From Flexilinea sp. (GTDB lineage: Bacteria > Chloroflexota > Anaerolineae > Anaerolineales > Anaerolineaceae), in assembly GCA_017432685.1 (NCBI GenBank), contig JAFRIR010000083.1, positions 1 to 64,000 on the forward strand: a DNA stretch of 64,000 nt, read 5' to 3'. Within the stretch, counting starts at the first letter, position 1; the number at the start of each line of letters is the position of its first letter. Shown here piece by piece: positions 1 through 64,000 of this stretch. The notes beneath the pieces were generated by a model that had not been told where the DNA came from, searched no databases, and saw only the letters and a list, made by a program, of their open reading frames with translations. The translations under genes and the position numbers were made by a program.

Positions 1-718
1 TAAGAAGGGTGCAGGCGATGCAAAACGCGGACAGCTCTTCACAAAATTGGCGAAAGAAATCACTTTAGCAGCACGCGATGGCGGCGATCCCGACACCAAC
101 TTCCGCTTACGTTTGGCCATTGATAAGGCACGTTCCAACAATATGCCGAAAGACAGCATCGACCGCGCACTCAAACGTGGTACCGGTGAATCCAAAGACG
201 GTGCAGTCTTTGAAGAAGTTATGTATGAAGGGTACGGCCCGAAGGGTGTCGCGCTGATCATTGAATGTGTGACTGAAAATCGCAATCGTACCGTTGCCGA
301 CGTCCGCCATGCACTTTCCCGTGCGGGCGGCAACATGGGCGAATCCGGTTCTGTTGCCTGGCAGTTCCAGCGTAAAGCTTATTTCATGCTGGAAGAATGC
401 TCCATGGATTTCGACAGCCTCTTCGAACTGGTTCTGGAAGCCGGCGCTGATGACATCGAACAGAATGATGACGGCAGCATTGAAATCTTTGCCGAAGTTG
501 AAAACTTCAAATCCATCTCTGATGCGTTGATGGGTGCCGGGCTGCATGTTGCGGAAGCAGAACTCAGATACATCCCGAACCAGGAAATGGAACTTTCCAA
601 GGAAGATACGCTCCAGGTTCTGCGTGTCGTTGATGCTCTGGATGAAATGGATGATACGGAACACATCTTCCACAACATGGCTGTTTCCGATGACATTTAC
701 GCCGAAATGGAAGAATAA
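1..718 (+). CDS. yebC: YebC/PmpR-family protein (TACO1-like), 5' end cut by the window
   Basis: The frame is open from base 2, where it reads KKGAGDAKRGQLFTKLAKEI, the conserved start region of YebC. Only about ten residues are missing, so the apparent start near 47 is not real. The acidic C-terminal domain (ESGSVAWQF, then LDEMDDTEHIFHNM) fits the family. Members are cytoplasmic; some bind DNA as regulators and others relieve ribosome stalling at proline-rich stretches, and sequence cannot say which applies here. Only six bases separate it from ruvC, a very common bacterial neighbour, so the two are probably co-transcribed. Confidence 0.95.
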   Translation, partial: KKGAGDAKRGQLFTKLAKEITLAARDGGDPDTNFRLRLAIDKARSNNMPKDSIDRALKRGTGESKDGAVFEEVMYEGYGPKGVALIIECVTENRNRTVADVRHALSRAGGNMGESGSVAWQFQRKAYFMLEECSMDFDSLFELVLEAGADDIEQNDDGSIEIFAEVENFKSISDALMGAGLHVAEAELRYIPNQEMELSKEDTLQVLRVVDALDEMDDTEHIFHNMAVSDDIYAEMEE

Positions 719-724
719 TTCCGC

Positions 725-1225
725 ATGGTTGTTTTGGGAATTGATCCCGGAACAGCGCTGACCGGGTACGGTTTTATAGAAGTATCGGATCGCGGTGATT
801 TGACCGTCCTGGATTACGGTGTGATCTCCACCCCGGCCAAACAAAAGATGGAATATCGTCTGCTGACGATTTTCGATGAATTGCGAACAAAAATGCTTCT
901 CCATAAGCCCGCCTACGGGGCTGTGGAGAAGCTGTTTTTTGCCAACAACGTGACGACGGCGATTTCCGTAGGACAGGCACGCGGTGTGGTGCTGCTGTGC
1001 ATGGCGCAGGCCGGTATCCCGATCGCTGAGTTTACCCCGATGGAGATTAAGCAGGCGGTGGTCGGCTATGGCGGTGCGGAAAAAAAGCAGGTCCAGATGA
1101 TGGTGAAGTCCATTCTCGGTCTGGAGGAAATTCCCAAGCCGGACGATGCGGCAGATGCATTGGCAGTTGCCATCACCTGCTCCAGCAGCCTCTCATACCT
1201 CAAATTAATGAATAATGAATATTGA
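725..1225 (+). CDS. ruvC: Crossover junction endodeoxyribonuclease RuvC
   Basis: This 166-residue protein has the usual RuvC length. The four acidic catalytic residues are visible: D7 in GIDPG, E68 in AVEKLFF, and D141 and D144 in PDDAADALA. RuvC cuts Holliday junctions symmetrically together with RuvAB. Here ruvA lies 26 kb away at 27119 and ruvB is not in the window. The last residues (LMNNEY) and the TGA stop are encoded by three copies of an A/T-rich heptamer at 1205-1225, so the C-terminal tail appears to be repeat-derived. Confidence 0.96.
   Translation: MVVLGIDPGTALTGYGFIEVSDRGDLTVLDYGVISTPAKQKMEYRLLTIFDELRTKMLLHKPAYGAVEKLFFANNVTTAISVGQARGVVLLCMAQAGIPIAEFTPMEIKQAVVGYGGAEKKQVQMMVKSILGLEEIPKPDDAADALAVAITCSSSLSYLKLMNNEY
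1205..1225 (+). repeat. Heptanucleotide array at the ruvC 3' end
   Basis: Three in-register 7-mers (TTAATGA, ATAATGA, ATATTGA). The last one ends with the ruvC stop codon. It is the smallest of ten 7-bp-period arrays in the window. Confidence 0.55.
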
Positions 1226-1231
1226 AGAAGT

Positions 1232-2026
1232 ATGATGATCACTTCCCCTTCCAATTCCCGTGTGAAAGAGATCCGCAAGCTTCGCGAGCGAAAAGAGCAG
1301 AAGCGGACGGGTCTGTTTTACATGGAGGGCCTGCGCATCATTGGTGAAGCTTTTGACAAAGGTGCGGAGCTCGAGACGCTGATCGTGTGCCCGGAGCTGC
1401 TGAAGACTGAATTCGGACTGGAGCTTTGGAAACAGGCGCAGCAGCAGAGGTTGGATATTCTTGAAGTCAGCCGTCCTGTTTTTGAATCCCTTGCGGTGAA
1501 AGAGAATCCACAGGGGTTGGCCGCGGTGGCAAAAGCCCGTTATTACGCCCTTGATGACCTGGATATCTCTCACGGCATCATCGTGGCGCTGACGGAAATT
1601 GCTGACCCGGGCAACCTTGGCACCATCATCCGTACGGCGGACGCGACAGACTGCGGGGGTGTCATCCTGATTGGAGACTGTACCGGTCCTTATGACATCG
1701 GTTCCATCCGCGGGAGCATGGGGGCGATTTTTTCCACCAAAATTGTCCGGACTTCCCTGCCGGAATTTCTGGAATGGAAGCGCCGAACAGGTCTGCAGCT
1801 GGTGGGAACTTCTGACAAGGCTGCCACCGATTATGCGGACATCGCCTATGCCGATCCGGTGATCCTTCTGATGGGGTCGGAACGTGCCGGCATGTCAGCG
1901 GAGGAGTTCGAAGCCTGCGATGAGATCGCAGCCATCCCTATGATGCGGTCCAGCGATTCCCTGAACCTTGCTGTTGCCACGGGCGTCATGCTTTACCAGA
2001 TTTTTAACTGCCATCGCCGGAAATAA
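1232..2026 (+). CDS. TrmH/SpoU-family RNA 2'-O-methyltransferase
   Basis: This 264-residue protein of the SPOUT class transfers a methyl group from S-adenosylmethionine to a ribose 2'-OH of rRNA or tRNA. The N-terminal third (ITSPSNSRVKEIRKLRERK, then GLFYMEGLRIIGEAF) is the RNA-binding substrate domain typical of RlmB/TsnR-like members. The three SpoU motifs follow in order: ADPGNLGTIIRTADA, VILLMGSERAGM and SSDSLNLAVATGVMLYQI, which form the trefoil-knot cofactor pocket. It starts seven bases after ruvC and is probably in the yebC-ruvC operon. The exact target nucleotide cannot be read from sequence. Confidence 0.9.
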   Translation: MMITSPSNSRVKEIRKLRERKEQKRTGLFYMEGLRIIGEAFDKGAELETLIVCPELLKTEFGLELWKQAQQQRLDILEVSRPVFESLAVKENPQGLAAVAKARYYALDDLDISHGIIVALTEIADPGNLGTIIRTADATDCGGVILIGDCTGPYDIGSIRGSMGAIFSTKIVRTSLPEFLEWKRRTGLQLVGTSDKAATDYADIAYADPVILLMGSERAGMSAEEFEACDEIAAIPMMRSSDSLNLAVATGVMLYQIFNCHRRK

Positions 2027-2063
2027 AAAGTGATAATTGTTTATAACCCGAGGACGCAGCAAA

Positions 2064-2180
2064 AAATACAGCCCTGCTGTGTTGGCTTCAAGATAGCGAA
2101 GCCCCTGCTCCGCATATAGAGGCGAAGCCTGTACCACTCGGAGCAGGTTCAGGGCAGTCTTTTTGTGTTCCGTTCTGAAA
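2064..2180 (-). repeat. Dispersed hairpin repeat, copy A (inverted, with internal insertion)
   Basis: Read on the minus strand, this matches the copies at 9677 and 26769: a TTCAG..GGAACAC-like start and a GCACAGCAGGGCTGTATT-like end. The middle carries extra sequence that contains its own hairpin (CCTGCTCCG at 2103 pairing with CGGAGCAGG at 2139). It fills the gap between two converging genes and may also act as a terminator. Confidence 0.6.
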
Positions 2181-2221
2181 AGTTACAAAGCGATGACGCG
2201 GCGGTCATCACTGGATTTGCT

Positions 2222-3109
2222 TCAATATTGCAGCCTTCCTTCGGCCACAGCCCTCAGGTGCTCTCCGTAAGGACTGTTTCCGTATTCTTCAGCGCTTTTC
2301 AGCAGCCTTTCCCTGTTGATCCATCCGTTGATATAAGCAATCTCCTCCGGAGCGGAGATGGTGATCCCCTGTCTGGATTCAATGGTTTCGACAAAGTTTG
2401 CAGCCTGCAAAAGGGACCTCATGGTGCCGGTATCCAGCCAGGCAAAACCACGTCCGAGGATCTGGACATCAAGGAGACCTTCGTCAAGATACATTTCACA
2501 CAGTTTGGTGATCTCCATTTCACCACGCGCTGAAGGTTTTATTTGTCCGGCTTGTTCGGAAACGCCGGCAGGAAAAAAATAAAGACCGGTGATCGCGTAA
2601 TTGCTTTTGGGATTTTCCGGTTTTTCTTCGATACTGGTGGCGATTCCCTGCTCATCAAAGGTGACAACACCGAAACGTTCCGGGTCGGGAACATAATAAC
2701 TGAATACGGTTGCCCGTCCTTCTTCTTCGGTTTTTTTGACGATCGATCGCAGCATCGAGCGGAAACCTGTCCCGTAAAAAATATTGTCGCCGAGGATCAT
2801 GGCGCCGGGACCTCCCGCAAGAAATTCATCTGCCAGAATGAACGCCTGGGCAAGCCCGTCCGGAGAGGGCTGAACCATGTAGGAAAGTCTCATGCCGAGT
2901 TGACTGCCGTCTCCGAGCAGTGACTGGAAACGAGGGGTGTCTTCGGGTGTGCTGATGATCAGGATGTCCCGAATCCCGGCAAGCATCAGGGTACTTAAGG
3001 GATAATAAACCATCGGTTTATCATAGATAGGCAGCAATTGCTTTGATGTCACTTTTGTCAGCGGATAAAGCCGCGTTCCGAACCCTCCGGCTAATATGAT
3101 TCCCTTCAT
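2222..3109 (-). CDS. rmlA: Glucose-1-phosphate thymidylyltransferase RmlA
   Basis: It makes dTDP-glucose from dTTP and glucose-1-phosphate, the first step to dTDP-L-rhamnose and related sugars. The nucleotide-binding signature GGFGTRLYPLT lies near the N-terminus, followed by KQLLPIYDKPM, MILGDNIFYG and IEEKPENPKSNYAITGLYF, all standard RmlA blocks. The length (295 residues) is normal. I start at 3109, not 3115, because AAGGA then sits six bases upstream of the ATG. It lies downstream of rmlB on the same strand, across a heptamer array. No rmlC or rmlD is present, so the final sugar is unknown. Confidence 0.95.
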   Translation of the reverse strand: MKGIILAGGFGTRLYPLTKVTSKQLLPIYDKPMVYYPLSTLMLAGIRDILIISTPEDTPRFQSLLGDGSQLGMRLSYMVQPSPDGLAQAFILADEFLAGGPGAMILGDNIFYGTGFRSMLRSIVKKTEEEGRATVFSYYVPDPERFGVVTFDEQGIATSIEEKPENPKSNYAITGLYFFPAGVSEQAGQIKPSARGEMEITKLCEMYLDEGLLDVQILGRGFAWLDTGTMRSLLQAANFVETIESRQGITISAPEEIAYINGWINRERLLKSAEEYGNSPYGEHLRAVAEGRLQY

Positions 3110-3158
3110 AGACATTCCTTATTGTTTCTGTGTCAATAAAACCGGTTCCCCTGAAACC

Positions 3159-3389
3159 AGACATCAGACATCAGGCATCAGACATTAGACATTAGACATC
3201 AGAGGTTAGACGGTAGAGTTTAGACATTAGACTTTAGACATTAGAGTTTAGACATTAGACTTTAGACATTAGACATTAGACTCAGAAACCTAACACCTAC
3301 TACCTACTACCTACTACTTACTACTTACTACCTACTATCTACTACCTACTACTTACTACTTACTACTTACTACCTACTACTTGCTACCT
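3159..3389. repeat. Long heptanucleotide tandem array (33 units) between rmlB and rmlA
   Basis: There are 33 consecutive 7-mers in a single register. The first 18 are AGACATT-like; then the unit changes through GAAACCT and AACACCT to ACTACCT/ACTACTT without losing phase. The array runs into rmlB: the rmlB TAG stop (3370-3372) lies inside a unit, and the last rmlB codons are repeat-derived. Such arrays are prone to slippage. Confidence 0.9.
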
Positions 3390-4410
3390 GCCTGTTCCCA
3401 TACATCTGCTCGTAATATTTTGTATATTCACCGCTGATGATTGGTTCCCACCAGTCTTTGTTTTCCAGGTACCAGCGGATGGTCTTTTTGATGCCGTCCG
3501 CAAATTTTGTTTCCGGCAGCCAACCAAGTTCATCATGGATCTTGGTCGGGTCGATTGCATAGCGCAGGTCGTGGCCTTTACGGTCGGTGACGTAGGTAAT
3601 GAGCTCTTCGCTTTTGCCGAGTTCCTTGATGATGAGTTTGACGATGTCGATGTTGCGCATTTCGTTATGCCCACCGACGTTATAGACTTCTCCGATCCTT
3701 CCCTTGCGGACGATCATGTCGATGGCTTTGCAGTGGTCTTCCACATAAAGCCAGTCGCGGACATTCAGTCCTTCACCGTAAACCGGCAGCGGCTTGTCGT
3801 GCAGGCAGTTGATGATCATCAACGGGATGAGTTTTTCGGGAAAATGGTAAGGCCCGTAATTGTTGGAACAGCGGGAAATGGTCGTAGGCAGGCCATAAGT
3901 GCGGTGATATGCCTGAACCAGCAGATCTGCCCCTGCCTTGGAACTGGAATAGGGGGAGGAAGTGTGGATCGGTGTAGTTTCGGTAAAGAACAGATCAGGG
4001 CGGTCCAGCGGCAGGTCCCCGTAGACTTCATCGGTGGAAACCTGGTGATAACGAACATTGCCGAATGTCCGGCATGCGTCCATCATGGTTGCCGTCCCGA
4101 TGATGTTGGTTTCCAGGAAAATCCCGGGATTTTCGATGGAGCGGTCTACATGGCTTTCGGCCGCGAAATTGATGACGGCGTCCGGTTTTTCTTCTTCAAA
4201 AAGCTTGAATACACCGTCACGGTCGCAGATATCCAGCCTGACAAAACGGAAATTCGGGTCATTCATGACCGGCGCCAGCGTGGAAAGATTCCCTGCATAA
4301 GTCAGTTTATCGATGCACACTACCCGGTCTTCCGGGTGAGCTTTGAGATGATAGTGAATGAAATTCCCTCCGATGAATCCGGCTCCGCCGGTGACGATTA
4401 TCGTTGCCAT
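3370..4410 (-). CDS. rmlB: dTDP-glucose 4,6-dehydratase RmlB
   Basis: A short-chain dehydrogenase/reductase that converts dTDP-glucose to dTDP-4-keto-6-deoxyglucose with bound NAD. Visible motifs are the Rossmann glycine motif GGAGFIGG at the N-terminus, STDEVYGDL, and the catalytic YSSSKAG (Tyr and Lys), followed by NNYGPYHFPEKLIP. I start at 4410 (MATIIVTGG), with AGAGGAG upstream; the longer frame to 4485 adds an unconserved, polar segment. The C-terminal residues (RQVASSR) and stop are encoded by the neighbouring heptamer array, an extension unlikely to matter for catalysis. It probably forms an operon with rmlA. Confidence 0.95.
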   Translation of the reverse strand: MATIIVTGGAGFIGGNFIHYHLKAHPEDRVVCIDKLTYAGNLSTLAPVMNDPNFRFVRLDICDRDGVFKLFEEEKPDAVINFAAESHVDRSIENPGIFLETNIIGTATMMDACRTFGNVRYHQVSTDEVYGDLPLDRPDLFFTETTPIHTSSPYSSSKAGADLLVQAYHRTYGLPTTISRCSNNYGPYHFPEKLIPLMIINCLHDKPLPVYGEGLNVRDWLYVEDHCKAIDMIVRKGRIGEVYNVGGHNEMRNIDIVKLIIKELGKSEELITYVTDRKGHDLRYAIDPTKIHDELGWLPETKFADGIKKTIRWYLENKDWWEPIISGEYTKYYEQMYGNRQVASSR

Positions 4411-4713
4411 ATTTTTTCGTTCTCCTCTGTCCGTTTTTGCAGATAAAGACATCAGTTCTCTTTCTGCCATTTGATATTTTATCATAGAATCGACTCAATT
4501 CAGAGAATCACCGGAAACGGGAAAGATAAATCCCTGCGGAAAAAATAAATATGAAGAAATATGATAAAATAATCGTATCTATTCAGAGCGAAGCACAATG
4601 AGACTGTCTTTTTGTTGCCGCGTAGTCAGCACAAAAAGACTGTATCGTTGATGCGGCTCGCAGGTCCTAAATAGATAGAAATAAACTCAAATTGAAAAAC
4701 CAAGGAGAAATAT
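4411..4713. other. Intergenic region between rmlB and the ABC importer
   Basis: A divergent gap of 303 bases. It holds one copy of the dispersed hairpin repeat (4581-4675) and an AT-rich stretch (4540-4580) that could contain promoters. No convincing -35/-10 pair was found by eye. An AAGGAGAAAT ribosome-binding site precedes the gene at 4714. Confidence 0.6.
4581..4675 (+). repeat. Dispersed hairpin repeat, copy B
   Basis: A divergent copy of the ~95-bp family (TTCAGAGCGAAGCACAATGAG start). Its central hairpin pairs AGTCTTTTTGTGC-like arms around TGCCGCGTAGTCAGC. The arms read GACTGTCTTTTTGTTG and CAGCACAAAAAGACTGT. Confidence 0.6.
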
Positions 4714-5793
4714 ATGAAGAAAATGATTCTTGTGTTGTTTGCGGCTGTGATGCTGCTGACTGTCTGCGTTCCGGCGATGGCAGTCAATGAAGATGTGGAA
4801 GGCGAACTGGTGATCTATACCTCCATGTACCCCTTCGTGATCGACATGATGAACGAAGCGCTGCAAAAGGAATTCCCGAACCTCGTCCCGGGCATCGACG
4901 GAAGCTTCTTCTTCTATGGCGGCACCTCCTCCCTGATCACCAAGATCTACGGTGAAATGGGCGACAAGCGGGACCAGCCGCTGGAAACGGATATGTTCAT
5001 GGTTGCCGAACCGGCTTTTTCACTGGAACTGAAGGATTACGGCTATCTGTATCCCTTCGAAGTGGCTGATGCGGCGAACCGGCTGAGGTTTGCCTATGAT
5101 GAGGAAGGCTACTGGTATCCGGTTCGCACACTGAACATGATTTTGGCCTACAACCCGGAAATGGTCGATGCATGGGCTGCGAAGGGCGTCACCATCCCGA
5201 AGTCCTACAAAGATTTCGCCTATGACCCGGCGCTGAAGGGCTACATCTCCATGAGTGATCCGATGACTTCCGGCACTGCCTATGCGGCTGTTGCTGCGCT
5301 GTTGGGTAAGTATGGGGATGAGTATCTGGACAAGCTCGGTGAAAACCGCGTGATGCGTGAGTCCGGTTCCACTGCCATTGCCAAGCTGCAGTCCGGTGAA
5401 TGCGCCGCGATCATGATTCTGGAAGAATCCATTCTCAAGTATATCAATGATGAAGAAGCCAAGGGCAACACCGTCACCAATCTGGAGATCATCTATCCGG
5501 AAGATGGTGTGATTCTGGTTCCGTCCACGGTCATGATCGTTGCGGAAGAGTATTCCAAGAACGTGAACACGGAAGCTGCGGAAGCCGTCGCGGACTGGCT
5601 GCTGAGCGAAGAAGCCCAGAAGCTGATCATGCAGGGCTATATGCACTCCGTGCTGGCTGACATGGAAGAGTATCCGGCTCACTCCATCCCCACCGATGAA
5701 CTGATCAAGATGGATATGGGGATCGATTGGGAGTATGCCTATAAGAATCGTGAGGAGATCAATAACCTCTGGACGGTGAAGGTAACACAGTAA
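4714..5793 (+). CDS. ABC importer substrate-binding protein, ferric-iron type
   Basis: An exported 359-residue binding protein. Residues 1-23 form a signal peptide ending AMA, which suggests signal peptidase I cleavage; no proper lipobox is present (LTVC has Val before Cys). The mature part has the type-II binding fold with VIYTSMYPFV, SDPMTSGTAYAA and VPSTVMIVAEEYSKN, as in FbpA/AfuA-like families. These take up Fe3+, but relatives bind thiamine, polyamines or phosphonates, so the ligand is uncertain. It heads an operon with the fused permease at 6091 and the ATPase at 8600. A heptamer array and a MITE-like element lie between it and the permease. Confidence 0.85.
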   Translation: MKKMILVLFAAVMLLTVCVPAMAVNEDVEGELVIYTSMYPFVIDMMNEALQKEFPNLVPGIDGSFFFYGGTSSLITKIYGEMGDKRDQPLETDMFMVAEPAFSLELKDYGYLYPFEVADAANRLRFAYDEEGYWYPVRTLNMILAYNPEMVDAWAAKGVTIPKSYKDFAYDPALKGYISMSDPMTSGTAYAAVAALLGKYGDEYLDKLGENRVMRESGSTAIAKLQSGECAAIMILEESILKYINDEEAKGNTVTNLEIIYPEDGVILVPSTVMIVAEEYSKNVNTEAAEAVADWLLSEEAQKLIMQGYMHSVLADMEEYPAHSIPTDELIKMDMGIDWEYAYKNREEINNLWTVKVTQ

Positions 5794-5835
5794 AAAATTA
5801 GAAATCAGAAATAAGAAATAAGAAATAAGAAATAA
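5794..5835 (+). repeat. Heptanucleotide array after the binding-protein gene
   Basis: Six 7-mers, four of them exact GAAATAA copies, starting at once after the TAA stop at 5791-5793. The same heptamer recurs at 33645, 55701 and 55818. Confidence 0.85.
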
Positions 5836-5920
5836 GGGAACTTCAAAAAATTCACCAGCGGGGGTATGTGGCTATGCAGCCCTCATATCTCCCCCGCCCA
5901 CGAGTTTTAGAGGTTCCCTT
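5834..5920. repeat. Possible MITE-like element with terminal inverted repeats
   Basis: Imperfect terminal inverted repeats (AAGGGAACTTCAAAA at the left, TTTTAGAGGTTCCCTT at the right) enclose a GC-rich core, AGCGGGGGTATG..GCAGCCC. A related element lies at 48444-48577, and a partial one at 14343-14402. No transposase is nearby. It lies within the 5794-6090 gap; the rest of that gap is AT-rich leader DNA before the permease gene. Confidence 0.4.
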
Positions 5921-6090
5921 AACTCTTGTCGTGTCAGGCTCCCTGCGGCGATCGGTTTCTTTGTAGGAATTTTCAGTTCAAATGGCATACCGTTATGCAG
6001 AATGATTTGACTGTATAACAATTGAATAGCGCTTTTTGGATATAATTGTAGTAAGCAGAAAATGATCAAGCATAAAGAGGTAGAGAGTAA

Positions 6091-8583
6091 ATGGGTTTAG
6101 AAATGGACAAAGAATCTCAGGAACAACTCAAACAACCGAGAGATCCGCAGCAAACCGTTACGAAAATCGGGTTGGCCGCTGTGTTTCTGCTCGGTGTGGC
6201 GCTGATATTTATGGGGATCCGGGCGCAGCAGAATTTTGCCTCTTCCGGGTTCAGTTCGGAGAGCGCCTATCAGGCGATTTATGCTCTTTCCCGGGATGTT
6301 TCGGAAGCCTGGAAGAACAAACTGGAACCGGAACTGAGCTCATTGCCAGAAGCTGATCGCGCTGCTTTGGATGGAACGGTAAAAGAACTGTTGACGGAAG
6401 CCTGGAGTGGCCAGAGCAAAACTGCTGAGCTGCCGGAGAATGTGGACGAGCCTGAAGCGGTTTATAAACTGCTCTATACAGCCTATCTTGTCAACGGGCC
6501 GAAGGTCAGCGCCGGAAACCGGAAGACGATCCTGGCGGTCCCGGAAAGCAATGCGTCAGCTTTCCGTCAGCAGCTGCTGGGCTGTGTGCTCGATGAGAAT
6601 GCAGCCCTTCCTTCAGAGGCGGAAAAATCATTGGAAGGCCTGAGCGGCAGTGAACGGCAGGCCATGCTGATGCAGGTCTTTTTCGTCAGCAGCGGTTCGA
6701 CGGAAAGCCGCATCACGGAAAATGTCAACACGCTGAAGAAAACCGTGCGCGGCAAAGATTCCCAGCTGACCGCCTTCCGAATGATTGCAAACAGTGAAGT
6801 ATCCTGGCTCTGGCAGCTCATCATCTCCAACAGCAAGACTGTGATCCTGGTCGGTATTATTCTGGCGCTTGATACGATCCTTTTAGCTCTGCTGATGAAC
6901 GCCGAGCATTATTGGATGCTGGATTTCAAGTGGATCCTGATCCTGTTGATCGTCGATTTTCTGCTCTATTTCCAGTTGATGCCGGTGATCTATATGATCA
7001 TCAGGGCATTGTTCCCGGATGGCGCGTTCTCATTGGCGGCGCTTCAGCGTCTTTTCACCTATCCGATGAACCTGACCGCTTTGCGGAACACCTTCCTGGC
7101 GGCATTCGCGACGATGATCCTTGGAACGCTGATCGCATTTCCGCTGGCCTGGCTGGTGGGCAGGACGAACCTTTATGGAAAGAAGTTTTTCCGGGCGCTG
7201 TTTGTGGTCACCTATATGGTGCCGCCTTATGTAGGCGCGATGGCATGGCTTCGCCTGATGAATCCCAATGTCGGTTCCATTAACCAGTGGCTTCGGGCAA
7301 TCTTTCACCTCAGTGACGCGCCGGGGCCTCTGAATGTTTATACGCTGCCGGGGTTGATCTGGGTACTGACCTCGTTTTATTATCCTTACGCGTTCATCAC
7401 CATCAGTCGGGCGATGGAGAAAATGGATCCTTCTCTCGAAGAAGCCAGCCGTATCTCCGGCGCTTCCCCGCTGCTGACGGTCGCGCGCATCACTTTGCCG
7501 ATGATGACCCCATCCTTAATTGCCGGTGCGCTGCTGGTGTTTGTCAGTGCGGCCAGCTGCTATGGCATCCCTTCCATCATCGGGAAACCGGGCAATGTCA
7601 GCACCGTTACGACTCGTATCGTTGAATATGTCGCACTGGGTCAGCAGGGGCTGAATGACGCGACAGCGCTTTCTGTCGTGTTGATGATCGTAGCGCTGAT
7701 CATTCTCTTTATTTCGGATGTGGTGCTGGTCAAACGGCAGTACATCACAGTTTCGGGAAAATCCGTTCAGCCTGCCATTGTTGATCTGCGCTCCTGGCGG
7801 ATCCCTGCGACGCTGTTGGTCACCCTGTTTGCGGTGATCATGGTGCTGATGCCTTTTCTGACGATTTTCAATACCTCCTTCAAGGTGGATGTCGGGAAGA
7901 ATGTCTGGGCGCCGAACAATTTCACCACGTCTAACTGGACGACGGTCTTTGCCCGGACGGAAACCCTGGGCTGTCTGAAAAATTCGCTTATTTATGCGGT
8001 GATCACGGCAACGGTAGGGTTGATCGTTGCCTGTGTGATGAGTTACCTGCTGCAGCGTACAAAGGTGCGCGGAAGGAACATCCCGAATTTCCTGATCACG
8101 CTCGGCTCCGGTACGCCTTCTGTTGTGATTGCACTGGGCCTGATCATGACCATGCGCGGTAATTTTGGCTTGAATATCTATGGCACGGCAGCCATCATGA
8201 TCATTGCCTACCTCATCAAATATATGATGATGGGGATGCGTACGGTGGTTTCCGCGATGAGCCAGATCCATGTTTCCATGGAGGAGTCCAGCCAGATCTC
8301 CGGTGCGAGCTGGCTGACGACCATGCGCAAGATCACGGGACCGCTGATCTTCCCCTCGATCGCTGCCGGCTGGTTCCTGATCTTTATTCCCAGCTTTTAT
8401 GAGCTGTCGATGACGACCCTGCTTTATTCCAGCACGACAAAGACCATCGGGTTCCAGCTTTATGAATATTGGACGTTCACCAGTCAACCGATGAGCTGCG
8501 CCATGGCATTCGGCATTTTGTTGATCGTTATCTTCTTGAATTTCATTCTTAACCGCCTGACAAAGGGTCAGTTTTCCATCTGA
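6091..8583 (+). CDS. Fused double permease of a ferric-iron-type ABC importer
   Basis: At 830 residues it holds two permease halves in one chain, as in FbpB-type iron transporters (usually about 500-700 residues). Each half has an EAA loop that contacts the ATPase: EEASRISGASPLLTVARITLP and, in the C-terminal half, EESSQISGASWLTTMRKITGP. The excess is at the N-terminus: one membrane span at about 29-46, then roughly 180 hydrophilic residues predicted outside the membrane (about 47-240), before the permease core. That domain is not recognised. The start is supported by AAGAGGTAGAGAG. The gene ends 17 bases before the ATPase gene. Confidence 0.88.
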   Translation: MGLEMDKESQEQLKQPRDPQQTVTKIGLAAVFLLGVALIFMGIRAQQNFASSGFSSESAYQAIYALSRDVSEAWKNKLEPELSSLPEADRAALDGTVKELLTEAWSGQSKTAELPENVDEPEAVYKLLYTAYLVNGPKVSAGNRKTILAVPESNASAFRQQLLGCVLDENAALPSEAEKSLEGLSGSERQAMLMQVFFVSSGSTESRITENVNTLKKTVRGKDSQLTAFRMIANSEVSWLWQLIISNSKTVILVGIILALDTILLALLMNAEHYWMLDFKWILILLIVDFLLYFQLMPVIYMIIRALFPDGAFSLAALQRLFTYPMNLTALRNTFLAAFATMILGTLIAFPLAWLVGRTNLYGKKFFRALFVVTYMVPPYVGAMAWLRLMNPNVGSINQWLRAIFHLSDAPGPLNVYTLPGLIWVLTSFYYPYAFITISRAMEKMDPSLEEASRISGASPLLTVARITLPMMTPSLIAGALLVFVSAASCYGIPSIIGKPGNVSTVTTRIVEYVALGQQGLNDATALSVVLMIVALIILFISDVVLVKRQYITVSGKSVQPAIVDLRSWRIPATLLVTLFAVIMVLMPFLTIFNTSFKVDVGKNVWAPNNFTTSNWTTVFARTETLGCLKNSLIYAVITATVGLIVACVMSYLLQRTKVRGRNIPNFLITLGSGTPSVVIALGLIMTMRGNFGLNIYGTAAIMIIAYLIKYMMMGMRTVVSAMSQIHVSMEESSQISGASWLTTMRKITGPLIFPSIAAGWFLIFIPSFYELSMTTLLYSSTTKTIGFQLYEYWTFTSQPMSCAMAFGILLIVIFLNFILNRLTKGQFSI

Positions 8584-8599
8584 GAAAGGATCATAATCA

Positions 8600-9673
8600 A
8601 TGGCAAGTGTAAAAATTCAACACATCTCCAAAGCTTTTGGCGAAACAGTGGTACTGAAGGATATCAATGAGACCTTTCAGGATGGGGAGTTTGTCACGCT
8701 TTTAGGCCCTTCCGGGTGCGGAAAGTCAACCATCCTGCGCATGATCGCGGGTTTTGAAAAACCGACTGCCGGTGAGCTTTATATTGACGACCGACTCGTT
8801 TCTGGCGGAAAGACTTTTGTGCCTCCCGAGAAACGGAACATCGGCATGGTCTTCCAGAGTTATGCGGTATGGCCTCATATGAACGTTTTTGACAATGTCG
8901 CTTATCCGCTGACCATCAAGAAGGTCGCGAAAGCTGAGATCCGGAAAAGCGTGGAACGGGTTTTGGAAGTCACTCATCTGACACAGTATGCGGACCGCTT
9001 TCCAAGCCAGCTTTCCGGCGGTCAGCAGCAGCGCATTGCCCTGGCAAGGGCATTGGTGGCGGCTCCGAACCTGCTTCTGCTGGACGAGCCGCTCTCCAAC
9101 CTGGACGCGAAGCTGCGTGAATCCATGCGCTTCGAGATCAAGGAGATCCAAAAGACGATGGGGATCACGGTGGTTTATGTTACCCATGACCAGACGGAAG
9201 CCATGGCTATGAGTGATCGCATCTTCCTGCTCAACGGTGGTTTTGTACAGCAATCGGGGTCACCGGATGAGATCTATAACCGCCCTGTGAACCAGTTCGT
9301 GGCTGATTTTCTCGGCAAGGTGGACTTTTTCAAGGGTGAGGCCGGTAATGGAAAAATCGTCTTCCCGGGAATGGGCGGGCAGGCTGTAGCCTATGACGGG
9401 CCACACAGCGGGAAGGTGGATGTGGCGATTCGTCCGGAAAACATTTATTTCGATCCCGCCGGCCCGCTCACCGGTGTGCTGGAGAAGCAATATTATCTGG
9501 GTGATGTGGATGACTGCCGTGTGCGTGCAGGTGATACGCTGATCCGGGTGATCGCGAACGGATATCTGCATAAGGAGCTGTGGGACGGGCAGACGGTGCA
9601 TCTTGCCATCCGCGATATGATGGTCTTTGAGGATGACGGTACCCTGGATGAGATGCTGAAGATACGAACGTGA
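8600..9673 (+). CDS. ABC importer ATP-binding protein, FbpC/PotA type
   Basis: This ATPase energises the permease encoded just upstream. It has Walker A GPSGCGKST, the signature LSGGQQQR, Walker B LLLLDEPLSNLDAKLR and the switch histidine in YVTHDQTEAM. The C-terminal 120 residues form a TOBE/OB-like regulatory domain (VDVAIRPENIYF). The length of 357 is usual for the family. Gene order binding protein-permease-ATPase matches fbpABC. An AGAAAGGATC ribosome-binding site precedes the ATG. A dispersed repeat follows the gene directly. Confidence 0.93.
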   Translation: MASVKIQHISKAFGETVVLKDINETFQDGEFVTLLGPSGCGKSTILRMIAGFEKPTAGELYIDDRLVSGGKTFVPPEKRNIGMVFQSYAVWPHMNVFDNVAYPLTIKKVAKAEIRKSVERVLEVTHLTQYADRFPSQLSGGQQQRIALARALVAAPNLLLLDEPLSNLDAKLRESMRFEIKEIQKTMGITVVYVTHDQTEAMAMSDRIFLLNGGFVQQSGSPDEIYNRPVNQFVADFLGKVDFFKGEAGNGKIVFPGMGGQAVAYDGPHSGKVDVAIRPENIYFDPAGPLTGVLEKQYYLGDVDDCRVRAGDTLIRVIANGYLHKELWDGQTVHLAIRDMMVFEDDGTLDEMLKIRT

Positions 9674-9676
9674 AAT

Positions 9677-9770
9677 TTCAGTACGGAGCACACGGAGACA
9701 ACTCTGATGCTGCGGCGAAGCCCGCACAGCAGAGCTGTATCTCGTGTTGCGTTACCTGGTTCAGAACAGC
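9677..9770 (+). repeat. Dispersed hairpin repeat, copy C
   Basis: A well preserved copy, from TTCAGTACGGAGCACACGG through TGCTGCGGCGAAGCCCGCAC to GGTTCAGAACAG. It fills the gap between two converging genes and touches the stop codon of the gene at 9770-11980. Confidence 0.75.
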
Positions 9771-11980
9771 TACGGTTCCTTTTGTTTGCGGAATCCGTAG
9801 AAGATGCAGCCAATAATTGTAACCAGTGTGATGCTGTCACCGATGTGCTGCATAAGCGTTTTCACATATCTCACATTGATTTGCCCTGCCGGATGATTCC
9901 CGCTGCTCACGGTGATAAGACCGATCTCGTTTTTCGATATCGGGATCTCGGCAGTTTCTCCGTCAGGTGAGGCCCGGTATCCCCGATAGCCGGTGTAATA
10001 TACCAGCGGCACCTGCATCGTCACATTGCGGCTGCCTTCCGGCAGGATGTAATCCCAGGTGACGGAAAGGCCTTTTCGGGCAAAGGATGTCATTTCGAAC
10101 CCGGGTGTATCACTGATCACATGGTCACCGGTCTTTTCGATCATCTCCCGCTCCAGTTTTTCCGGCAGATATTCCGATCCGCTCAGGAAATTGCTTCGCT
10201 CGGTATAGCGATAAAAATCCATGGAATAAACATGGTTTGTCAGGGCTTCGATGAGGATCGGTCCGCCGCATACGGCACAAAGAATGAAAAGCGGAAGAAG
10301 CTGTATGATTTGACTTTGTTTGGGTAAATATTTTTCTGCAAGCTCCGCCGCATAAATGGCACAGCTTACGGAAAGCAGAACTGTGCTGATCATCATGATG
10401 CGCCAGGCAAACTGAATGCGGTACAGAAATTGAATGAAAACCTTCCATGGGAACAGGCTTGTACACATGATCATGGTGACAAATCCGTAAATCGTCAAAT
10501 TGTCTGCGAGCTTCAGCAGATGATTCCTTTTCCCTCGCAGGAAAATAACGCGTAGGAGCGGAATGATCAGAATAGTCCAGCCGGGATACACCTGACGGAT
10601 CGGATCAACATAATTCCAATCGTAGAAGAATAACAGAAGGCTGCGCGGGTCACTGCTGCTGCCGAAGGGTTCCGTATCCGGAGAAAACATGATCATGTTG
10701 ATCTTCAGTTCATTTGTCATGGATTGTTCTGCCATCGGCAAAATGAACCACATTCCCAGTCCAAGTGTCAGGAAAACAGCCTTTGTAAAGGCGAAGAAGA
10801 TTTTTTTATCTGAAAGGATCCTTCGAACGGAAAACAGCAGCCAGATAGCGGTAAATACACCGGCAAGGGCCAGACTGATGACGTGACACCAGAGTAAACC
10901 GGTAAAACCGATTGCAAAGATCCACCATCGTTCAGTGTGATCATTGAATATTTCATGGACTCCCAGTATGATCAGCGGCAGGAAGATGAAGGTTTGGATC
11001 TCTCCGAGAGCCGCCCGGTAATAAATATCAATCAGGCGATAGGCTGCAAAGGCGTATATGATCGCAGATGCATGAGCCGTTTTTTCTGAGCCGCTGATGC
11101 GACGGACCGTGAGGAACATGGAGAAGAGTGAAAAAAAAGTGCAGACTGTTGAGAAGATCTCGTAGGCTGCGATTTCATGAAATCCGCACAGGATCAGAAC
11201 CGCGGGAAAAGTGAGCAGCAGGTTCGGATAATAAAAACCACTGCCGTAGCCGTAATTCTCGATCCAGTCCAGCAGGATGCGGACCGGGAAATGTCCGACC
11301 CGCAGGGATGCGGCTATCCCTTTCAAGTGGCGCATGTGATAATAAAAATCATCTCCGTTGACAAAGGTGTCGGAGCGGTAAAAAGGAGCCGCGGTGAGCA
11401 GTGTCAGGAAAATGATCAACAGCAGCATGCGTTCATTTTCCGGTTTGGAAAGATGAGGAAAGAATTTTTTATATTTTTCCGGAGATGAGATGCGCAGCAG
11501 CACAATGATGCCACCAGCCAGGATCGCGGCGGAAATCACAGCATGTTTTAGCAGGGAAGATTTATAAAGCACGTGATTGGACCGGATAATAAAACGCTCA
11601 ATGTTCAGTTCCTTCGCGGCCGGATCCCATGAAATGCCGAAACGAAGCTGTTTTGTGTTTCCGCTGATGGTGAATTCCTGCTGTGTGATCGTTCCCCCCG
11701 AAGGCAGGTCGGCTGCAAATATTTTTTCTCCCACAGCGTCGATCAGAAAAAATCCGCTGCCTGTCCCGGAAAAAGTTCCTTCGATGATTATCTCATATGT
11801 TCCGGGTTTGAGCGCCAGCTGTTCGGTTGAAAGGATATAGTCTCCTTTGCCGTCAGTATTCGAATCGAACATACGCTGGTAAACAAAAATCTCTTCATAT
11901 TGGAAAAGGTCTCTGTTGACAAAAAGTAGCGCTCCTGCTGTCAGGCATAGAATCAGAATGATAAGTATATTTTTTTTCAT
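9770..11980 (-). CDS. Polytopic membrane protein with PTPS-related domain, GT-C-like (paralog 2)
   Basis: A 736-residue protein with an N-terminal membrane anchor, an extracytoplasmic segment of about 100 residues, about ten further hydrophobic spans (roughly 140-560) and an extracytoplasmic C-terminal domain with a final span. The block FVNGDDFYYHMRHLKG followed by FPVRILLDW and GYGSGFYYPNLLL is the hallmark of '6-pyruvoyl-tetrahydropterin synthase related' membrane proteins, which resemble GT-C glycosyltransferases using lipid-linked sugars. The Asp-Asp after the first loop is a plausible catalytic site. It is a clear paralog of the gene just upstream (six bases between them). No biochemical function is known to me for this family. 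Confidence 0.75.
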   Translation of the reverse strand: MKKNILIILILCLTAGALLFVNRDLFQYEEIFVYQRMFDSNTDGKGDYILSTEQLALKPGTYEIIIEGTFSGTGSGFFLIDAVGEKIFAADLPSGGTITQQEFTISGNTKQLRFGISWDPAAKELNIERFIIRSNHVLYKSSLLKHAVISAAILAGGIIVLLRISSPEKYKKFFPHLSKPENERMLLLIIFLTLLTAAPFYRSDTFVNGDDFYYHMRHLKGIAASLRVGHFPVRILLDWIENYGYGSGFYYPNLLLTFPAVLILCGFHEIAAYEIFSTVCTFFSLFSMFLTVRRISGSEKTAHASAIIYAFAAYRLIDIYYRAALGEIQTFIFLPLIILGVHEIFNDHTERWWIFAIGFTGLLWCHVISLALAGVFTAIWLLFSVRRILSDKKIFFAFTKAVFLTLGLGMWFILPMAEQSMTNELKINMIMFSPDTEPFGSSSDPRSLLLFFYDWNYVDPIRQVYPGWTILIIPLLRVIFLRGKRNHLLKLADNLTIYGFVTMIMCTSLFPWKVFIQFLYRIQFAWRIMMISTVLLSVSCAIYAAELAEKYLPKQSQIIQLLPLFILCAVCGGPILIEALTNHVYSMDFYRYTERSNFLSGSEYLPEKLEREMIEKTGDHVISDTPGFEMTSFARKGLSVTWDYILPEGSRNVTMQVPLVYYTGYRGYRASPDGETAEIPISKNEIGLITVSSGNHPAGQINVRYVKTLMQHIGDSITLVTIIGCIFYGFRKQKEP

Positions 11981-11986
11981 GAGCTT

Positions 11987-14182
11987 TTAATTTTGCTTCC
12001 TTCCGGATAAAAAGAGGCAGAAACCCAGACAAATTGTGACCAATGAGATGATTTCACCCGCAAGTTCAAATCCTGTTTTGTGATATGCTGCCTGTACTGT
12101 GCCGCTTCCGGTGTTTTTGACCCGGACGAGTGCGAGACCGTTTTCACTTTTCTCAACTTCGATCGGGACCGTTTTTCCGTCGGAATTTGTGAATGTCCCT
12201 TTGTAGCCGTAATAACGGATCAGCGGAATCGTAAACGTTAGAGTGTCTGCGTTTCCTGCATATTCAAAAGTGAATGTGAAAGACAAACCACGCCTTTTAT
12301 GGGATGTGATCCTGGTTTCAACCGGGTCGGCAGCTACTGTGTCACGGTTTTTGTCGATGAATTCAGCGCTGAGTCCGATGGGCATATATTCCATTCCTGC
12401 AACGCGGTTGTCCTGCATGATGAATTCATCTTCAGAAACAGTGCGGTTCACGATCGTATCGTGATAGATAGGATATGAACAGGCAGCACAGGCGAGGACC
12501 AGTAATCCGGTGAAGAGGGCAGCCCCGGGACGTGAAAAAAGTTCGGAGAAATAAATGCCTCCGCATATCGGCAGCAGAACACTCACCGGTGCCAGCAGCC
12601 TCCAAGTGAACTGAATGCGGTTAAGCAGCCAGACGAAATGCTGCCAGGGAAACAAATCTGTGCTGCAGATCATCAGAACGATCCCGAATCCCAGCATGAT
12701 GTCGGCAGCTTTTGGCCCCTTCTTTTTTTGAAACAACAGCAAAACCCGCAGCAATGGAACTGCCAGCAGCATCCAACCCGGGTAAACACTGCGGAAATAA
12801 CCTTCATCATAATGCCAGTCATGGAAGAAAACGATCAGGTTTTTCACCGGATTGATGTTGTTCGCGGTCAGTCCGCCTCTTTTTGCTGAAACAAGCAGAT
12901 TCATGTTTAAATTATTTCCGTTCATTTGCTCTGTCATGGGGAGCAGAAATCCCGCACCAAGTAAAACTGTGACCAGAACGGATTTCAACAAAGCGGAAAA
13001 GATTCGGCGATCGTGGATGATCATGCGGATGTTCAAGAGTAAAAATGCTGCTGTTATCCCTGCCGAAAGAACAAGGCTGATCAGATGGGAACTGAGTATG
13101 CCCCAGAAACCCAGAGCGAACACCCACCATCGCTCAGGTTTTCCATTAAAGAGGTAATAAAGACCCAGAATGATCAGCGGCATGAAGATGAACGCCTGCA
13201 CTTCGCCGATCGCTCCGCGATAGAAAACAGCGATGCAGCGATAGGAGCAGAACCCGAAAAGAATTGCCGCGGCGAGTCCGGCATAACGATTTTTGGCAAT
13301 GATCTTAGCTGTAAGGTAAAAGCTCAGGAGAGAGAAAAAGGTGCAGACGACAATAAAGATTTTATAGCAGCTGAGGATCGAAAATCCCAGCAGCCGCAAT
13401 AATACCGGAAAGTAAAGGAACAGATCCGGATAAAAGTATCCGGTACCGTAACCGTAATTTTTAAGCCAGAACAATTCGTTCCGAACCGGGAAATAGCCGG
13501 CTTTGATCCCCTCCGCGATGCCTTCGATGCGGGACAGATGGAAGAACATGTCTTCCGCCAGACCGTAGCTGTCCGGCAGCAGGAGTGGTATAGATGTGAG
13601 CAGGGAGAGCAATATGAGAACGAAAAAGTCTGTTTCATTTTCATGCTTTCGTAGCGGTGAGACGGTCCGGTATATAAGTTCCGGTTTGACGATCCGCAGC
13701 AGCAGTAGTATGCCGCAAAAGAAGATGAACAGAGAAACAGTTCCGTGCCGGAGCAGTGAGCTTTTATAAAGAACGCTGTCGGAGACCACACTGATCTTTT
13801 GGACATCTACGACAGAAGTCCCCGGATCGTAACTTACACCAATACGCAGGTTTTCTGTATTACCGGATACTGTGAAACCTGCTCTTTGTTCTTCTTCTCC
13901 GTCCGCAAGGTCAAACCCGGTGAAGATGCCTCCTTCATCGCGGGCCAGGTAAACGGAACTGCCTTTCCCCTGCACGGTACCGTAAAACACCAGATCATAT
14001 GTTCCCGGTTTCAGGGTGAAGGTTCCCGAGAGAAGGTAACTCCGTTTTGCGTCAATCTCCGGGGAGAAAGTCCGTTTGCCGAGGAAGCTGTACTCATAAT
14101 GCATCAGATCCCGGTTGCAGATCAGCAGCGCTGCAACTGTAAAGAGCATCAAAAGGGTAATCAGCAGTTTTTTGTTTTTCAC
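11987..14182 (-). CDS. Polytopic membrane protein with PTPS-related domain, GT-C-like (paralog 1)
   Basis: This 731-residue protein shows the same architecture as its downstream neighbour. It has an N-terminal anchor, then the early segment SYLLSGTFTLKPGTYDLVFY, matched in the paralog by YILSTEQLALKPGTYEIII. It also has LAEDMFFHLSRIEGIAEG, FPVRNELFW and GYGTGYFYPDLFL, with HDWHYDEGYFRSVYPGW later on. The pair looks like a tandem duplication followed by strong divergence, and they are probably co-transcribed. A role in transferring sugars to surface glycan is inferred from the fold and from polysaccharide genes on both sides. Confidence 0.75.
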   Translation of the reverse strand: MKNKKLLITLLMLFTVAALLICNRDLMHYEYSFLGKRTFSPEIDAKRSYLLSGTFTLKPGTYDLVFYGTVQGKGSSVYLARDEGGIFTGFDLADGEEEQRAGFTVSGNTENLRIGVSYDPGTSVVDVQKISVVSDSVLYKSSLLRHGTVSLFIFFCGILLLLRIVKPELIYRTVSPLRKHENETDFFVLILLSLLTSIPLLLPDSYGLAEDMFFHLSRIEGIAEGIKAGYFPVRNELFWLKNYGYGTGYFYPDLFLYFPVLLRLLGFSILSCYKIFIVVCTFFSLLSFYLTAKIIAKNRYAGLAAAILFGFCSYRCIAVFYRGAIGEVQAFIFMPLIILGLYYLFNGKPERWWVFALGFWGILSSHLISLVLSAGITAAFLLLNIRMIIHDRRIFSALLKSVLVTVLLGAGFLLPMTEQMNGNNLNMNLLVSAKRGGLTANNINPVKNLIVFFHDWHYDEGYFRSVYPGWMLLAVPLLRVLLLFQKKKGPKAADIMLGFGIVLMICSTDLFPWQHFVWLLNRIQFTWRLLAPVSVLLPICGGIYFSELFSRPGAALFTGLLVLACAACSYPIYHDTIVNRTVSEDEFIMQDNRVAGMEYMPIGLSAEFIDKNRDTVAADPVETRITSHKRRGLSFTFTFEYAGNADTLTFTIPLIRYYGYKGTFTNSDGKTVPIEVEKSENGLALVRVKNTGSGTVQAAYHKTGFELAGEIISLVTICLGFCLFLSGRKQN

Positions 14183-14520
14183 TGTGAATTCATTTTCCTC
14201 AATCAGAAATTATCCGTTTCTAATACGCTTCTTCATGTCAGCCTCTTGTTCACCTGAAACGAATTAACCGAAAACGATTTAGGCGAAATGGATTTCGGCT
14301 GTTTGGTATTGTAAACTTGTTTTCTGTAAAAATCAAGACATTAATGGAACCACTAAAATGCTTCAGCGGGGGGGAGTGTCGCAATTCATGCGGCAGCCGG
14401 GGACTGTCCCCTTTTTGAGATGGAGTATCGCTTGCAGGCATTGAGTTTCTCAAAAAGAATTGGGTGACAGTTCCGTTGACGTGTAACCGTCCCCGACAAC
14501 TGGCAACCGACAACCGGAAA
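14183..14520. other. Intergenic region with repeat fragments
   Basis: A gap of 338 bases. It contains a partial MITE-like element (GCTTCAGCGGGGGGGAG..GCGGCAGCC, 14343-14402), a GGGGACTGTCCCC palindrome at about 14400-14412, and a short heptamer array (14494-14518) ending at the stop of the next gene. No gene or clear promoter was seen. The upstream edge (14200-14330) is AT-rich and could hold the promoter of the gene starting at 14182. Confidence 0.6.
14494..14518. repeat. Short heptanucleotide array
   Basis: About three and a half CAACCGA/CAACTGG-type 7-mers, ending three bases before the stop codon (14521-14523) of the minus-strand gene. Confidence 0.55.
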
Positions 14521-16371
14521 CTATCTTTTTGGTGTGTAATAGTGATAAAATTCTAAAACCTCATCTGCTCTGCCGATGAGGTATCCCTGATGTTCATATG
14601 TGTCAAATGTTGGGTAATAATCTTCCCATTTTGTAATTGTAATAATATAGTCTACACATTGTGTCTTTATACATTGATCTTGTTCTACGGCAATCTCTTT
14701 CAGTTTGTCATTGTAATAATGACAAAAGTAGCGAAGATTAGGGATCGAACCAGTCACTGTATTTACGCCCGGATCACCGATCTTATAAGATAGTATTGAC
14801 GGATTTTTATTCCCTGTTTGCTCAATGATTTTCTTCATTTGATATGGCATTATCATTTCTTTAGAAAATTCCAAAAATGGTAAGTTTGAAGAAACTATAC
14901 AAAGAATAATAAGACCAGATGATAGTGTATATAATGATAAGCTGTATGTTTGAGTTTTTACTGCCTCTGTGAGAGAAGGAATCAAATCAATAATATCCAA
15001 TATTATCCAAAATCCGAATAGGGAGTATAAGCTTAAATCAAAGCTTGTGTATATGTGATTCACTGCACCGAAAAATACAAATATGTACATGCTTATAATT
15101 GTAATGAAAAGGTTGATCGCAAGTTTCCACCTTCTAAGAAGAATCTGCCAAAACAAGCCGAATATGGAAATACACAGCGGTATTGAAATGAATCTTTTGC
15201 AATATGAAAATCCAATACGCATTTTATCTGTAAAAGACAATTGGTTATTGGCGTAATAAAAAATATTATTGTAGAAATATGCGGTAAACAGGTCTTCTGT
15301 AGCTGAATGAATCATAAAATACAGAAAAATTGGAATTGATATCGTGATCACACCTGCCACAATCAATAGTAATTTTTTTATGTAAGAACCTAAATCGTGA
15401 TACAGTGCTGCATAAAACAACATCAAGAGGAACCATCCGAGGTAGAAGCCGACCAATGAATACTTCATCCAGAAAACAAAACCGGATGTCAGCCCTATCA
15501 GGAAGAATTCTTTTGCAGACGGCAGAATCGATTTTCTTAAGGTCTTAACCAGAATTAATAAAGCGTAAGCAAAAAACGGGAGACTATATTCTTCAGCCAG
15601 ATCACCGGCTTTAAATGCCTGGCAGCTGTAGATAACGGCAGATGTCAGCGGAATGATCAAGAGAGATTTTTTCCCAAAATACAATGCAGTTATTTTGTAA
15701 ATTAAAATAAGAAAAGCGAAACAGGCCGCAAGTTCCAAAAACCAGATTCCAATAAAGGTATCAAAAGAAACAGCGGCCCCAAATGTGTGTATGAAAATCA
15801 GCAGAGGCCCCTTTTGTTCATAAAGATCCCGATAAGGAACATAACCTTTTAATACACCTTTTCCTACCGTGAACATTGTGTTGGGGTCCACCCAGGTGTT
15901 GAAGGGATAAAAAGGAGAGCATCTTGAGTTCAAAAACATCGTCAATAAAGCTGTGAGAGCGATAAAAAGGATTATATATTTGTTTTGGACAGCATATGTT
16001 TCGTCGTCTTGTGAGATAAGTGACAGGAATATTTTTAAAAGGTTTCCGATACCAACAAGCGATAAAAAAGCAAGCACCAAAGTGATCAGAAGACAGGTTT
16101 GTTTAGATGGAAGATTTATCAATCCGGCAAGTGTTATGATTCGTCCGGAATCACGCCAACGAAGATAGAAAAGAATAGATAAAAGAAGTGTGATCAGAGC
16201 TGTTGACAAAGGATATTCAATATTGAACTGTAGTAAGATATGTTTTTTCTTTTGAATGACCTGCGCAGATGCAATCAGTAAACAAAAGATTGCAAGACTT
16301 ATTAATAGTCCGTTTTTTCCTTTCCCCGCAGCCAATAAAAAAACAGGTATTTCGGATAACAACAGAAACAT
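14521..16371 (-). CDS. Polytopic GT-C family glycosyltransferase-like membrane protein
   Basis: A 616-residue protein with about twelve hydrophobic spans. The block WVDPNTMFTVGKGVLKGYVP followed by YRDLYEQKGPLLIFIH is typical of RgtA/PMT-like GT-C enzymes, with an acidic residue in the first external loop as the likely catalytic site. Such enzymes use polyprenyl-phosphate sugars as donors. The acceptor is unknown. The gene is far more AT-rich than its neighbours: the 60 bases from 15241 contain 18 G/C, whereas 60 bases of fumC from 16861 contain 41. This suggests recent horizontal acquisition. Confidence 0.75.
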   Translation of the reverse strand: MFLLLSEIPVFLLAAGKGKNGLLISLAIFCLLIASAQVIQKKKHILLQFNIEYPLSTALITLLLSILFYLRWRDSGRIITLAGLINLPSKQTCLLITLVLAFLSLVGIGNLLKIFLSLISQDDETYAVQNKYIILFIALTALLTMFLNSRCSPFYPFNTWVDPNTMFTVGKGVLKGYVPYRDLYEQKGPLLIFIHTFGAAVSFDTFIGIWFLELAACFAFLILIYKITALYFGKKSLLIIPLTSAVIYSCQAFKAGDLAEEYSLPFFAYALLILVKTLRKSILPSAKEFFLIGLTSGFVFWMKYSLVGFYLGWFLLMLFYAALYHDLGSYIKKLLLIVAGVITISIPIFLYFMIHSATEDLFTAYFYNNIFYYANNQLSFTDKMRIGFSYCKRFISIPLCISIFGLFWQILLRRWKLAINLFITIISMYIFVFFGAVNHIYTSFDLSLYSLFGFWIILDIIDLIPSLTEAVKTQTYSLSLYTLSSGLIILCIVSSNLPFLEFSKEMIMPYQMKKIIEQTGNKNPSILSYKIGDPGVNTVTGSIPNLRYFCHYYNDKLKEIAVEQDQCIKTQCVDYIITITKWEDYYPTFDTYEHQGYLIGRADEVLEFYHYYTPKR

Positions 16372-16402
16372 ATCGTACGAATTCCTTTTACACCGACCAG
16401 AA

Positions 16403-17767
16403 CTACACCATCTCCTCCGGATGGAAGACTTCGTCGAATTTCTCTGCGCTCAGGAAGCCGAGCTTTACACAGGCTTCGCGCAGGGAGATGTTTTCCTCAT
16501 ATGCCAGTTTGGCGGTTTTGGCAGCGTTCTCATAGCCGATGTAAGGGTTCAGTGCGGTGACCAGCATTAGGGAGTTATGGAGATTGTGCTCCATCACCTC
16601 GCGGTTGGCTTTGAGCCCGACAAGGCAGTTATCATTGAACGAACGCATCCCGTCTGCGAGCAGCCGCACGGATTGCAGAAAATTATAGATCAGCACCGGC
16701 ATGAAGACGTTCAGCTCGAAGTTTCCCTGGGAAGCGGCAAAGGCAACCGCTGTGTCGTTGGCAATCACCTGAACCGCTGCCATGGTCATGGCTTCGCACT
16801 GGGTCGGGTTGACCTTCCCCGGCATGATGGAGCTCCCCGGTTCGTTGGCGGGAATGCTGATCTCGCCCAGTCCGAGACGGGGCCCGGAGGCCAGCCAGCG
16901 CACGTCGTTGGCGATTTTCATCAGGTCTGCCGCCAGTGCCTTCAGCGCTCCGTGCATGAAAACCAGTTCATCCTTCGAAGTCAGCGAATGAAATTTGTTC
17001 TCCGCGGTCACAAACTCATATCCGGTGAGTTCGGATACTGCCTTTGCCGCCTCTTCCGCAAAGCCTTGCGGCGCGTTCAGCCCGGTACCGACGGCAGTGC
17101 CGCCCAGCGCCAGGCGGGAAATGCCCGGTATGGCGGCCTCAACCTGTTCCATGCTCACTTCCAGCATGTTGCGCCAGCCGCTGATCTCCTGAGAAAAAGC
17201 GATAGGTGTGGCGTCCTGCAGATGGGTGCGTCCGGACTTGATGATGCCCGCATTCTCTTTCTCGAGCCGTTTGAAGGTTTCGATCATCAGTTCCATGGAA
17301 GGGATCAGCTGTTCCCTGATCTCGCAGACCGCCGCGATATGCATTGCGGTCGGAAAAGTGTCATTGGAGCTCTGGCTTTTGTTGACATCATCGTTGGGAT
17401 GGAGCAGTTTTTTCCCCGCGATCTCGTTTCCGCGGTTCGCGATCACCTCATTGACGTTCATGTTGGATTGCGTCCCGGAGCCGGTCTGCCAGACGACCAG
17501 CGGAAAATTGTCGTCCAGTTTCCCGGCCAATATCTCGTCTGCGGCTGCATTGATGGCGTTGAACTTCTCTTCATCGAGCTTCCCCAGCCGGAAATTGGCC
17601 AGTGCAGCCGCCTTTTTCAGCCAGGCGAAAGCTGTGATGACCTCTTTCGGCATCTTTTCCGTGCCGATGCGGAAATTCTGGTAGCTGCGCTGTGTCTGTG
17701 CTCCCCAATATTTATCTGCGGGGACCCGCATCTCTCCCATTGAGTCATGTTCGATACGATATTCCAT
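16403..17767 (-). CDS. fumC: Class II fumarate hydratase FumC
   Basis: A cytoplasmic, cluster-free enzyme that interconverts fumarate and malate. The superfamily signature GSSIMPGKVNPTQCE is present, together with the active-site blocks TGSGTQSNMN and SGRTHLQDATPI. The length (454 residues) is usual. I start at the ATG at 17767 (MEYRIEHD), with GGAGGAG upstream, not at the GTG at 17779, which would overlap that ribosome-binding site. The class II lineage also contains aspartase, but TGSGTQSNMN and the C-terminal ALNPYIGYENAAK favour fumarase. The upstream gap is a heptamer array. Confidence 0.95.
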   Translation of the reverse strand: MEYRIEHDSMGEMRVPADKYWGAQTQRSYQNFRIGTEKMPKEVITAFAWLKKAAALANFRLGKLDEEKFNAINAAADEILAGKLDDNFPLVVWQTGSGTQSNMNVNEVIANRGNEIAGKKLLHPNDDVNKSQSSNDTFPTAMHIAAVCEIREQLIPSMELMIETFKRLEKENAGIIKSGRTHLQDATPIAFSQEISGWRNMLEVSMEQVEAAIPGISRLALGGTAVGTGLNAPQGFAEEAAKAVSELTGYEFVTAENKFHSLTSKDELVFMHGALKALAADLMKIANDVRWLASGPRLGLGEISIPANEPGSSIMPGKVNPTQCEAMTMAAVQVIANDTAVAFAASQGNFELNVFMPVLIYNFLQSVRLLADGMRSFNDNCLVGLKANREVMEHNLHNSLMLVTALNPYIGYENAAKTAKLAYEENISLREACVKLGFLSAEKFDEVFHPEEMV

Positions 17768-17787
17768 AATTAATTTCACTCCTCCCT

Positions 17788-17890
17788 GTTTCCCTACTCT
17801 CTACTCTCTTTTTCCTAATCCTGAATCCTACATCCTACATCCTAATTCCTACGTCCTAATTCCTGAATCCTACATCCTAATTCCTATTCC
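17788..17890. repeat. Heptanucleotide array between the C39 lipoprotein and fumC genes
   Basis: About fourteen 7-mers in one register, mostly CTACATC/CTAATTC/CTGAATC, with a more C/T-rich start. The array covers the TAG stop (17884-17886) of the upstream minus-strand gene. Confidence 0.85.
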
Positions 17891-18678
17891 GGATATATTT
17901 CAAAAAAAACTCTTCGTACCACGTCTCCGCTGTAGTCGCGGTCCCCGGCATAATTCAAGCCCCAGATGCCGTCAAAGGCTTCCCAACTCCAACTGACCTC
18001 GCTTCCGTAAAAGGGATCATTCAGCGTAACTGTGTCCGTTGTCTCATCATATCCGGTGAGTACAGCCGCATGGTTCATCGTAGTCGGCACCCAGTTGGTC
18101 TTCACCAGCACGCCGACCGGACCGTGTTCCCGGAATGCTGAGAGCAGCTCTTCCTTTGAGCTGTTCAAGTACATATGGTGCGTATAGCCTATCTCCGCCA
18201 GCTCATCTGCCGCGCTGGCGGAGGACATTCCCCGTCCGGCGACATAAAGTCCCTGTTCCGCATTGCGGTCGATCACCTCCTGGGCTGTCAAAACCGGATT
18301 ACGTGTATCGACGCTGTTCCACCAGAATGTCATCATTTCAATACAGGCCGGTACACATCCTACTCCGGTCGGGATACCTTCAAGCAGCAGTCCTTCCTGA
18401 GAAATTACCGGTACATCATAGGTCACGACCAACGGTGTCGCTGACGGCTCCGGAGTCAGGGACGGTGTGTGTGAGGGAGCGTCCGGCGAAGCTGTTGCCG
18501 AGGCTGTTGCTGTAAAGATATGCTCACCTTTTCCGTCGTCGGCTCTGTTTTCCGGAATTCCTGGTTCAAGAGCTTGTGTGCGAATGATCACCTGCGGGTC
18601 GGGCAGACGGTCCGGTCTGCATCCGGAAAACATCATCACCGTGAGAATGAAAATTGCAAAAAGTTTTTGTCCATTCAC
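17884..18678 (-). CDS. Lipoprotein with C39-like (papain-fold) peptidase domain
   Basis: This 264-residue exported protein has a lipoprotein signal peptide with lipobox FSGC (Cys20). A Ser/Thr/Pro/Ala-rich linker (about 50-85) leads to a Peptidase_C39_2 domain. The putative catalytic Cys is in TGVGCVPACIEMM, the His in NHAAVLTGYD and the Asp/Asn in TLNDPFYGSEVSW. C39-like domains cleave peptides, for example double-glycine leaders, but this stand-alone surface form has no known substrate. The start is GTG, supported by AGGGA eight bases upstream. A good promoter lies at 18702-18730. The last codons are encoded by a heptamer array. Confidence 0.82.
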   Translation of the reverse strand: MNGQKLFAIFILTVMMFSGCRPDRLPDPQVIIRTQALEPGIPENRADDGKGEHIFTATASATASPDAPSHTPSLTPEPSATPLVVTYDVPVISQEGLLLEGIPTGVGCVPACIEMMTFWWNSVDTRNPVLTAQEVIDRNAEQGLYVAGRGMSSASAADELAEIGYTHHMYLNSSKEELLSAFREHGPVGVLVKTNWVPTTMNHAAVLTGYDETTDTVTLNDPFYGSEVSWSWEAFDGIWGLNYAGDRDYSGDVVRRVFFEIYPE

Positions 18679-18701
18679 TTTATATTCCCTGCTATTGTTA
18701 A

Positions 18702-18730
18702 ATTATAATCTCTTCTCCGGTAATTTGAAA
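18702..18730 (-). promoter_or_regulatory. Promoter of the C39 lipoprotein gene
   Basis: On the minus strand: -35 TTTCAA (18725-18730), a 17-bp spacer and a perfect -10 TATAAT (18702-18707), 24 bases before the GTG start. Confidence 0.65.
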
Positions 18731-18832
18731 GTATGGAAAAGCGAACCGAATTATGACAAACACAGATATCCGGCAACATTTGTGTTATGATTTAAATTTA
18801 CCTGCCTGGCGTATTGTTTTGTACGTGCGGCA

Positions 18833-20272
18833 ATGGTGATGAATATGGCAGATTCGAATTCACTTCGCGCAACTTTCAAACAGCGTCTGACCCATCGGGA
18901 GCGGAAGTTTATCCTGATTTTCGGTCATGTCATCGCTGTGCTGTTGGCATTGGGGGTCTCCCTTTTGTCCTGGGCAACGGAGGATGACTGGCTGGGTCTT
19001 TCTCTGAGTTTCCTGATGGAACGGCCGGATACCTGGTTTTATCTGCTGCCGCTCCTTTGGCTGATCCTGATGATTCCTCTCTATAACGAACGGGAAGTTC
19101 ACCAGTTTCAGAAGGCTCTGCGGATTACACTCACAGCAGCCCTCTCCAGTGTTGCGATTTATCTGCTGATTTTCTTCCTTGCACCGGCGAAGACCCTCCC
19201 TCGAAGAGGTGTGATCGTGTTTTTCATCGCAGCGGCTGTTTTCACCCTGTTGTGGCGACGGATCTACGCCCGCCTTTTCCTCATTAAAGATGCATTTATC
19301 AATACCGTCATTGTCGGCGCCGGAAAAGCCGGTACAAGGATCGCTGAGATCATCAACACCACGGAAGGCGTTCCCTATCGCGTGGTCGGCTTTATCGATG
19401 ACGATCCTGTGAAGATCGGTGCGAAAATTGAAGGGTATCCGGTGCTGGGAAACTCGGACCGCTATTTTGATATCGTTGAGAAAAATCAGGTGACGCAGAT
19501 CATCATGGCGATCTCCAACCACCTGGATGATAAGATTTTTGATGCCCTGACCCGCTCTGAAGAACGCGGCATTACCGTCACCACTATGCCGGTGATCTAT
19601 GAAGAGCTGCTGGGACGGGTGCCGGTGCATCTGCTCAACACAGATTGGCTGCTGCGTTCATTTTATGATATGTCTCACAGCAGCCTGTTTTTTGAGATCG
19701 CCAAACGCCTGTTTGATATTCTGGGCGGTTTGGTCGGCATGGTCTTCCTTGCGCTTATAACGCCGTTTGCTGCGCTTGCGACGCTGATCGATACCGGTCG
19801 TCCGGTTTTTTACACACAGGAACGCCTTGGCCTGCGCGGCAGCACCTTTAACATAATCAAATTCCGCACCATGGTGCAGAACGCGGAAATGGACGGCGTT
19901 GCCCGTCCGGCCTCTGAGCATGATTCCCGCATTACAAAAGTCGGCTCTTTCCTGCGTCGTTCTCATCTGGATGAGATGCCTCAGTTCCTCAATGTGCTGC
20001 GCGGTGAGCTCAGTCTCGTTGGACCGCGTGCGGAACGTCCTCAGATCGTCAAAGATCTGCAGCGGGAAGTGCCCTTCTATCGGGCGCGGCTTCTGGTCCG
20101 TCCCGGCATCACCGGCTGGGCACAGGTGAACCAGAATTATGCCGCGGGTACGGAAGAAAATACCGTGAAATTAGAATATGACCTTTATTACATCAAGCAT
20201 CGAAGCCTGCTGATGGATCTTTCGATCATCTTCAACACATTAAAGACGATTTTCGGCTTGAAAGGAAGATAG
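18833..20272 (+). CDS. Polyprenyl glycosylphosphotransferase (exopolysaccharide initiating transferase)
   Basis: A 479-residue membrane enzyme of the WbaP/WcaJ type. The N-terminal half has four to five membrane spans and a CoA-binding-like Rossmann domain (VIVGAGKAGTRIAEII, about 160-175). After one more hydrophobic span, the C-terminal catalytic domain has YTQERLGLRGSTFNIIKFRTM, SFLRRSHLDEMPQFLNVLRG and SLVGPRAERP, then RPGITGWAQVN. It transfers a sugar-1-phosphate onto undecaprenyl phosphate and so starts a surface polysaccharide. The ATG at 18845 is an alternative start. It heads a four-gene operon. Confidence 0.93.
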   Translation: MVMNMADSNSLRATFKQRLTHRERKFILIFGHVIAVLLALGVSLLSWATEDDWLGLSLSFLMERPDTWFYLLPLLWLILMIPLYNEREVHQFQKALRITLTAALSSVAIYLLIFFLAPAKTLPRRGVIVFFIAAAVFTLLWRRIYARLFLIKDAFINTVIVGAGKAGTRIAEIINTTEGVPYRVVGFIDDDPVKIGAKIEGYPVLGNSDRYFDIVEKNQVTQIIMAISNHLDDKIFDALTRSEERGITVTTMPVIYEELLGRVPVHLLNTDWLLRSFYDMSHSSLFFEIAKRLFDILGGLVGMVFLALITPFAALATLIDTGRPVFYTQERLGLRGSTFNIIKFRTMVQNAEMDGVARPASEHDSRITKVGSFLRRSHLDEMPQFLNVLRGELSLVGPRAERPQIVKDLQREVPFYRARLLVRPGITGWAQVNQNYAAGTEENTVKLEYDLYYIKHRSLLMDLSIIFNTLKTIFGLKGR

Positions 20273-20275
20273 GTT

Positions 20276-22183
20276 TTGGCGCTCCAGATCAAACAGAGAA
20301 TTCGGAACCGTTATATTTTCATCATCGACATGCTGATGATCGTGGTGTGTGTCGTTTTCAGTTATCTGCTGCGTTTCGAATTTGATCAGTCCATGGCAGC
20401 GCTTTACATGCCTTCGGCTTACTGGATGCTTGGTATCAGCCTGGTGCTGAAACCGATCATCTACATTCGTTTCGGCTTGTATCGCCATCTTTGGGCTTAC
20501 GCAAGCGTTGATGAACTGCGCTTGATCCTGCTGGCCGTTGCGACGGCTTCCGCCTCGGTTTTCCTCCTCATGCTGGGCCTTCACAAGCTGAATGTTTTCA
20601 GCGGATTCCCGCGCTCGGTGCCCATCATTGATTTTGCTCTGTCGCTTTTGGCTGTGGGCGGGATCCGTCTTGGCATTCGTATGCTTTCCTCACACAAGAC
20701 TGCCCGTGCGGCAAAGGCAGCTCAACGGTATATGAAACGGGTCCTGATCGTGGGCGCCGGTGAGGCCGGTGTAATGACCTGCAAGGAAATGATCAAAAAT
20801 CCGCAGCTGCGTCTCAAACCGATCGGGTTCGTCGACGATGACAATACGAAGATCGGGCAGGAGATCAACGGTGTCAAGGTGCTCGGACTGACATCGAATA
20901 CCGAATCGATCATTGACCGCTATTATGTCGACACCGTCCTGTTCGCCATTCCCAGCGCTCCCGGACGGGTGGTTCGTCTTGTTTCGGAAATATGCCGTAA
21001 GAAAAATGTTCCCTTCCGTACCATGCCCGGTATCTATGAACTCATCGGCGGCGCTGTCAACATCAACCGTCTTCGTGAGGTGGAGATCACTGACCTGCTG
21101 CGCCGGGATCCGGTCAAACTGGATCAGGACAATGTAGGGCCGATCCTTCGGGATAAGGTCGTTCTCATCACCGGCGCCGGCGGCTCCATCGGACGGGAAA
21201 TCGCCCGTCAGACAGCTCGCTGGAATCCGAAGAAGATGCTCCTGCTGGGTCATGGAGAAAACAGTATTTTCGGAACCATGCTCATGATGAGCTCGGAATT
21301 CCCGGATCTGGATGTTGAGCCGGTCATCGTGGACGTTCGTGACGAAAAACGCGTCCGCTGGGTCTTTGAGACCTACCGTCCGCAGATCGTTTTCCATGCC
21401 GCTGCGCATAAACATGTCCATCTGATGGAAGTGAACATCTCTGAGGCTGTCACCAACAACATCATCGGAACCCGGAACGTGGTCCGGACGGCCAAGGAAT
21501 ATGACGTGGAGCGTTTTGTCATGATCTCCACCGACAAAGCTGTCCGCCCCGTCAACATCATGGGCGCATCAAAACGGGTCGCGGAAAACATCGTTCTGAA
21601 CGAATCCATCGGCACGGATGCCAAATATACCGTGGTGCGTTTCGGGAATGTGCTGGGCAGCCGTGGGAGTGTGGTGCCGATCTTCCAGGAACAGATCCGC
21701 AGGGGCGGCCCGGTGACGGTCACCGATCCGAACATGGAACGTTATTTTATGACGATTCCGGAGGCGGTTTATCTGGTGCTGGAGTCTGCCGGTTTGAGCC
21801 AAAACAGGGAGACATTTGTGCTGGACATGGGCAAGCAGGTTCGTATCATGGACCTGGCGGAGGACCTGATCCGTCTTTCCGGTCTGGAGCCGGGCCGGGA
21901 TATCGAGATCCGTTTCACCGGGATCCGCCCGGGTGAAAAACTCAGCGAGGACCTCTGGAACAAGGGACAGACACTGGAGCCCACCATGCATCCGGATATT
22001 TTCAAACTCGAACGCCATGACCTGATCCCGGCTGAGAAGCTCGAACCTCTTGTGGAACGTCTGAACGAGCTGGCTCAGGAAGAAAAGGAAGACGAGATCC
22101 GCAAACTGCTGAACGGCATCATCCCGGACGCAAATTTAGTTAATAACCAGCAACCAGAAACCAGCAACCAGCAACAAAAATGA
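20276..22183 (+). CDS. CapD/FlaA1-type nucleotide-sugar 4,6-dehydratase, membrane-bound
   Basis: A 635-residue protein beginning with TTG, four bases after the previous stop, with AAAGGAAG upstream. Four membrane spans occupy about 1-130. A CoA-binding-like domain (VLIVGAGEAGVMTCKEM) follows, then the catalytic SDR domain with ITGAGGSIGREIARQ, the AAHKHVHLME block, the ISTDKAV block and MGASKRVAENI. Members convert UDP-GlcNAc to a 4-keto-6-deoxy sugar. It probably supplies the sugar used by the glycosylphosphotransferase encoded just upstream. The last residues (NNQQPETSNQQQK) are encoded by a heptamer array. Confidence 0.92.
   Translation: MALQIKQRIRNRYIFIIDMLMIVVCVVFSYLLRFEFDQSMAALYMPSAYWMLGISLVLKPIIYIRFGLYRHLWAYASVDELRLILLAVATASASVFLLMLGLHKLNVFSGFPRSVPIIDFALSLLAVGGIRLGIRMLSSHKTARAAKAAQRYMKRVLIVGAGEAGVMTCKEMIKNPQLRLKPIGFVDDDNTKIGQEINGVKVLGLTSNTESIIDRYYVDTVLFAIPSAPGRVVRLVSEICRKKNVPFRTMPGIYELIGGAVNINRLREVEITDLLRRDPVKLDQDNVGPILRDKVVLITGAGGSIGREIARQTARWNPKKMLLLGHGENSIFGTMLMMSSEFPDLDVEPVIVDVRDEKRVRWVFETYRPQIVFHAAAHKHVHLMEVNISEAVTNNIIGTRNVVRTAKEYDVERFVMISTDKAVRPVNIMGASKRVAENIVLNESIGTDAKYTVVRFGNVLGSRGSVVPIFQEQIRRGGPVTVTDPNMERYFMTIPEAVYLVLESAGLSQNRETFVLDMGKQVRIMDLAEDLIRLSGLEPGRDIEIRFTGIRPGEKLSEDLWNKGQTLEPTMHPDIFKLERHDLIPAEKLEPLVERLNELAQEEKEDEIRKLLNGIIPDANLVNNQQPETSNQQQK
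22145..22179 (+). repeat. Heptanucleotide array inside the capD-like 3' end
   Basis: Five 7-mers: AACCAGC, AACCAGA, AACCAGC, AACCAGC, AACAAAA. They are translated as the Asn/Gln-rich tail of the upstream protein and end exactly at the ATG (22180) of the next gene. Confidence 0.85.
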
Positions 22184-23184
22184 CACAAATCTCAAAAGAC
22201 CAGTGGCAGTCATTCTGCCGAAAAAATCCCTCTCACTCCCTCCTCCAGACCGCGGAGTGGGGTGAACTGAAATCCGGCTTCGGCTGGACACCGGCCTATG
22301 CAGCCACGGAGACAGCCGGAGCGATGGTTCTCTTCCGTCATCTCCCCGCCGGGTTCACGATCGGCTATATTCCCCGCGGGCCCTTTGGCCATAATTTCAG
22401 TACACTGTGGCCTGAGATCCACGCGCTGTGCCGGAAGAACCGGGCTGTATTTCTGCGAGTGGAGCCGGATTTCTGGCAGGGAACGCCGGAAGCGGACGAA
22501 CTGGAGTACAGCATGGAAGGGTTTACCCCGGCCTTCGCAACTGTCCAGCCGCCGCGTACGATCGTTGTCCCGCTGGAAGGTTCCGAGGATGATTGGCTCG
22601 CCCGCATGAACCAGAAGACCCGCTATAACATCCGTCTTTCACAGAAAAAAGACCTGACGGTTCAGGAAAGCGACGATGTTTCCGTGTTCCATCAGCTGAT
22701 GGAGACGACCGGCAGCCGCGATGCTTTTTCGGTCCATTCCGAAAGCTATTACCGCAAAGCGCTGGATTGCTTCAAAGCGGGAAATAAAGCCCGCATCATT
22801 CTTGTCAGTTATCAGGAAAAACCGCTGAGCGCTCTGATGCTCTTCACCGAAGGCATCCGCGGCTATTACCTTTATGGCGCCTCTTCCAATGAGGAACGGA
22901 ACCGCATGCCGAATTATCTTGCCCAATGGACTGCCATGAAGCTCAGCAGGGAAGCCGGATGTACGGAATATGACCTGTGGGGCATTCCCGATGAGGATGA
23001 AGAAACGCTCGAGGCGCAGTTTCAGGAGCGGCACGACGGCCTGTGGCAGGTCTATCGTTTCAAGCGCGGGTTTGGCGGACAGGTCTTGCGTACCATGGGC
23101 TCTTACGACTATGTTTATTCTCCTCTGCTCTATAAGGCAGTTAAATTTGCGGATGAACAGCGCAGAAAGCGAACCGCCGCATGA
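22180..23184 (+). CDS. FemAB-family peptidyltransferase-like protein (copy 1)
   Basis: This 334-residue protein has the double GNAT-like fold of FemA/FemB/MurM enzymes. These add amino acids from aminoacyl-tRNA to lipid-linked peptidoglycan precursors to make interpeptide bridges. Visible family blocks are LLQTAEWGELKSGFGW, YIPRGPFGH, MNQKTRYNIRLSQKK and AQWTAMKLSREAGCTEYDLW. The ATG overlaps the previous stop (ATGA), so it is translationally coupled to the polysaccharide genes. Its 3' end overlaps the second copy in the same way. The amino acid added is unknown. Confidence 0.9.
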   Translation: MTQISKDQWQSFCRKNPSHSLLQTAEWGELKSGFGWTPAYAATETAGAMVLFRHLPAGFTIGYIPRGPFGHNFSTLWPEIHALCRKNRAVFLRVEPDFWQGTPEADELEYSMEGFTPAFATVQPPRTIVVPLEGSEDDWLARMNQKTRYNIRLSQKKDLTVQESDDVSVFHQLMETTGSRDAFSVHSESYYRKALDCFKAGNKARIILVSYQEKPLSALMLFTEGIRGYYLYGASSNEERNRMPNYLAQWTAMKLSREAGCTEYDLWGIPDEDEETLEAQFQERHDGLWQVYRFKRGFGGQVLRTMGSYDYVYSPLLYKAVKFADEQRRKRTAA

Positions 23185-24275
23185 GTTCACAACCGATCCC
23201 TGCAAACTGGAATGAGATCATTTCCGGGCTTCCCGGGGCATCCCTTCTGCAAACCTCGCAGTGGGCTGAGGTCAAAGCACGGATGGGCTGGGAGGCGTAC
23301 CCAAAGCTCTGGAAAAGAGCTGATGGCACGGTGGAAGCAGCGGCGCTGATCCTGAAGCGTCCGATCGAACTTGGGCCGCTTCACAGCGGGATGAATTTTC
23401 TTTATGTCCCGCGGGGACCGCTGATGGACTGGACTGATGATGAGCTGCGGGACCGGGTGCTGTCAGACCTGACAGCTTTTGGCAGGGCACAAAAAGCGAT
23501 TTTTGTCAAGATCGATCCGGATGTGCCGCTCTCTTTCGGCGAACCGGGCACGGATGAATTCCGCGAAAATGCTGCCGGACAGAAGCTGCTGGCTTATTAT
23601 CAGCAAAATGGCTGGATGCGGTCCCCTCAGCAGATCCAGTTTGCCAATTCCGTCTGGATCAGCGCCGAACCTTCCGCGGACGAGCTGCTTGCCAACATGA
23701 AGCAGCGGACCCGCTATAAAGTTCGTCTGGCAGAAAAAAAAGGTGTGACAGTTCGCAGAGGCGGGCCGAATGATTTCAGTGCGATTGCCGATCTCTATGC
23801 GGAGACAAGCGCCAGGGACGGATTCCTGATCCGTGACAAGGAGTACTATCTTGACGTCTGGAAGCGTTTCGGCGAGGCCGGGATGCTCACGCCCCTGATC
23901 GCTGAGGTCGAAGGAAAAATGGTGGCGGCGGTGATGATTTTTGTCACCGGCGATACAGCCCGATATGTTTATGGCATGTCCGGGCCGGAGCATCGGGAGA
24001 AAATGCCGAATTACCTGCTGCAGTGGGAAGCCATCAAACTCGCGAAGGAAAAGGGCTGCCGCATCTATGACCTTTGGGGTGCACCGGATGAGTTCAATGA
24101 GGATGACCGTATGTGGGGTGTTTACCAGTTCAAGCGCGGGCTGGGTGGTGAGGTGGTCATCACGCCCGGCGCCTGGGACCTTCCGCTGCGGAAAAATGCT
24201 TATAATCTATTTATTCACTCTTTGCCGAAATTCATCGCTATGTTGAAAAAAATTTCCGCCGGAAAGAAAAAATAA
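23181..24275 (+). CDS. FemAB-family peptidyltransferase-like protein (copy 2)
   Basis: A 364-residue paralog of the preceding protein, joined to it by an ATGA overlap. It repeats the same blocks: LLQTSQWAEVKARMGW, YVPRGPLMDW, MKQRTRYKVRLAEKK and LQWEAIKLAKEKGCRIYDLW. The tandem pair resembles femA/femB, where each enzyme adds different residues of the bridge. The C-terminal segment is basic (KKISAGKKK). It is the last gene of the operon, and no clear terminator hairpin was seen after it. Confidence 0.9.
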   Translation: MSSQPIPANWNEIISGLPGASLLQTSQWAEVKARMGWEAYPKLWKRADGTVEAAALILKRPIELGPLHSGMNFLYVPRGPLMDWTDDELRDRVLSDLTAFGRAQKAIFVKIDPDVPLSFGEPGTDEFRENAAGQKLLAYYQQNGWMRSPQQIQFANSVWISAEPSADELLANMKQRTRYKVRLAEKKGVTVRRGGPNDFSAIADLYAETSARDGFLIRDKEYYLDVWKRFGEAGMLTPLIAEVEGKMVAAVMIFVTGDTARYVYGMSGPEHREKMPNYLLQWEAIKLAKEKGCRIYDLWGAPDEFNEDDRMWGVYQFKRGLGGEVVITPGAWDLPLRKNAYNLFIHSLPKFIAMLKKISAGKKK

Positions 24276-24293
24276 AAAAATCCGCTGAACTCC

Positions 24294-24322
24294 TTTACTG
24301 CTGCTTCCGTTTGTGTTATACT
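24294..24322 (+). promoter_or_regulatory. Promoter upstream of the GGDEF-EAL gene
   Basis: -35 TTTACT (24294-24299), a 17-bp spacer and -10 TATACT (24317-24322). The leader to the ATG is about 135 bases and contains an alternating TA run (about 24344-24359). Confidence 0.5.
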
Positions 24323-24462
24323 TCATTAATAGAATTGGTCGTGATATATATATATATATTATGCGCCGACGTAAATGAACTCAAACAAAAAAACTGGTCC
24401 CGGCAGGGGCAGTTAGCTGAAATAACAAATATTTGCTGTTCCTGAAGAAGGATTGAGGTTGG

Positions 24463-26751
24463 ATGGTCCGACAAGCTTTTTCGGTGATTTATATTTTTTT
24501 GATAGCGGCATTGGTTGTCTGCTATTATTTCACGCACCGCTCTCATAAGGCCATCAGTTCCTCTGTCGGGTTGATGCTCCTGGCGTTGATTCCGCCCGTA
24601 ATCGGGAATATGATGATCATTTCCACTTCTGACCTCGTTACTGCCAGAATCGGTTACTACATATATTTCCTGGGCATGAACGCTTCCATGTATGCTCTGC
24701 TTAAATTCACCCTGGCTTACTGTAATTTAGACTGGCCGAACCAAACCCTGAAGCGTGTTGTTTACGGTCTGCTGATCCTTGATACGCTGCAGTATGCCTT
24801 CAATCCATTCTTTCATCAGGCGTTTTCAACAGAACCGATCATGGTTGATGGCAGGGTCTATCACAGTTTGATCGCCTATGCCGGGCAGGCTTTTCACAGG
24901 ATTGTGGACTATGGCATTTTTATTTCGGTGATCCTTATTTTCTTCGTGAAGACGGTACGGACACCGCGTATTTATCGCGAACGCTATTCCACGCTGCTGA
25001 TCACTATGGTCATTGTTGGCGCCTGGGAGACTTTTTATATCTTTTCCAAGAGCCCGATCGATCGTTCCATGATCGGCTTTGGTGTTTTCGGGCTGGTAGT
25101 TTTTTACTTTTCGCTATATTATCGTCCGATGCGGCTGTTGGACCGGATGCTGGCCAATATCGCCTCCGATATGCCGGACGCTCTGTTCTTTTTTGATGCT
25201 GCCGGACGCTGTATCTGGGCGAACCCACCCGGCATCAAACTGATGGATATCGAAAATGAAGACTTTGAACCGGTTGGCGATCGTTTGATTGAAAAGTTTG
25301 ACTTGCCTGACCTTCGTGGCGGTGAGTCCATGATGCGAACCCGCCGGAACATCGGGACCGGCAGGAAAGAACGCCATTATGTGATTGAAAAGCATGAAGT
25401 CACGGATAAAAATCGCGTAACCGGTTTCTTTGTTACCATCCGGGATGATACGGCAGAGCAGCGTGCCATGGAGCATCAGGTATATATTGCCAATCACGAC
25501 AACCTGACCGGGCTTTATACCCGCGAATATCTCTACAGACGCATAAAACAGACGCTTCACGCAAATTCTTCGGTAGATTACTGTGTGGTTTTTCTCGATG
25601 CGAATAACTTCAAAGTCGTCAACGATATTTATGGGAATGAATTCGGTGATTTTGCCCTGACATTCATTGCAGACTGGGTCCGGGCACATTTCCCCTCAAG
25701 CAGCATTTACGGCCGCATTTCCGGCGATATGTTCGGGGCACTGATGCCTGTTGCAGATTTTGATGCGGATTACCTGGAGCGTGAACTGACGAATTTCAAG
25801 ATCCGGGAAGGAAAAGTAGATCATCCATTGCTGATGCACCTGGGTGTTTACAAAATCACGGAACCGGGGCTGGATGTTTCCGTGATGTTTGACAGGGCAC
25901 GGATGGCGCTGACGACCATTAAAAATGAATTCCAGACACATATCGCTTATTATGATGACGATATGCGTGAGAAAGTGCTTTGGGATCAGATGATTTCGAC
26001 GCAGCTCAGTGAGGCGCTCGCGACCAAACAGGTCCAGCCTTATCTGCAGCCGGTGGTGGATGTGAACGGAAATGTTGTCGGAGCGGAAGCGCTGGTGCGC
26101 TGGAAACACCCGATCGACGGCCTGCTCTCTCCGGGTTCTTTCATCCCTGTTTTTGAGCGTAACGGCATGATCGCAGAGGTGGACCGTTATATGTGGCGTT
26201 CAGCTTGTGAGATCCTGTCACGCTGGAAAAAGGCGGGCCGGGACGACCTGTTCATTTCTGTTAATATTTCCCCGAAAGATTTTTATTTCATGGATGTTGC
26301 TGCTGAAGTGGAATCCGTGGTGAATGAATATGGCATCGACCCCGGCAGGCTGCGGGTGGAGATCACTGAGACTGCCATGATGGACGATATTGACAACCGT
26401 GTTCAGATTTTGAACGATTTGCAGCGGCATGGGTTCATGGTGGAGATGGATGACTTCGGCAGCGGTTATTCCTCCTTGAATATGCTCAAAGATATGCCGG
26501 TTGAGGTTATCAAACTGGATATGGTCTTTTTGAAGAAAAGCCACAACGAAGTGAAAGCCCGGAAGATTCTCAACCACATTGTCAAACTATCTGAAGACCT
26601 GGGAGTGACCTCTCTCACCGAAGGTGTTGAGACTGTTGACCAGTATGAGATGCTGGTCGGAATGGGCTGCAAGCTTTTCCAGGGATACTACTTCGCCAAA
26701 CCTATGCCTGTAGAAGAATTTGAGATTTTCAGCCAGACACGGCGCAAATAA
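24463..26751 (+). CDS. Membrane c-di-GMP protein: 7TM sensor, PAS, degenerate GGDEF, EAL
   Basis: A 762-residue protein. Residues 1-215 carry seven membrane spans of the kinase-type 7TM sensor module. A PAS-like segment follows (ANIASDMPDALFFFDAAGR). The GGDEF domain begins at HDNLTGLYTREYLYR, but its signature is SGDMF, so cyclase activity is unlikely. The EAL domain looks complete: GAEALVRWKHP, SVNISPKDF, EITETAMMDD, DDFGSGYSSLNML, IKLDMVFL and EGVET. It is therefore probably a c-di-GMP phosphodiesterase whose degenerate GGDEF may act as a GTP sensor. It stands alone with its own promoter. Confidence 0.9.
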   Translation: MVRQAFSVIYIFLIAALVVCYYFTHRSHKAISSSVGLMLLALIPPVIGNMMIISTSDLVTARIGYYIYFLGMNASMYALLKFTLAYCNLDWPNQTLKRVVYGLLILDTLQYAFNPFFHQAFSTEPIMVDGRVYHSLIAYAGQAFHRIVDYGIFISVILIFFVKTVRTPRIYRERYSTLLITMVIVGAWETFYIFSKSPIDRSMIGFGVFGLVVFYFSLYYRPMRLLDRMLANIASDMPDALFFFDAAGRCIWANPPGIKLMDIENEDFEPVGDRLIEKFDLPDLRGGESMMRTRRNIGTGRKERHYVIEKHEVTDKNRVTGFFVTIRDDTAEQRAMEHQVYIANHDNLTGLYTREYLYRRIKQTLHANSSVDYCVVFLDANNFKVVNDIYGNEFGDFALTFIADWVRAHFPSSSIYGRISGDMFGALMPVADFDADYLERELTNFKIREGKVDHPLLMHLGVYKITEPGLDVSVMFDRARMALTTIKNEFQTHIAYYDDDMREKVLWDQMISTQLSEALATKQVQPYLQPVVDVNGNVVGAEALVRWKHPIDGLLSPGSFIPVFERNGMIAEVDRYMWRSACEILSRWKKAGRDDLFISVNISPKDFYFMDVAAEVESVVNEYGIDPGRLRVEITETAMMDDIDNRVQILNDLQRHGFMVEMDDFGSGYSSLNMLKDMPVEVIKLDMVFLKKSHNEVKARKILNHIVKLSEDLGVTSLTEGVETVDQYEMLVGMGCKLFQGYYFAKPMPVEEFEIFSQTRRK

Positions 26752-27118
26752 AGTTTTTTTCGTCTCTATTCAGTATGGAGCACACGGAGACTGCTCTGAT
26801 GGTGCCGCGTAGCCGGCACAGCAGGGCTGTATTCTGTGATGCGTTTCCAGGTTCTGAACAGTTGTACTTTTCCTGATTTCGTTATTATTTTAGCAATTTA
26901 TTGAATATATAGGTAAGTTCTGTTTCTGTCGAAAGTACAGCGGGCTGTACTCCGGGTTTTGCTGTATAATTCTGTTCCGTTACTTTATCGTTTATAATAA
27001 AATATATAATGATGATACAAATTCGTGTCGAAGAGAATCGTCTTTTCTGACACTTTTAAATGTTAATATGTAAATGAATTTGCAGGAGCCTTTCCTCCTG
27101 TCTCAAAAGGATGGTGTT
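26752..27118. other. Intergenic region with repeat D and AT-rich leader
   Basis: A gap of 367 bases. It holds repeat copy D (26769-26863). The stretch 26940-27030 is AT-rich with several TATAAT-like hexamers and probably contains the ruvA promoter. The exact site cannot be chosen by eye. No gene was seen. Confidence 0.6.
26769..26863 (+). repeat. Dispersed hairpin repeat, copy D
   Basis: Closely similar to copy C: TTCAGTATGGAGCACACGG, then GGTGCCGCGTAGCCGGCAC, GCAGGGCTGTATTCTGTG, and AGGTTCTGAACAG at the end. The central arms can form a long imperfect hairpin. Confidence 0.75.
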
Positions 27119-27691
27119 ATGATTTCACGGATCGAAGGAATAGCAGCGGAAGTAGAAAGCGATGGAGTCGTTGTGATGGTGGGTGGACTGGGATTGAAGG
27201 TTTTCACCCCGCAGCCGCTCCTGAACGAAATCGAAGACGGAAAGCCGATTGCGCTGCGGACACACCTGATCGTGAAGGAAGACCTGCTGGCCCTTTACGG
27301 TTTCAAAAGCGAAGACGAACTGACCATGTTCACGCTGCTGCTGGGTGTGAGCGGTGTGGGGCCCAAGCTGGCGCTTTCGATCCTCTCCAACACCACCACC
27401 GACGCGATCCGCAGGGCAGTGGTACAGGAACAGCCGGATTTCCTTGCCCGTATTCCAGGCCTTGGGAAAAAGACCGCTCAGAAGGTCGTGCTGCACCTGC
27501 AGGGGAAGATCAGTGAACCGGCGGGCGGAGGCTTGGCTGACCTGCATAATACCGATTATGAGGTGGTTGAAGCATTGACTGCGCTCGGATACAGCATCGT
27601 TCAGGCGCAGACCGCGGTTCAGTCCCTGCCGAAAAACACCCCGGATGATGTGGAGGAAAAACTCCGGCTGGCGCTGCAATCACTGGCCTGA
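27119..27691 (+). CDS. ruvA: Holliday junction DNA helicase subunit RuvA
   Basis: A 190-residue protein that binds the four-way junction and loads RuvB. It begins MISRIEGIAAEV, with the OB-fold domain first. The two helix-hairpin-helix motifs follow (LLGVSGVGPKLALSIL and IPGLGKKTAQKVVLHL), then the C-terminal three-helix RuvB-binding domain (EVVEALTALGYS..AVQSLP). I choose 27119 because AAAGGA sits seven bases upstream; the earlier ATG at 27074 adds 15 non-conserved residues. ruvB is not adjacent. Confidence 0.95.
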   Translation: MISRIEGIAAEVESDGVVVMVGGLGLKVFTPQPLLNEIEDGKPIALRTHLIVKEDLLALYGFKSEDELTMFTLLLGVSGVGPKLALSILSNTTTDAIRRAVVQEQPDFLARIPGLGKKTAQKVVLHLQGKISEPAGGGLADLHNTDYEVVEALTALGYSIVQAQTAVQSLPKNTPDDVEEKLRLALQSLA

Positions 27692-27729
27692 CCGGTTTTG
27701 TAAGCAATAAAGAGAGTGATTTTAGGCTT

Positions 27730-28461
27730 ATGAAATATTCACAATTACACGATTGGATCGAAGCCTCTCCGCGGACGGTTTTCTTTGGCGGAGCGGGCGT
27801 TTCAACGGAAAGCGGCATCCCGGATTTCCGCAGCGAGAACGGCATTTTCAAAGCCCTGGAAAAATATGGACGCTCACCGGAAACACTGCTGTCCCATACT
27901 TTTTTCAGCATGCGTCCGGATGTGTTTTACAAATATTACCGGGAAAATCTGCTGATAACGGAAGTGGAACCCAACAATGCCCATAAGGCTCTGGCTGCAT
28001 TGGAAGCCCGGGGAAAGCTTAGCTCGGTGATCACCCAGAACATTGACGGGCTGCATCAAAAGGCCGGGAGCCGTCATGTGCTGGAGCTGCACGGTTCGAT
28101 TTACCGAAACTATTGCATGCAGTGTGGGAAACGTTACGGAATAGAGATCATGCAGCAGACAGAGGGCGTTCCCCGCTGCGAGTGTGGCGGGATCATCCGT
28201 CCGGATGTGGTCCTCTATGAAGAATCTCTGCCGGAGGGTGTCTTTGAAGAAGCAGAGGAAGAAGTTCGTCAGGCTGCCCTGCTGATCGTCGGCGGCACCT
28301 CGCTGGCAGTCTATCCCGCCGCCGGTCTGCTGAATTCCTTCCGTGGCTCTCATCTGGTGCTCATCAACAAGTCTGAAACACCTTACGATTCCATAGCTGA
28401 CCTGGTGATCCGGGAGCCTATTGGTGAGGTCTTCGCGTCTTTTCTTATGTGTCCTTTCTGA
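27730..28461 (+). CDS. cobB: NAD-dependent protein deacylase, Sir2/CobB family
   Basis: A sirtuin of 243 residues that removes acyl groups from lysines using NAD. The NAD-binding motif GAGVSTESGIPDFRS, the TQNIDGLHQKAGS block and the catalytic His in ELHGS are present. Four zinc cysteines lie in YCMQCGKRYG and PRCECGG. RPDVVLYEE and GGTSLAVYPAAGL follow. It starts 38 bases after ruvA and may be co-transcribed with it. Its 3' end overlaps the converging fic gene by 17 bases. Confidence 0.94.
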   Translation: MKYSQLHDWIEASPRTVFFGGAGVSTESGIPDFRSENGIFKALEKYGRSPETLLSHTFFSMRPDVFYKYYRENLLITEVEPNNAHKALAALEARGKLSSVITQNIDGLHQKAGSRHVLELHGSIYRNYCMQCGKRYGIEIMQQTEGVPRCECGGIIRPDVVLYEESLPEGVFEEAEEEVRQAALLIVGGTSLAVYPAAGLLNSFRGSHLVLINKSETPYDSIADLVIREPIGEVFASFLMCPF

Positions 28462-29590
28462 GAATGTTCAGATATTCCTCGTAGGAAAACACAAATGCTT
28501 TTCCGGATTTCGAGGAAAGTTTCAGAATATCCTTGTTACATAGTATGTCAATGTAATTTGCTGTACCGTTTCTGGAAAGGCCCAGGGCGGCAGCTGTTTT
28601 AACAGTCTCAATGATGGGGTTTCGTTCAATATAACCAAACAGATTCATGATATTCTTACGTGAGCGGGTCGGTACATCTGCAAGCTTTTCAGCATTCTTC
28701 TGATGAAGAGCGTTCAACCGGTCAATGGTTTCGGTTGCGTCTTCTGCGGTTTCAGCAATTCCGTGCAGAAAAAATTTGATCCATTGTTCGTAGTTTCCGG
28801 ATTTGCGTACTTCGCTCATTCTGTCATAATATTCGATTCGATTCATTTTCAGATAACATGAAAGATATAGCACCGGCGAAGAAATCACATTTGCATTGAT
28901 CAGATACAGTGTGATCAAAAGCCTGCCGACGCGTCCGTTTCCGTCGAGAAAAGGATGTATGGTTTCAAACTGATAATGCAGCAGCGCTGCTTTGACAAGA
29001 GGATCCATATTGTCATCATCATTCATGAATCTCTCGAAATCGGATATACAATCCTTCATGTCTTGTGGGTTGGGCGGAACATATCGGGCATTCTTCAGTG
29101 TGCTTCCAACGCCTCCGATCCAGTTCTGAGAAACTCGGAATTCTCCCGGCGTTTTGTCACAGCCGCGCACACTGTTCATGAGAACTGCATGTGTCTCGCG
29201 AATCAGTCTGTTACACAATGGAAGCTCTTCCATGCGTTTAATAGCATAATTTATGGCACGGACATAATTTACAACATCGGAAACATCTGCATTTATGTTC
29301 TCATCGATTTCCGGATTCAGTACATCTTCCAATGTACACTGGGTACCTTCTATTTGAGAGGAAACCAGCGCTTCCTTGCGAACATACATGGAAATAAACA
29401 GATCCATGTTTGGAATGCGGTCAGAAAGTCCATTCAAGAGAGCAAGTTTTTTGTGTGCATCTATCAGGATCTGCTGCATATCGATATCAAAATCTATGTT
29501 CGGATCCGGAGGAAGGGAATAGGGATAATATGAGAAATATGCCATTTCCCCGGTGAGGTTCTGTACTGTTTTACCTGCTCGATTATTCAT
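28445..29590 (-). CDS. Fic-domain protein with N-terminal inhibitory motif and C-terminal winged helix
   Basis: A 381-residue protein of the large Fic_N-Fic class. The active-site motif HPFLDGNGRVGR (212-223) is complete, so it should transfer AMP from ATP onto a protein hydroxyl. The inhibitory helix motif SSQIEG (77-82) marks a class II, self-inhibited enzyme. The C-terminal 70 residues (NLFGYIERNPIIETVKTAAA) look like a winged-helix DNA-binding module. Upstream is a 12-bp perfect inverted repeat over its promoter, which could be its own operator. The target is unknown. Confidence 0.88.
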   Translation of the reverse strand: MNNRAGKTVQNLTGEMAYFSYYPYSLPPDPNIDFDIDMQQILIDAHKKLALLNGLSDRIPNMDLFISMYVRKEALVSSQIEGTQCTLEDVLNPEIDENINADVSDVVNYVRAINYAIKRMEELPLCNRLIRETHAVLMNSVRGCDKTPGEFRVSQNWIGGVGSTLKNARYVPPNPQDMKDCISDFERFMNDDDNMDPLVKAALLHYQFETIHPFLDGNGRVGRLLITLYLINANVISSPVLYLSCYLKMNRIEYYDRMSEVRKSGNYEQWIKFFLHGIAETAEDATETIDRLNALHQKNAEKLADVPTRSRKNIMNLFGYIERNPIIETVKTAAALGLSRNGTANYIDILCNKDILKLSSKSGKAFVFSYEEYLNILRKDT

Positions 29591-29622
29591 GTTTTAACCT
29601 TTGATATGCGTTTTCTAATGCT

Positions 29623-29669
29623 ATTATAACGCAGAAAACTCACAAACTATCTATTTAGTGAGTTTTCTG
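29623..29669 (-). promoter_or_regulatory. fic promoter region with 12-bp perfect inverted repeat
   Basis: CAGAAAACTCAC (29632-29643) is matched by GTGAGTTTTCTG (29658-29669) with a 14-base spacer. A minus-strand -10 TATAAT lies at 29623-29628, so one arm fills the promoter spacer and the other lies just upstream of the -35. This geometry fits repressor or autoregulator binding. Confidence 0.55.
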
Positions 29670-29757
29670 TAATTGTAGTATTCAGGAAAATTCAGAAAAG
29701 TGCCTGAAATGTATCTTTCCGAAAGGAACGGGAAGCACCTGATTTATTCACATGTTT

Positions 29758-30255
29758 TTATACGAAGTCGATCTCTTTGCCCAGACGTTTGTACATGGTC
29801 TTTTTGACGGCGCGGAAGATGTTCTCGTATCCCGTGCAGCGGCAGAGGTGGCCGGAGAGCAGTTTGCGCAGTTCGGCATCGGAATAGAGCTTGCCCGCGT
29901 TGAGGATTTCGGCTGCGGTCATGATGAATCCGGGGGTACAGAAGCCGCACTGGATGGCGGTCTCATCAATAAAGGCCTGCTGGATGTCGGAAAGCTCCCC
30001 ATTCGGTCCTTCCAGACCTTCCAGTGTCAGGATGGTCTTGCCTTCAGCCCAGACTGCCAGGTAAATGCAGGAGTTGAAAGCTTCCCCGTTGATCAAAACG
30101 TTGCAGGCGCCGCATTCCCCGACTTCACAGCCTTTCTTGACGGAGGTCAGATGATACTCGTTGCGGAGCATATCGGTGAGGGAAGCCCGCACATCGACCA
30201 CACGCTCCACGTCTTTCCCGTTGATGTTGCAGTGAACTACTTTATACTGGCTCAT
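29758..30255 (-). CDS. Molybdenum hydroxylase, 2Fe-2S subunit (XdhC/CoxS type)
   Basis: A 165-residue subunit that passes electrons from the molybdenum site to the FAD subunit. The plant-type 2Fe-2S cluster is bound by CEVGECGACNVLING and a later Cys (NSCIYL). The second, all-helical 2Fe-2S domain has CGFCTPGF and CRCTGYENI. Its start overlaps the end of the FAD-subunit gene (ATGA, 30252-30255). It is the last gene of a three-subunit operon. The substrate may be xanthine, another purine or an aldehyde. Confidence 0.93.
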   Translation of the reverse strand: MSQYKVVHCNINGKDVERVVDVRASLTDMLRNEYHLTSVKKGCEVGECGACNVLINGEAFNSCIYLAVWAEGKTILTLEGLEGPNGELSDIQQAFIDETAIQCGFCTPGFIMTAAEILNAGKLYSDAELRKLLSGHLCRCTGYENIFRAVKKTMYKRLGKEIDFV

Positions 30256-31142
30256 TTGATCTCTCCTCCCGCTCTGTGAATGGATTCGACAAGGGCACGT
30301 TTCGCCATTTCCACGGCGATATGCTGGCGGAAGGCCTTGCTCGCCCGCCAGGAATCACGCGGATTGATGTCCTTCAGCGCCGCAAGAGAAAACTCTTCGA
30401 TCATGGCTTCTGTAGGCATGACTCCGTTTGCCACAGCTTCCGCACTGGGGCAGCGCATCGGCACCGGACCGGCAACGCCGTAAGCAATGCGGCAGCGATC
30501 AATGGTTTGTTTGTCTTCCGACAGGCGAACGTTAACGCTGCAGCCCAGCGAGGCGATCTCCATGGCGTTGCGCATGCCGTATTTGATGTAATGGCCGAAA
30601 GTGTTCTCGTAGCTGGACTTCGGGATCAGGATCGCAGTCTGGATCTCACCTTCATCCACGCGAATGTCGACGGTACCGGCTTTGATATAGAAATCCTTGA
30701 TAGGCAGCCGGCGGACACCGTTCTTGCCGGTCAGTTCCACGATGGCTTCCCAGGCATGGAGGGTTGAAGCGGAATCGGCAGAGGTTACCCCGTTGCAGGT
30801 GTTGCCTCCGATGGTGCCGATGTTGCGGATCTGCGGGGAACCGACCTGGTCGACAGCTTCTCCGAGGACGTTGATATATTTCTGAATGATCGGATCATGG
30901 GTGATATGGGAGAAGCTGGTCAGGGAACCGATGCGGATGTTTTCCTCCTCATCAATGGAAACACCCCGCATGGCATCGATCATATAGATCGAGATCAGTT
31001 CTTTCCCCGCCCGTTTTCCTTCGCGCATTTGCACCAATACATCCGACCCGCCCGCGATGATCTGGGCTTCGGGATGTTCCAATCGAAGCTGAATGGCGTG
31101 TTCAACACTTTCGGCTTCGTAAAGCGCTTTCATGTCGTACAT
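30252..31142 (-). CDS. Molybdenum hydroxylase, FAD-binding subunit (XdhB/CoxM type)
   Basis: This 296-residue protein holds the FAD that passes electrons to the external acceptor. The FAD-binding motif is AQIIAGGSDVLVQMREGK, and the second is IGTIGGNTCNGVTSADSA. I start at 31142 (MYDMKALYEAESVEHA), where GGAGGG lies eight bases upstream; the longer frame to 31175 has no support. The ATG is adjacent to the stop of the molybdopterin subunit (31144), so translation is coupled. The family acts in the cytoplasm as an L-M-S complex. Confidence 0.93.
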   Translation of the reverse strand: MYDMKALYEAESVEHAIQLRLEHPEAQIIAGGSDVLVQMREGKRAGKELISIYMIDAMRGVSIDEEENIRIGSLTSFSHITHDPIIQKYINVLGEAVDQVGSPQIRNIGTIGGNTCNGVTSADSASTLHAWEAIVELTGKNGVRRLPIKDFYIKAGTVDIRVDEGEIQTAILIPKSSYENTFGHYIKYGMRNAMEIASLGCSVNVRLSEDKQTIDRCRIAYGVAGPVPMRCPSAEAVANGVMPTEAMIEEFSLAALKDINPRDSWRASKAFRQHIAVEMAKRALVESIHRAGGEIK

Positions 31143-31143
31143 A

Positions 31144-33465
31144 TTATTTACCCTCCTCATCACGCCAGGAATCATGGATCAGCCCTGCTTTCGTTAATTC
31201 GGCGAACAGCACATGCGGGTTGATCGGAATATGGTTGATTGCGACCCCTGTCGCGTGCAAAATAGCATTGCGTATAGCAACGGCAGGAGAACAGGTCGGG
31301 GGTTCTCCCAGAGATTTGGTGCCGAAGGGAGAAGTCGGCTCCGGATTTTCGATAAAGTCACATTCCAGGCGCGGATGATCCATGAATGTGGAAAGCTTGT
31401 AGTCCAGCAGGTTGTTGTTCAGCGGTTTGCCGGTCTTTTCGTCAAAGATCAGCTGTTCACTGAGCCCGAACCCGATGCCCATGGACTGCCCACCGTGAAC
31501 CTGGGCTTCGGCAAGCGCCGGGTTGATCAGTTTGCCGCAGTCATGGACGTTAAGGATCCGTGTAACCTGTGCTTTGCACATGGCAATGTCTACTTCCACT
31601 TCAACAAAGGTACAGCCGAAGGAATAGGCATTGTTGCGGATGGTGTAGGTAGATTCAGCCGTGATGTGTTCCGAGTGAACCGTGTTGTACTGCGCGGTCA
31701 TTGCCAGCTCTTTCAGGCTCATCAGAACTTTCTGATCCTCTTTGCGGATGATGTTGCCGTCCACAATATCCATGCAGTATGGAGACTGGCGGGTCACATC
31801 CTGTGCATATTTCAGGATTTTTTCCTTGAGAAGGTCAGCGGTCTGACGGATAGAGAACCCTGCTACATAGGTCTGACGGGAGGCATAGGCGCCGGTGCCG
31901 GTCGGGGTGATATCGGTATCCTGGCAGGAGATCACATGAACATCTCTGTAGCTCTTCAGCCCGATGGCTTCTGCGGTCATCTGCGCATAGGCCGTATCCG
32001 CGCCTTGTCCGATCTCGGTCTCACCGCATTGCATGGTGACGGTTCCGTCCAGGTTCAGCTGCATGCGGTTGGACGAAGTTTCCAGCGAGATCGGGTAGAC
32101 TGCGGTGTTGTACCAGAAGGTTCCCAGACCGATCCCCCGGCGGATATTGCCGGTGTCATGCCCGTATTCCTTACGTTTGCGTTCATAATCGATCAATTCG
32201 GCGCCCCGGGCCATACATTCCCGATAGGTATCGTAATAGTTGGTGTTGCCGGAAAAGGCATCGGTAAAACCTTTCGGCATGATGTTGATATTGCGGAACT
32301 CCATCGGATCCATGCCAATGGCTATGGCGCAGTCTTCGATGTTGGCGTCATCGGCAAAGGAAGCCTGCGGCATTCCGTAACCGCGCATGGCGCCGGCAGC
32401 CGGACGGTTGGTATAAACGGTCCAGGCATTGCCCTCATAAGCCGGAACGGGGTAGTGCTGCGGGAAAGCATTCAGCCCTTTTGCTGCAATCGAATGGCCG
32501 TGGGAAGCGTAAGCGCCCTGATTGGAGTAGACGTCGACCTTGCGGGCAGCGATCTTTCCGTCAGATTTCCGCACCCAGGTGACGATGTGATAGCGGATGT
32601 TGTGACGGACACGGTTGGAGACAAAAGTTTCTTCCCGGGAACAGTCAATGCGCACCGGACGTCCGCCTACCTGTGTGGTGCACCAGGCGCAAAGCGGTTC
32701 ATAGAGCGCGTCCTGTTTATTGCCGAAACCGCCGCCGATATAAGGCTTGATGATCTCAATATCGCCCCAGGGGCGTCCCAGCGCCTGTCCGACGACACGG
32801 CGGATGATGTGAGGAATTTGGGTGGAAGCCACAACGACAATGCGTCCGTTTTCCATGTAGGCATAGCAGCCGTGGTTTTCGATGTGACAGTGCTGGACCG
32901 TCGGAGTCTCGTACCAGCCTTCGACTTTGACCAGACCTTCTTCCTTGATCGCTTCTGCGTAGTTTCCTTTGATGTTTGTTGTATGTTTCAGAATATTATT
33001 GGGAAAAGCATCGTGCAGCTGCGGAGCGCCGTCTTCCATGGCTTTCTGAACGTCCAAAACAAAGGGCAGTTCCTCATATTCCACTTTCAGCGCACGGACG
33101 CCCTGATTGGCGGCAACTTCGTTTTCCGCGATCACAACGGCTACATCATCGCCCCAGTAGCGTACGTGCCGGTTCAACAGGAGGCGGTCCTGGGTGTCCT
33201 GGTGGGATGGATCCAGAGACCAGGGATGGCCCGCGGTCGCGAAAGGCAGGTCCGGAACGTCAAAACAGGTCAGAACCTTTACCACACCCGGGATCGCTTC
33301 TGCCTTGCTTTTATCGATGGATGTAACATAGCCATGGGCGATGGTTGAATGTTTGATACGCACATAGAGCGCGTTTGCCGGCATTCTGTCTTCGTAGTAT
33401 TTCGTCCGTCCTGTCGCTTTGTCGTATGCGTCCACACGGACTTCGCTTCTTCCGACTTTATTCAT
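31144..33465 (-). CDS. Molybdenum hydroxylase, molybdopterin-binding subunit (XdhA/CoxL type)
   Basis: A 773-residue catalytic subunit with the aldehyde oxidase/xanthine dehydrogenase a/b hammerhead domain (DRMPANALYVRIKHSTIAHG) and then the cofactor domain. GGGFGNKQDALYEP, PAAGAMRGYGMPQASF and the C-terminal GTKSLGEPPTCSPA carrying the catalytic Glu are all visible. I start at 33465 (MNKVGRSEVRV). The longer frame to 33573 would translate intergenic repeat sequence. Gene order L-M-S is typical of this family. The substrate cannot be fixed by eye. Confidence 0.93.
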   Translation of the reverse strand: MNKVGRSEVRVDAYDKATGRTKYYEDRMPANALYVRIKHSTIAHGYVTSIDKSKAEAIPGVVKVLTCFDVPDLPFATAGHPWSLDPSHQDTQDRLLLNRHVRYWGDDVAVVIAENEVAANQGVRALKVEYEELPFVLDVQKAMEDGAPQLHDAFPNNILKHTTNIKGNYAEAIKEEGLVKVEGWYETPTVQHCHIENHGCYAYMENGRIVVVASTQIPHIIRRVVGQALGRPWGDIEIIKPYIGGGFGNKQDALYEPLCAWCTTQVGGRPVRIDCSREETFVSNRVRHNIRYHIVTWVRKSDGKIAARKVDVYSNQGAYASHGHSIAAKGLNAFPQHYPVPAYEGNAWTVYTNRPAAGAMRGYGMPQASFADDANIEDCAIAIGMDPMEFRNINIMPKGFTDAFSGNTNYYDTYRECMARGAELIDYERKRKEYGHDTGNIRRGIGLGTFWYNTAVYPISLETSSNRMQLNLDGTVTMQCGETEIGQGADTAYAQMTAEAIGLKSYRDVHVISCQDTDITPTGTGAYASRQTYVAGFSIRQTADLLKEKILKYAQDVTRQSPYCMDIVDGNIIRKEDQKVLMSLKELAMTAQYNTVHSEHITAESTYTIRNNAYSFGCTFVEVEVDIAMCKAQVTRILNVHDCGKLINPALAEAQVHGGQSMGIGFGLSEQLIFDEKTGKPLNNNLLDYKLSTFMDHPRLECDFIENPEPTSPFGTKSLGEPPTCSPAVAIRNAILHATGVAINHIPINPHVLFAELTKAGLIHDSWRDEEGK

Positions 33466-33672
33466 ATTCCCCGCTTTCCCCCTTTCGGGAAACATTGTCC
33501 CGAAGTAACTCTTTAGAGCATCCTTGGGAGACTGTCCTTTTGTGGGACTGTCCCCGGAAAAATTATTTGACAAACATTATTATTATAAAACGTCAGAGAA
33601 AGAAATTTTGTAATCCGCAGAGAACAAAATACTCATTTAATGACTAATTTCTTATTTCTAATTTCTTATTTC
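33466..33672. other. Intergenic gap between the two molybdenum hydroxylase genes
   Basis: The gap holds a GGGACTGTCCCC palindrome with a second half copy nearby (33522-33555) and an AT-rich part with a TATAAT on the minus strand (about 33584-33595). It ends in a heptamer array (33645-33679). The 31144 operon may thus have its own promoter. Confidence 0.5.
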
Positions 33673-33679
33673 TTATTCC
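33645..33679. repeat. Heptanucleotide array at the 3' end of the 998-residue hydroxylase gene
   Basis: Five 7-mers, TAATTTC/TTATTTC, ending TTATTCC. The TAA stop of the minus-strand gene (33673-33675) is inside the array. The unit is the complement of the GAAATAA unit at 5794. Confidence 0.85.
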
Positions 33680-36669
33680 GCTATTGCCAGCACGTCCCGC
33701 GGGCAGGCTTTTACGCAGAGACCGCAGGCAATGCACTTGGCGGCTGTGTCCATATCTTCTATCTTGGGCAGGATGCCTTTTGGACAGGCGTTTTTGCATT
33801 TTCCGCAGCCGGTGCATTTCTTCTTGTTGATCATATATACGCCCTTCGGGTTCTTCGTGATTGCGCCTTCCGGACAGGCTTCCGCGCATTTGCCGCACTG
33901 GTCGCAGAGGTGCGGCAAAAACTCACCGGTGTCTGTGCGCTCAATCCGCAGGGTGGCCTTTTCAGCGTCATTGCATTGCTGATAAGCCGCTGCACAGGCA
34001 CGAACGCAGTCCAGGCAGCCGATGCATTCTTTTCCGTTTCGCACGGTCAGATGTTTGGCGCCGCTTTCCGATTTCACAGGGACCGGTGCGGTACGGGCAT
34101 AGGGTGTGTTTTTCAGCGGCAGGATCCGTTCCCGTTCTCCGGTGAGCCGGTAGTAAGCCTCAGCGATAGCCGGTGCGGTGGGAATGGAGGTGATCTCTCC
34201 GATCCCGATGGCGCCGCCTGCGATCTTCAATCCCGGTTTTTCCACGATGATCGCCTTCACCTCCGGCGGGGTTTCTGTGGCACGGAACAGTCCAAGCGAT
34301 CCGTATTGGTCAGTCGGTTTGCAGTTTTTCAGTCCGTAGCGCTCCGTCAGGGCGTATCCCATGGACATCACAACGCCGCCTTCGATCTGTCCCTCCAGCG
34401 AGAGCGGGTTGATGGCTTTGCCGACATCATGGGCTGCCACAAGCTTTTTCACTCTGCCTGTTTCTTTGTCCAGAATACACATCTGTGTCGCATAACCGTA
34501 GGCTACGTGACTGACGGGGTTGGGGACATTGGCGCCCAGCGGGTCGGTTTTCGCAAGGTATTCACCGTAAAATTCCTGACCGCACAGGTCTTTGAGTTCA
34601 TGATCCTTCAGCGCTTCCTTCAGTTTGCGGCATGCACGCAGACAGGCTTCCCCGGTGACAGTGGTTTGACGGCTGCCGGAGGTGTCACCGGAATCCGGCG
34701 CGATCCAGGTATTGGAGCGTTCATAGACGATATCTTCAACGGGGACGCCGGCTTCTGTGACGACATTCATCATCAAAACCGTTCCCAGCCCCTGCCCGAT
34801 GCAGGAAGCGCCGGAGTAGATATGGACTTTGCAGTCATCTTCTACGATCAGTTTGACGCGTCCCCAGTCCGGGATACCGACCCCGACCCCTGAATTTTTC
34901 ATGGCGCAGGCCAGCCCTACCGGATCTCCGTTGGCGACCGCTGCATCATATTCCGGTTTGATCGCTTCCAGTGTTTCCACCAGTCCGGTGGACTCATCCA
35001 CGATCTGCCCATTGGGGAGTACTCCGTGAGGACGGATCGCATTGCGGTATCGGATCTCCCAGGGGGAGATGCCGATGATTTCTGCCATTTCATTGAGCAG
35101 GCTTTCGATGGCGAAGCAGGTTTGGGTTACCCCGAAACCGCGGAAAGCCCCGGCCGGCGGGTTGTTCGTGTAATATGCAGTGCCTTCGATTTCGAAATTC
35201 TCATAGGCATAGGGTCCCGCGGCATGGGTGCAGGCCCGTTCGAGAACCGGACCGCCCAGAGATGCAAAGGCGCCGGTATCGCTGACGACCTTTGCCTTGA
35301 CACCCTGTATGATGCCGTTTTCATCGCAGCCGATGGTGAAATCCATGTCGAAGGTATGGCGTTTGGGATGGACCAGGATGGACTCGGCTCTCGTCAGTTT
35401 CACCTTGACGGGAACTCTTGCGAGGTATGCGATCAGTGCGGCATGATGCTGAACACTCATGTCTTCCTTGCCGCCGAAACCGCCGCCTACCAGCGCGTTT
35501 TGAACTTCGCACAGTTCATGCGGAACACCTAAAAGGCCGGAACATTCGTGCAATGTGGTGTGGGAACTTTGATCTGTGGTGATCAGCCGTACTCCGCCAT
35601 TATTGATGGGGTATGCCACACAGCATTCCGGTTCCAGAAAGGCATGTTCGGTCCAGGGCGTATTGAAATGCCGGCTGAGAACATACTTGGATTTTGCTAT
35701 CGCCTCGGACGCGTTCCCGCGGGAGACATGTTTGTATGCCTGGATGTTATCTTTGTCGGTTTCAAAAACCAGCGGGGCATCCGGCTTCGCGGCTTCTTCC
35801 GGTGAACTGACGAAGGGCAGAACCTCATATTCCACTTTTACAAGGTTCTTTGCCTTTTTCAATGTCTGATAATCCCTTGCGCAGACCAGAGCGATGGAAT
35901 CACCGAGATAGTGCGTGATCTCTCCGACCGGGATGAGTGTGGGCTGGTCTTTTTTCAGATGTCCGATATAGTTTGTCCCGGGGATATCTTCGGCAGTTAA
36001 AACGCATACCACCCCGGGCAGCGCTTTGGCGGCGGAAGTGTCGATGGAAAGGACCCGGGCCCGGGGATATTTGGAACGCACAGCGCTGCCGAAACACATG
36101 CCTTCCGGGTAAAAATCGTCAGGATATTTCCCGTATCCCAGCACCTTTTCGCGCACATCCACACGGTGAACGCGGTTCCCGACATGCCAGTCGTTGACGG
36201 AAGGCTCGGGAATAAAGCCGTCCCGCAGAGCTTTGGCCGCCAGTTGGATGGCTTTGATGATCTTGACATATCCGGTGCAGCGGCAGATGTTGTTGCGGAT
36301 GGCGAAGCGGATCTCTTCTTCTGTCGGGTTTGTGTTCCAGTCCAGCAGACCTTTTGCGCACATCACCATGCCCGGAATGCAGAACCCGCACTGGACCGCA
36401 CCGGCCTCTCCGAAGGCCCAGGTGTAAAGCTTTTTCTCAAAATCCGTGAGTCCTTCGACCGTGATGATGCTCTTCCCTTCCAATTGGCCGGTCTTTACAG
36501 TGCATGCCCTTACGGTTTTCCCGTCGATCAGGACGGTGCAGGTTCCGCAGGCGCCTTCACTGCAGCCGTCTTTGGCGGCTGTTAAATGCATATCATCACG
36601 CAGGAAGCGCATCAGGGACTGATTTTTTTCAGTTGTGATTTGTTCGCCGTTCAGTAAAAAAGCTGTCAT
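33673..36669 (-). CDS. Single-chain molybdenum hydroxylase fused to 2Fe-2S and four 4Fe-4S motifs (XdhD-like)
   Basis: A 998-residue fusion. Residues 1-155 are the 2Fe-2S module (CSEGACGTCTVLIDG, later CGFCIPGMV and CRCTGYVKII). About 165-860 is the molybdopterin domain (GGGFGGKEDMSVQ, PPAGAFRGFGVTQTCF, GAIGIGEITSIPTAPA). Residues about 880-998 hold four cysteine motifs: CIGCLDCVRAC, CDQCGKCAEACP, CTGCGKCKNACP and CIACGLCVKACP. The first two modules resemble E. coli XdhD. The ferredoxin tail is additional, and no FAD domain is present. Electrons probably leave through the 4Fe-4S clusters to a ferredoxin-like partner. A strong promoter and an operator-like palindrome lie just upstream. Confidence 0.9.
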   Translation of the reverse strand: MTAFLLNGEQITTEKNQSLMRFLRDDMHLTAAKDGCSEGACGTCTVLIDGKTVRACTVKTGQLEGKSIITVEGLTDFEKKLYTWAFGEAGAVQCGFCIPGMVMCAKGLLDWNTNPTEEEIRFAIRNNICRCTGYVKIIKAIQLAAKALRDGFIPEPSVNDWHVGNRVHRVDVREKVLGYGKYPDDFYPEGMCFGSAVRSKYPRARVLSIDTSAAKALPGVVCVLTAEDIPGTNYIGHLKKDQPTLIPVGEITHYLGDSIALVCARDYQTLKKAKNLVKVEYEVLPFVSSPEEAAKPDAPLVFETDKDNIQAYKHVSRGNASEAIAKSKYVLSRHFNTPWTEHAFLEPECCVAYPINNGGVRLITTDQSSHTTLHECSGLLGVPHELCEVQNALVGGGFGGKEDMSVQHHAALIAYLARVPVKVKLTRAESILVHPKRHTFDMDFTIGCDENGIIQGVKAKVVSDTGAFASLGGPVLERACTHAAGPYAYENFEIEGTAYYTNNPPAGAFRGFGVTQTCFAIESLLNEMAEIIGISPWEIRYRNAIRPHGVLPNGQIVDESTGLVETLEAIKPEYDAAVANGDPVGLACAMKNSGVGVGIPDWGRVKLIVEDDCKVHIYSGASCIGQGLGTVLMMNVVTEAGVPVEDIVYERSNTWIAPDSGDTSGSRQTTVTGEACLRACRKLKEALKDHELKDLCGQEFYGEYLAKTDPLGANVPNPVSHVAYGYATQMCILDKETGRVKKLVAAHDVGKAINPLSLEGQIEGGVVMSMGYALTERYGLKNCKPTDQYGSLGLFRATETPPEVKAIIVEKPGLKIAGGAIGIGEITSIPTAPAIAEAYYRLTGERERILPLKNTPYARTAPVPVKSESGAKHLTVRNGKECIGCLDCVRACAAAYQQCNDAEKATLRIERTDTGEFLPHLCDQCGKCAEACPEGAITKNPKGVYMINKKKCTGCGKCKNACPKGILPKIEDMDTAAKCIACGLCVKACPRDVLAIAE

Positions 36670-36709
36670 AGCCTTATTTTAACCTGCTTTCAGAAAAACC
36701 GGATCTGAT

Positions 36710-36738
36710 TTGTCAGACAATCATTTTTCTTCTGACAA
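36710..36738. promoter_or_regulatory. Operator-like inverted repeat upstream of the 998-residue hydroxylase
   Basis: TTGTCAGA (36710-36717) and TCTGACAA (36731-36738) are perfect 8-bp arms, placed just downstream of the -10 box. TTGTCAGACAA (36710-36720) is itself an 11-bp palindrome around a central base, a shape common for GntR-family sites. No regulator gene is adjacent. Confidence 0.5.
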
Positions 36739-36740
36739 TA

Positions 36741-36769
36741 AGTATAACCAGTTTTTTCTGATTCTTCAA
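36741..36769 (-). promoter_or_regulatory. Promoter of the 998-residue hydroxylase gene
   Basis: Minus strand: -35 TTGAAG (36764-36769), a 17-bp spacer and -10 TATACT (36741-36746), about 70 bases before the start codon. Confidence 0.6.
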
Positions 36770-36858
36770 GGGTTTTGAGAGTCTGAGACGGTGATTATTT
36801 GCCTGAAAACTCCTGAATTTGTTACTCAATCAATAACTATTGTTTCTTTCGGGAGACA

Positions 36859-36965
36859 GAGCACACGGAAACTGCTCTTGTGCTACGTTGAATTTGAGCA
36901 CACGGGGACGGTTACGGTGCTGTCGCGAAGCCGACACACAGGGAACCGTCCTCATGTGCGCGTAA
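36859..36965 (+). repeat. Dispersed hairpin repeat, copy E (degenerate, two starts)
   Basis: GAGCACACGGAAACTGCTC at 36859 is followed by a second start, GAGCACACGGGGACGG, at about 36896. A GTGCTGTCGCGAAGCCGACAC core comes after that. It looks like one copy inserted into or recombined with another. Confidence 0.55.
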
Positions 36966-37120
36966 TAGCAAGAGTAACTTTCCACATCAGGCACACACAA
37001 GGACAGTTCCGCAACCTGATCCGTAAGGTGCGAGCTTCGCTCGTTCTGATTCGGATCAGGAGCTTCGCCCTGTGCAGGCTTCGCTGCATCAGGAAAACCG
37101 TCCCCGTGTGCCTTGTCTGA

Positions 37121-37210
37121 TAGAGGGTCGGTACCCGCAGGGGCCCGTCCCTCGGGAAGGACAGGTTTACCTCTGGCAATTGGACGCCGCGTGTGCAATC
37201 AAGCGAGATC
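37121..37210 (+). repeat. Partial copy of the 116-bp unit, upstream of the toxin-antitoxin pair
   Basis: It shares AGAGGGTCGGTACCCG, CCGTCCCTCGGG, GGACAGGTTTACCTC and GGCAATTGGACGCCG with the tandem units at 37885-38114, with local differences. Together they flank the toxin-antitoxin genes as direct repeats. Confidence 0.65.
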
Positions 37211-37278
37211 CTTTCATCAGCACCGCTACATATTTACTACATTTATGTTATAATTGTCGCATAATCAAGGAGGGAATC

Positions 37279-37524
37279 ATGAACAATACAGCAAGTTACA
37301 GCTTCAGGTTAGATATAAATGCAAAGAATAAAGCACAGGAAACCTATGAACATTACGGAATAAGCCTTGCTTCCGCCATTAATGCTTTTCTTGTAAAGAG
37401 CATAGAAGCAGGCGGTTTTCCGTTTAAAGTCGCTCAGGGCAAAGCAGAACCTTTTGAAACCGAAGAAGAAGCTGACGAATTCATAAGTGCAGCAGTCAGG
37501 AGAATGCTCGATGAAGCGCGGTGA
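37279..37524 (+). CDS. RelB/DinJ-family antitoxin
   Basis: An 81-residue protein beginning MNNTASYSFRLDINAKNKAQ. The N-terminal ribbon-helix-helix part (SFRLDINAKNKAQETYEHYG, then ISLASAINAFL) binds DNA. The acidic C-terminal part (EPFETEEEADEF) would wrap the toxin. A strong AGGAGGGAATC ribosome-binding site supports the ATG at 37279. The stop overlaps the start of the toxin gene. The antitoxin type is RelB but the toxin is MazF-like, a mixed pairing that does occur. Confidence 0.85.
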   Translation: MNNTASYSFRLDINAKNKAQETYEHYGISLASAINAFLVKSIEAGGFPFKVAQGKAEPFETEEEADEFISAAVRRMLDEAR

Positions 37525-37834
37525 AATATGGACAATGCGTGCATCAGGGAGCTATCTTGAAAAACCACGTCCTGCTGTGATTATGCAAGTCAACAAGATA
37601 TCTGAAAGCGAGTCTGTCGTCATTTGCCTTTTTACAAGTTATGTAAATACAGGACTGTCAACCCGGGTCAAAGTTCTTCCTTCCAATCAAAATGGTTTGA
37701 CGAAAACAAGTTATATCATGGTTGAAAAAATTGTTTCTGTGAAGCAATCAGAATTAGGAGAAAAAATCGGTGAATTGGAAGATGAATATTTGAAAGCAGC
37801 CTCGGCAATCTTGAAAGATCTGCTTGGATTTTGA
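37511..37834 (+). CDS. MazF/PemK-like endoribonuclease toxin
   Basis: A 107-residue protein beginning MKRGEIWTMRASGSYLEKPR, then PAVIMQVN, the start of MazF/PemK toxins (GEIW..RPAVI). The central VVICLFTSYV and the later SYIMVEKIVSVKQSEL also fit the fold. MazF toxins cut mRNA at short sequence motifs. It overlaps the antitoxin gene by 14 bases, which couples translation. The region is more AT-rich than its surroundings and is flanked by repeats, consistent with acquisition as a cassette. Confidence 0.85.
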   Translation: MKRGEIWTMRASGSYLEKPRPAVIMQVNKISESESVVICLFTSYVNTGLSTRVKVLPSNQNGLTKTSYIMVEKIVSVKQSELGEKIGELEDEYLKAASAILKDLLGF

Positions 37835-37884
37835 ATTTTCTTAACAGCGGAGACGGTTCTCTACCCCACAGACTCGGGATGCAA

Positions 37885-38114
37885 GAGAGGGTCGATACCC
37901 GTATGGGGACTGTACCTCGGGAGGACGATTATACCTCTGGAAATTGAACGCCGAGTCCCCGGGGCCGAAGATCCTGCGCTGCATCAATCGAGCGAAACGA
38001 GAGAGGGTCAGTACCCGTATGGGGACTGTTCCTCGGGGAGGACAGGTTTACCTCCGGCAATTGGACGCCGAGTCCCCGGGGCCGAAGGTCCTGCGCTGCA
38101 TCAATCGAGCGAAG
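37885..38114 (+). repeat. Tandem 116-bp direct repeat (two units)
   Basis: Unit 1 (37885-38000) and unit 2 (38001-38114) both read GAGAGGGTC..TACCCGTATGGGGACTGT..CCTCGGG..GGAC, then ACGCCGAGTCCCCGGGGCCG and CTGCGCTGCATCAATCGAGC. They differ at a small number of positions. A third, partial copy is at 37121. Confidence 0.8.
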
Positions 38115-38186
38115 CTCGCACCTTACAGCGCAGGTTTGGAACAGGCCCCTGCGGGACCCGTCCCCTACCACATTTTTTCACAAAAG

Positions 38187-38217
38187 GCAACCGACAATAT
38201 TGTCGGTTCCATTTTTT
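38187..38217 (+). terminator. Hairpin with T-run
   Basis: AACCGACAAT (38189-38198) pairs perfectly with ATTGTCGGTT (38199-38208). Six T residues follow shortly after. It could end transcription from the toxin-antitoxin genes. Confidence 0.5.
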
Positions 38218-38236
38218 AAATTACCGGTGTAAACTC

Positions 38237-38292
38237 ATAAGCAAATAGTAAGTAATAAGGAGTAAGGAGCAGGAAACCTGAATCCTGACACC
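38237..38292 (+). repeat. Heptanucleotide array (drifting units)
   Basis: Eight to nine 7-mers in one register: ATAAGCA, AATAGTA, AGTAATA, AGGAGTA, AGGAGCA, GGAAACC, TGAATCC, TGACACC. It then runs straight into the TGAGCAC start of repeat copy F. Confidence 0.65.
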
Positions 38293-38293
38293 T

Positions 38294-38447
38294 GAGCACA
38301 CGGAGACTGCTCTTGTGCTGCGGCGAAGCCCGCACAAAAGGGCTGTATCACGTGATGCGTTGTTGAAATTCGCACAACGAGATACGCCCCTGCTGTGCGG
38401 GCTGCGCCGCAGCAGCAGAAACGTCTCGTCGTGCTTCAGCGAACTCT
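38294..38447. repeat. Dispersed hairpin repeat, copies F1 and F2 head to head
   Basis: Copy F1 begins GAGCACACGGAGACTGCTC (+). Copy F2 is inverted: its complement reads GAAGCACGACGAGACG, then GCTGCGGCGCAGCCCGCAC. The two share an edge near 38370, giving a large inverted repeat. Confidence 0.7.
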
Positions 38448-38463
38448 GAGGAAAGGAACAAAA

Positions 38464-39459
38464 ATGGACGAAAAGAGGAACATAACCGGTGACCTGATGA
38501 CGGTAAAAGCTGCCGCCGATGGTCATATTCCGCTTGATATCGATTATGAATCCCTCGAAAAGTCCATGGAACGTTCGAAGGACAAATACCTGCGTTACAA
38601 GCAGGATTTCTTCAACAGCTGCGCGGATGATTCCGACTTCCTGACAAAGTGCAAACGCTGGCAGCGCGCCGCGCATGATTATTTGCGCTGGGCGGGCACG
38701 CTGTTCAATGTCTGTAAGGATGACCTGGACAAACGTCAGGCTGCCCGCGAGATCATGGACAAGATCACCAAAGACAGCTCCATCCGTCACAGAAATCTCT
38801 GCAAACATACCGACTATGTCACCTCCAAAGATCCGAAGCAAATTGACAAAATGGACAAGGCGGAGTTTGAAAGCGCGGCTTTCCTGCGGAACGCTGCGCT
38901 GACACAGGATCGCTTCAATGAACTGTTCCAAAAGGGAGAAAACTACAACGGTTCAGAGCTGCAGGCCGAAGCCGAAGCCTCCGCGAGGGTGGCATATTTC
39001 CGCGAGAACACTTTACCGAAGGATCACATTTTCATTCCGGGAAGAATCATCCCGCCACATCCGGTACCGCGGAAACAGCGTGTTCCTTACGAACCGGACC
39101 CGTACGAAGTGTACAAGAGCCAGCCGGTCGAAGCTTACGAATATGACGAAACGGTCGACGAGCTGGTGCTCAAAGAAGGGTATGTGAGCCCCGACGGTCT
39201 GGTCGATCGAGATTCGGTGAGCTACGACCTGGAGAACATGAAGTGCACCATGAAATATCGGGGAGGCATCCCGGTCACCTGGGACTGGTGGAAAGCCAAA
39301 GACCTCGGTGAAATCCCAACGGGGTGGGCAGCGGAGTATCTGATCCGGCAATATGCCCAGATGAAGGGGGACGAGGTGATCCGGATCCTCGAACACAGGG
39401 ATTATGAGGATGAGGCGCCGGATTACAATCGGATCCCTTCGGAGTTAGAAAAACCATAA
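38464..39459 (+). CDS. Unknown protein, 331 residues
   Basis: I do not recognise this protein. It begins at 38464 (MDEKRNITGDLMTVKAAADG) with GAGGAAAGGAAC upstream; the longer frame from 38395 would translate a repeat. No signal peptide or membrane span is visible. The N-terminal half (about 25-160) is helical and highly charged (ESLEKSMERSKDKYLRYKQD), with scattered Cys. A Pro/Tyr-rich linker (PHPVPRKQRVPYEPDPYEVY) follows. The C-terminal part holds TMKYRGGIPVTWDWWKAKDL and TGWAAEYLIRQYAQMKGDEV. The gene stands alone; a weak stem CAGCCGA/TCGGCTG follows at 39484-39511. Normal codon use suggests it is real. Confidence 0.7.
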   Translation: MDEKRNITGDLMTVKAAADGHIPLDIDYESLEKSMERSKDKYLRYKQDFFNSCADDSDFLTKCKRWQRAAHDYLRWAGTLFNVCKDDLDKRQAAREIMDKITKDSSIRHRNLCKHTDYVTSKDPKQIDKMDKAEFESAAFLRNAALTQDRFNELFQKGENYNGSELQAEAEASARVAYFRENTLPKDHIFIPGRIIPPHPVPRKQRVPYEPDPYEVYKSQPVEAYEYDETVDELVLKEGYVSPDGLVDRDSVSYDLENMKCTMKYRGGIPVTWDWWKAKDLGEIPTGWAAEYLIRQYAQMKGDEVIRILEHRDYEDEAPDYNRIPSELEKP

Positions 39460-39679
39460 TTGGAAAAGCAAAAATATGAGAAAACAGCCGATCTCCCGGA
39501 GGATTTCGGCTGCCTGAATTTAAAGGGGTACAGGCCCCTGCGGGTACCGTCCCTCCTGCGTCCCGTCTATTCATTTTCTGTGTTGCTTTTTTCACTGTTT
39601 GGATTTATAATCAATATTGCGTTTTTAACATAAGTGATTTATCGTCCCACGGACATTTCTAAAACGTGAGGGGAATGAA

Positions 39680-41932
39680 ATGAGCCGGAACACATCTTCA
39701 GAATCAAACTCTCGTCAAATCTTGCTGCCATATTTCACCCCATTGGGCGCCTGTGCCTTTTCCATCAGCACGGCGATCGGCTGGGGGTCATTTGTCGTCA
39801 CCTGTTCCACCTACCTTTCCCAGGCAGGTATTCTGGGCACCGTGTTTGGGCTGCTGGTCGGAATGGCTGTGATCCTGGTGATCAACCGCAACCTGATCTA
39901 TATGATCAACCGGCATCAGGATGCGGGCGGACTCTACACCTACGGGCGGAAAGTCTGCGGCTATGACGTGGGATTCCTGATCTTCTGGTTCCTGCTGCTG
40001 GCTTATCTGGCGGTGTTTTGGGCGAACATCACCTCTCTGCCGTTGTTTGCCCGGCGCTTTTTGGGCACAGCTTTTCAGTTTGGATATTGTTATACCGTTT
40101 TTGGTTATGACGTTTACCTGGGAGAGCTGCTGCTCTCTATCGGCGTGATGGCGTTGATCGGACTGCTGTGCACCCGGAGCCGGAAGGTTCCACAGCTGCT
40201 TGTGATCCTGATGACCTTCATTTTTGTCGGCGTGGTAGTGGTTTGCTCTGCTGTCGCCCTCATGCGGCACGGGAGCAGCGGTTTTTCCTATGAACCGGTT
40301 TATCTTCCCGACAAGTCCGCGCTCCGGCAGATCATACGAATCGCGGTCATTTCCCCCTGGGCGTTTATCGGCTTTGAAAACATCGCTCATTTCTCATCGG
40401 AATTCAGTTTTCCGGTGAAAAAGGTCCGCGGAGTGCTGATCAGCTCCGTATTGATTTCCACGTTGTTTTATATTCTGATGGCGCTGCTCTCCGTAACAGC
40501 CTATCCGCCGGAATACAGCAATTGGTTCTCATACATTCAGGACATGAACAATCTGGAAGGGATCAAAGCGCTGCCTGCTTTTTACGCAGCCAACCACTAT
40601 CTGGGGAATGCCGGCGTCAACATCATGATGGCCGCGCTGCTCTCTGTCGTTTTGACCAGCATCATCACCAACCTGACAGCGCTCAGCCGCCTGCTTTACG
40701 CGCTGGGCCGGGAGCATGAGGCGACTGCCTGGTTCGGCAAGCTGAATGATTCTCATATCCCCGCAAACGCCTACCTTGCGGTTATGGCCGTTTCGGTTTT
40801 GATCCCGTTTTTGGGAAGAACCGCCATCGGCTGGATCGTGGACGTCACGACGATCGGCGCTACGATCATTTATGTCTTCCTGTCCTTTGCGGTCTACCGC
40901 GACGCGAAAGCGAACCGTGATCGGATCGAGCAGACAACCGGGCTGACCGGTGTTTTGATCATGGTCGGCTTCATCATTTTGCTGCTGGCGCCGAAGCTGA
41001 TGTCTTATGAGGCAATGGCTTCGGAATCCTATCTGCTTTTTGCGGTCTGGTCCATGCTGGGGCTGCTGTTGTTCCGCAGTGTCCTGCAAAAGGATCAGGA
41101 ACGGAAATACGGGAAGTCGGTGATCGTATGGATCATGCTGCTGTCGCTGATGCTGCTCACGACGATGATGTGGATGAACCGGTCTACATCCAATGTGACC
41201 GAACGATCCATGGCGGACATCGATGCCTTTTACCAGCAGCATTTTGAAGAGGGTACCTATCCGGAAGAAGAAGCCGAAGCCTTTTTGGAAACACAATCCG
41301 ACCGGATCGAAGACGCGCATTTCCGACGGACATATATTTCGTACGGACTCTTTATTCTTTCGGTGCTGATCATGTTCAACAACTTCCGTACCGCAAGGGA
41401 CCGGGAAGAAAAATATCAGCAGGAACTGACCCGGATCAAGCAGGCAAGTTCGACCGATGCGCTGACCGGTGTAAAAAACAAGCACGCCTATGTTCAGTGG
41501 GAGGAACGCATCAATTCAGAGATCGACGCCGGTGTCTGCGCACCTTTCGCTGTAGTCCTCTGTGACGTCAATGATCTAAAGCGCATCAATGACACGATGG
41601 GGCATAAAGCCGGGGACGAAGTGATCCGGGAAGCCTGTATGAGTGTCTGCAAAACGTTCAAACACAGCCCGGTGTTCCGGACCGGCGGGGATGAGTTCGT
41701 GGTCATCGTGATGGGGGAGGATTATGAGACCCGGCAGGAGCTTGCGGATGCGGTTACGTCCCGGTCCGAAGAGCGGATCCGCAGAGGACAGTACGCCATT
41801 GCCATCGGAATTGCGGACTATATTCCGGAGAAACATCAGTCCCTGCTGGAGGTGTTTGAACCGGCCGACAAGGCGATGTATGTCCATAAACGCCACCTGA
41901 AGGATGTCTGGTACCACCCGGACAATTATTAG
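39680..41932 (+). CDS. Amino-acid-permease-like (APC) membrane domain fused to GGDEF diguanylate cyclase
   Basis: A 750-residue fusion. Residues about 12-460 are an APC-superfamily transporter, starting with FTPLGACAFSISTAIGWGSF and containing HQDAGGLYTYGRKVCGY and SPWAFIGFENIAHFSSEF. Two more hydrophobic spans follow (about 470-495 and 553-570) around a short acidic external loop. The C-terminal GGDEF domain begins SSTDALTGVKNKHAY and has an intact GGDEF at 669-673. There is no RxxD inhibitory site just upstream of it. The simplest reading is a transporter-derived sensor that controls c-di-GMP synthesis in response to an amino acid or amine. Whether it still transports is unknown. Confidence 0.9.
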   Translation: MSRNTSSESNSRQILLPYFTPLGACAFSISTAIGWGSFVVTCSTYLSQAGILGTVFGLLVGMAVILVINRNLIYMINRHQDAGGLYTYGRKVCGYDVGFLIFWFLLLAYLAVFWANITSLPLFARRFLGTAFQFGYCYTVFGYDVYLGELLLSIGVMALIGLLCTRSRKVPQLLVILMTFIFVGVVVVCSAVALMRHGSSGFSYEPVYLPDKSALRQIIRIAVISPWAFIGFENIAHFSSEFSFPVKKVRGVLISSVLISTLFYILMALLSVTAYPPEYSNWFSYIQDMNNLEGIKALPAFYAANHYLGNAGVNIMMAALLSVVLTSIITNLTALSRLLYALGREHEATAWFGKLNDSHIPANAYLAVMAVSVLIPFLGRTAIGWIVDVTTIGATIIYVFLSFAVYRDAKANRDRIEQTTGLTGVLIMVGFIILLLAPKLMSYEAMASESYLLFAVWSMLGLLLFRSVLQKDQERKYGKSVIVWIMLLSLMLLTTMMWMNRSTSNVTERSMADIDAFYQQHFEEGTYPEEEAEAFLETQSDRIEDAHFRRTYISYGLFILSVLIMFNNFRTARDREEKYQQELTRIKQASSTDALTGVKNKHAYVQWEERINSEIDAGVCAPFAVVLCDVNDLKRINDTMGHKAGDEVIREACMSVCKTFKHSPVFRTGGDEFVVIVMGEDYETRQELADAVTSRSEERIRRGQYAIAIGIADYIPEKHQSLLEVFEPADKAMYVHKRHLKDVWYHPDNY

Positions 41933-42009
41933 AGAGCCTATATGCAGCGCTGATAATAATATACAGTAATTATATTTTCACCCTATATCTAATGATTGAA
42001 TTCATGTAT

Positions 42010-42064
42010 TGGACAAAATTATGACAGATGATTATAATCCCTGACAATTCAATTTTGATTGAAT
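42010..42064 (+). promoter_or_regulatory. Promoter and possible operator of the metQ-like gene
   Basis: -35 TGGACA (42010-42015), a 17-bp spacer and -10 TATAAT (42033-42038). Just downstream, ATTCAAT (42047-42053) and ATTGAAT (42058-42064) form a 7-bp inverted repeat near the transcription start. No S-box riboswitch is visible. Confidence 0.55.
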
Positions 42065-42085
42065 GAAAGAAAGGATTGAATCGTT

Positions 42086-42919
42086 ATGAAAAAGTATTTG
42101 GTTTTGATTATTGCTGCGCTGCTGGTCCTGACGGCCGCTTCCGTTTCCGCCAAGGGAATCACCATCGCAGTCCCGAATGATGCGACCAATGAAGGTCGTG
42201 CGCTTCTGCTGCTGGAAGCTTATGGCTTGATCGATGTTGATGACGAAGCCGGCATCACCGCTACCGTCGCCGACATCACAGACAACCCGCTGGGTCTCGA
42301 ATTCGTTGAAGTGGAAGCCGCGATGGTTCCGAATGTACTGGCCGATGTGGACTATGGCATCATCAACGGGAACTATGCTTTGGCCGCGGAACTGGATGCC
42401 GCGCTGCTTTATGAAAACGCCGAATCCCCCTATGTGAACGTCGTCTCCGTCAAGGAAGAAAATGTTGATACCGACGAAGCCAAAGCGCTGGCAGCTGCCG
42501 TGCTGAGCCAGGAAGTTGTGGACTATTTCGAAAGCTACGAAGGTCAGGCGATCTCTGTTGTGGAAGATCCGACCGACGGTTATGACCCGGATGTGGATTA
42601 TGAAGCGCTGGCCGGCGAGACCATCAAGGTCCTCTGCACACTGGACCCGCACTCCTATGTACTGGAAATCGCCAAAGATATCCTTGCTGAAAAGGACATC
42701 AAGCTGGACATCACCATCGTGGATGATTATGTGACACCGAACACCATCGTCAATGACGGCGACGCCTTCGCGAACTTCTTCGCCCACAGCCCGTACCAGG
42801 AAGACTTCAATGAGCAGAACGGCACCGACCTCACCACCATCGCCGGAGTGCACGTCGAACCGATGGGGCTTTACGCCGGGAAACAGGCTGACCTCACAGC
42901 CCTTGGATTGGACGAATAA
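42086..42919 (+). CDS. metQ: Methionine-binding protein MetQ/NlpA family, circularly permuted
   Basis: A 277-residue exported protein. The signal peptide ends SVSA (1-22); there is no lipobox. The halves of MetQ are in reversed order. Residues 24-158 match the normal C-terminal half (IAVPNDATNEGRALLLLEAY, GIINGNYAL, NAESPYVNVVSV). An acidic linker follows (VEDPTDGYDPDVDYEALAG, 159-177). Residues 178-277 match the normal N-terminal half (TIKVLCTLDPHSYVLEIAKD, DDYVTPNTIVNDGDAFANFF, VHVEPMGLYAGK). The new termini fall at the hinge between the lobes, as a true circular permutation would give. metN and metI lie 500 bases downstream, supporting D/L-methionine import. No frameshift is seen. Confidence 0.9.
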   Translation: MKKYLVLIIAALLVLTAASVSAKGITIAVPNDATNEGRALLLLEAYGLIDVDDEAGITATVADITDNPLGLEFVEVEAAMVPNVLADVDYGIINGNYALAAELDAALLYENAESPYVNVVSVKEENVDTDEAKALAAAVLSQEVVDYFESYEGQAISVVEDPTDGYDPDVDYEALAGETIKVLCTLDPHSYVLEIAKDILAEKDIKLDITIVDDYVTPNTIVNDGDAFANFFAHSPYQEDFNEQNGTDLTTIAGVHVEPMGLYAGKQADLTALGLDE

Positions 42920-42941
42920 AGCAAATCCGATTGCTGATTTG

Positions 42942-42974
42942 AAAAGAGGGCTGCATCATCTGCAGCCCTCTTTT
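42942..42974. terminator. Bidirectional terminator after metQ
   Basis: AAAAGAGGGCTGCA and TGCAGCCCTCTTTT are perfect 14-bp arms around TCATC. The A and T flanks serve both metQ (+) and the converging antitoxin-like gene (-). Confidence 0.88.
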
Positions 42975-42988
42975 GAACTTATTCATAT

Positions 42989-43237
42989 TTATTTTCTGTC
43001 AGAAAACGAAATCTTCCTCTGATTGTTTGCACAATCTGTCAGATACATATTGATTGCCGTTTGGTAGGAAATACCAAGGGCATCTGCCTGGTCCCTGAAG
43101 TAATTCAATGTTCGAACCGGCATACTGATGGAAATCTCTTTTCGCAATTGATTGATGTAAGGGTTGTGGATCGCCTTGGAAAAATCAATGATTTCCGGCA
43201 TATCATCATCTAACAGTTCTTCCTCATAATCTTCCAT
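42989..43237 (-). CDS. BrnA/CopG-like antitoxin, orphan
   Basis: An 82-residue protein with an acidic start (MEDYEEELLDDDMPEIIDFS), then NPYINQLRKEISISMPVRTL and FRDQADALGISYQTAINMYL, the ribbon-helix-helix pattern of BrnA/CopG antitoxins. No toxin-like frame lies on either side, so it is either an orphan or a chromosomal regulator. It converges on metQ across a shared terminator and separates metQ from metNI. AT-rich DNA surrounds it. Confidence 0.7.
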   Translation of the reverse strand: MEDYEEELLDDDMPEIIDFSKAIHNPYINQLRKEISISMPVRTLNYFRDQADALGISYQTAINMYLTDCANNQRKISFSDRK

Positions 43238-43304
43238 AAGAATGATTATACAACAAAAATATTCTTTTTTACCTGCTTGGTCTATGATTGTATTTGTAAG
43301 TCAT

Positions 43305-43335
43305 TTGACAACGAAGAATGAGCATGAGATATAAT
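43305..43335 (+). promoter_or_regulatory. Promoter of metNI
   Basis: -35 TTGACA (43305-43310) and -10 TATAAT (43330-43335), both consensus, with a 19-bp spacer, 80 bases before metN. Confidence 0.6.
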
Positions 43336-43414
43336 GAAATGAACTGTCCGGAAATCAGAAATATAGTGGACTTTCGGTCCGATGTAATTCTCTGTCGGGC
43401 AAAGGAGATTATAG

Positions 43415-44443
43415 ATGATCGAATTGAGAAACCTCTCCAAACAATTTGAGACCTCAGATGGTTCTGTGGATGCTTTGCGTCACATCAACCTGACAGTCCA
43501 GGATGGAGATATTTACGGCATTATCGGCATGAGCGGCGCGGGGAAAAGTACCCTGGTGCGCTGCATCAATATGCTGGAAAAACCAACCGAAGGCAGTGTG
43601 ATCTGGGACGGCAAAGATCTTGGGGCAATGTCTGAGAAAGAACTGCGGGCAATGAGGCGCCGGATCACCATGATCTTCCAGAGCTTCAACCTGCTGATGC
43701 AGCGGACCTGCCTGAAAAACGTTACACTGCCCCTTCGCCTGGGCGGCATGAAAAATTCCGAAGCGGAAAAACGGGGTATGGAACTGCTGGAGCTGGTCGG
43801 TCTGCCTGACAAAGCCAATGCCTATCCGGCTCAGCTTTCCGGCGGACAGCAGCAACGTGTGGCGATCGCCCGTGCCCTGGCGACTGACCCGGAAGTGCTG
43901 CTCTGCGATGAGGCAACCTCTGCGCTGGACCCGAAAACCACACACGCCATTCTGGAACTGATTCGCGACATCAACCGGAAGCTGGGCATCACGGTCATTG
44001 TCATCACTCACCAGATGAGCGTGGTGCAGGAGATCTGCTCTCATGTGGCCATCCTGGAGCACGGTGAAGTGGTGGAAGAGGGTGAAGTCAGCGAAGTGTT
44101 CTCCAACCCGAAGGCTAACGCCACAAAGAACCTGATCTATCCGGAGCTTTCGGACGGAGCGGCAATTTTGGCCGAAGGCGGGCAGAAGATCCGTGTTATT
44201 TATAACGGCGCGGTTGCTTCCCGGGAGCCGATGATCGCAAAAATGGCGCTGGACTGCGGCATTCTCGCCAGCATTCTGGGCGCTTCCACCCGTTCTGTCG
44301 GTGACCTTGCTTATGGCTACATTTTGCTGGAGATTCCCGGCGGTCCGGCTGAACTTGCCAAAGCCGTGACCTATCTGAGTTCCATACCGGACATTATCGT
44401 GCAGGTTGAGGCTGAATACGGTTCGAAGGAGGTCCGGCCATGA
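43415..44443 (+). CDS. metN: Methionine ABC importer ATP-binding protein MetN
   Basis: A 342-residue ATPase with Walker [14 protein letters not shown], the signature [15 protein letters not shown], Walker [17 protein letters not shown] and the switch histidine in ITHQMSVV. The last 90 residues ([20 protein letters not shown]) are the NIL domain, which binds methionine and shuts the transporter down when internal methionine is high. Its presence supports methionine as substrate. AAAGGAGATT precedes the ATG. The stop overlaps metI (ATGA). Confidence 0.95.
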
Positions 44444-45147
44444 ATTTCGCAAACGCTTTCACTCCGGAACGACTGCAGGAAGCCTGGAACTGCCTGCTGA
44501 TTGAGTTTCCCTTTGCAATTTGGGAGACCCTTTATTCCACACTGCTCGCAACTTTGTTTGCGATCATCATCGGGCTGCCGCTGGGCGTGCTGCTGGTGAC
44601 GGGGGAACCGAAAGGCATCCGTCCGCTGCCGAAGGTGCTCATGAGCTTTCTGAATGTTTTCATCAACTTCCTGCGCTCGGTGCCGTTCATCATCCTGATG
44701 GTGATGATCATCCCGCTGACCCGGGTGATCGTCGGCACTTCGGTCGGTACAGTCGCATCTATCGTGCCGCTGACGGTCGCAGCTTTCCCGTTCATTGCCC
44801 GTTTGGTGGAAAGCAGCTTGCGGGAGGTGAATCCGAACATTATTGAGACCGCCCAGGCGATGGGCGCCACCCCGATGCAGATCATCACCCATGTGATGCT
44901 GCCGGAAAGCGTACCTTCGCTGATCACCAATTTCACCCTGGCCATCACCACCATCATGGGGTACACGGCCATGTCCGGCGCGGTTGGCGGCGGCGGTCTG
45001 GGGAAGCTGGCGCTGGCTTATGGTTATCAGCGTTATCGCTATGCGGTGCTTTATCTGGCTGTCATCGTTCTGGTGCTGATCACCCAGCTCATCCAGTCCT
45101 TCGGCACCTGGCTCGCCCGCAAGTGCGACAAACGTCTGAAAGACTGA
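44440..45147 (+). CDS. metI: Methionine ABC importer permease MetI
   Basis: A 235-residue permease with five hydrophobic spans. Family blocks are WETLYSTLLATLFAIIIGLP, FLNVFINFLRSVPFIILMV and the ATPase-contacting ETAQAMGATPMQIITHVMLP loop, followed by SGAVGGGGLGKLALAYGYQ. The length is normal for MetI. The ATGA overlap with metN couples translation. A terminator follows at 45163-45195. Confidence 0.95.
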   Translation: MNFANAFTPERLQEAWNCLLIEFPFAIWETLYSTLLATLFAIIIGLPLGVLLVTGEPKGIRPLPKVLMSFLNVFINFLRSVPFIILMVMIIPLTRVIVGTSVGTVASIVPLTVAAFPFIARLVESSLREVNPNIIETAQAMGATPMQIITHVMLPESVPSLITNFTLAITTIMGYTAMSGAVGGGGLGKLALAYGYQRYRYAVLYLAVIVLVLITQLIQSFGTWLARKCDKRLKD

Positions 45148-45162
45148 CATTTGAATTATGCG

Positions 45163-45195
45163 AAACGCCCGGAGGATTTTCCGGGGCGTTTTGTT
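45163..45195 (+). terminator. Terminator after metI
   Basis: AAACGCCCGGA pairs with TCCGGGGCGTTT (one bulge), followed by a short T-run. Confidence 0.8.
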
Positions 45196-45299
45196 AATAA
45201 ATATCTGACACAGTGTTTATGAAAACTTATCTTTAATGCCTCATACTATACAGCGTAATGAAAAAATGATCTTCCCTGCAAAGGGGGAGGAGGTGAACC

Positions 45300-47864
45300 A
45301 TGAATTTCGATAAATATACACAAAAAGCACAGGAAGCGATATCACAGACGCAGCAGGTGGCGCTGGAATTTTCTCATCAATCCGTCGAACCGGCTCATTT
45401 ACTGCTGGCCTTGCTTCGTCAGCAGGACGGCATTGTCCCGGCGCTGGTGACAAGGATCTCCGGAAGCACGGCCGGTTTGCTGGAGGCGGTGCAGAAAGAT
45501 CTGGAATCCCGTCCGAAAATTTACGGCAGCACCACATCTCTGACACTGGCAAGAACAACTTCTGACGTTTTTACCAATGCCGAAAGCATCGCCAAGGGAA
45601 TGCAGGATGAATATGTTTCCACAGAACATCTGCTGCTGGCGCTGTGTGACAGCATTGAAGGCAAAAAACTTTCACAATTCGGTATCACGAAGGATTCCAT
45701 CCTGCGTGCACTGACTGCGGTGCGCGGCAATCAGCGTGTGACCGGGCAGAACCCGGAAGACACCTATCAGGCGCTGGAAAAATACGGACGTGACATGACC
45801 GCGATCGCCCGGCAGGGGAAACTGGACCCGGTGATCGGACGTGATGATGAGATCCGCCGCACGATCCAGATTCTTTCCCGCCGAACCAAGAACAACCCGG
45901 CGCTGATCGGTGAACCGGGCGTCGGGAAAACCGCAGTCGTGGAAGGGCTGGCACAGCGTATCGTCAAAGGCGATGTACCGGAAGGGTTGAAGAACAAACG
46001 ACTGGTCCAGCTGGATATGTCCGCACTGGTGGCAGGCGCCAAATACCGCGGTGAATTTGAGGAACGTTTGAAGGCGGTCCTGAAGGAAATCACCGAATCC
46101 GATGGTGAGATCATTCTCTTCATCGATGAAATGCACACCATCGTCGGTGCGGGCGCCGCGGAAGGCTCCATGGATGCCGGCAACATGATCAAACCGATGC
46201 TGGCGCGTGGGGAACTGCACCTGATCGGTGCAACCACACTGGACGAATACCGCAAATATGTGGAAAAAGATCCTGCGCTGGAACGCCGATTCCAGACAGT
46301 TCTGATCGAAGAACCATCTGTTGAAGACACCATCAGCATTCTGCGTGGTCTGAAGCAGCGTTATGAAGTCCATCATGGGGTCCGGATCACGGACGGCGCG
46401 GTGATCGCGGCGGCAACGCTCTCTCACCGTTATATCGCCGACCGACACCTGCCGGACAAAGCCATCGACCTGATCGATGAAGCCGCTGCCCGTCTGCGAA
46501 CGGAAATCGATTCCAAACCGCAGGCATTGGACGATGTGGACCGCCAGATCATTCAGCTGGAGATCGAGCGTCAGGCATTGCTCAAAGAAAACGACAAGGG
46601 TTCTCTCGAACGTCTCGACAAGATCAAGCAGGAGCTTTCTGACCTGAATGAGAAGTCCGCTGCGCTGACCACACAATGGCAGACGGAAAAGGAAGCGATT
46701 TCAAAACTGCGGACAACCAAAGAAGCCATTGAAGAACTGAACGTCCGCATTGAACAGGCGGAGCGCTACAATGATTTCGAGAAGGCGGCCAAGCTGCGTT
46801 ACGGTGACCTGCCGGCCCTGATGAAGGAACGGGATGATGCCGAAGAAAAACTGAAAAATCTGCAGACGAATGGCGCACTGCTGAAAGAAAATGTTGACGC
46901 GGAAGAGATCGCGGAAATCGTCGGCCGCTGGACCGGTATCCCGGTCTCCCGGCTGCTGGAAAGCGAAATGCAGAAGCTGGTTCACATGGAAGACCGGCTG
47001 CACGAACGTGTTGTCGGTCAGGATGACGCTGTGACTGTTGTCTCCAATGCAGTCCGACGTTCACGTGCAGGACTTCAGGATCCGAACCGGCCGATCGGTT
47101 CGTTCATCTTCCTCGGACCTACCGGGGTCGGTAAGACTGAACTGGCCCGGGCATTGGCTGAGTTCCTCTTTGATGATGAACGGGCGATGGTTCGCATCGA
47201 CATGAGTGAATATCAGGAAAAGCACACGGTCTCCCGTCTGGTCGGGGCGCCTCCGGGATATGTCGGTTACGAAGAAGGTGGTCAGCTGACGGAAGCAGTA
47301 CGCCGGAAGCCTTACAGTGTGGTGCTGTTTGATGAGATCGAAAAAGCTCATCCGGAAGTCTTCAATGTCATGCTCCAGCTGCTGGATGATGGACGTCTGA
47401 CGGATGGACAGGGGCGCACGGTGGACTTCCGCAACACGGTTATCATCATGACCTCCAACGCGGGTTCCGAACTGTGGCTTGCTGAAAAGAACAACGTGAC
47501 CCGCGACGAGCTGAACCGGGTGCTGCAGCGGACCTTCAAGCCGGAATTTCTGAACCGTCTGGATGAGATCGTGATCTTCCATGGCCTGACCCGCGATGAT
47601 CTGAACCGCATCGTCGACATTCAGCTCAAGCGTGTCCGCGATTTGCTGGCCCAGCGTGACATCAGGATCGAACTGACACAGGCTGCCAAGGATTACATCG
47701 TCGACAAAGGTTCCGATACCGATTTCGGTGCCCGTCCGCTGAAACGTGCCATCCAGCATGAGCTGCAGGATCCGTTGGCGCTTCAGATCCTTGAAGGAAA
47801 CTTCATCGAAGGTGATACCGTGAAGGTGGACTCTGACGGTGAAAAGCTGAGCTTTTCAAAATAA
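45300..47864 (+). CDS. clpB: ATP-dependent protein disaggregase ClpB
   Basis: An 854-residue AAA+ chaperone that works with DnaK to pull proteins out of aggregates. The N-terminal Clp repeats ([20 protein letters not shown]) lead to NBD1 (GEPGVGKT, then [11 protein letters not shown]). The coiled M domain (about 400-520: [20 protein letters not shown]) distinguishes ClpB from ClpA/ClpC. NBD2 ([27 protein letters not shown]) and the C-terminal D2-small domain follow. The ribosome-binding site AAAGGGGGAGGAGG is strong. No CIRCE or other heat-shock operator was seen in the 100 bases upstream. Confidence 0.97.
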
Positions 47865-47871
47865 AAAATAT

Positions 47872-47906
47872 GGTACAGATGCACCCGGTGCATCTGTACC
47901 TTTTTT
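47872..47906 (+). terminator. Terminator after clpB
   Basis: GGTACAGATGCAC and GTGCATCTGTACC are perfect 13-bp arms around CCG, followed by TTTTTT. Confidence 0.93.
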
Positions 47907-47927
47907 AGCATTTTTCGGGGATACAAT

Positions 47928-48389
47928 ATGCGTCTGACAACTTTATGCTATATCGAAAATGACGGCTGCTGGCTGATGATGCACCGGGTAAAGAAAGAAG
48001 AAGATGAAAACGCCGGGAAGTGGATCGGTATCGGTGGTCATCTGGAAGAAAATGAATCCCCGGAAGAGTGCATCCGCCGGGAGGCAAGGGAAGAGGCCGG
48101 ATTGGAGCTGACTGACCTGCGGCTCCGCGGTATTCTCACTTTTATACTGCCGGATTGGGGTAATGAGCTGACCTTCCTTTATACCGCGCACACGGATACA
48201 ACTGAGCTCAAAGAGTGCAGTGAGGGTGTTTTGAAATGGATCCCGATCCGGGAAGTTACGGATCTCCCTTTGTGGGAGGGTGACCGGATATTCCTCCCGC
48301 TGCTTCAAACGAGAGATGATGTCTTTTCGCTGAAGCTCAACTATGAGCCGGGAGGGAATCTTTCATCCTGGTCAATAGAACCAAAATAA
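47928..48389 (+). CDS. Nudix hydrolase, MutT-like
   Basis: A 153-residue pyrophosphohydrolase. The Nudix box begins GGHLEENESPEECIRREARE and ends EAGL, with all key Gly, Glu and Arg residues for Mg2+ and diphosphate. The start (TTLCYIENDGCWLMMHRVKK) resembles the 8-oxo-dGTP diphosphatase group. It lies just after the clpB terminator, so it needs its own promoter. The substrate is not certain. Confidence 0.9.
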   Translation: MRLTTLCYIENDGCWLMMHRVKKEEDENAGKWIGIGGHLEENESPEECIRREAREEAGLELTDLRLRGILTFILPDWGNELTFLYTAHTDTTELKECSEGVLKWIPIREVTDLPLWEGDRIFLPLLQTRDDVFSLKLNYEPGGNLSSWSIEPK

Positions 48390-48443
48390 GCCATCAGAAC
48401 AAGGTCAACCCGCTGCTTACCTATAACCCTGTGTTGATTTGAT

Positions 48444-48577
48444 AAGGAAATCTCTAATAACTCCCGGGCGGGGGTATGGGGGCGGCAGCCCCCGGAGACC
48501 TCCAGAGGAGATTCAGAGAATTTATTCTCTGAATCTCCTCTGGACAGAGAAAAATTGATGTTTTTAGAGGGTCTCTT
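48444..48577. repeat. Possible MITE-like element, second copy
   Basis: The left end AAGGAAATCTCTAATAA and right end TTTTTAGAGGGTCTCTT are imperfect inverted repeats related to those at 5834-5920. The core shares CGGGCGGGGGTATG..GGCAGCCCCC with it. This copy contains an extra 44-bp palindrome. Confidence 0.45.
48501..48544. repeat. Perfect 44-bp palindrome (21-bp arms)
   Basis: The arms run from TCCAGAGGAGATTCAG to the complementary CTGAATCTCCTCTGGA, meeting at a two-base TT centre. In RNA this would form a very stable hairpin, but no T-run follows directly, so it is not a standard terminator. Confidence 0.9.
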
Positions 48578-48767
48578 AAAACAATATTATAAATTCCGGC
48601 TGATACTGTCCGGAAACAATTTTATGGTATCATTCGTTATAGATGTTAGAATTGCTAAGGTTGTCATACCGGAAACGCTCTGTATTGCTCCATGTCTGCT
48701 GTTTTGCGGCAACAGAATGAATAAGCAGGACAGGCAGTGGGAATGTCCGGCTAAGGAGAGGTAGATC

Positions 48768-50408
48768 ATGAAAAATAAAATCTTCAGCATATCGATATTG
48801 ACCATGACCGGTTTGTTTGGGCTGTTGGTTGCTTTTCTGGTGTTGATTTTTTACTTTATGGATGTGCCGGTTATCTATGCATTGATCGGCGGCATCGTGG
48901 GATTGATCCTTCAGTTCATGATCAGTCCGTTTCTGACGGACCTGAACATGAAATGGATCTACAAAGCAAAATTCGATGCACAGATCCCGGAATATCTGAA
49001 TAAATTTATTGCTGATGTCTGTGCGCAGAACAACATGAAACTTCCCCGCATCGGTTATATTGATGACGGTGCACCAAATGCTTTCACCTATGGTCACACC
49101 AAAAATGATTCCCGCATTATTCTTACCCGTGGGATTTTTGAACTGCTGGACGGTGAAGAGATCAAGGCTGTTGTTGCCCATGAACTGGGTCATGCAGTGC
49201 ATTATGACATGATGGTGATGACCGCCGCACAGCTGGTGCCGATGGTGCTTTACGCTATCTACCAGGCCTGTCTCAAATATGAGCCGTCCGGAAGCAGTAA
49301 GGATGACTCCAAGGGTGAAGGCGCTGTCCGACTGATCGGTGTGCTGGCATATATTCTTTATATCATTGCCAACTATATCGTTCTCTGGCTTTCCCGTCAG
49401 CGAGAATATTATGCGGACCAGTTTTCTGCTGAGGTCACCCGGAATCCGAATGCACTGGCTTCAGCGCTGGTGGAGATCGGGTTCGGTCTGAGCACAAAAG
49501 AAAAGCGTAACAGCGGACAGTCTGTCGCCAATGCAACAACGCTCGGCATCTCCGATGCGCCCAGCTCCAAGTCAATGGCAATCAGTGGCTTTGTCGACGG
49601 ACCTTACGGCGCTGAATTCACCAAAGGGAGCATCAAAAACGCTATGAAATGGGACCTCTGGAATCCATGGGCAACGGTTTATGAGCTGAATTCAACGCAT
49701 CCGCTGATTTCCAAACGTCTTTTGGCGCTGAGTGATCAGTCACAGAACTATGGGCAGGAGCCCTATGTGACCTTCGATCTGGTGAAGCCGGAGAGCTACA
49801 TGGATGATTTTGCCAAAGATGTTGCGGTCGATTTTCTGCCCTGGATCACCTTCATCATTGCGCTGATCATCTTCTTTGTGGTCAACCCGGGAAAGAACAT
49901 CTATTTTGCCGGGCTGCTTCTGCTCATTCCGCTGGCGGCTTCGCTTTTCAAATATGGATACAGTCACCCGAAAAAAGACTTTGTACCGAACACAGTTCGG
50001 GGATTGCTGGGTGAAGTGAAGGTCTCCGGAATCACTTCGATTCCCTGCGAGGTAACGGGCAGAATTATCGGACGCGGAAACCCGGGATGCATCTTCAATG
50101 AGGATTTTGTCGTACAGGATGAAACAGGCATTGTTTTTCTGGATTATGAGCAGCCGCTGTTCCTTATCAACAAAATCTTCGCACTGTTCAAATCACCGGA
50201 ATATTTTGACAAGGTCGTGACTGCCCGCGGCTACTATCGCCGCGCTCCGGTGCCCTTCATTCAGCTCAAGGAGCTGGTGATCGATGGGGAAGTCAAAAAA
50301 TGTCATACGATCAGCTGGGGCTGGATATGGCGCTGGGTCCTGTTCGGTCTGGCTGCTGTGGCGACAGTATTGTTTATTATTGTCGGTTTCTCCGCAGGAA
50401 GTATTTAG
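48768..50408 (+). CDS. Membrane-bound M48 family metallopeptidase (HtpX-like)
   Basis: A 546-residue protein. Two N-terminal spans (about 7-60) are followed by a peptidase domain with zinc motif HELGH (138-142). The third ligand Glu is probably in SRQREYYADQFS. Further spans near 175-205 flank the active site, as in HtpX, which degrades damaged membrane proteins. Beyond the usual ~290 residues, the C-terminal half adds two spans (about 360-395), a soluble domain of about 110 residues (FVPNTVRGLLGEVKVSGITS) and a final span. That extra domain is not recognised. The gene is monocistronic, with a shared terminator downstream. Confidence 0.88.
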   Translation: MKNKIFSISILTMTGLFGLLVAFLVLIFYFMDVPVIYALIGGIVGLILQFMISPFLTDLNMKWIYKAKFDAQIPEYLNKFIADVCAQNNMKLPRIGYIDDGAPNAFTYGHTKNDSRIILTRGIFELLDGEEIKAVVAHELGHAVHYDMMVMTAAQLVPMVLYAIYQACLKYEPSGSSKDDSKGEGAVRLIGVLAYILYIIANYIVLWLSRQREYYADQFSAEVTRNPNALASALVEIGFGLSTKEKRNSGQSVANATTLGISDAPSSKSMAISGFVDGPYGAEFTKGSIKNAMKWDLWNPWATVYELNSTHPLISKRLLALSDQSQNYGQEPYVTFDLVKPESYMDDFAKDVAVDFLPWITFIIALIIFFVVNPGKNIYFAGLLLLIPLAASLFKYGYSHPKKDFVPNTVRGLLGEVKVSGITSIPCEVTGRIIGRGNPGCIFNEDFVVQDETGIVFLDYEQPLFLINKIFALFKSPEYFDKVVTARGYYRRAPVPFIQLKELVIDGEVKKCHTISWGWIWRWVLFGLAAVATVLFIIVGFSAGSI

Positions 50409-50421
50409 CGTGTTGAATACA

Positions 50422-50461
50422 GTAAAAGCCGCCGGTTAGATTTTGATCCGGCGGCTTTTTG
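50422..50461. terminator. Bidirectional terminator
   Basis: AAAAGCCGCCGG and CCGGCGGCTTTT are perfect arms around a 12-base loop, with T-runs on both strands. It serves the converging M48 and M3 peptidase genes. Confidence 0.92.
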
Positions 50462-50469
50462 TCTTTTTA

Positions 50470-52179
50470 TTATGCTTCCATTTCTTCGATCTGTTTCAGC
50501 AGACTGATTGCGGCATGAGATGTCGCTTTGGCAACCGCCCCTTCTTCAAAAGGTACTGAAAGATTTGCATGCCGCAGCGTTTCGAGGTAACTCATGGAAC
50601 CGCCCACTTTGCACAGTTTCATATAATCTGCCCAGGCAGCCTCATGGTTTTCAGTATCCTTCTTTTTGAACTCCATGGCGCCCATGGTGGTGAGGGTATA
50701 GTTGATGTAGTAGAAGGGATAGAGGAAGATGTGCAGCTTGTGGTACCACCATCCGCCGCGTGCCATGAATTCATCATTTTTATAAGCGCGCCAGGGCATA
50801 TATTTGCGTTCGAGCTGATGCCAGACGCGGGTCCGCTCTTTTGGTGTGAGCCCCGGCTGTGCGTAGCAAATGTGTTGGAATTCGTCCACCGCAACGCCGA
50901 AGGGCACGAATGTGATGGCTTCCTGCAGGTGAGCAAAGCGGAATTTGTCAGCCTGGTCTCCGAAGAAATTCTCTGCCCAGGGGTAGCAGAACTGCTCCAT
51001 AGACATGGAATGGATCTCGGCAATATCAGTGGATTCGGAGTAATAATCGGAGATCGGCTGGTTCCGCATGGCCATGTAACCGGCAAAAGCATGCCCCAGT
51101 TCATGGGTCAGCACCTGAACATCGCCGATCGTGCCGTTGAAGCAGGAAAAAACAAAGGGAGCAAGGAGATCCGGCAGGTCAGTCATATAACCGGTAGAGG
51201 CTTTGCCCGGCTTGTTCTTCAGGTCCATCAGTCCGTGTTCGATCATGAAGTCGATGAATTCTCCAGTCTCCGGACTCAGCTCATGATACATTTTTTGCGC
51301 CTGTGGTACCAGAACTTCATCGTCTCCGATGGGCTGGGCATTGCCATCTGCAAAGATCCGCTTCTCATCGTAAGCCATGACATGCGAAATTCTTAAACGT
51401 TTCGCCTGTGCATCGTAGAGCTTTTCACACAGCGGTACCAGAACCCGGCGAACTTGCTCGCGAAAGGCTTCGACTTCCTTAACGCCGTAATCGCTGCGTC
51501 CCTGGTTCATATAACCCAGCGGGATATAGTTTTCAAAGCCAAGATTACGTCCCATCTCATTACGGATGCTGATCAGCTCGTCCCAGATCTGTTCCAGACG
51601 CGGTTCGTTGCTGTGGTAGAAGTCAGAGTAAGCCTTGAAGGCAGCTTCCCGGGTATTGCGATCCTCATGTTCAAAGTATTTCCGGATCCCATAGAGATTG
51701 AGGGTTTTCCCATCAAACTCGATCCGGCATGCAGCCATGAGCTTCTGGTATTCCATGGTGAGTTTGCTTTCCCGTTGCATCAGGGGAATGTTGGCTTCAC
51801 AGAAACTGCGGCGCTGCAGGTCGATCTGCGTAAAGTACTGCCTGCCGTATTTTGCTTCGATCTCCGGTCGGAATGGGCTGTCTGCAATGGCGGTGGAGAG
51901 CGCTACCTGATAAGGAGCGAGTTCCGGCAACTGCTCGTCCAGATATTCCTGCTCTTTTTCATAATAATCATCTGTGGTGTTCAGTGTATGGCGGACATAG
52001 ACCAGCGTAAATTGGGTTTTCAGGTGTTTGCTTTCATTGTCCATTTCACTGATAACACTGAATATATCATCTGCACTTTCGGCAGATTCTACACGTCCCT
52101 TCCAGACGGTCAGCTGCCTTTTTGCTTCCTCAAAGTCCGGCCGGGTATATGTAAGATCCGAAAATTTCCATTTATTCAT
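50470..52179 (-). CDS. M3 family oligoendopeptidase (PepF type)
   Basis: A 569-residue cytoplasmic zinc peptidase that degrades short peptides. The HELGH motif is at 359-363 (VLTHELGHAFAGYMAM), and the downstream Glu ligand is probably in STDIAEIHSMSMEQF. The length and the early block FEHEDRNTREAAFKAYSDFY fit the PepF-like M3 subgroup. No signal peptide is present. It is transcribed alone towards the shared terminator. Confidence 0.93.
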   Translation of the reverse strand: MNKWKFSDLTYTRPDFEEAKRQLTVWKGRVESAESADDIFSVISEMDNESKHLKTQFTLVYVRHTLNTTDDYYEKEQEYLDEQLPELAPYQVALSTAIADSPFRPEIEAKYGRQYFTQIDLQRRSFCEANIPLMQRESKLTMEYQKLMAACRIEFDGKTLNLYGIRKYFEHEDRNTREAAFKAYSDFYHSNEPRLEQIWDELISIRNEMGRNLGFENYIPLGYMNQGRSDYGVKEVEAFREQVRRVLVPLCEKLYDAQAKRLRISHVMAYDEKRIFADGNAQPIGDDEVLVPQAQKMYHELSPETGEFIDFMIEHGLMDLKNKPGKASTGYMTDLPDLLAPFVFSCFNGTIGDVQVLTHELGHAFAGYMAMRNQPISDYYSESTDIAEIHSMSMEQFCYPWAENFFGDQADKFRFAHLQEAITFVPFGVAVDEFQHICYAQPGLTPKERTRVWHQLERKYMPWRAYKNDEFMARGGWWYHKLHIFLYPFYYINYTLTTMGAMEFKKKDTENHEAAWADYMKLCKVGGSMSYLETLRHANLSVPFEEGAVAKATSHAAISLLKQIEEMEA

Positions 52180-52197
52180 TGATATTTATCCTTTTAC

Positions 52198-52332
52198 TTA
52201 ATCGACAATTTGATTCTTTCCCGCGGCTTTTGCCTGATAGAGAAGTCCATCAACATCATGTATGGCATTTGTCAAATTAGGATGGTCTGCACAAGCGATC
52301 AGTTCAAAATTATCCGCTCCTATCGTTTCTGC
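52198..52332 (-). pseudogene. 3' fragment of a GGDEF-domain gene
   Basis: The minus strand reads AETIGADNFELIACADHPNL, then TNAIHDVDGLLYQAKAAGKN and QIVD before a TAA stop (52198-52200). The LYQAKAAGKN end is the characteristic tail of GGDEF domains. An in-frame stop lies just before the fragment, and no signature GGDEF remains. This is the debris of a deleted diguanylate cyclase gene. Confidence 0.75.
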
Positions 52333-52392
52333 TTACAGGATTATCTAAACAAAACACACAATAGTATACTATGAATGTCTGAAATTTGGATA

Positions 52393-52431
52393 AAAAAAGG
52401 CTCTGTCAACCGAATACTGACAGAGCCTTTT
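52393..52431 (-). terminator. Terminator of the nan-type operon
   Basis: AAAAAGGCTCTGTCA and TGACAGAGCCTTTTT are perfect 15-bp arms. On the minus strand the T-run follows the hairpin, 14 bases beyond the aldolase stop. Confidence 0.93.
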
Positions 52432-52444
52432 TCTAATGAATGAA

Positions 52445-53347
52445 TCAGCAATACTTTGTGATCAGATCATTGATCTTCTTTGCACAGGAGGCAGCGATCG
52501 CTTTATCTGAGTCTTGCAGCGGGAAGAGCGGTTCCCTTACATCACCGGCATCCGGACCGCCGTTGATGCGGATGATCTCTTTCAGGACGGCATAGAGATT
52601 TCCCTGAGCACTGCACATTTCATAGATGATGCGGCAGCATTCGTTCTGTATCTCGCGGGCTTCTTCCATTTTTCCTTCTTGGAAAAGCTGAAAAATGCGG
52701 ATATAGAGCTCCGGCATAGCTGCGTATGTGCCGCCAATTCCACCATCCGCGCCTGCTGCCAGCCCGGAAAGCAACTGCTCATCCGGTCCGTTGAAGACTG
52801 TGCAGCCCTCATCCTTCCACATCTGAATGTCCTGAACAGGCATAGAGGAGTTTTTCACGCCGATCACCCGGGGATTATTCAGCATGGTACGGAGCAGAGA
52901 CGTGCTCAGTGCTACACCGGCCAGCTGTGGAATATTATAAATAACGAAATCGGTGTTCGGGGCGGCTGAGGAGATATCATTCCAGTATTTGGCGATTGCA
53001 CGGTCCGGCAAGTGAAAATAAATCGGCGGGATGGATGCGATTGCATCCACACCAAAACCTTCAGCATGAGCAGCCAGTTCCATGGAATCTTTTGTGTTAT
53101 TGCAGGCTACATGCGCAATGATCACAATGCGGCCTTTTGCAACTTTCATGACATTTTCAAGAACCAGCTTGCGTTCTGCAACAGATTGGTAAATACATTC
53201 ACCGGAGGAGCCACCGACATACAGTCCGGTCACACCTTTCCCGATCAGATACTCTGTCAAATCCTGTACGGCTTGCGGGTTGATTTCTCCGTTTTTGTTA
53301 TAACAGGCATAAAATGCGGGGAAAATTCCTGCGTATTTATTATTCAT
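52445..53347 (-). CDS. nanA: N-acetylneuraminate lyase-type aldolase (DapA superfamily)
   Basis: A 300-residue TIM-barrel aldolase that splits N-acetylneuraminate into N-acetylmannosamine and pyruvate. The Schiff-base lysine is K165 (GVKNSS) and the proton-shuttle tyrosine is Y137 (YNIPQLAG). As I remember them, these are the same positions as in E. coli NanA. The pyruvate-binding GGSSGE (45-50) corresponds to GGSTGE. The NanQ-like neighbour and sugar ABC genes support the assignment. NanE and NanK are not in the window, so downstream steps must be encoded elsewhere, or the substrate is a related ketosugar acid. Confidence 0.87.
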   Translation of the reverse strand: MNNKYAGIFPAFYACYNKNGEINPQAVQDLTEYLIGKGVTGLYVGGSSGECIYQSVAERKLVLENVMKVAKGRIVIIAHVACNNTKDSMELAAHAEGFGVDAIASIPPIYFHLPDRAIAKYWNDISSAAPNTDFVIYNIPQLAGVALSTSLLRTMLNNPRVIGVKNSSMPVQDIQMWKDEGCTVFNGPDEQLLSGLAAGADGGIGGTYAAMPELYIRIFQLFQEGKMEEAREIQNECCRIIYEMCSAQGNLYAVLKEIIRINGGPDAGDVREPLFPLQDSDKAIAASCAKKINDLITKYC

Positions 53348-53350
53348 CCC

Positions 53351-53815
53351 TTACTGTTCCTCTTCATATACTAATATTTTAAACACGACTTTCGAAACGG
53401 CTTCCGGACCATCCACCGCGATCTTGAGGCGATGAGCGTCTCCCGGAAATACAACAATAAAATTGTCCGGACGCAGGGTGACACACTGTTCCGGATCACC
53501 ATGATAACCCTTGAAATCCGGTTTTTCTTTGAAAGGTTCGCCCAGTGTGGCTGGGTCTGCGATAGCAGTCATCTCCTGTCCGGAAATGATCATTTGGATG
53601 TCCAGATATTTTTTATGTGCTTCAAAGAAGGTTTCTTCAAACGGAACGGTTGTGTATTCGTTCCGGAATGCATAAAGCGCATCTCCTTCAATGAATACCT
53701 TCTCAGCTCCTACAGAAGCAATGAATTCATCGTCCTGTAGCAGATCCAACGCCTTGTCCAAACGTGGATGGATGCCCTTATAACAATTTGCATGTTCTTT
53801 TTTTGCAATAATCAT
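53351..53815 (-). CDS. YhcH/YjgK/YiaL (NanQ) family protein
   Basis: A 154-residue cupin-like protein of the NanQ group. Visible blocks are KALDLLQDDEFIASVGAEKV, KKYLDIQMIISGQEMTAIAD and IVVFPGDAHRLKIAVDGPEA, with metal-binding His and Glu residues. NanQ is described as opening or converting the anomers of sialic acid before the aldolase acts. It lies three bases from nanA and is co-transcribed. This supports a sialic-acid role for the operon. Confidence 0.88.
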   Translation of the reverse strand: MIIAKKEHANCYKGIHPRLDKALDLLQDDEFIASVGAEKVFIEGDALYAFRNEYTTVPFEETFFEAHKKYLDIQMIISGQEMTAIADPATLGEPFKEKPDFKGYHGDPEQCVTLRPDNFIVVFPGDAHRLKIAVDGPEAVSKVVFKILVYEEEQ

Positions 53816-53841
53816 ATCAGAACCTTTTATCTTTAGTTTTT

Positions 53842-54762
53842 CTATCCCTTTACCGCACCCATTGTAATACCCTTTGTGAAGTATTTCTGGAAAATGAGGA
53901 AAACAATGATGATCGGTACTGCGGCAACCGCTGCTCCGGCCATGATTAGACCGAAGTCTGTAGCATTTTCACCCTGTAATTTCGCAATACCAAGAGAAAT
54001 CGTCAGGTTACGTGTAGATGTAAGCATGATCAACTGCATGAAATAGTCGTTCCAGGAGTTGATGAATGTGAAGATCGCGAGTGCTCCAACGCCGGGTTTG
54101 ATCATCGGGAAGACGATCTGGAAGAAGGTCCTCAGTTCACTGGCACCATCAATGGTAGCAGCTTCCAGTACTTCGGACGGAACACCTTCAGCAAACTGTT
54201 TGATCAGAAATACGCCGAACGGCCAGCCAACGATCGGGAAAATCACAGCCCAGATCGTGTTGTACAGCTGAAGGGAGGACATTTCGCGAAGCAGCGGAAT
54301 CAGGATCACCTGCTTCGGCAGCGCCATCGCACAGACAATTAAGGTGAAGACAATGCTCCTGCCGATAAACCTTTTTTTCGCCAGCGCATATCCAGCCAGC
54401 GCAGCAGTAAGACAAGTCAGGAGCATTGCTGCAACTGCCATAAAGACGGTGTTGACCAGCCAGCGTATAGCCGCCGGAACGGTCGGACCGGATGAAATGA
54501 CGGTCGGGTTCCCGTCTTCATTGATATAGCGGGAGAAGGGGACCTCGATCTCCCACAGGGGTGCCTTCTGTTTGCTCATCAGCGTTTTGTAATTTTTCAT
54601 TGTCCAAGTTTGAGGCCACCAGGTGGGGCTCTTGGCATTGATCTCCTTCGCAGGTTTGAATGATCCGGTAATGATCCAGTAAAGAGGAAAGGTGAAAAGG
54701 ATCGCGAGAAGGACGATGACAATAGTAGAAAAAATGCGGTAGCCAGTTGATTTAGTTTTCAT
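53842..54762 (-). CDS. Carbohydrate ABC importer permease, MalG type
   Basis: A 306-residue permease with six hydrophobic spans. The ATPase-contacting EAA loop is EVLEAATIDGASELRTFFQI, followed by VFPMIKPGVGALAIFTFINS. The N-terminal span and YWIITGSFKPAKEIN are characteristic. It pairs with the MalF-type permease encoded 12 bases upstream. The operon has no ATPase gene, so a shared MsiK-like ATPase elsewhere is likely. Confidence 0.92.
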   Translation of the reverse strand: MKTKSTGYRIFSTIVIVLLAILFTFPLYWIITGSFKPAKEINAKSPTWWPQTWTMKNYKTLMSKQKAPLWEIEVPFSRYINEDGNPTVISSGPTVPAAIRWLVNTVFMAVAAMLLTCLTAALAGYALAKKRFIGRSIVFTLIVCAMALPKQVILIPLLREMSSLQLYNTIWAVIFPIVGWPFGVFLIKQFAEGVPSEVLEAATIDGASELRTFFQIVFPMIKPGVGALAIFTFINSWNDYFMQLIMLTSTRNLTISLGIAKLQGENATDFGLIMAGAAVAAVPIIIVFLIFQKYFTKGITMGAVKG

Positions 54763-54773
54763 CTGTCCCTCCT

Positions 54774-55682
54774 TTAGTTGTTCGTCTGAGCCACTTTGAA
54801 CTGAACTGCTGAGAGCAGCGCAATGATGATCATCAGAATAACGCCCATCGCATTACCGTAACCGTAGCGGTATAATTTGAAGGCAGTATAGTATATGTAA
54901 TACATGATCGTGTCAGTACTGTGGTTTGGTCCGCCGGAGGTCAGCAGCTGGATCAGCGCAAAGCACTGGAAGGAGTTAATCGTGGTGATGACCAGAATAT
55001 AAAGTGTGGTTGGCATGATCTGCGGCCATTTGATACGCCAGAAACACTGATTCCGGGTTGCACCGTCAACTTCGGCAGCTTCCACCAGAGACTGATCAAC
55101 ATTGGAAAGAGCAGAGACATACAAAACGATCGGCTGACCGACAGAGGTGGTGAGCAGGATCAGAATAATACATCCAAGCGCATATTTCGGATCTCCAAGC
55201 CAGTTGATGTTTTTATCAATGATTCCCATGTTTTTCAACAGATAGTTGAAGATACCGTAGTAGTTATTGAACATCCATTTCCATACCACGGTCACTGCAA
55301 CAGAACCGGTGACCACCGGAAGGTAGAAAACACAACGGAACAAACTGCATGCCCAGTCTTTCATGTCATAGATCGCGGAAGCGACCCAAAGTGAGAACAT
55401 ACAGGTGATCGGGACGGAAACCAGCACGATAACCAGTGTATTGCGGAGCGCGCCGAGAAAGACACTGTCATGGAAAAGCTCAACGTAATTTCTGAAGCCG
55501 ATGAAGACATCCTTGACATCTTTCCCCATCGTTGAGTCAAAAAAACTGGTGTAGATGCACATGAACATCGGGTAAATCACAAACACGAGAAAGAACAACA
55601 GACTTGGGAGCATGAACAGGTACCCCGCTATTGTTTCCCGCCTGACGAGCGCACGGCTCATCCCGTCTTTTCGTTTGAACAT
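54774..55682 (-). CDS. Carbohydrate ABC importer permease, MalF type
   Basis: A 302-residue permease with six spans. The start block is AGYLFMLPSLLFFLVFVIYP, and the EAA loop is SLVEAAEVDGATRNQCFWRI. I start at 55682 (MFKRKDGMSRALVRRE) because AAAGGGGG lies seven bases upstream; the earlier codon at 55700 would overlap it. It forms a heterodimer with the neighbouring MalG-type permease. The gap to the binding-protein gene has two heptamer arrays and a stable hairpin. Confidence 0.92.
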   Translation of the reverse strand: MFKRKDGMSRALVRRETIAGYLFMLPSLLFFLVFVIYPMFMCIYTSFFDSTMGKDVKDVFIGFRNYVELFHDSVFLGALRNTLVIVLVSVPITCMFSLWVASAIYDMKDWACSLFRCVFYLPVVTGSVAVTVVWKWMFNNYYGIFNYLLKNMGIIDKNINWLGDPKYALGCIILILLTTSVGQPIVLYVSALSNVDQSLVEAAEVDGATRNQCFWRIKWPQIMPTTLYILVITTINSFQCFALIQLLTSGGPNHSTDTIMYYIYYTAFKLYRYGYGNAMGVILMIIIALLSAVQFKVAQTNN

Positions 55683-55700
55683 ACAACCGCCCCCTTTCAT

Positions 55701-55735
55701 GATAATAAGAAATATGAAATAAGAAATAAGAAATG
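55701..55735. repeat. Heptanucleotide array upstream of the MalF-type permease gene
   Basis: Five 7-mers (GATAATA, AGAAATA, TGAAATA, AGAAATA, AGAAATG). It is oriented opposite to the array at 55818, so together they form an inverted pair around about 80 bases. Confidence 0.8.
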
Positions 55736-55817
55736 TTTGTTTGCAAAAATCAGATCGTTTTACAAAAATTCCGTCAATCTATTCAAAGAAAGTAAGTAAA
55801 AAGCGCCAGAAAAAAAC

Positions 55818-55845
55818 CAATTTCTTATTTCTTATTTCTTATTTA
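55818..55845. repeat. Heptanucleotide array after the sugar-binding-protein gene
   Basis: Four 7-mers: CAATTTC, TTATTTC, TTATTTC, TTATTTA. The array is separated from the binding-protein stop (55893) only by the hairpin at 55847-55879. Confidence 0.8.
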
Positions 55846-55846
55846 T

Positions 55847-55879
55847 GATCTGTTCTCTCCATAAAGGAGAGAACAGATC
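55847..55879 (-). terminator. Intra-operon hairpin after the binding-protein gene
   Basis: GATCTGTTCTCTCC and GGAGAGAACAGATC are perfect 14-bp arms with a five-base loop. Such hairpins often stabilise or partly terminate the mRNA so that binding protein is made in excess of permease. The T-run is poor, which favours attenuation or stabilisation over full termination. Confidence 0.75.
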
Positions 55880-55892
55880 AATTATTTGTAAG

Positions 55893-57149
55893 TTAGTTTC
55901 CTGCAGCAGCGTTGGCGTTGGCAACAAACTCAGCAACTTCATCGGCAACATTGCCTCCGGCACCGATGCGCTGGAGCATGTTCCACCATTCGGTACGTGC
56001 CTGTGCCCAGCCGCTGGTGACCTGATAGTAGTCGCCCATGTACGGCATAAAGATGGAGTATTCGCTCATGATGTCAGCAATGTCAGTACCGGCATAGACA
56101 TTTTCAAGCGGGCGAACCGGGAAGAAACCGGATGTTTCAACAGCTTCCTGATAGATCGCGTCATCTGTCGTCATAAAGGCAACAAATTTCTTGGCTGCAT
56201 CGATTTTAGCTTCATCGCCATTGTTGAACAGACCAAAGCCCCAAATACCACCCTGCAGTTTCGGTTCACCTTCGGACGGGAAGGCCATAGGAAGAATTTC
56301 AAATTCCACATTTTCGCGGTTATTGATCTCCTGTGCAGAGTTCCAGCAGAAAGCCATACCAAGGGTTTCATTGCAGAAATACTGAATTTCTTCGCTGGCA
56401 ACGATAGCAGGATTGAATTCAATTCCCTCCATGTTCTGGAGCAGTTCAAGAGCTTTCACGTTTTCCGGGGAATCAGCAGTATAAGCAGTGTGTTCCGGGT
56501 TGGTGAAGGTACCGCCGTAGAGGTTGTTTACCAAAGCGCGGGTACCCTGGTCGCCGCCCTGACCGCCACAATAAACGGTACCGACAGGATCCTGTCCATA
56601 ATCATATACTGCTTTGACAGCATTGATGAACCCTTCAGTTGTCCAGGTGCGGGTTTCCTCATCCAGATACTGGAGAGCATCGGCAGCCTTGAACAAATCA
56701 TAATTGATCGCCATAGTATGGGCAGTCATGCAAACCGGGAATTCGAAGAAGGCGCCTTCCGCATTATGGCAGGCATCTTCAACTGCGGGATAGATTTCCT
56801 TCGCGGTATCCGCAGCCCACAGATCAGCCAGATCGACCATGTAGCCTTTCGCGCCCCAGTTCGCAACCAGACGTTCCGGACCTTCGAAAATGATATCGGG
56901 AGCCTGTCCGCCTTCGATAGCAGTATTTACCTGATCGTCACCGTTGGTATAGTCCAGCAGTTCGACCGTGACATGAATATCAGGATAAACTTCGTTGAAC
57001 TTGTCGATCAATGTCTGGACAGAATCTGCATTGCCCCATTGACCCACAGGATAGGTCCAGAGGGTGATATCCTGAGCAGAGGCTGCATTGACCAAGGCAA
57101 AGGAAAAGATCAGACACAGTGCAAGAAGCAGCGATAAACGTTTGTTCAT
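55893..57149 (-). CDS. Sugar ABC importer substrate-binding protein
   Basis: A 418-residue exported protein with a signal peptide ending ASA before QDITLW (about residue 25); no lipobox. The fold is that of family 1 solute-binding proteins (MalE/UgpB-like): LIDKFNEVYPDIHVTVELLD, PDIIFEGPERLVANWG and KKFVAFMTTDDAIYQEAVET. With permeases, NanQ and an aldolase in the same operon, sialic acid or a related sugar is the likely cargo, but this is inference. GGAGGACCAT precedes the ATG. Confidence 0.9.
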   Translation of the reverse strand: MNKRLSLLLALCLIFSFALVNAASAQDITLWTYPVGQWGNADSVQTLIDKFNEVYPDIHVTVELLDYTNGDDQVNTAIEGGQAPDIIFEGPERLVANWGAKGYMVDLADLWAADTAKEIYPAVEDACHNAEGAFFEFPVCMTAHTMAINYDLFKAADALQYLDEETRTWTTEGFINAVKAVYDYGQDPVGTVYCGGQGGDQGTRALVNNLYGGTFTNPEHTAYTADSPENVKALELLQNMEGIEFNPAIVASEEIQYFCNETLGMAFCWNSAQEINNRENVEFEILPMAFPSEGEPKLQGGIWGFGLFNNGDEAKIDAAKKFVAFMTTDDAIYQEAVETSGFFPVRPLENVYAGTDIADIMSEYSIFMPYMGDYYQVTSGWAQARTEWWNMLQRIGAGGNVADEVAEFVANANAAAGN

Positions 57150-57262
57150 ATGGTCCTCCTAAGACGAAAAAAATATGTAATAATCGGGAAACGGTCCCTT
57201 TCTTACATATTATTTTACTGAAGAAATAGTTTTTTGACTATATGATAAATGTCAGGTGTTTT

Positions 57263-57294
57263 CAGTGCACTGTCATGTTTGAAAATAATTTTCA
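57263..57294. promoter_or_regulatory. Palindromic operator candidates upstream of the binding-protein gene
   Basis: TGAAAATAATTTTCA (57280-57294) is a perfect 15-bp palindrome around one base. It overlaps the stop of the regulator gene. CAGTGCACTG (57263-57272) is a second, perfect 10-bp palindrome. Both lie between the regulator and the operon it probably controls. Confidence 0.5.
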
Positions 57295-58161
57295 CTCTAC
57301 GTGTTTTTCTGAAATGGCAGAAGCAATTCGTTCGCGGGATTTTCGAGCCGAATCATAATCCCTGCGGCAATATTCGGAGAAAAGTACATCCAGCATGAAC
57401 AGCTGTGAAATTCGTGCAGGAATAGAACCAAGCTGCAGCGGGCTTTCACTGGAGCCGCATTGCAGAACCAGGTCTGCCATTTCCGCTCCCGGAGATTTTG
57501 GAAAACGAGTGAAAAGAATTGTTTTTACGCCCTGTTTTTTCGCCAGTGCAAAATTTTCCATCATGTCGCGGACTGAACCCGAGTATGAAAAATAAATCAG
57601 CACATCATTTTCTTCCATATTGCTGATGGTGATCACCTGCATGTGATTGTCCTGCACACAACTGAATTTTCCGGATACAGTAGAAAACAGATGTGCGGCT
57701 TCCATAGCAATGATTACTGAACCGCCCTGGCCCATACAGATAACTTTTTTTGCATTCAGCAGAAAATCAATTGCCTGAAAATAAATATCTTTATCGATGA
57801 GATCAAAAGTTTGTGTGATGACAGCCAGATCAGCGCCGTGAATTTTTCTGCATTCATCTTCAAACGAGTCTTCCATCGTGATCTTGCCTGTAAGCAGCTC
57901 CGCACTTCCAGATTTTGATGAAACTGCATGAGCGATTGCGATCCGCATGGCGTTGAACCCGTCATACCCCAGTTTGCGGCTGAAGCGGGAGATCGTTGCC
58001 ATGGCGGTACCGCAGGAATCTGCCATGTCGGATATGCCGATTTGTTGAACATGTTCAGGATCAGCAATTATATAATCCGCAATTTTTTTCTCAGATGTGG
58101 TAAGTTCATAATAATTGCTGCTGATCAGTTCAAAAACATTTTCACTGGGATTCTCTGCCAT
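57292..58161 (-). CDS. RpiR/MurR-family transcriptional regulator (HTH + SIS)
   Basis: A 289-residue regulator. The N-terminal helix-turn-helix domain (NYYELTTSEKKIADYIIADP, then ATISRFSRKLGYDGFNAMRI) is followed by a SIS sugar-phosphate-binding domain (VICMGQGGSVIIAMEAAHLF, VLIYFSYSGSVRDMMENFAL). Regulators of this type sense phosphorylated amino sugars such as GlcNAc-6-P or ManNAc-6-P. I start at 58161 (MAENPSENVFEL), with AAGGAGAGG upstream. It heads the import and catabolic operon and is probably its repressor. Confidence 0.9.
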   Translation of the reverse strand: MAENPSENVFELISSNYYELTTSEKKIADYIIADPEHVQQIGISDMADSCGTAMATISRFSRKLGYDGFNAMRIAIAHAVSSKSGSAELLTGKITMEDSFEDECRKIHGADLAVITQTFDLIDKDIYFQAIDFLLNAKKVICMGQGGSVIIAMEAAHLFSTVSGKFSCVQDNHMQVITISNMEENDVLIYFSYSGSVRDMMENFALAKKQGVKTILFTRFPKSPGAEMADLVLQCGSSESPLQLGSIPARISQLFMLDVLFSEYCRRDYDSARKSRERIASAISEKHVE

Positions 58162-58352
58162 GGTCCTCTCCTTCTCTTTCATTGACATTCTACATTTTAC
58201 CATGAAAAACAGATTATGTAAACATGGTCAGGTTCGAAGTCTGCACCTGACTTTTTTCGGTCTTATCAGTTTTATCTTCCCAGGCTCTTTTATCGGATGA
58301 AAAACTTAAGATATAATTGAAATCAGAAACTTTACAGAAAAGGAATCCGCTT

Positions 58353-59630
58353 ATGGAATCATTCTGCATTGAAGGCGGGATTCCCCTTCGCGGGGAAGTA
58401 ACCCCTTCCGGAAACAAAAACGCGGCGCTGCCGCTGCTGTGTGCGGCGATCCTGACCGAAGAACCGGTCATTTTGCATAATGTCCCGATGATCCGGGACG
58501 TTCTGGCGATGCGCAAACTCATTGAAAGTCTCGGTGTCACCTTCGAGGAATTGGACCAGCATACCTGGAAGATCCATGCAAAAAAAGTGGAAGCGTCCAG
58601 ACTCGATCCCGATATGTGCCGCCGGGTACGTGCCTCGATCCTGCTGGCCGGTCCCATGTGTGCCCGATGCGGGCAGCTGCTTCTTCCGCCCCCCGGGGGT
58701 GATGTGATCGGCAGACGCCGAGTAGACACCCACATATTGGCGCTGGTGAAGCTCGGAGCAAATGCCTACTATGACCGTCAATATCATTTTGAAGTCAAAG
58801 GCCGGCTGAAGGGCTGCAGCATTTTGATGGATGAAGCTTCTGTGACCGCGACAGAAAATGCCATTATGGCTGCCGTAACTGCGGAGGGGACAACGATCCT
58901 GCGCAATGCGGCTTCAGAACCGCACATTCAGGAGCTTTGTCATCTGCTCAACGAAATGGGTGCGAAAATCTCCAATATCGGCTCCAACATGCTCACCATT
59001 GAAGGCGTAGAATCTCTTCACGGTGCGGAATTCACTATCGGGCCGGATTACCTGGAAGTGGTCAGTTATATCGGTGCGGCAGCAATGACGCATGGAGAAC
59101 TGACAATTCATAATGCAGGAAATGAATATCTGGACATGGTAAGCCTGGTCTTCAACCGCATGGGTGTCCGCTGGGAAACCAATGGGGAGGATATATTTGT
59201 TCCGGTACATCAGCGGCTTTCCATAGAGCCTGATCTTGGCGGTGCGATCCCGGAAATCAGCGTACTTCCCTGGCCGGGGTTCCCTTCTGACCTGATGAGC
59301 ATTGCAATCGTGATGGCGACTCAGGTTCAGGGTTCTATTTTATTCCATGACTGGATGTACCCGAGCCGTATGTATTTCACCGACAAGCTTGTAGGCATGG
59401 GAGCACAGATCGTTCTCTGTGACCCGCATCGCTGCATCGTTCAGGGACCATCCCGCCTTTATGCTGAAAATCTGGAATCTCCTGATATCCGTGCAGGGAT
59501 GGCTCTGCTTCTGGCTGCACTCACGGCACCCGGGAAATCCACCATCCGCAACATCGGGCAGATCGAACGCGGCTATGAGCGTGTGGATGAAAAATTGTCC
59601 GCCCTTGGGGCAAGAATAAGCAGGATCTGA
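58353..59630 (+). CDS. murA: UDP-N-acetylglucosamine 1-carboxyvinyltransferase MurA, Asp variant
   Basis: A 425-residue enzyme of the first committed step of peptidoglycan synthesis. It adds enolpyruvate from PEP to UDP-GlcNAc. The substrate-binding NKNA (21-24), RASILLAGP, and PGFPSDLMS with the general-base Asp are all present. In the flexible loop the usual Cys (GGCAIGARP in E. coli) is replaced by D117 (PGGDVIGRRR). The Cys-to-Asp form is known to be active and to resist fosfomycin. I start at 58353 because AAGGAA lies seven bases upstream. A paralog elsewhere cannot be excluded. Confidence 0.94.
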   Translation: MESFCIEGGIPLRGEVTPSGNKNAALPLLCAAILTEEPVILHNVPMIRDVLAMRKLIESLGVTFEELDQHTWKIHAKKVEASRLDPDMCRRVRASILLAGPMCARCGQLLLPPPGGDVIGRRRVDTHILALVKLGANAYYDRQYHFEVKGRLKGCSILMDEASVTATENAIMAAVTAEGTTILRNAASEPHIQELCHLLNEMGAKISNIGSNMLTIEGVESLHGAEFTIGPDYLEVVSYIGAAAMTHGELTIHNAGNEYLDMVSLVFNRMGVRWETNGEDIFVPVHQRLSIEPDLGGAIPEISVLPWPGFPSDLMSIAIVMATQVQGSILFHDWMYPSRMYFTDKLVGMGAQIVLCDPHRCIVQGPSRLYAENLESPDIRAGMALLLAALTAPGKSTIRNIGQIERGYERVDEKLSALGARISRI

Positions 59631-59653
59631 ATTCTGGCATCAGCTGTGATCAT

Positions 59654-59694
59654 CCGGGACAGTGATTCGAAACAGATTCAGCTGTCCCGGTTTT
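59654..59694 (+). terminator. Terminator after murA
   Basis: CCGGGACAG and CTGTCCCGG are perfect 9-bp arms around a long loop, with TTTT following. It overlaps the end of the converging GGDEF gene. Confidence 0.75.
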
Positions 59695-60796
59695 AATCAG
59701 CGCTGTCCGGATGGCTGCGTCTGTCTTTCCCGGTCATCTGATAGTATTCTGATTTGGAAACATACATTCGCTCGTCCGCGATTTTAGCGATTTCTGTGAT
59801 GCTGCTGCCCGGGAACTCGCTGCGGCAAACATAGCCATATGCGGTGTTCAGCTCCAGTGAATTTCTTTCTGACCAGACTCTCATGCTTTCTTCATATCCG
59901 GGGAAAATCTTTTCCAGATCCTCTTTCGTTCCGAAGAAGAATACAGCAAATTCATCACCACCGATTCGGTACATTTTCCCTCTGAATCCAAAGGCGCGAT
60001 CAATACACTCCGCCGCACCGATGATCAGTTTATCGCCGGCATCATGCCCAAATGTATCATTGACTTCTTTCAACCCGTTGATATCGATAGCGATATAAAT
60101 CATCTCATCCTGAAACGGTTCAGACTCAAACTTTTGCAGGTCTTCTTCATAAGTCCGCCGGTTCGGCAAACCGGTCAGAATATCGATACGAGCATTTTCC
60201 TTTTCCTCAATAATACGTTCCGCAAGTTTCATTTTGAGACGCAGGAAACTGATGCCCAACACAAACTGAAATATAAAGAAAATGACGAGATTGATCACCG
60301 GACCGAGAGAGCCGGAGACAGCCACAGTCAGATAGATCATCAATGCGTCGGAAATAATCACGATTGCCGCATAAACTGCCGGGGACAGGAAAAAGCTCAG
60401 CGGGATCGTCAGTGAAAATGTCATATAAACTGTCGGATCGATCATGGAGGAAACCGTCGAATCAGACCAGGTGATCCCCAGTGACCAGACAAAAAAGAAC
60501 AATGCCCCGATCGGATTCATAATATTCAGCAGTTTGTAACGATGTTCCATGTCTCTTTGCACGAAGGTATAGAGAAAAATATAGATGATCGCTACTGCCA
60601 GCAGCGACAGGTAGAACATACGGTATCTGGAAATATATTCCCCGTAAAGGGCAGGATTCAGGAGTGTGTAGATCAACATACAGATTTCCAAAACACTGAC
60701 GATTGTCAGCGTAGTCATTGAAATTCCCCATGAAGACCTGTAGATGCCAATCAGGATGCTGTCTTTTTTGTTTGGTTTGTCGTTTCGTCGTTCCAT
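59693..60796 (-). CDS. Membrane diguanylate cyclase (6TM + GGDEF)
   Basis: A 367-residue protein with six hydrophobic spans in the first 190 residues. The cyclase domain begins ARIDILTGLPNRRTYEEDLQ and contains an intact GGDEF (YRIGGDEFAVFFFG), then ERMYVSKSEYYQ. No RxxD inhibitory site lies in the usual position. It should make c-di-GMP from two GTP. I start at 60796 (MERRNDKPNKKD), with ATGAGGT upstream; the first codon of the longer frame (60853) is less well supported. It is not in an operon. Confidence 0.9.
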   Translation of the reverse strand: MERRNDKPNKKDSILIGIYRSSWGISMTTLTIVSVLEICMLIYTLLNPALYGEYISRYRMFYLSLLAVAIIYIFLYTFVQRDMEHRYKLLNIMNPIGALFFFVWSLGITWSDSTVSSMIDPTVYMTFSLTIPLSFFLSPAVYAAIVIISDALMIYLTVAVSGSLGPVINLVIFFIFQFVLGISFLRLKMKLAERIIEEKENARIDILTGLPNRRTYEEDLQKFESEPFQDEMIYIAIDINGLKEVNDTFGHDAGDKLIIGAAECIDRAFGFRGKMYRIGGDEFAVFFFGTKEDLEKIFPGYEESMRVWSERNSLELNTAYGYVCRSEFPGSSITEIAKIADERMYVSKSEYYQMTGKDRRSHPDSAD

Positions 60797-60867
60797 CGTA
60801 TACCTCATTGTACAAAACAGACGGGCAGTTTTCTTCTTTATTTTCCAAACCATCCCGGAAATACACT

Positions 60868-60902
60868 AAAAGAACTGATTCGTATATCCGAATCAGTTCT
60901 TT
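60868..60902 (-). terminator. Terminator of ileS
   Basis: AAAGAACTGATTCG and CGAATCAGTTCTTT are perfect 14-bp arms with a six-base loop. A T-run follows on the minus strand. Confidence 0.92.
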
Positions 60903-60936
60903 CAAGTATACCAGATTTCGTATAATTTGATCAGAA

Positions 60937-63900
60937 TTATGCTTTTTTCAGTCCGACAACAACTTTGACATTATCAAACTCATCACTCACCTGCGCCCAG
61001 TCTTCCGGAACAGCGCCTTCCTTCAGGGAAAGGGCAAGCGTTTCGCCGGTGATGTAGGCGGCATTGTCGCGGATGGCTTCAGCAAGCAGTTCATCTGCCT
61101 GGTAAACGACATCGATCCGATCGGAAATCTCCAGCCCGGCGGTCTTGCGCAGGTCCTGAACATGGCGGACAAACTCACGGGCGAGACCCTCCTTCACCAG
61201 TTCCGGCGTCAGGTCGGTTACCAGCGCCGCGATAGCTGCGGCTTCGGTAGCGACGGTATAACCGCTGTGAGCGTTGGCGCGGACTTCCACTTCATCCGGC
61301 TGGATGGAGTAAACTGTACCGTTGAGTTCCACGTCAATATTCTCACCGGCCAGAAGCTTCCGGCCGATCGTCATGGCATCCTGCTTCAGAATCTCCGCAC
61401 GCAGCTGCGGGAAGAGTTTCCCGTATTTCTGACCCAGCTGCTTCGGCAGCGGGTTCAGCTGGAAGTCCATGGCTTCTCCGGCAGCATCCAGCAGACGAAC
61501 CTGTTTCACATTCAGTTCTTCTTCCAGAACGTCTGCGTACTTGGCGATCAGCGGACGGTCATCCGCCTGACCGACAAAGAAAGCGGCTTCAGCCAGCGGT
61601 TGGCGTACCTTGCGATTGGCCTTGTTGCGGGCGGAATGCCCGAGCGAAGCCAGGTCGATGATCAGCTCCATTTCATGGTTGAGCTGTTCGTCGATGAGTG
61701 ACTCATCATACTTCGGCCAGTCCGCCATATGAACAGATTCCGGTGCGGAAGGATCCACAGAAACCACCAGATTGCGGTAAAGCTCATCGGCGATGAACGG
61801 CATAGCCGGGGCGATCAGCTTGGCGACGGTGACGAGCGCCTGATAGAGCGTCGCATAGGCGGCATTCTTGTCAGAATCACCTTCGCTCTTCCAGAAGCGG
61901 CGGCGGCTGCGGCGCAGGTACCAGTTGGAAAGGGTATTGACGAAATTCTGGATCGGGCGGGTCGCGGCATTGACATCGTAGCCTTCATAGGCGTTGGTGA
62001 TGTCACGGACCAGCGCGTTCAGCGCGGAAAGCAGCCAACGGTCCATGTCGCTGTATTCCGGTTCACCCGCACTCTTCGGATCCCAGTTGTCCAAATTGGC
62101 ATAGGTCACGAAGAAGGAATAAGTGTTCCAGAGCTGCAGCGTGAAGCCGCGCAGCACTTCGCTCACCAGTTTTGAGGAGAAGCGGCGTTCCTGACCGGCA
62201 GGGCTGGCGGTATAAAGATACCAGCGCATGGCATCCACACCGTTGTCCTTGATCACGTCCCACGGAGAGACAATGTTGCCCTTGTGTTTGGACATCTTCA
62301 GCCCGTTTCCGTCGAGTACAAGCCCGAGGCAGATCACGTTTTTGTAGCAGATGGAGTTCTTCAGCAGCGCGCTGACCGCGTGCAGGGAATAGAACCAGCC
62401 GCGGGTCTGGTCGACCGCTTCACAGATGAAATCTGCCGGGAATTGTTCTTCGAACCGTTCCGCATTCTTGATCGGGTAGCCCCACTGGGCAAACGGCATG
62501 GAACCGGAGTCGAACCAGACGTCGATCAGTTCCGGCACCCGGTGCATTTCGCCGCCGCAGTGCGGGCATTTGTAGGTAATTTCATCCACATACGGGCGGT
62601 GCAGTTCCAGCCCGGTCAGGTCGCGTCCGGCTTTTTCGGAAAGTTCCTTCACGGAGCCGATGCACTCCTGGTGCCCGCATTCACACTGCCAGACCGGTAA
62701 AGGGGTACCCCAGTAGCGGTTACGACCCAGCGCCCAGTCGATGTTGTTTTCAAGCCAGTTGCCGAAGCGGCCGTTCTTGATGTGACCCGGGTACCAGTTG
62801 ATCTGTTCATTGAGTTCGACCATGCGGTCCTTGAACTGACTGGTGCGGATGTACCAGGTCGGGCGGGCATAATAGAGCAGCGGGGAATCGCAGCGCCAGC
62901 AGAAGGGATAGGTGTGTTTGATGCGGCCGTGCTTGTACATGATGCCGCGTTTGACGAGATCTTTAATGATGAGCGGATCCGCATCTTTGACGAACATGCC
63001 TGCCCAGGGAGTGATCTCCGGGAAGAAGCACCCATCACCGCCAACGGTCATGATCGTCGGCAGGTTCTCGCGCTTTCCTGTCTCCATATCGTCTGCACCG
63101 AAAGCGGGAGCTGTATGGACCAGACCGGTACCGTCATCCACGGATACATAATCCGCAGCCACCACACGGTGAGCGGGTTTATCCAGCGGCAGGAAGGAAT
63201 AGAGCGGCTCATACTTCCATCCGAGCATATCCTTCCCTTTCAGATGCTCCACAACTGTGACCGGATCATCGCCGAAAACAGAACCGAGCAGCTTTTCAGC
63301 AAGGATCAGGTATTCCGTTGATCCGTCTTCCCGCTGATGTTCAACCTTCACATAGTCGATCTCCGGATGGACAGCCACAGCCGCATTGGCGGGCAGCGTC
63401 CACGGGGTCGTGGTCCAAACCAGCAGGGAGGTGTTTTCCTGATCCAGCAGCTTCATGCGGAAGGTAATGGACGGGTCATCGGCTTCCTTGTAGCCCTGTG
63501 CTACTTCATGGTCCGCAAGCGGGGTGCCGCAGCGCGGGCAGTAAGGGACAACCTTGAAGCCCTGATAAAGCAGACCGCGATCAAAGAAGTTTTTCAGGAT
63601 CGCCCATTCGGCTTCAATAAACTCGTCTTTGTAGGTGACATAAGCGTCGTTCAGGTCCACCCAGTAACCAATGCGCTCCGTGAGGCGTTCCCATTCCTGA
63701 ATGTTGGTGAAGGCAGATTCTTTGCAGAGCTTGTTGAACTTATCGATGCCGTATTCTTCGATCTGTTGTTTGTGAGTGAAGCCCAGCTTCTTTTCTACTT
63801 CGATCTCTACCGGCAGACCGTGGGTATCCCAGCCGCCCTTTCGGGAAATATGACAGCCCTGCATGGTGCGGTAGCGCAGGATGATATCTTTAAAGGAACG

Positions 63901-64000
63901 GGCAAGCACGTGATGAACACCCGGCTTGCCGTTGGCAGTCGGAGGACCTTCGAAGAAGATATATTCTTTCCCGCCCTTGCGGTTTTCGGTCGATTTTTCA
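60937..64000 (-). CDS. ileS: Isoleucyl-tRNA synthetase, type 2 (N-terminus cut by the window)
   Basis: More than 1000 residues are visible. The frame is open to the window end and reads EYIFFEGPPTANGKPGVHHV, with HHVL as the HIGH motif. GWDTHGLPVEIEVEKKLG marks the eukaryote-like (IleS2) group, unlike the GWDCHGLPIE of type 1. Two zinc-type motifs occur in the editing region (CPRCGTPLADHE, CWRCDSPLLYY) and one near CECGHQECIGSV. The KMSKS motif is LKMSKHKGNIVSP. The C-terminal domain lacks the type 1 zinc ribbon. Type 2 enzymes generally resist mupirocin. The true start lies outside the window, about 25-30 residues away. Confidence 0.96.
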   Translation of the reverse strand, partial: EKSTENRKGGKEYIFFEGPPTANGKPGVHHVLARSFKDIILRYRTMQGCHISRKGGWDTHGLPVEIEVEKKLGFTHKQQIEEYGIDKFNKLCKESAFTNIQEWERLTERIGYWVDLNDAYVTYKDEFIEAEWAILKNFFDRGLLYQGFKVVPYCPRCGTPLADHEVAQGYKEADDPSITFRMKLLDQENTSLLVWTTTPWTLPANAAVAVHPEIDYVKVEHQREDGSTEYLILAEKLLGSVFGDDPVTVVEHLKGKDMLGWKYEPLYSFLPLDKPAHRVVAADYVSVDDGTGLVHTAPAFGADDMETGKRENLPTIMTVGGDGCFFPEITPWAGMFVKDADPLIIKDLVKRGIMYKHGRIKHTYPFCWRCDSPLLYYARPTWYIRTSQFKDRMVELNEQINWYPGHIKNGRFGNWLENNIDWALGRNRYWGTPLPVWQCECGHQECIGSVKELSEKAGRDLTGLELHRPYVDEITYKCPHCGGEMHRVPELIDVWFDSGSMPFAQWGYPIKNAERFEEQFPADFICEAVDQTRGWFYSLHAVSALLKNSICYKNVICLGLVLDGNGLKMSKHKGNIVSPWDVIKDNGVDAMRWYLYTASPAGQERRFSSKLVSEVLRGFTLQLWNTYSFFVTYANLDNWDPKSAGEPEYSDMDRWLLSALNALVRDITNAYEGYDVNAATRPIQNFVNTLSNWYLRRSRRRFWKSEGDSDKNAAYATLYQALVTVAKLIAPAMPFIADELYRNLVVSVDPSAPESVHMADWPKYDESLIDEQLNHEMELIIDLASLGHSARNKANRKVRQPLAEAAFFVGQADDRPLIAKYADVLEEELNVKQVRLLDAAGEAMDFQLNPLPKQLGQKYGKLFPQLRAEILKQDAMTIGRKLLAGENIDVELNGTVYSIQPDEVEVRANAHSGYTVATEAAAIAALVTDLTPELVKEGLAREFVRHVQDLRKTAGLEISDRIDVVYQADELLAEAIRDNAAYITGETLALSLKEGAVPEDWAQVSDEFDNVKVVVGLKKA

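Follow-up and report, generated by a model that had tools for sequence, protein, structure and literature searches.

In the window, the whole stretch of 64,000 nucleotides that was analysed, a single clean open reading frame at 42086–42919 (+) encodes a protein of 277 residues. Judged by its translation and by the swapped order of its matches to PF03180, it is very probably a circularly permuted MetQ with a MetQ-like fold, which binds methionine for an importer encoded by metQ-metN-metI. It is followed by metN (43415–44443, +; PF00005 and PF09383), which encodes an ABC ATPase with a C-terminal NIL domain and lies behind metQ in most relatives, and by metI (44440–45147, +; PF00528), which encodes the permease and overlaps metN by 4 bases. 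The flanking native gene clpB (45300–47864, +) is outside the system and served as contamination control in an identity comparison.

Several neighbouring genes were recorded as well. Directly upstream of metQ, 39680–41932 (+) encodes a protein of 750 residues in which an amino-acid permease (PF13520) is joined to a GGDEF domain (PF00990) with the GGDEF motif present, perhaps a transporter-derived sensor. A gene for a CopG-type antitoxin (PF12441; 42989–43237, −) lies between metQ and metN on the opposite strand and seems to stand alone, without a toxin partner. In the related locus L029 (5937–6200 and 6379–6549, −) a CopG-type antitoxin was also present, together with a short frame that by eye resembles a decayed BrnT toxin; the antitoxin had no match in L026–L028. 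At 33673–36669 (−) a chain of 998 residues was judged by eye to be molybdenum hydroxylase-like (xanthine-dehydrogenase type); a 2Fe-2S domain precedes this part and 4Fe-4S ferredoxin motifs follow it in the same chain, again by eye.

The 277-residue protein starts with a signal peptide, followed by the half in which lobe 2 comes first, a linker and the lobe-1 half. PF03180 was the sole Pfam-A family detected (201.2 bits, cut-off 27), and its match was split into two stretches: in the profile search, positions 96–231 aligned to residues 23–154 (E = 1.2e-37), and positions 1–94 aligned downstream of them, to bases 42623–42904 (E = 3.3e-20). The old C-part (residues 23–158, 42152–42559, +; TIAVPNDATNEGRAL ... 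INGNYAL ... SPYVNVV) covers lobe 2 and the segment that re-enters lobe 1, corresponding to residues 100–236 of 4k3f, and the old N-part (residues 178–277, 42617–42916, +; PHSYVL ... DDYVTPN ... ANFFAHSPY ... VHVEPMGLY) corresponds to residues 3–96. Both parts were approximately 40–50% identical to canonical MetQs. Half-profiles for reading the order, which were built from permuted and canonical rows including the window protein itself, gave 161 and 208.5 bits on this protein, and the best of 1000 shuffles reached 10.8 bits with all filters off.

All 22 PDB sequences matched by the window protein were matched in two stretches. In the three alignments inspected, residues 177/178 to 265/271 corresponded to the chain start and residues 22/23 to 154–156 to the chain end. 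A profile of the permuted family again matched 22 of 22 in two stretches, and therefore no permuted MetQ was seen among the solved structures covered by these searches. The original prediction that the two halves of a MetQ are swapped in one clean frame was borne out by the profile positions and the split PDB matches; the opposite outcome, an N-half from a different family and a canonical order, was not what we found, as both halves match the same family. The curated NCBIfam models TIGR00363 (127.7 bits, cut-off 228.85) and NF008285 (129.8 bits, cut-off 374) matched below their cut-offs, also in two stretches. The canonical control L096 likewise remained under both cut-offs (204.3 and 198.7 bits), which are therefore strict for the MetQ lineage of L096 and the window. 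Because its chain order is reversed, we filed the protein as a permuted MetQ/NlpA derivative and not as a plain member. A second PF03180 protein was not found by profile search in the window genome, a draft of 3.97 Mb in 151 contigs that is 87% complete.

Permuted relatives and the met operon

Among 14 genomes of the window's genus, the order read from the open reading frames was permuted in five and canonical in nine, and both forms occurred together in none; in the four permuted sister species the protein was 90–93% identical. A pattern scan of a species-genome collection for close relatives returned 14 loci, all of them permuted (14/14, 49–92% identical). Four came from MAGs labelled Chloroflexi or Anaerolineaceae whose proteins match the four genus sisters exactly, from which we take the window's genus to belong to the Chloroflexi, and ten from MAGs labelled Clostridia, Clostridiales, Eubacterium or bacterium, several of them named after sheep or deer gut samples. 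When these ten genomes were searched with PF03180, the permuted protein was recovered in 10/10; two permuted MetQs were present in G021 and also in G015, where the second one adjoins a canonical MetQ.

In the family of G015 some match was obtained in 276 of 300 genomes. Among the matches listed, 108 of the 300 genomes carried single-frame proteins covering nearly the full permuted profile at 288–504 bits, hereafter type A, and a second full-length group at about 140–160 bits was named type B. The wider class yielded matches in 20 of 391 genomes at 1e-55, or 19 after subtraction of one canonical tandem, and the phylum sample in 5 of 398, or 3 after subtraction of two canonical tandems. Of 199 genomes sampled from the class to which the window belongs, the window genome alone matched (1/199); match rows from its genus sisters were absent here. 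Vescimonas fastidiosa MM35, a named strain, also carries a permuted copy (NZ_AP023416.1, WP_212820853.1); metN and metI follow it, and it is deposited as an ordinary MetQ/NlpA protein. The check proposed with the original prediction, whether other genomes share the order, was thus strongly positive, and the permuted MetQ is a conserved family in gut Clostridia.

Some frames were set aside. The type-B frame of L101, broken by a stop, and the cut frame of L130 were excluded from the order counts. Frames of 596, 564 and 586 residues (G665, G1112, G1244) that had been taken as permuted hold two separate canonical genes in one frame and were therefore removed from the permuted counts. An 811-residue frame of G094, considered as a fused tandem intermediate, turned out to be an upstream frame extension only.

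The transporter genes accompany both types. After leaving out L101 (C-half frame only) and L052, which repeats L037, 30 of 34 type-A loci had metN directly behind the permuted metQ and 28 had metI as well, two of the rest being cut by contig ends; for type B the corresponding numbers were 12 and 11 of 13. In four type-A loci (L033, L037, L039, L164) metNI was not found within 4–5 kb. The order is metN-metI-metQ at canonical loci of the Clostridia family (L096–L098) and at those of the window's genus in which it could be seen; the canonical loci L155 and L156 have metQ first. In a MetI tree of 51 sequences, built with a quick method that warned of long branches, the 27 MetIs from type-A loci formed one clade and six from type-B loci another, beside the MetIs of the canonical L158/L159 type. 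No Rfam riboswitch or T-box was matched at the gathering threshold in positions 38000–50000 of the window or in the loci of 14 relatives.

Unusual canonical neighbours were seen at some of these loci. In L155 (2946–4685, −) and L156 (2867–4588, −) the canonical MetQ stands behind a second, amino-acid-type binding-protein domain (judged by eye) in a chain of about 575 residues, and metN and metI come next. In L050 (5031–8646, +) and L089 (2214–7748, −) the neighbour of a type-B permuted metQ encodes a canonical MetQ of strongly divergent sequence, in which several methionine contacts are missing. The ligand of such a pair may be a different one; in L089 the gene order is N-I-Q(canonical)-Q(permuted)-N-I.

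Comparing identities along the window contig, MetN and MetI were 79% and 89% identical to those of the Clostridia locus L030, but approximately 40–52% identical to those of genus members with a canonical MetQ. Together with the draft state of the genome, these values could point to a misassembly, or to a contig of Clostridia binned into a Chloroflexi genome. We regard such an artefact as scarcely credible, since the same permuted gene occurs in four further genomes of the genus, on megabase contigs in G185 (3.39 Mb), G207, G155 and G114 (3.26 Mb) and in the deposited record of a named strain. Moreover, clpB, about 150 bases behind metI, matches the genus: ClpB was 95–96% identical to that of the four permuted sisters. 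Against the nine members of the genus that have a canonical MetQ, its main matches reached 75–83% (a single piece of 97 residues, 71%), and against four Clostridia 57–58%. It shares the metQ contig in the window genome, G010 and G011, and lies on a separate contig in G006 and G009. As ClpB is genus-like while MetN and MetI are Clostridia-like, the contig is native to the genus and the operon foreign. This supports a permutation that arose outside the window's host and an operon that was acquired. Gut Clostridia would be the most likely source, since the gene is much more diverse there; the host, in which a canonical MetQ was not seen, would have received the operon already in its permuted form.

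Fold, linker, anchor and ligand site

AlphaFold2 with 15 rows modelled the window protein with a pLDDT of 87.4 and a pTM of 0.81, and the closest structural neighbours of the model were periplasmic binding proteins. A bilobed periplasmic-binding-protein fold is therefore predicted, and the case in which no such fold would be obtained did not arise. In VIA-align, the MetQ-family chains listed were aligned only over approximately residues 20–159, over residues 22–242 (1p99, 145 residues) or, in the case of 6cvl_E, with 14% identity across 174 residues. OpuAC also aligned to the model, at 14% identity, which we read as fold likeness without a sign that the protein belongs to that family, Pfam finding PF03180 alone in the window protein. 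Based on the secondary structure of the model and on the topology of type-II binding proteins, which we assume to hold here, the cut would be placed roughly 10–15 residues past the hinge strand, in the loop that leads into the opening strand of lobe 2. The new termini would thus not fall at the hinge between the lobes, as originally proposed, but past it, in lobe 2. The chain would open with the first strand of lobe 2 and then return to lobe 1; a conserved, ordered linker would join the old C and N termini, the rest of lobe 1 would come after it, and a helix leading back to lobe 2 would end the chain.

The linker (residues 159–177, 42560–42616, +) follows the pattern PTDG[YF]D..VDY..L.G in 15 aligned rows. 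In type A it is 19 residues long in 60 of 60 proteins, with the motif [PI][TGN][DTN]G in 55/60 and [DN]Y..[LI].G in 60/60; in type B it comprises 26–28 residues. The 10-residue blocks of the model that span residues 151–180 had pLDDT values of 88, 97 and 98. With its fixed length, conserved motifs and confident modelling, the linker looks like a structural part rather than a loose tether. The linker bridges the old termini, as originally predicted, but is not an arbitrary new stretch.

The Sec-type signal peptide of the window protein (residues 1–22, 42086–42151, +) has an AxA-like end and lacks the lipobox cysteine, which was established from the sequence and by comparison with relatives. A clear lipobox was observed in 19 type-A proteins (L038, L039, L104–L120) and in the type-B protein L121; the regular expression had flagged 26 type-A proteins, seven of which were set aside as their cysteine precedes the AxA site. 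The gap between the cysteine and the first half measured 2–6 residues in L104–L120, 19 in L038 and 12 in L039, and had a median of 14 in 43 canonical proteins, a few of these values being inflated by fusions or start choice. The canonical MetQs L096–L098 of the Clostridia family to which G015 belongs are without the cysteine as well. Lipidation of MetQ is not universal, as predicted secreted forms are also counted in PMC8416018. Since the window copy and the canonical L096–L098 both lack the cysteine, we take the loss of the anchor to be a trait of their lineage, probably separate from the permutation. That the permutation had cost the protein its lipobox was rejected, because 19 type-A relatives have it and the canonical L096–L098 do not; of the original claim of a lost lipobox, only the absence in the window copy holds.

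In MetQ of N. meningitidis, methionine is contacted by R156, N213 and N238 from one domain and by Y81, F98, H100 and Y103 from the other (PMC6739813). Replacing N238 by alanine in that protein is reported to weaken its binding of L-methionine more than 100,000-fold (PMC6739813). Mapped by motif and spacing, the equivalents in the window protein are R38, N96, N118, Y215, F232, H234 and Y237, and the seven positions were identical in 38 of 38 thinned type-A sequences. As every listed contact residue is retained, ordinary methionine binding would be expected, with closure in the manner of a venus fly trap and delivery to MetNI. In type B the equivalent of N213 was threonine in 10/10 and that of Y103 phenylalanine in 1/10, the other contacts being kept; because of the threonine, type B may prefer a ligand other than methionine. 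Compared among the five copies of the genus and their nearest counterpart in Clostridia, whole-gene dN/dS was 0.012–0.095 where it could be computed, with dS near saturation in several of the compared pairs, and the linker alone reached 0.18 on its 19 codons. A dN/dS below 0.1 shows the gene to be under selection and, together with the presence of metNI next to it, supports the earlier suggestion that the protein is probably functional.

That the permuted protein does not bind methionine, and has another ligand or a role other than transport, is a view to which we give little credence. The threonine of type B speaks in its favour, as does the missing anchor of the window copy, given that lipidated MetQ is reported in PMC8416018 to be required for the interaction with MetNI in Neisseria. 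It is opposed by the contact positions kept throughout type A, by the retention and co-inheritance of metNI with the permuted metQ, and by the lack of any second MetQ match in the permuted members of the genus. We therefore retain methionine as the probable ligand of the window protein.

Number and route of origin

For the trees, the two halves were cut out and set in a common order. Rows more than 85% identical were thinned (126 to 95), and two very divergent canonical neighbours (L040_1402, L089_5001) and a long branch (L156_2867) were omitted from later trees, leaving an input of 92 sequences. A first quick tree that still contained the long rows had placed the divergent canonical pair inside type A, which was taken as a long-branch error. 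The trees were unrooted, and the canonical order was treated as ancestral on the basis of the 22 PDB matches and of its presumably wide distribution.

Type A (38 rows) formed one clade (100/99) and type B (10 rows) another (100/100). Joining all permuted rows in one clade cost 36.6 log units and was rejected (AU p = 0.0068, a value somewhat generous because the groups were named after the first tree). When each half was analysed alone, type B joined the canonical subfamily L122/L154/L159, with a support of 99 for the N-half and 97 for the C-half; as both halves join the same subfamily, B is not a chimera of distant parents. The permutation therefore seems to have happened at least twice, in A and in B, beside different canonical MetQs.

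A third candidate, type C, was found in one record of Subdoligranulum variabile (OY725879.1), which is permuted, has a linker of about 13 residues and shows the order metN-metI-metQ. In a tree of 100 rows its neighbour was a canonical protein, with weak support (92/26), and at 96/96 the canonical L096 grouped with A, C staying outside; one clade of A and C was not rejected (AU p = 0.125). A search with the S. variabile protein gave four matches in the order of G390 (28 genomes) and one in the order of G444 (51 genomes), at 51–53% identity. Those in G390, G551 and G444 were type-A proteins, and the remaining matches were in G1288 and G1289. Of two matches on viral contigs, one was type A and one canonical.

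All permuted forms could instead derive from one permuted ancestor, with linkers and flanking genes diverging later. Such a single origin would agree with the shared loop in which A and B are broken, with the usual first position of both in metQ-metN-metI and with the unrejected clade of A and C; moreover, in the N-half tree, which has few columns, A itself is not one clade and needs two changes. The cost of joining the two strongly supported clades, the placement of either half of B with its canonical subfamily, the different lengths of the linkers and the MetI tree, which repeats the split of A and B, all argue against it, and we consider it quite improbable. At least two origins remain the preferred reading.

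As for the route, an origin by duplication and end loss, as originally proposed, seems the most plausible to us. A tandem in-frame pair of canonical metQ genes would have fused; the N-part that follows the signal peptide would have disappeared from the first copy and the C-part from the second, separately in type A and type B. In-frame tandem pairs serve as supporting snapshots of this process: canonical metQ genes stood in tandem in one frame in five genomes (L122, L158, L159, L176, L177; spacers of 15–177 bases), three of which carry genes of the subfamily that is sister to B. This number is biased, as three of the five pairs (G665, G1112, G1244) were found by the permuted profile, which needs one frame; without them, two of four adjacent pairs were in frame. 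Alternatively, halves from different sources may have been fused in reverse order by fission and fusion. Among the frames examined, none held one and a half copies or two copies fused, as an intermediate would, and the signal peptide stands directly before lobe 2, both of which would suit this alternative. We nevertheless judge it rather unlikely: both halves of B join the same canonical subfamily, tandems are at hand, and only two single-half frames were encountered, one due to a stop that interrupts a type-B gene, the other to truncation of the gene where its locus ends. Duplication and end loss thus remains our favoured route.

A wider reading, which we offer tentatively as possible rather than probable, would connect these observations. 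The permutations of MetQ, in A, in B and perhaps independently in S. variabile, would all have opened a single loop, because pseudo-two-fold symmetry relates this loop to the natural N-terminus. With lobe 2 now leading and anchored, the protein would meet the MetI homodimer turned by 180 degrees, its MetI having since become a separate clade, and tether, anchor and lobe order would be exchangeable in nature via in-frame tandem metQ pairs, such as are seen in present-day genomes.

Comparison with known systems

Permuted binding proteins are known in other families; a permuted MetQ appears to be new as far as we have seen. In agreement with the original prediction, no description of one was found in the literature searched, a scope that excluded most subscription journals. 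In the published cases that we found, the permuted proteins are separated from their relatives by a large sequence distance; the MetQ swap lies inside one well-studied family. Here identity is high enough for placement in trees, the swap seems to have happened at least twice, and close canonical relatives are available for comparison. It thus amounts to an experiment of nature, which could show if a binding protein that docks on a symmetric transporter depends on its chain order, on the order of its lobes and on where it is anchored. It is also a warning for annotation, given the plain MetQ/NlpA label of the Vescimonas copy and the behaviour of the curated MetQ models.

With canonical MetQ/NlpA (PF03180; MetQ of E. 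coli and N. meningitidis, TpN32 of T. pallidum) the permuted form shares the same halves, in type A the ligand contacts, and the neighbours metN and metI; it differs in the order of the halves, in the linker and in having its signal peptide or anchor attached to lobe 2. TpMglB-2 (Tp0684) is a circularly permuted glucose-binding protein that has kept ligand binding and has homologues in Gram-positives (PMC4990184). It shares with the permuted MetQ the natural circular permutation of a binding protein, but belongs to another family with a Type I (cluster B) sugar-binding fold, and its permuted part is 13% identical to the matching part of E. coli MglB (same paper), compared to about 40–50% for the parts of the permuted MetQ. 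The glycine-betaine-binding proteins OpuAC and ProX are described as a permutation family in PMC2395249. OpuAC is 14% identical to our model; the relation in that family was found by structure comparison of divergent proteins and is not, as in MetQ, a swap inside a close family.
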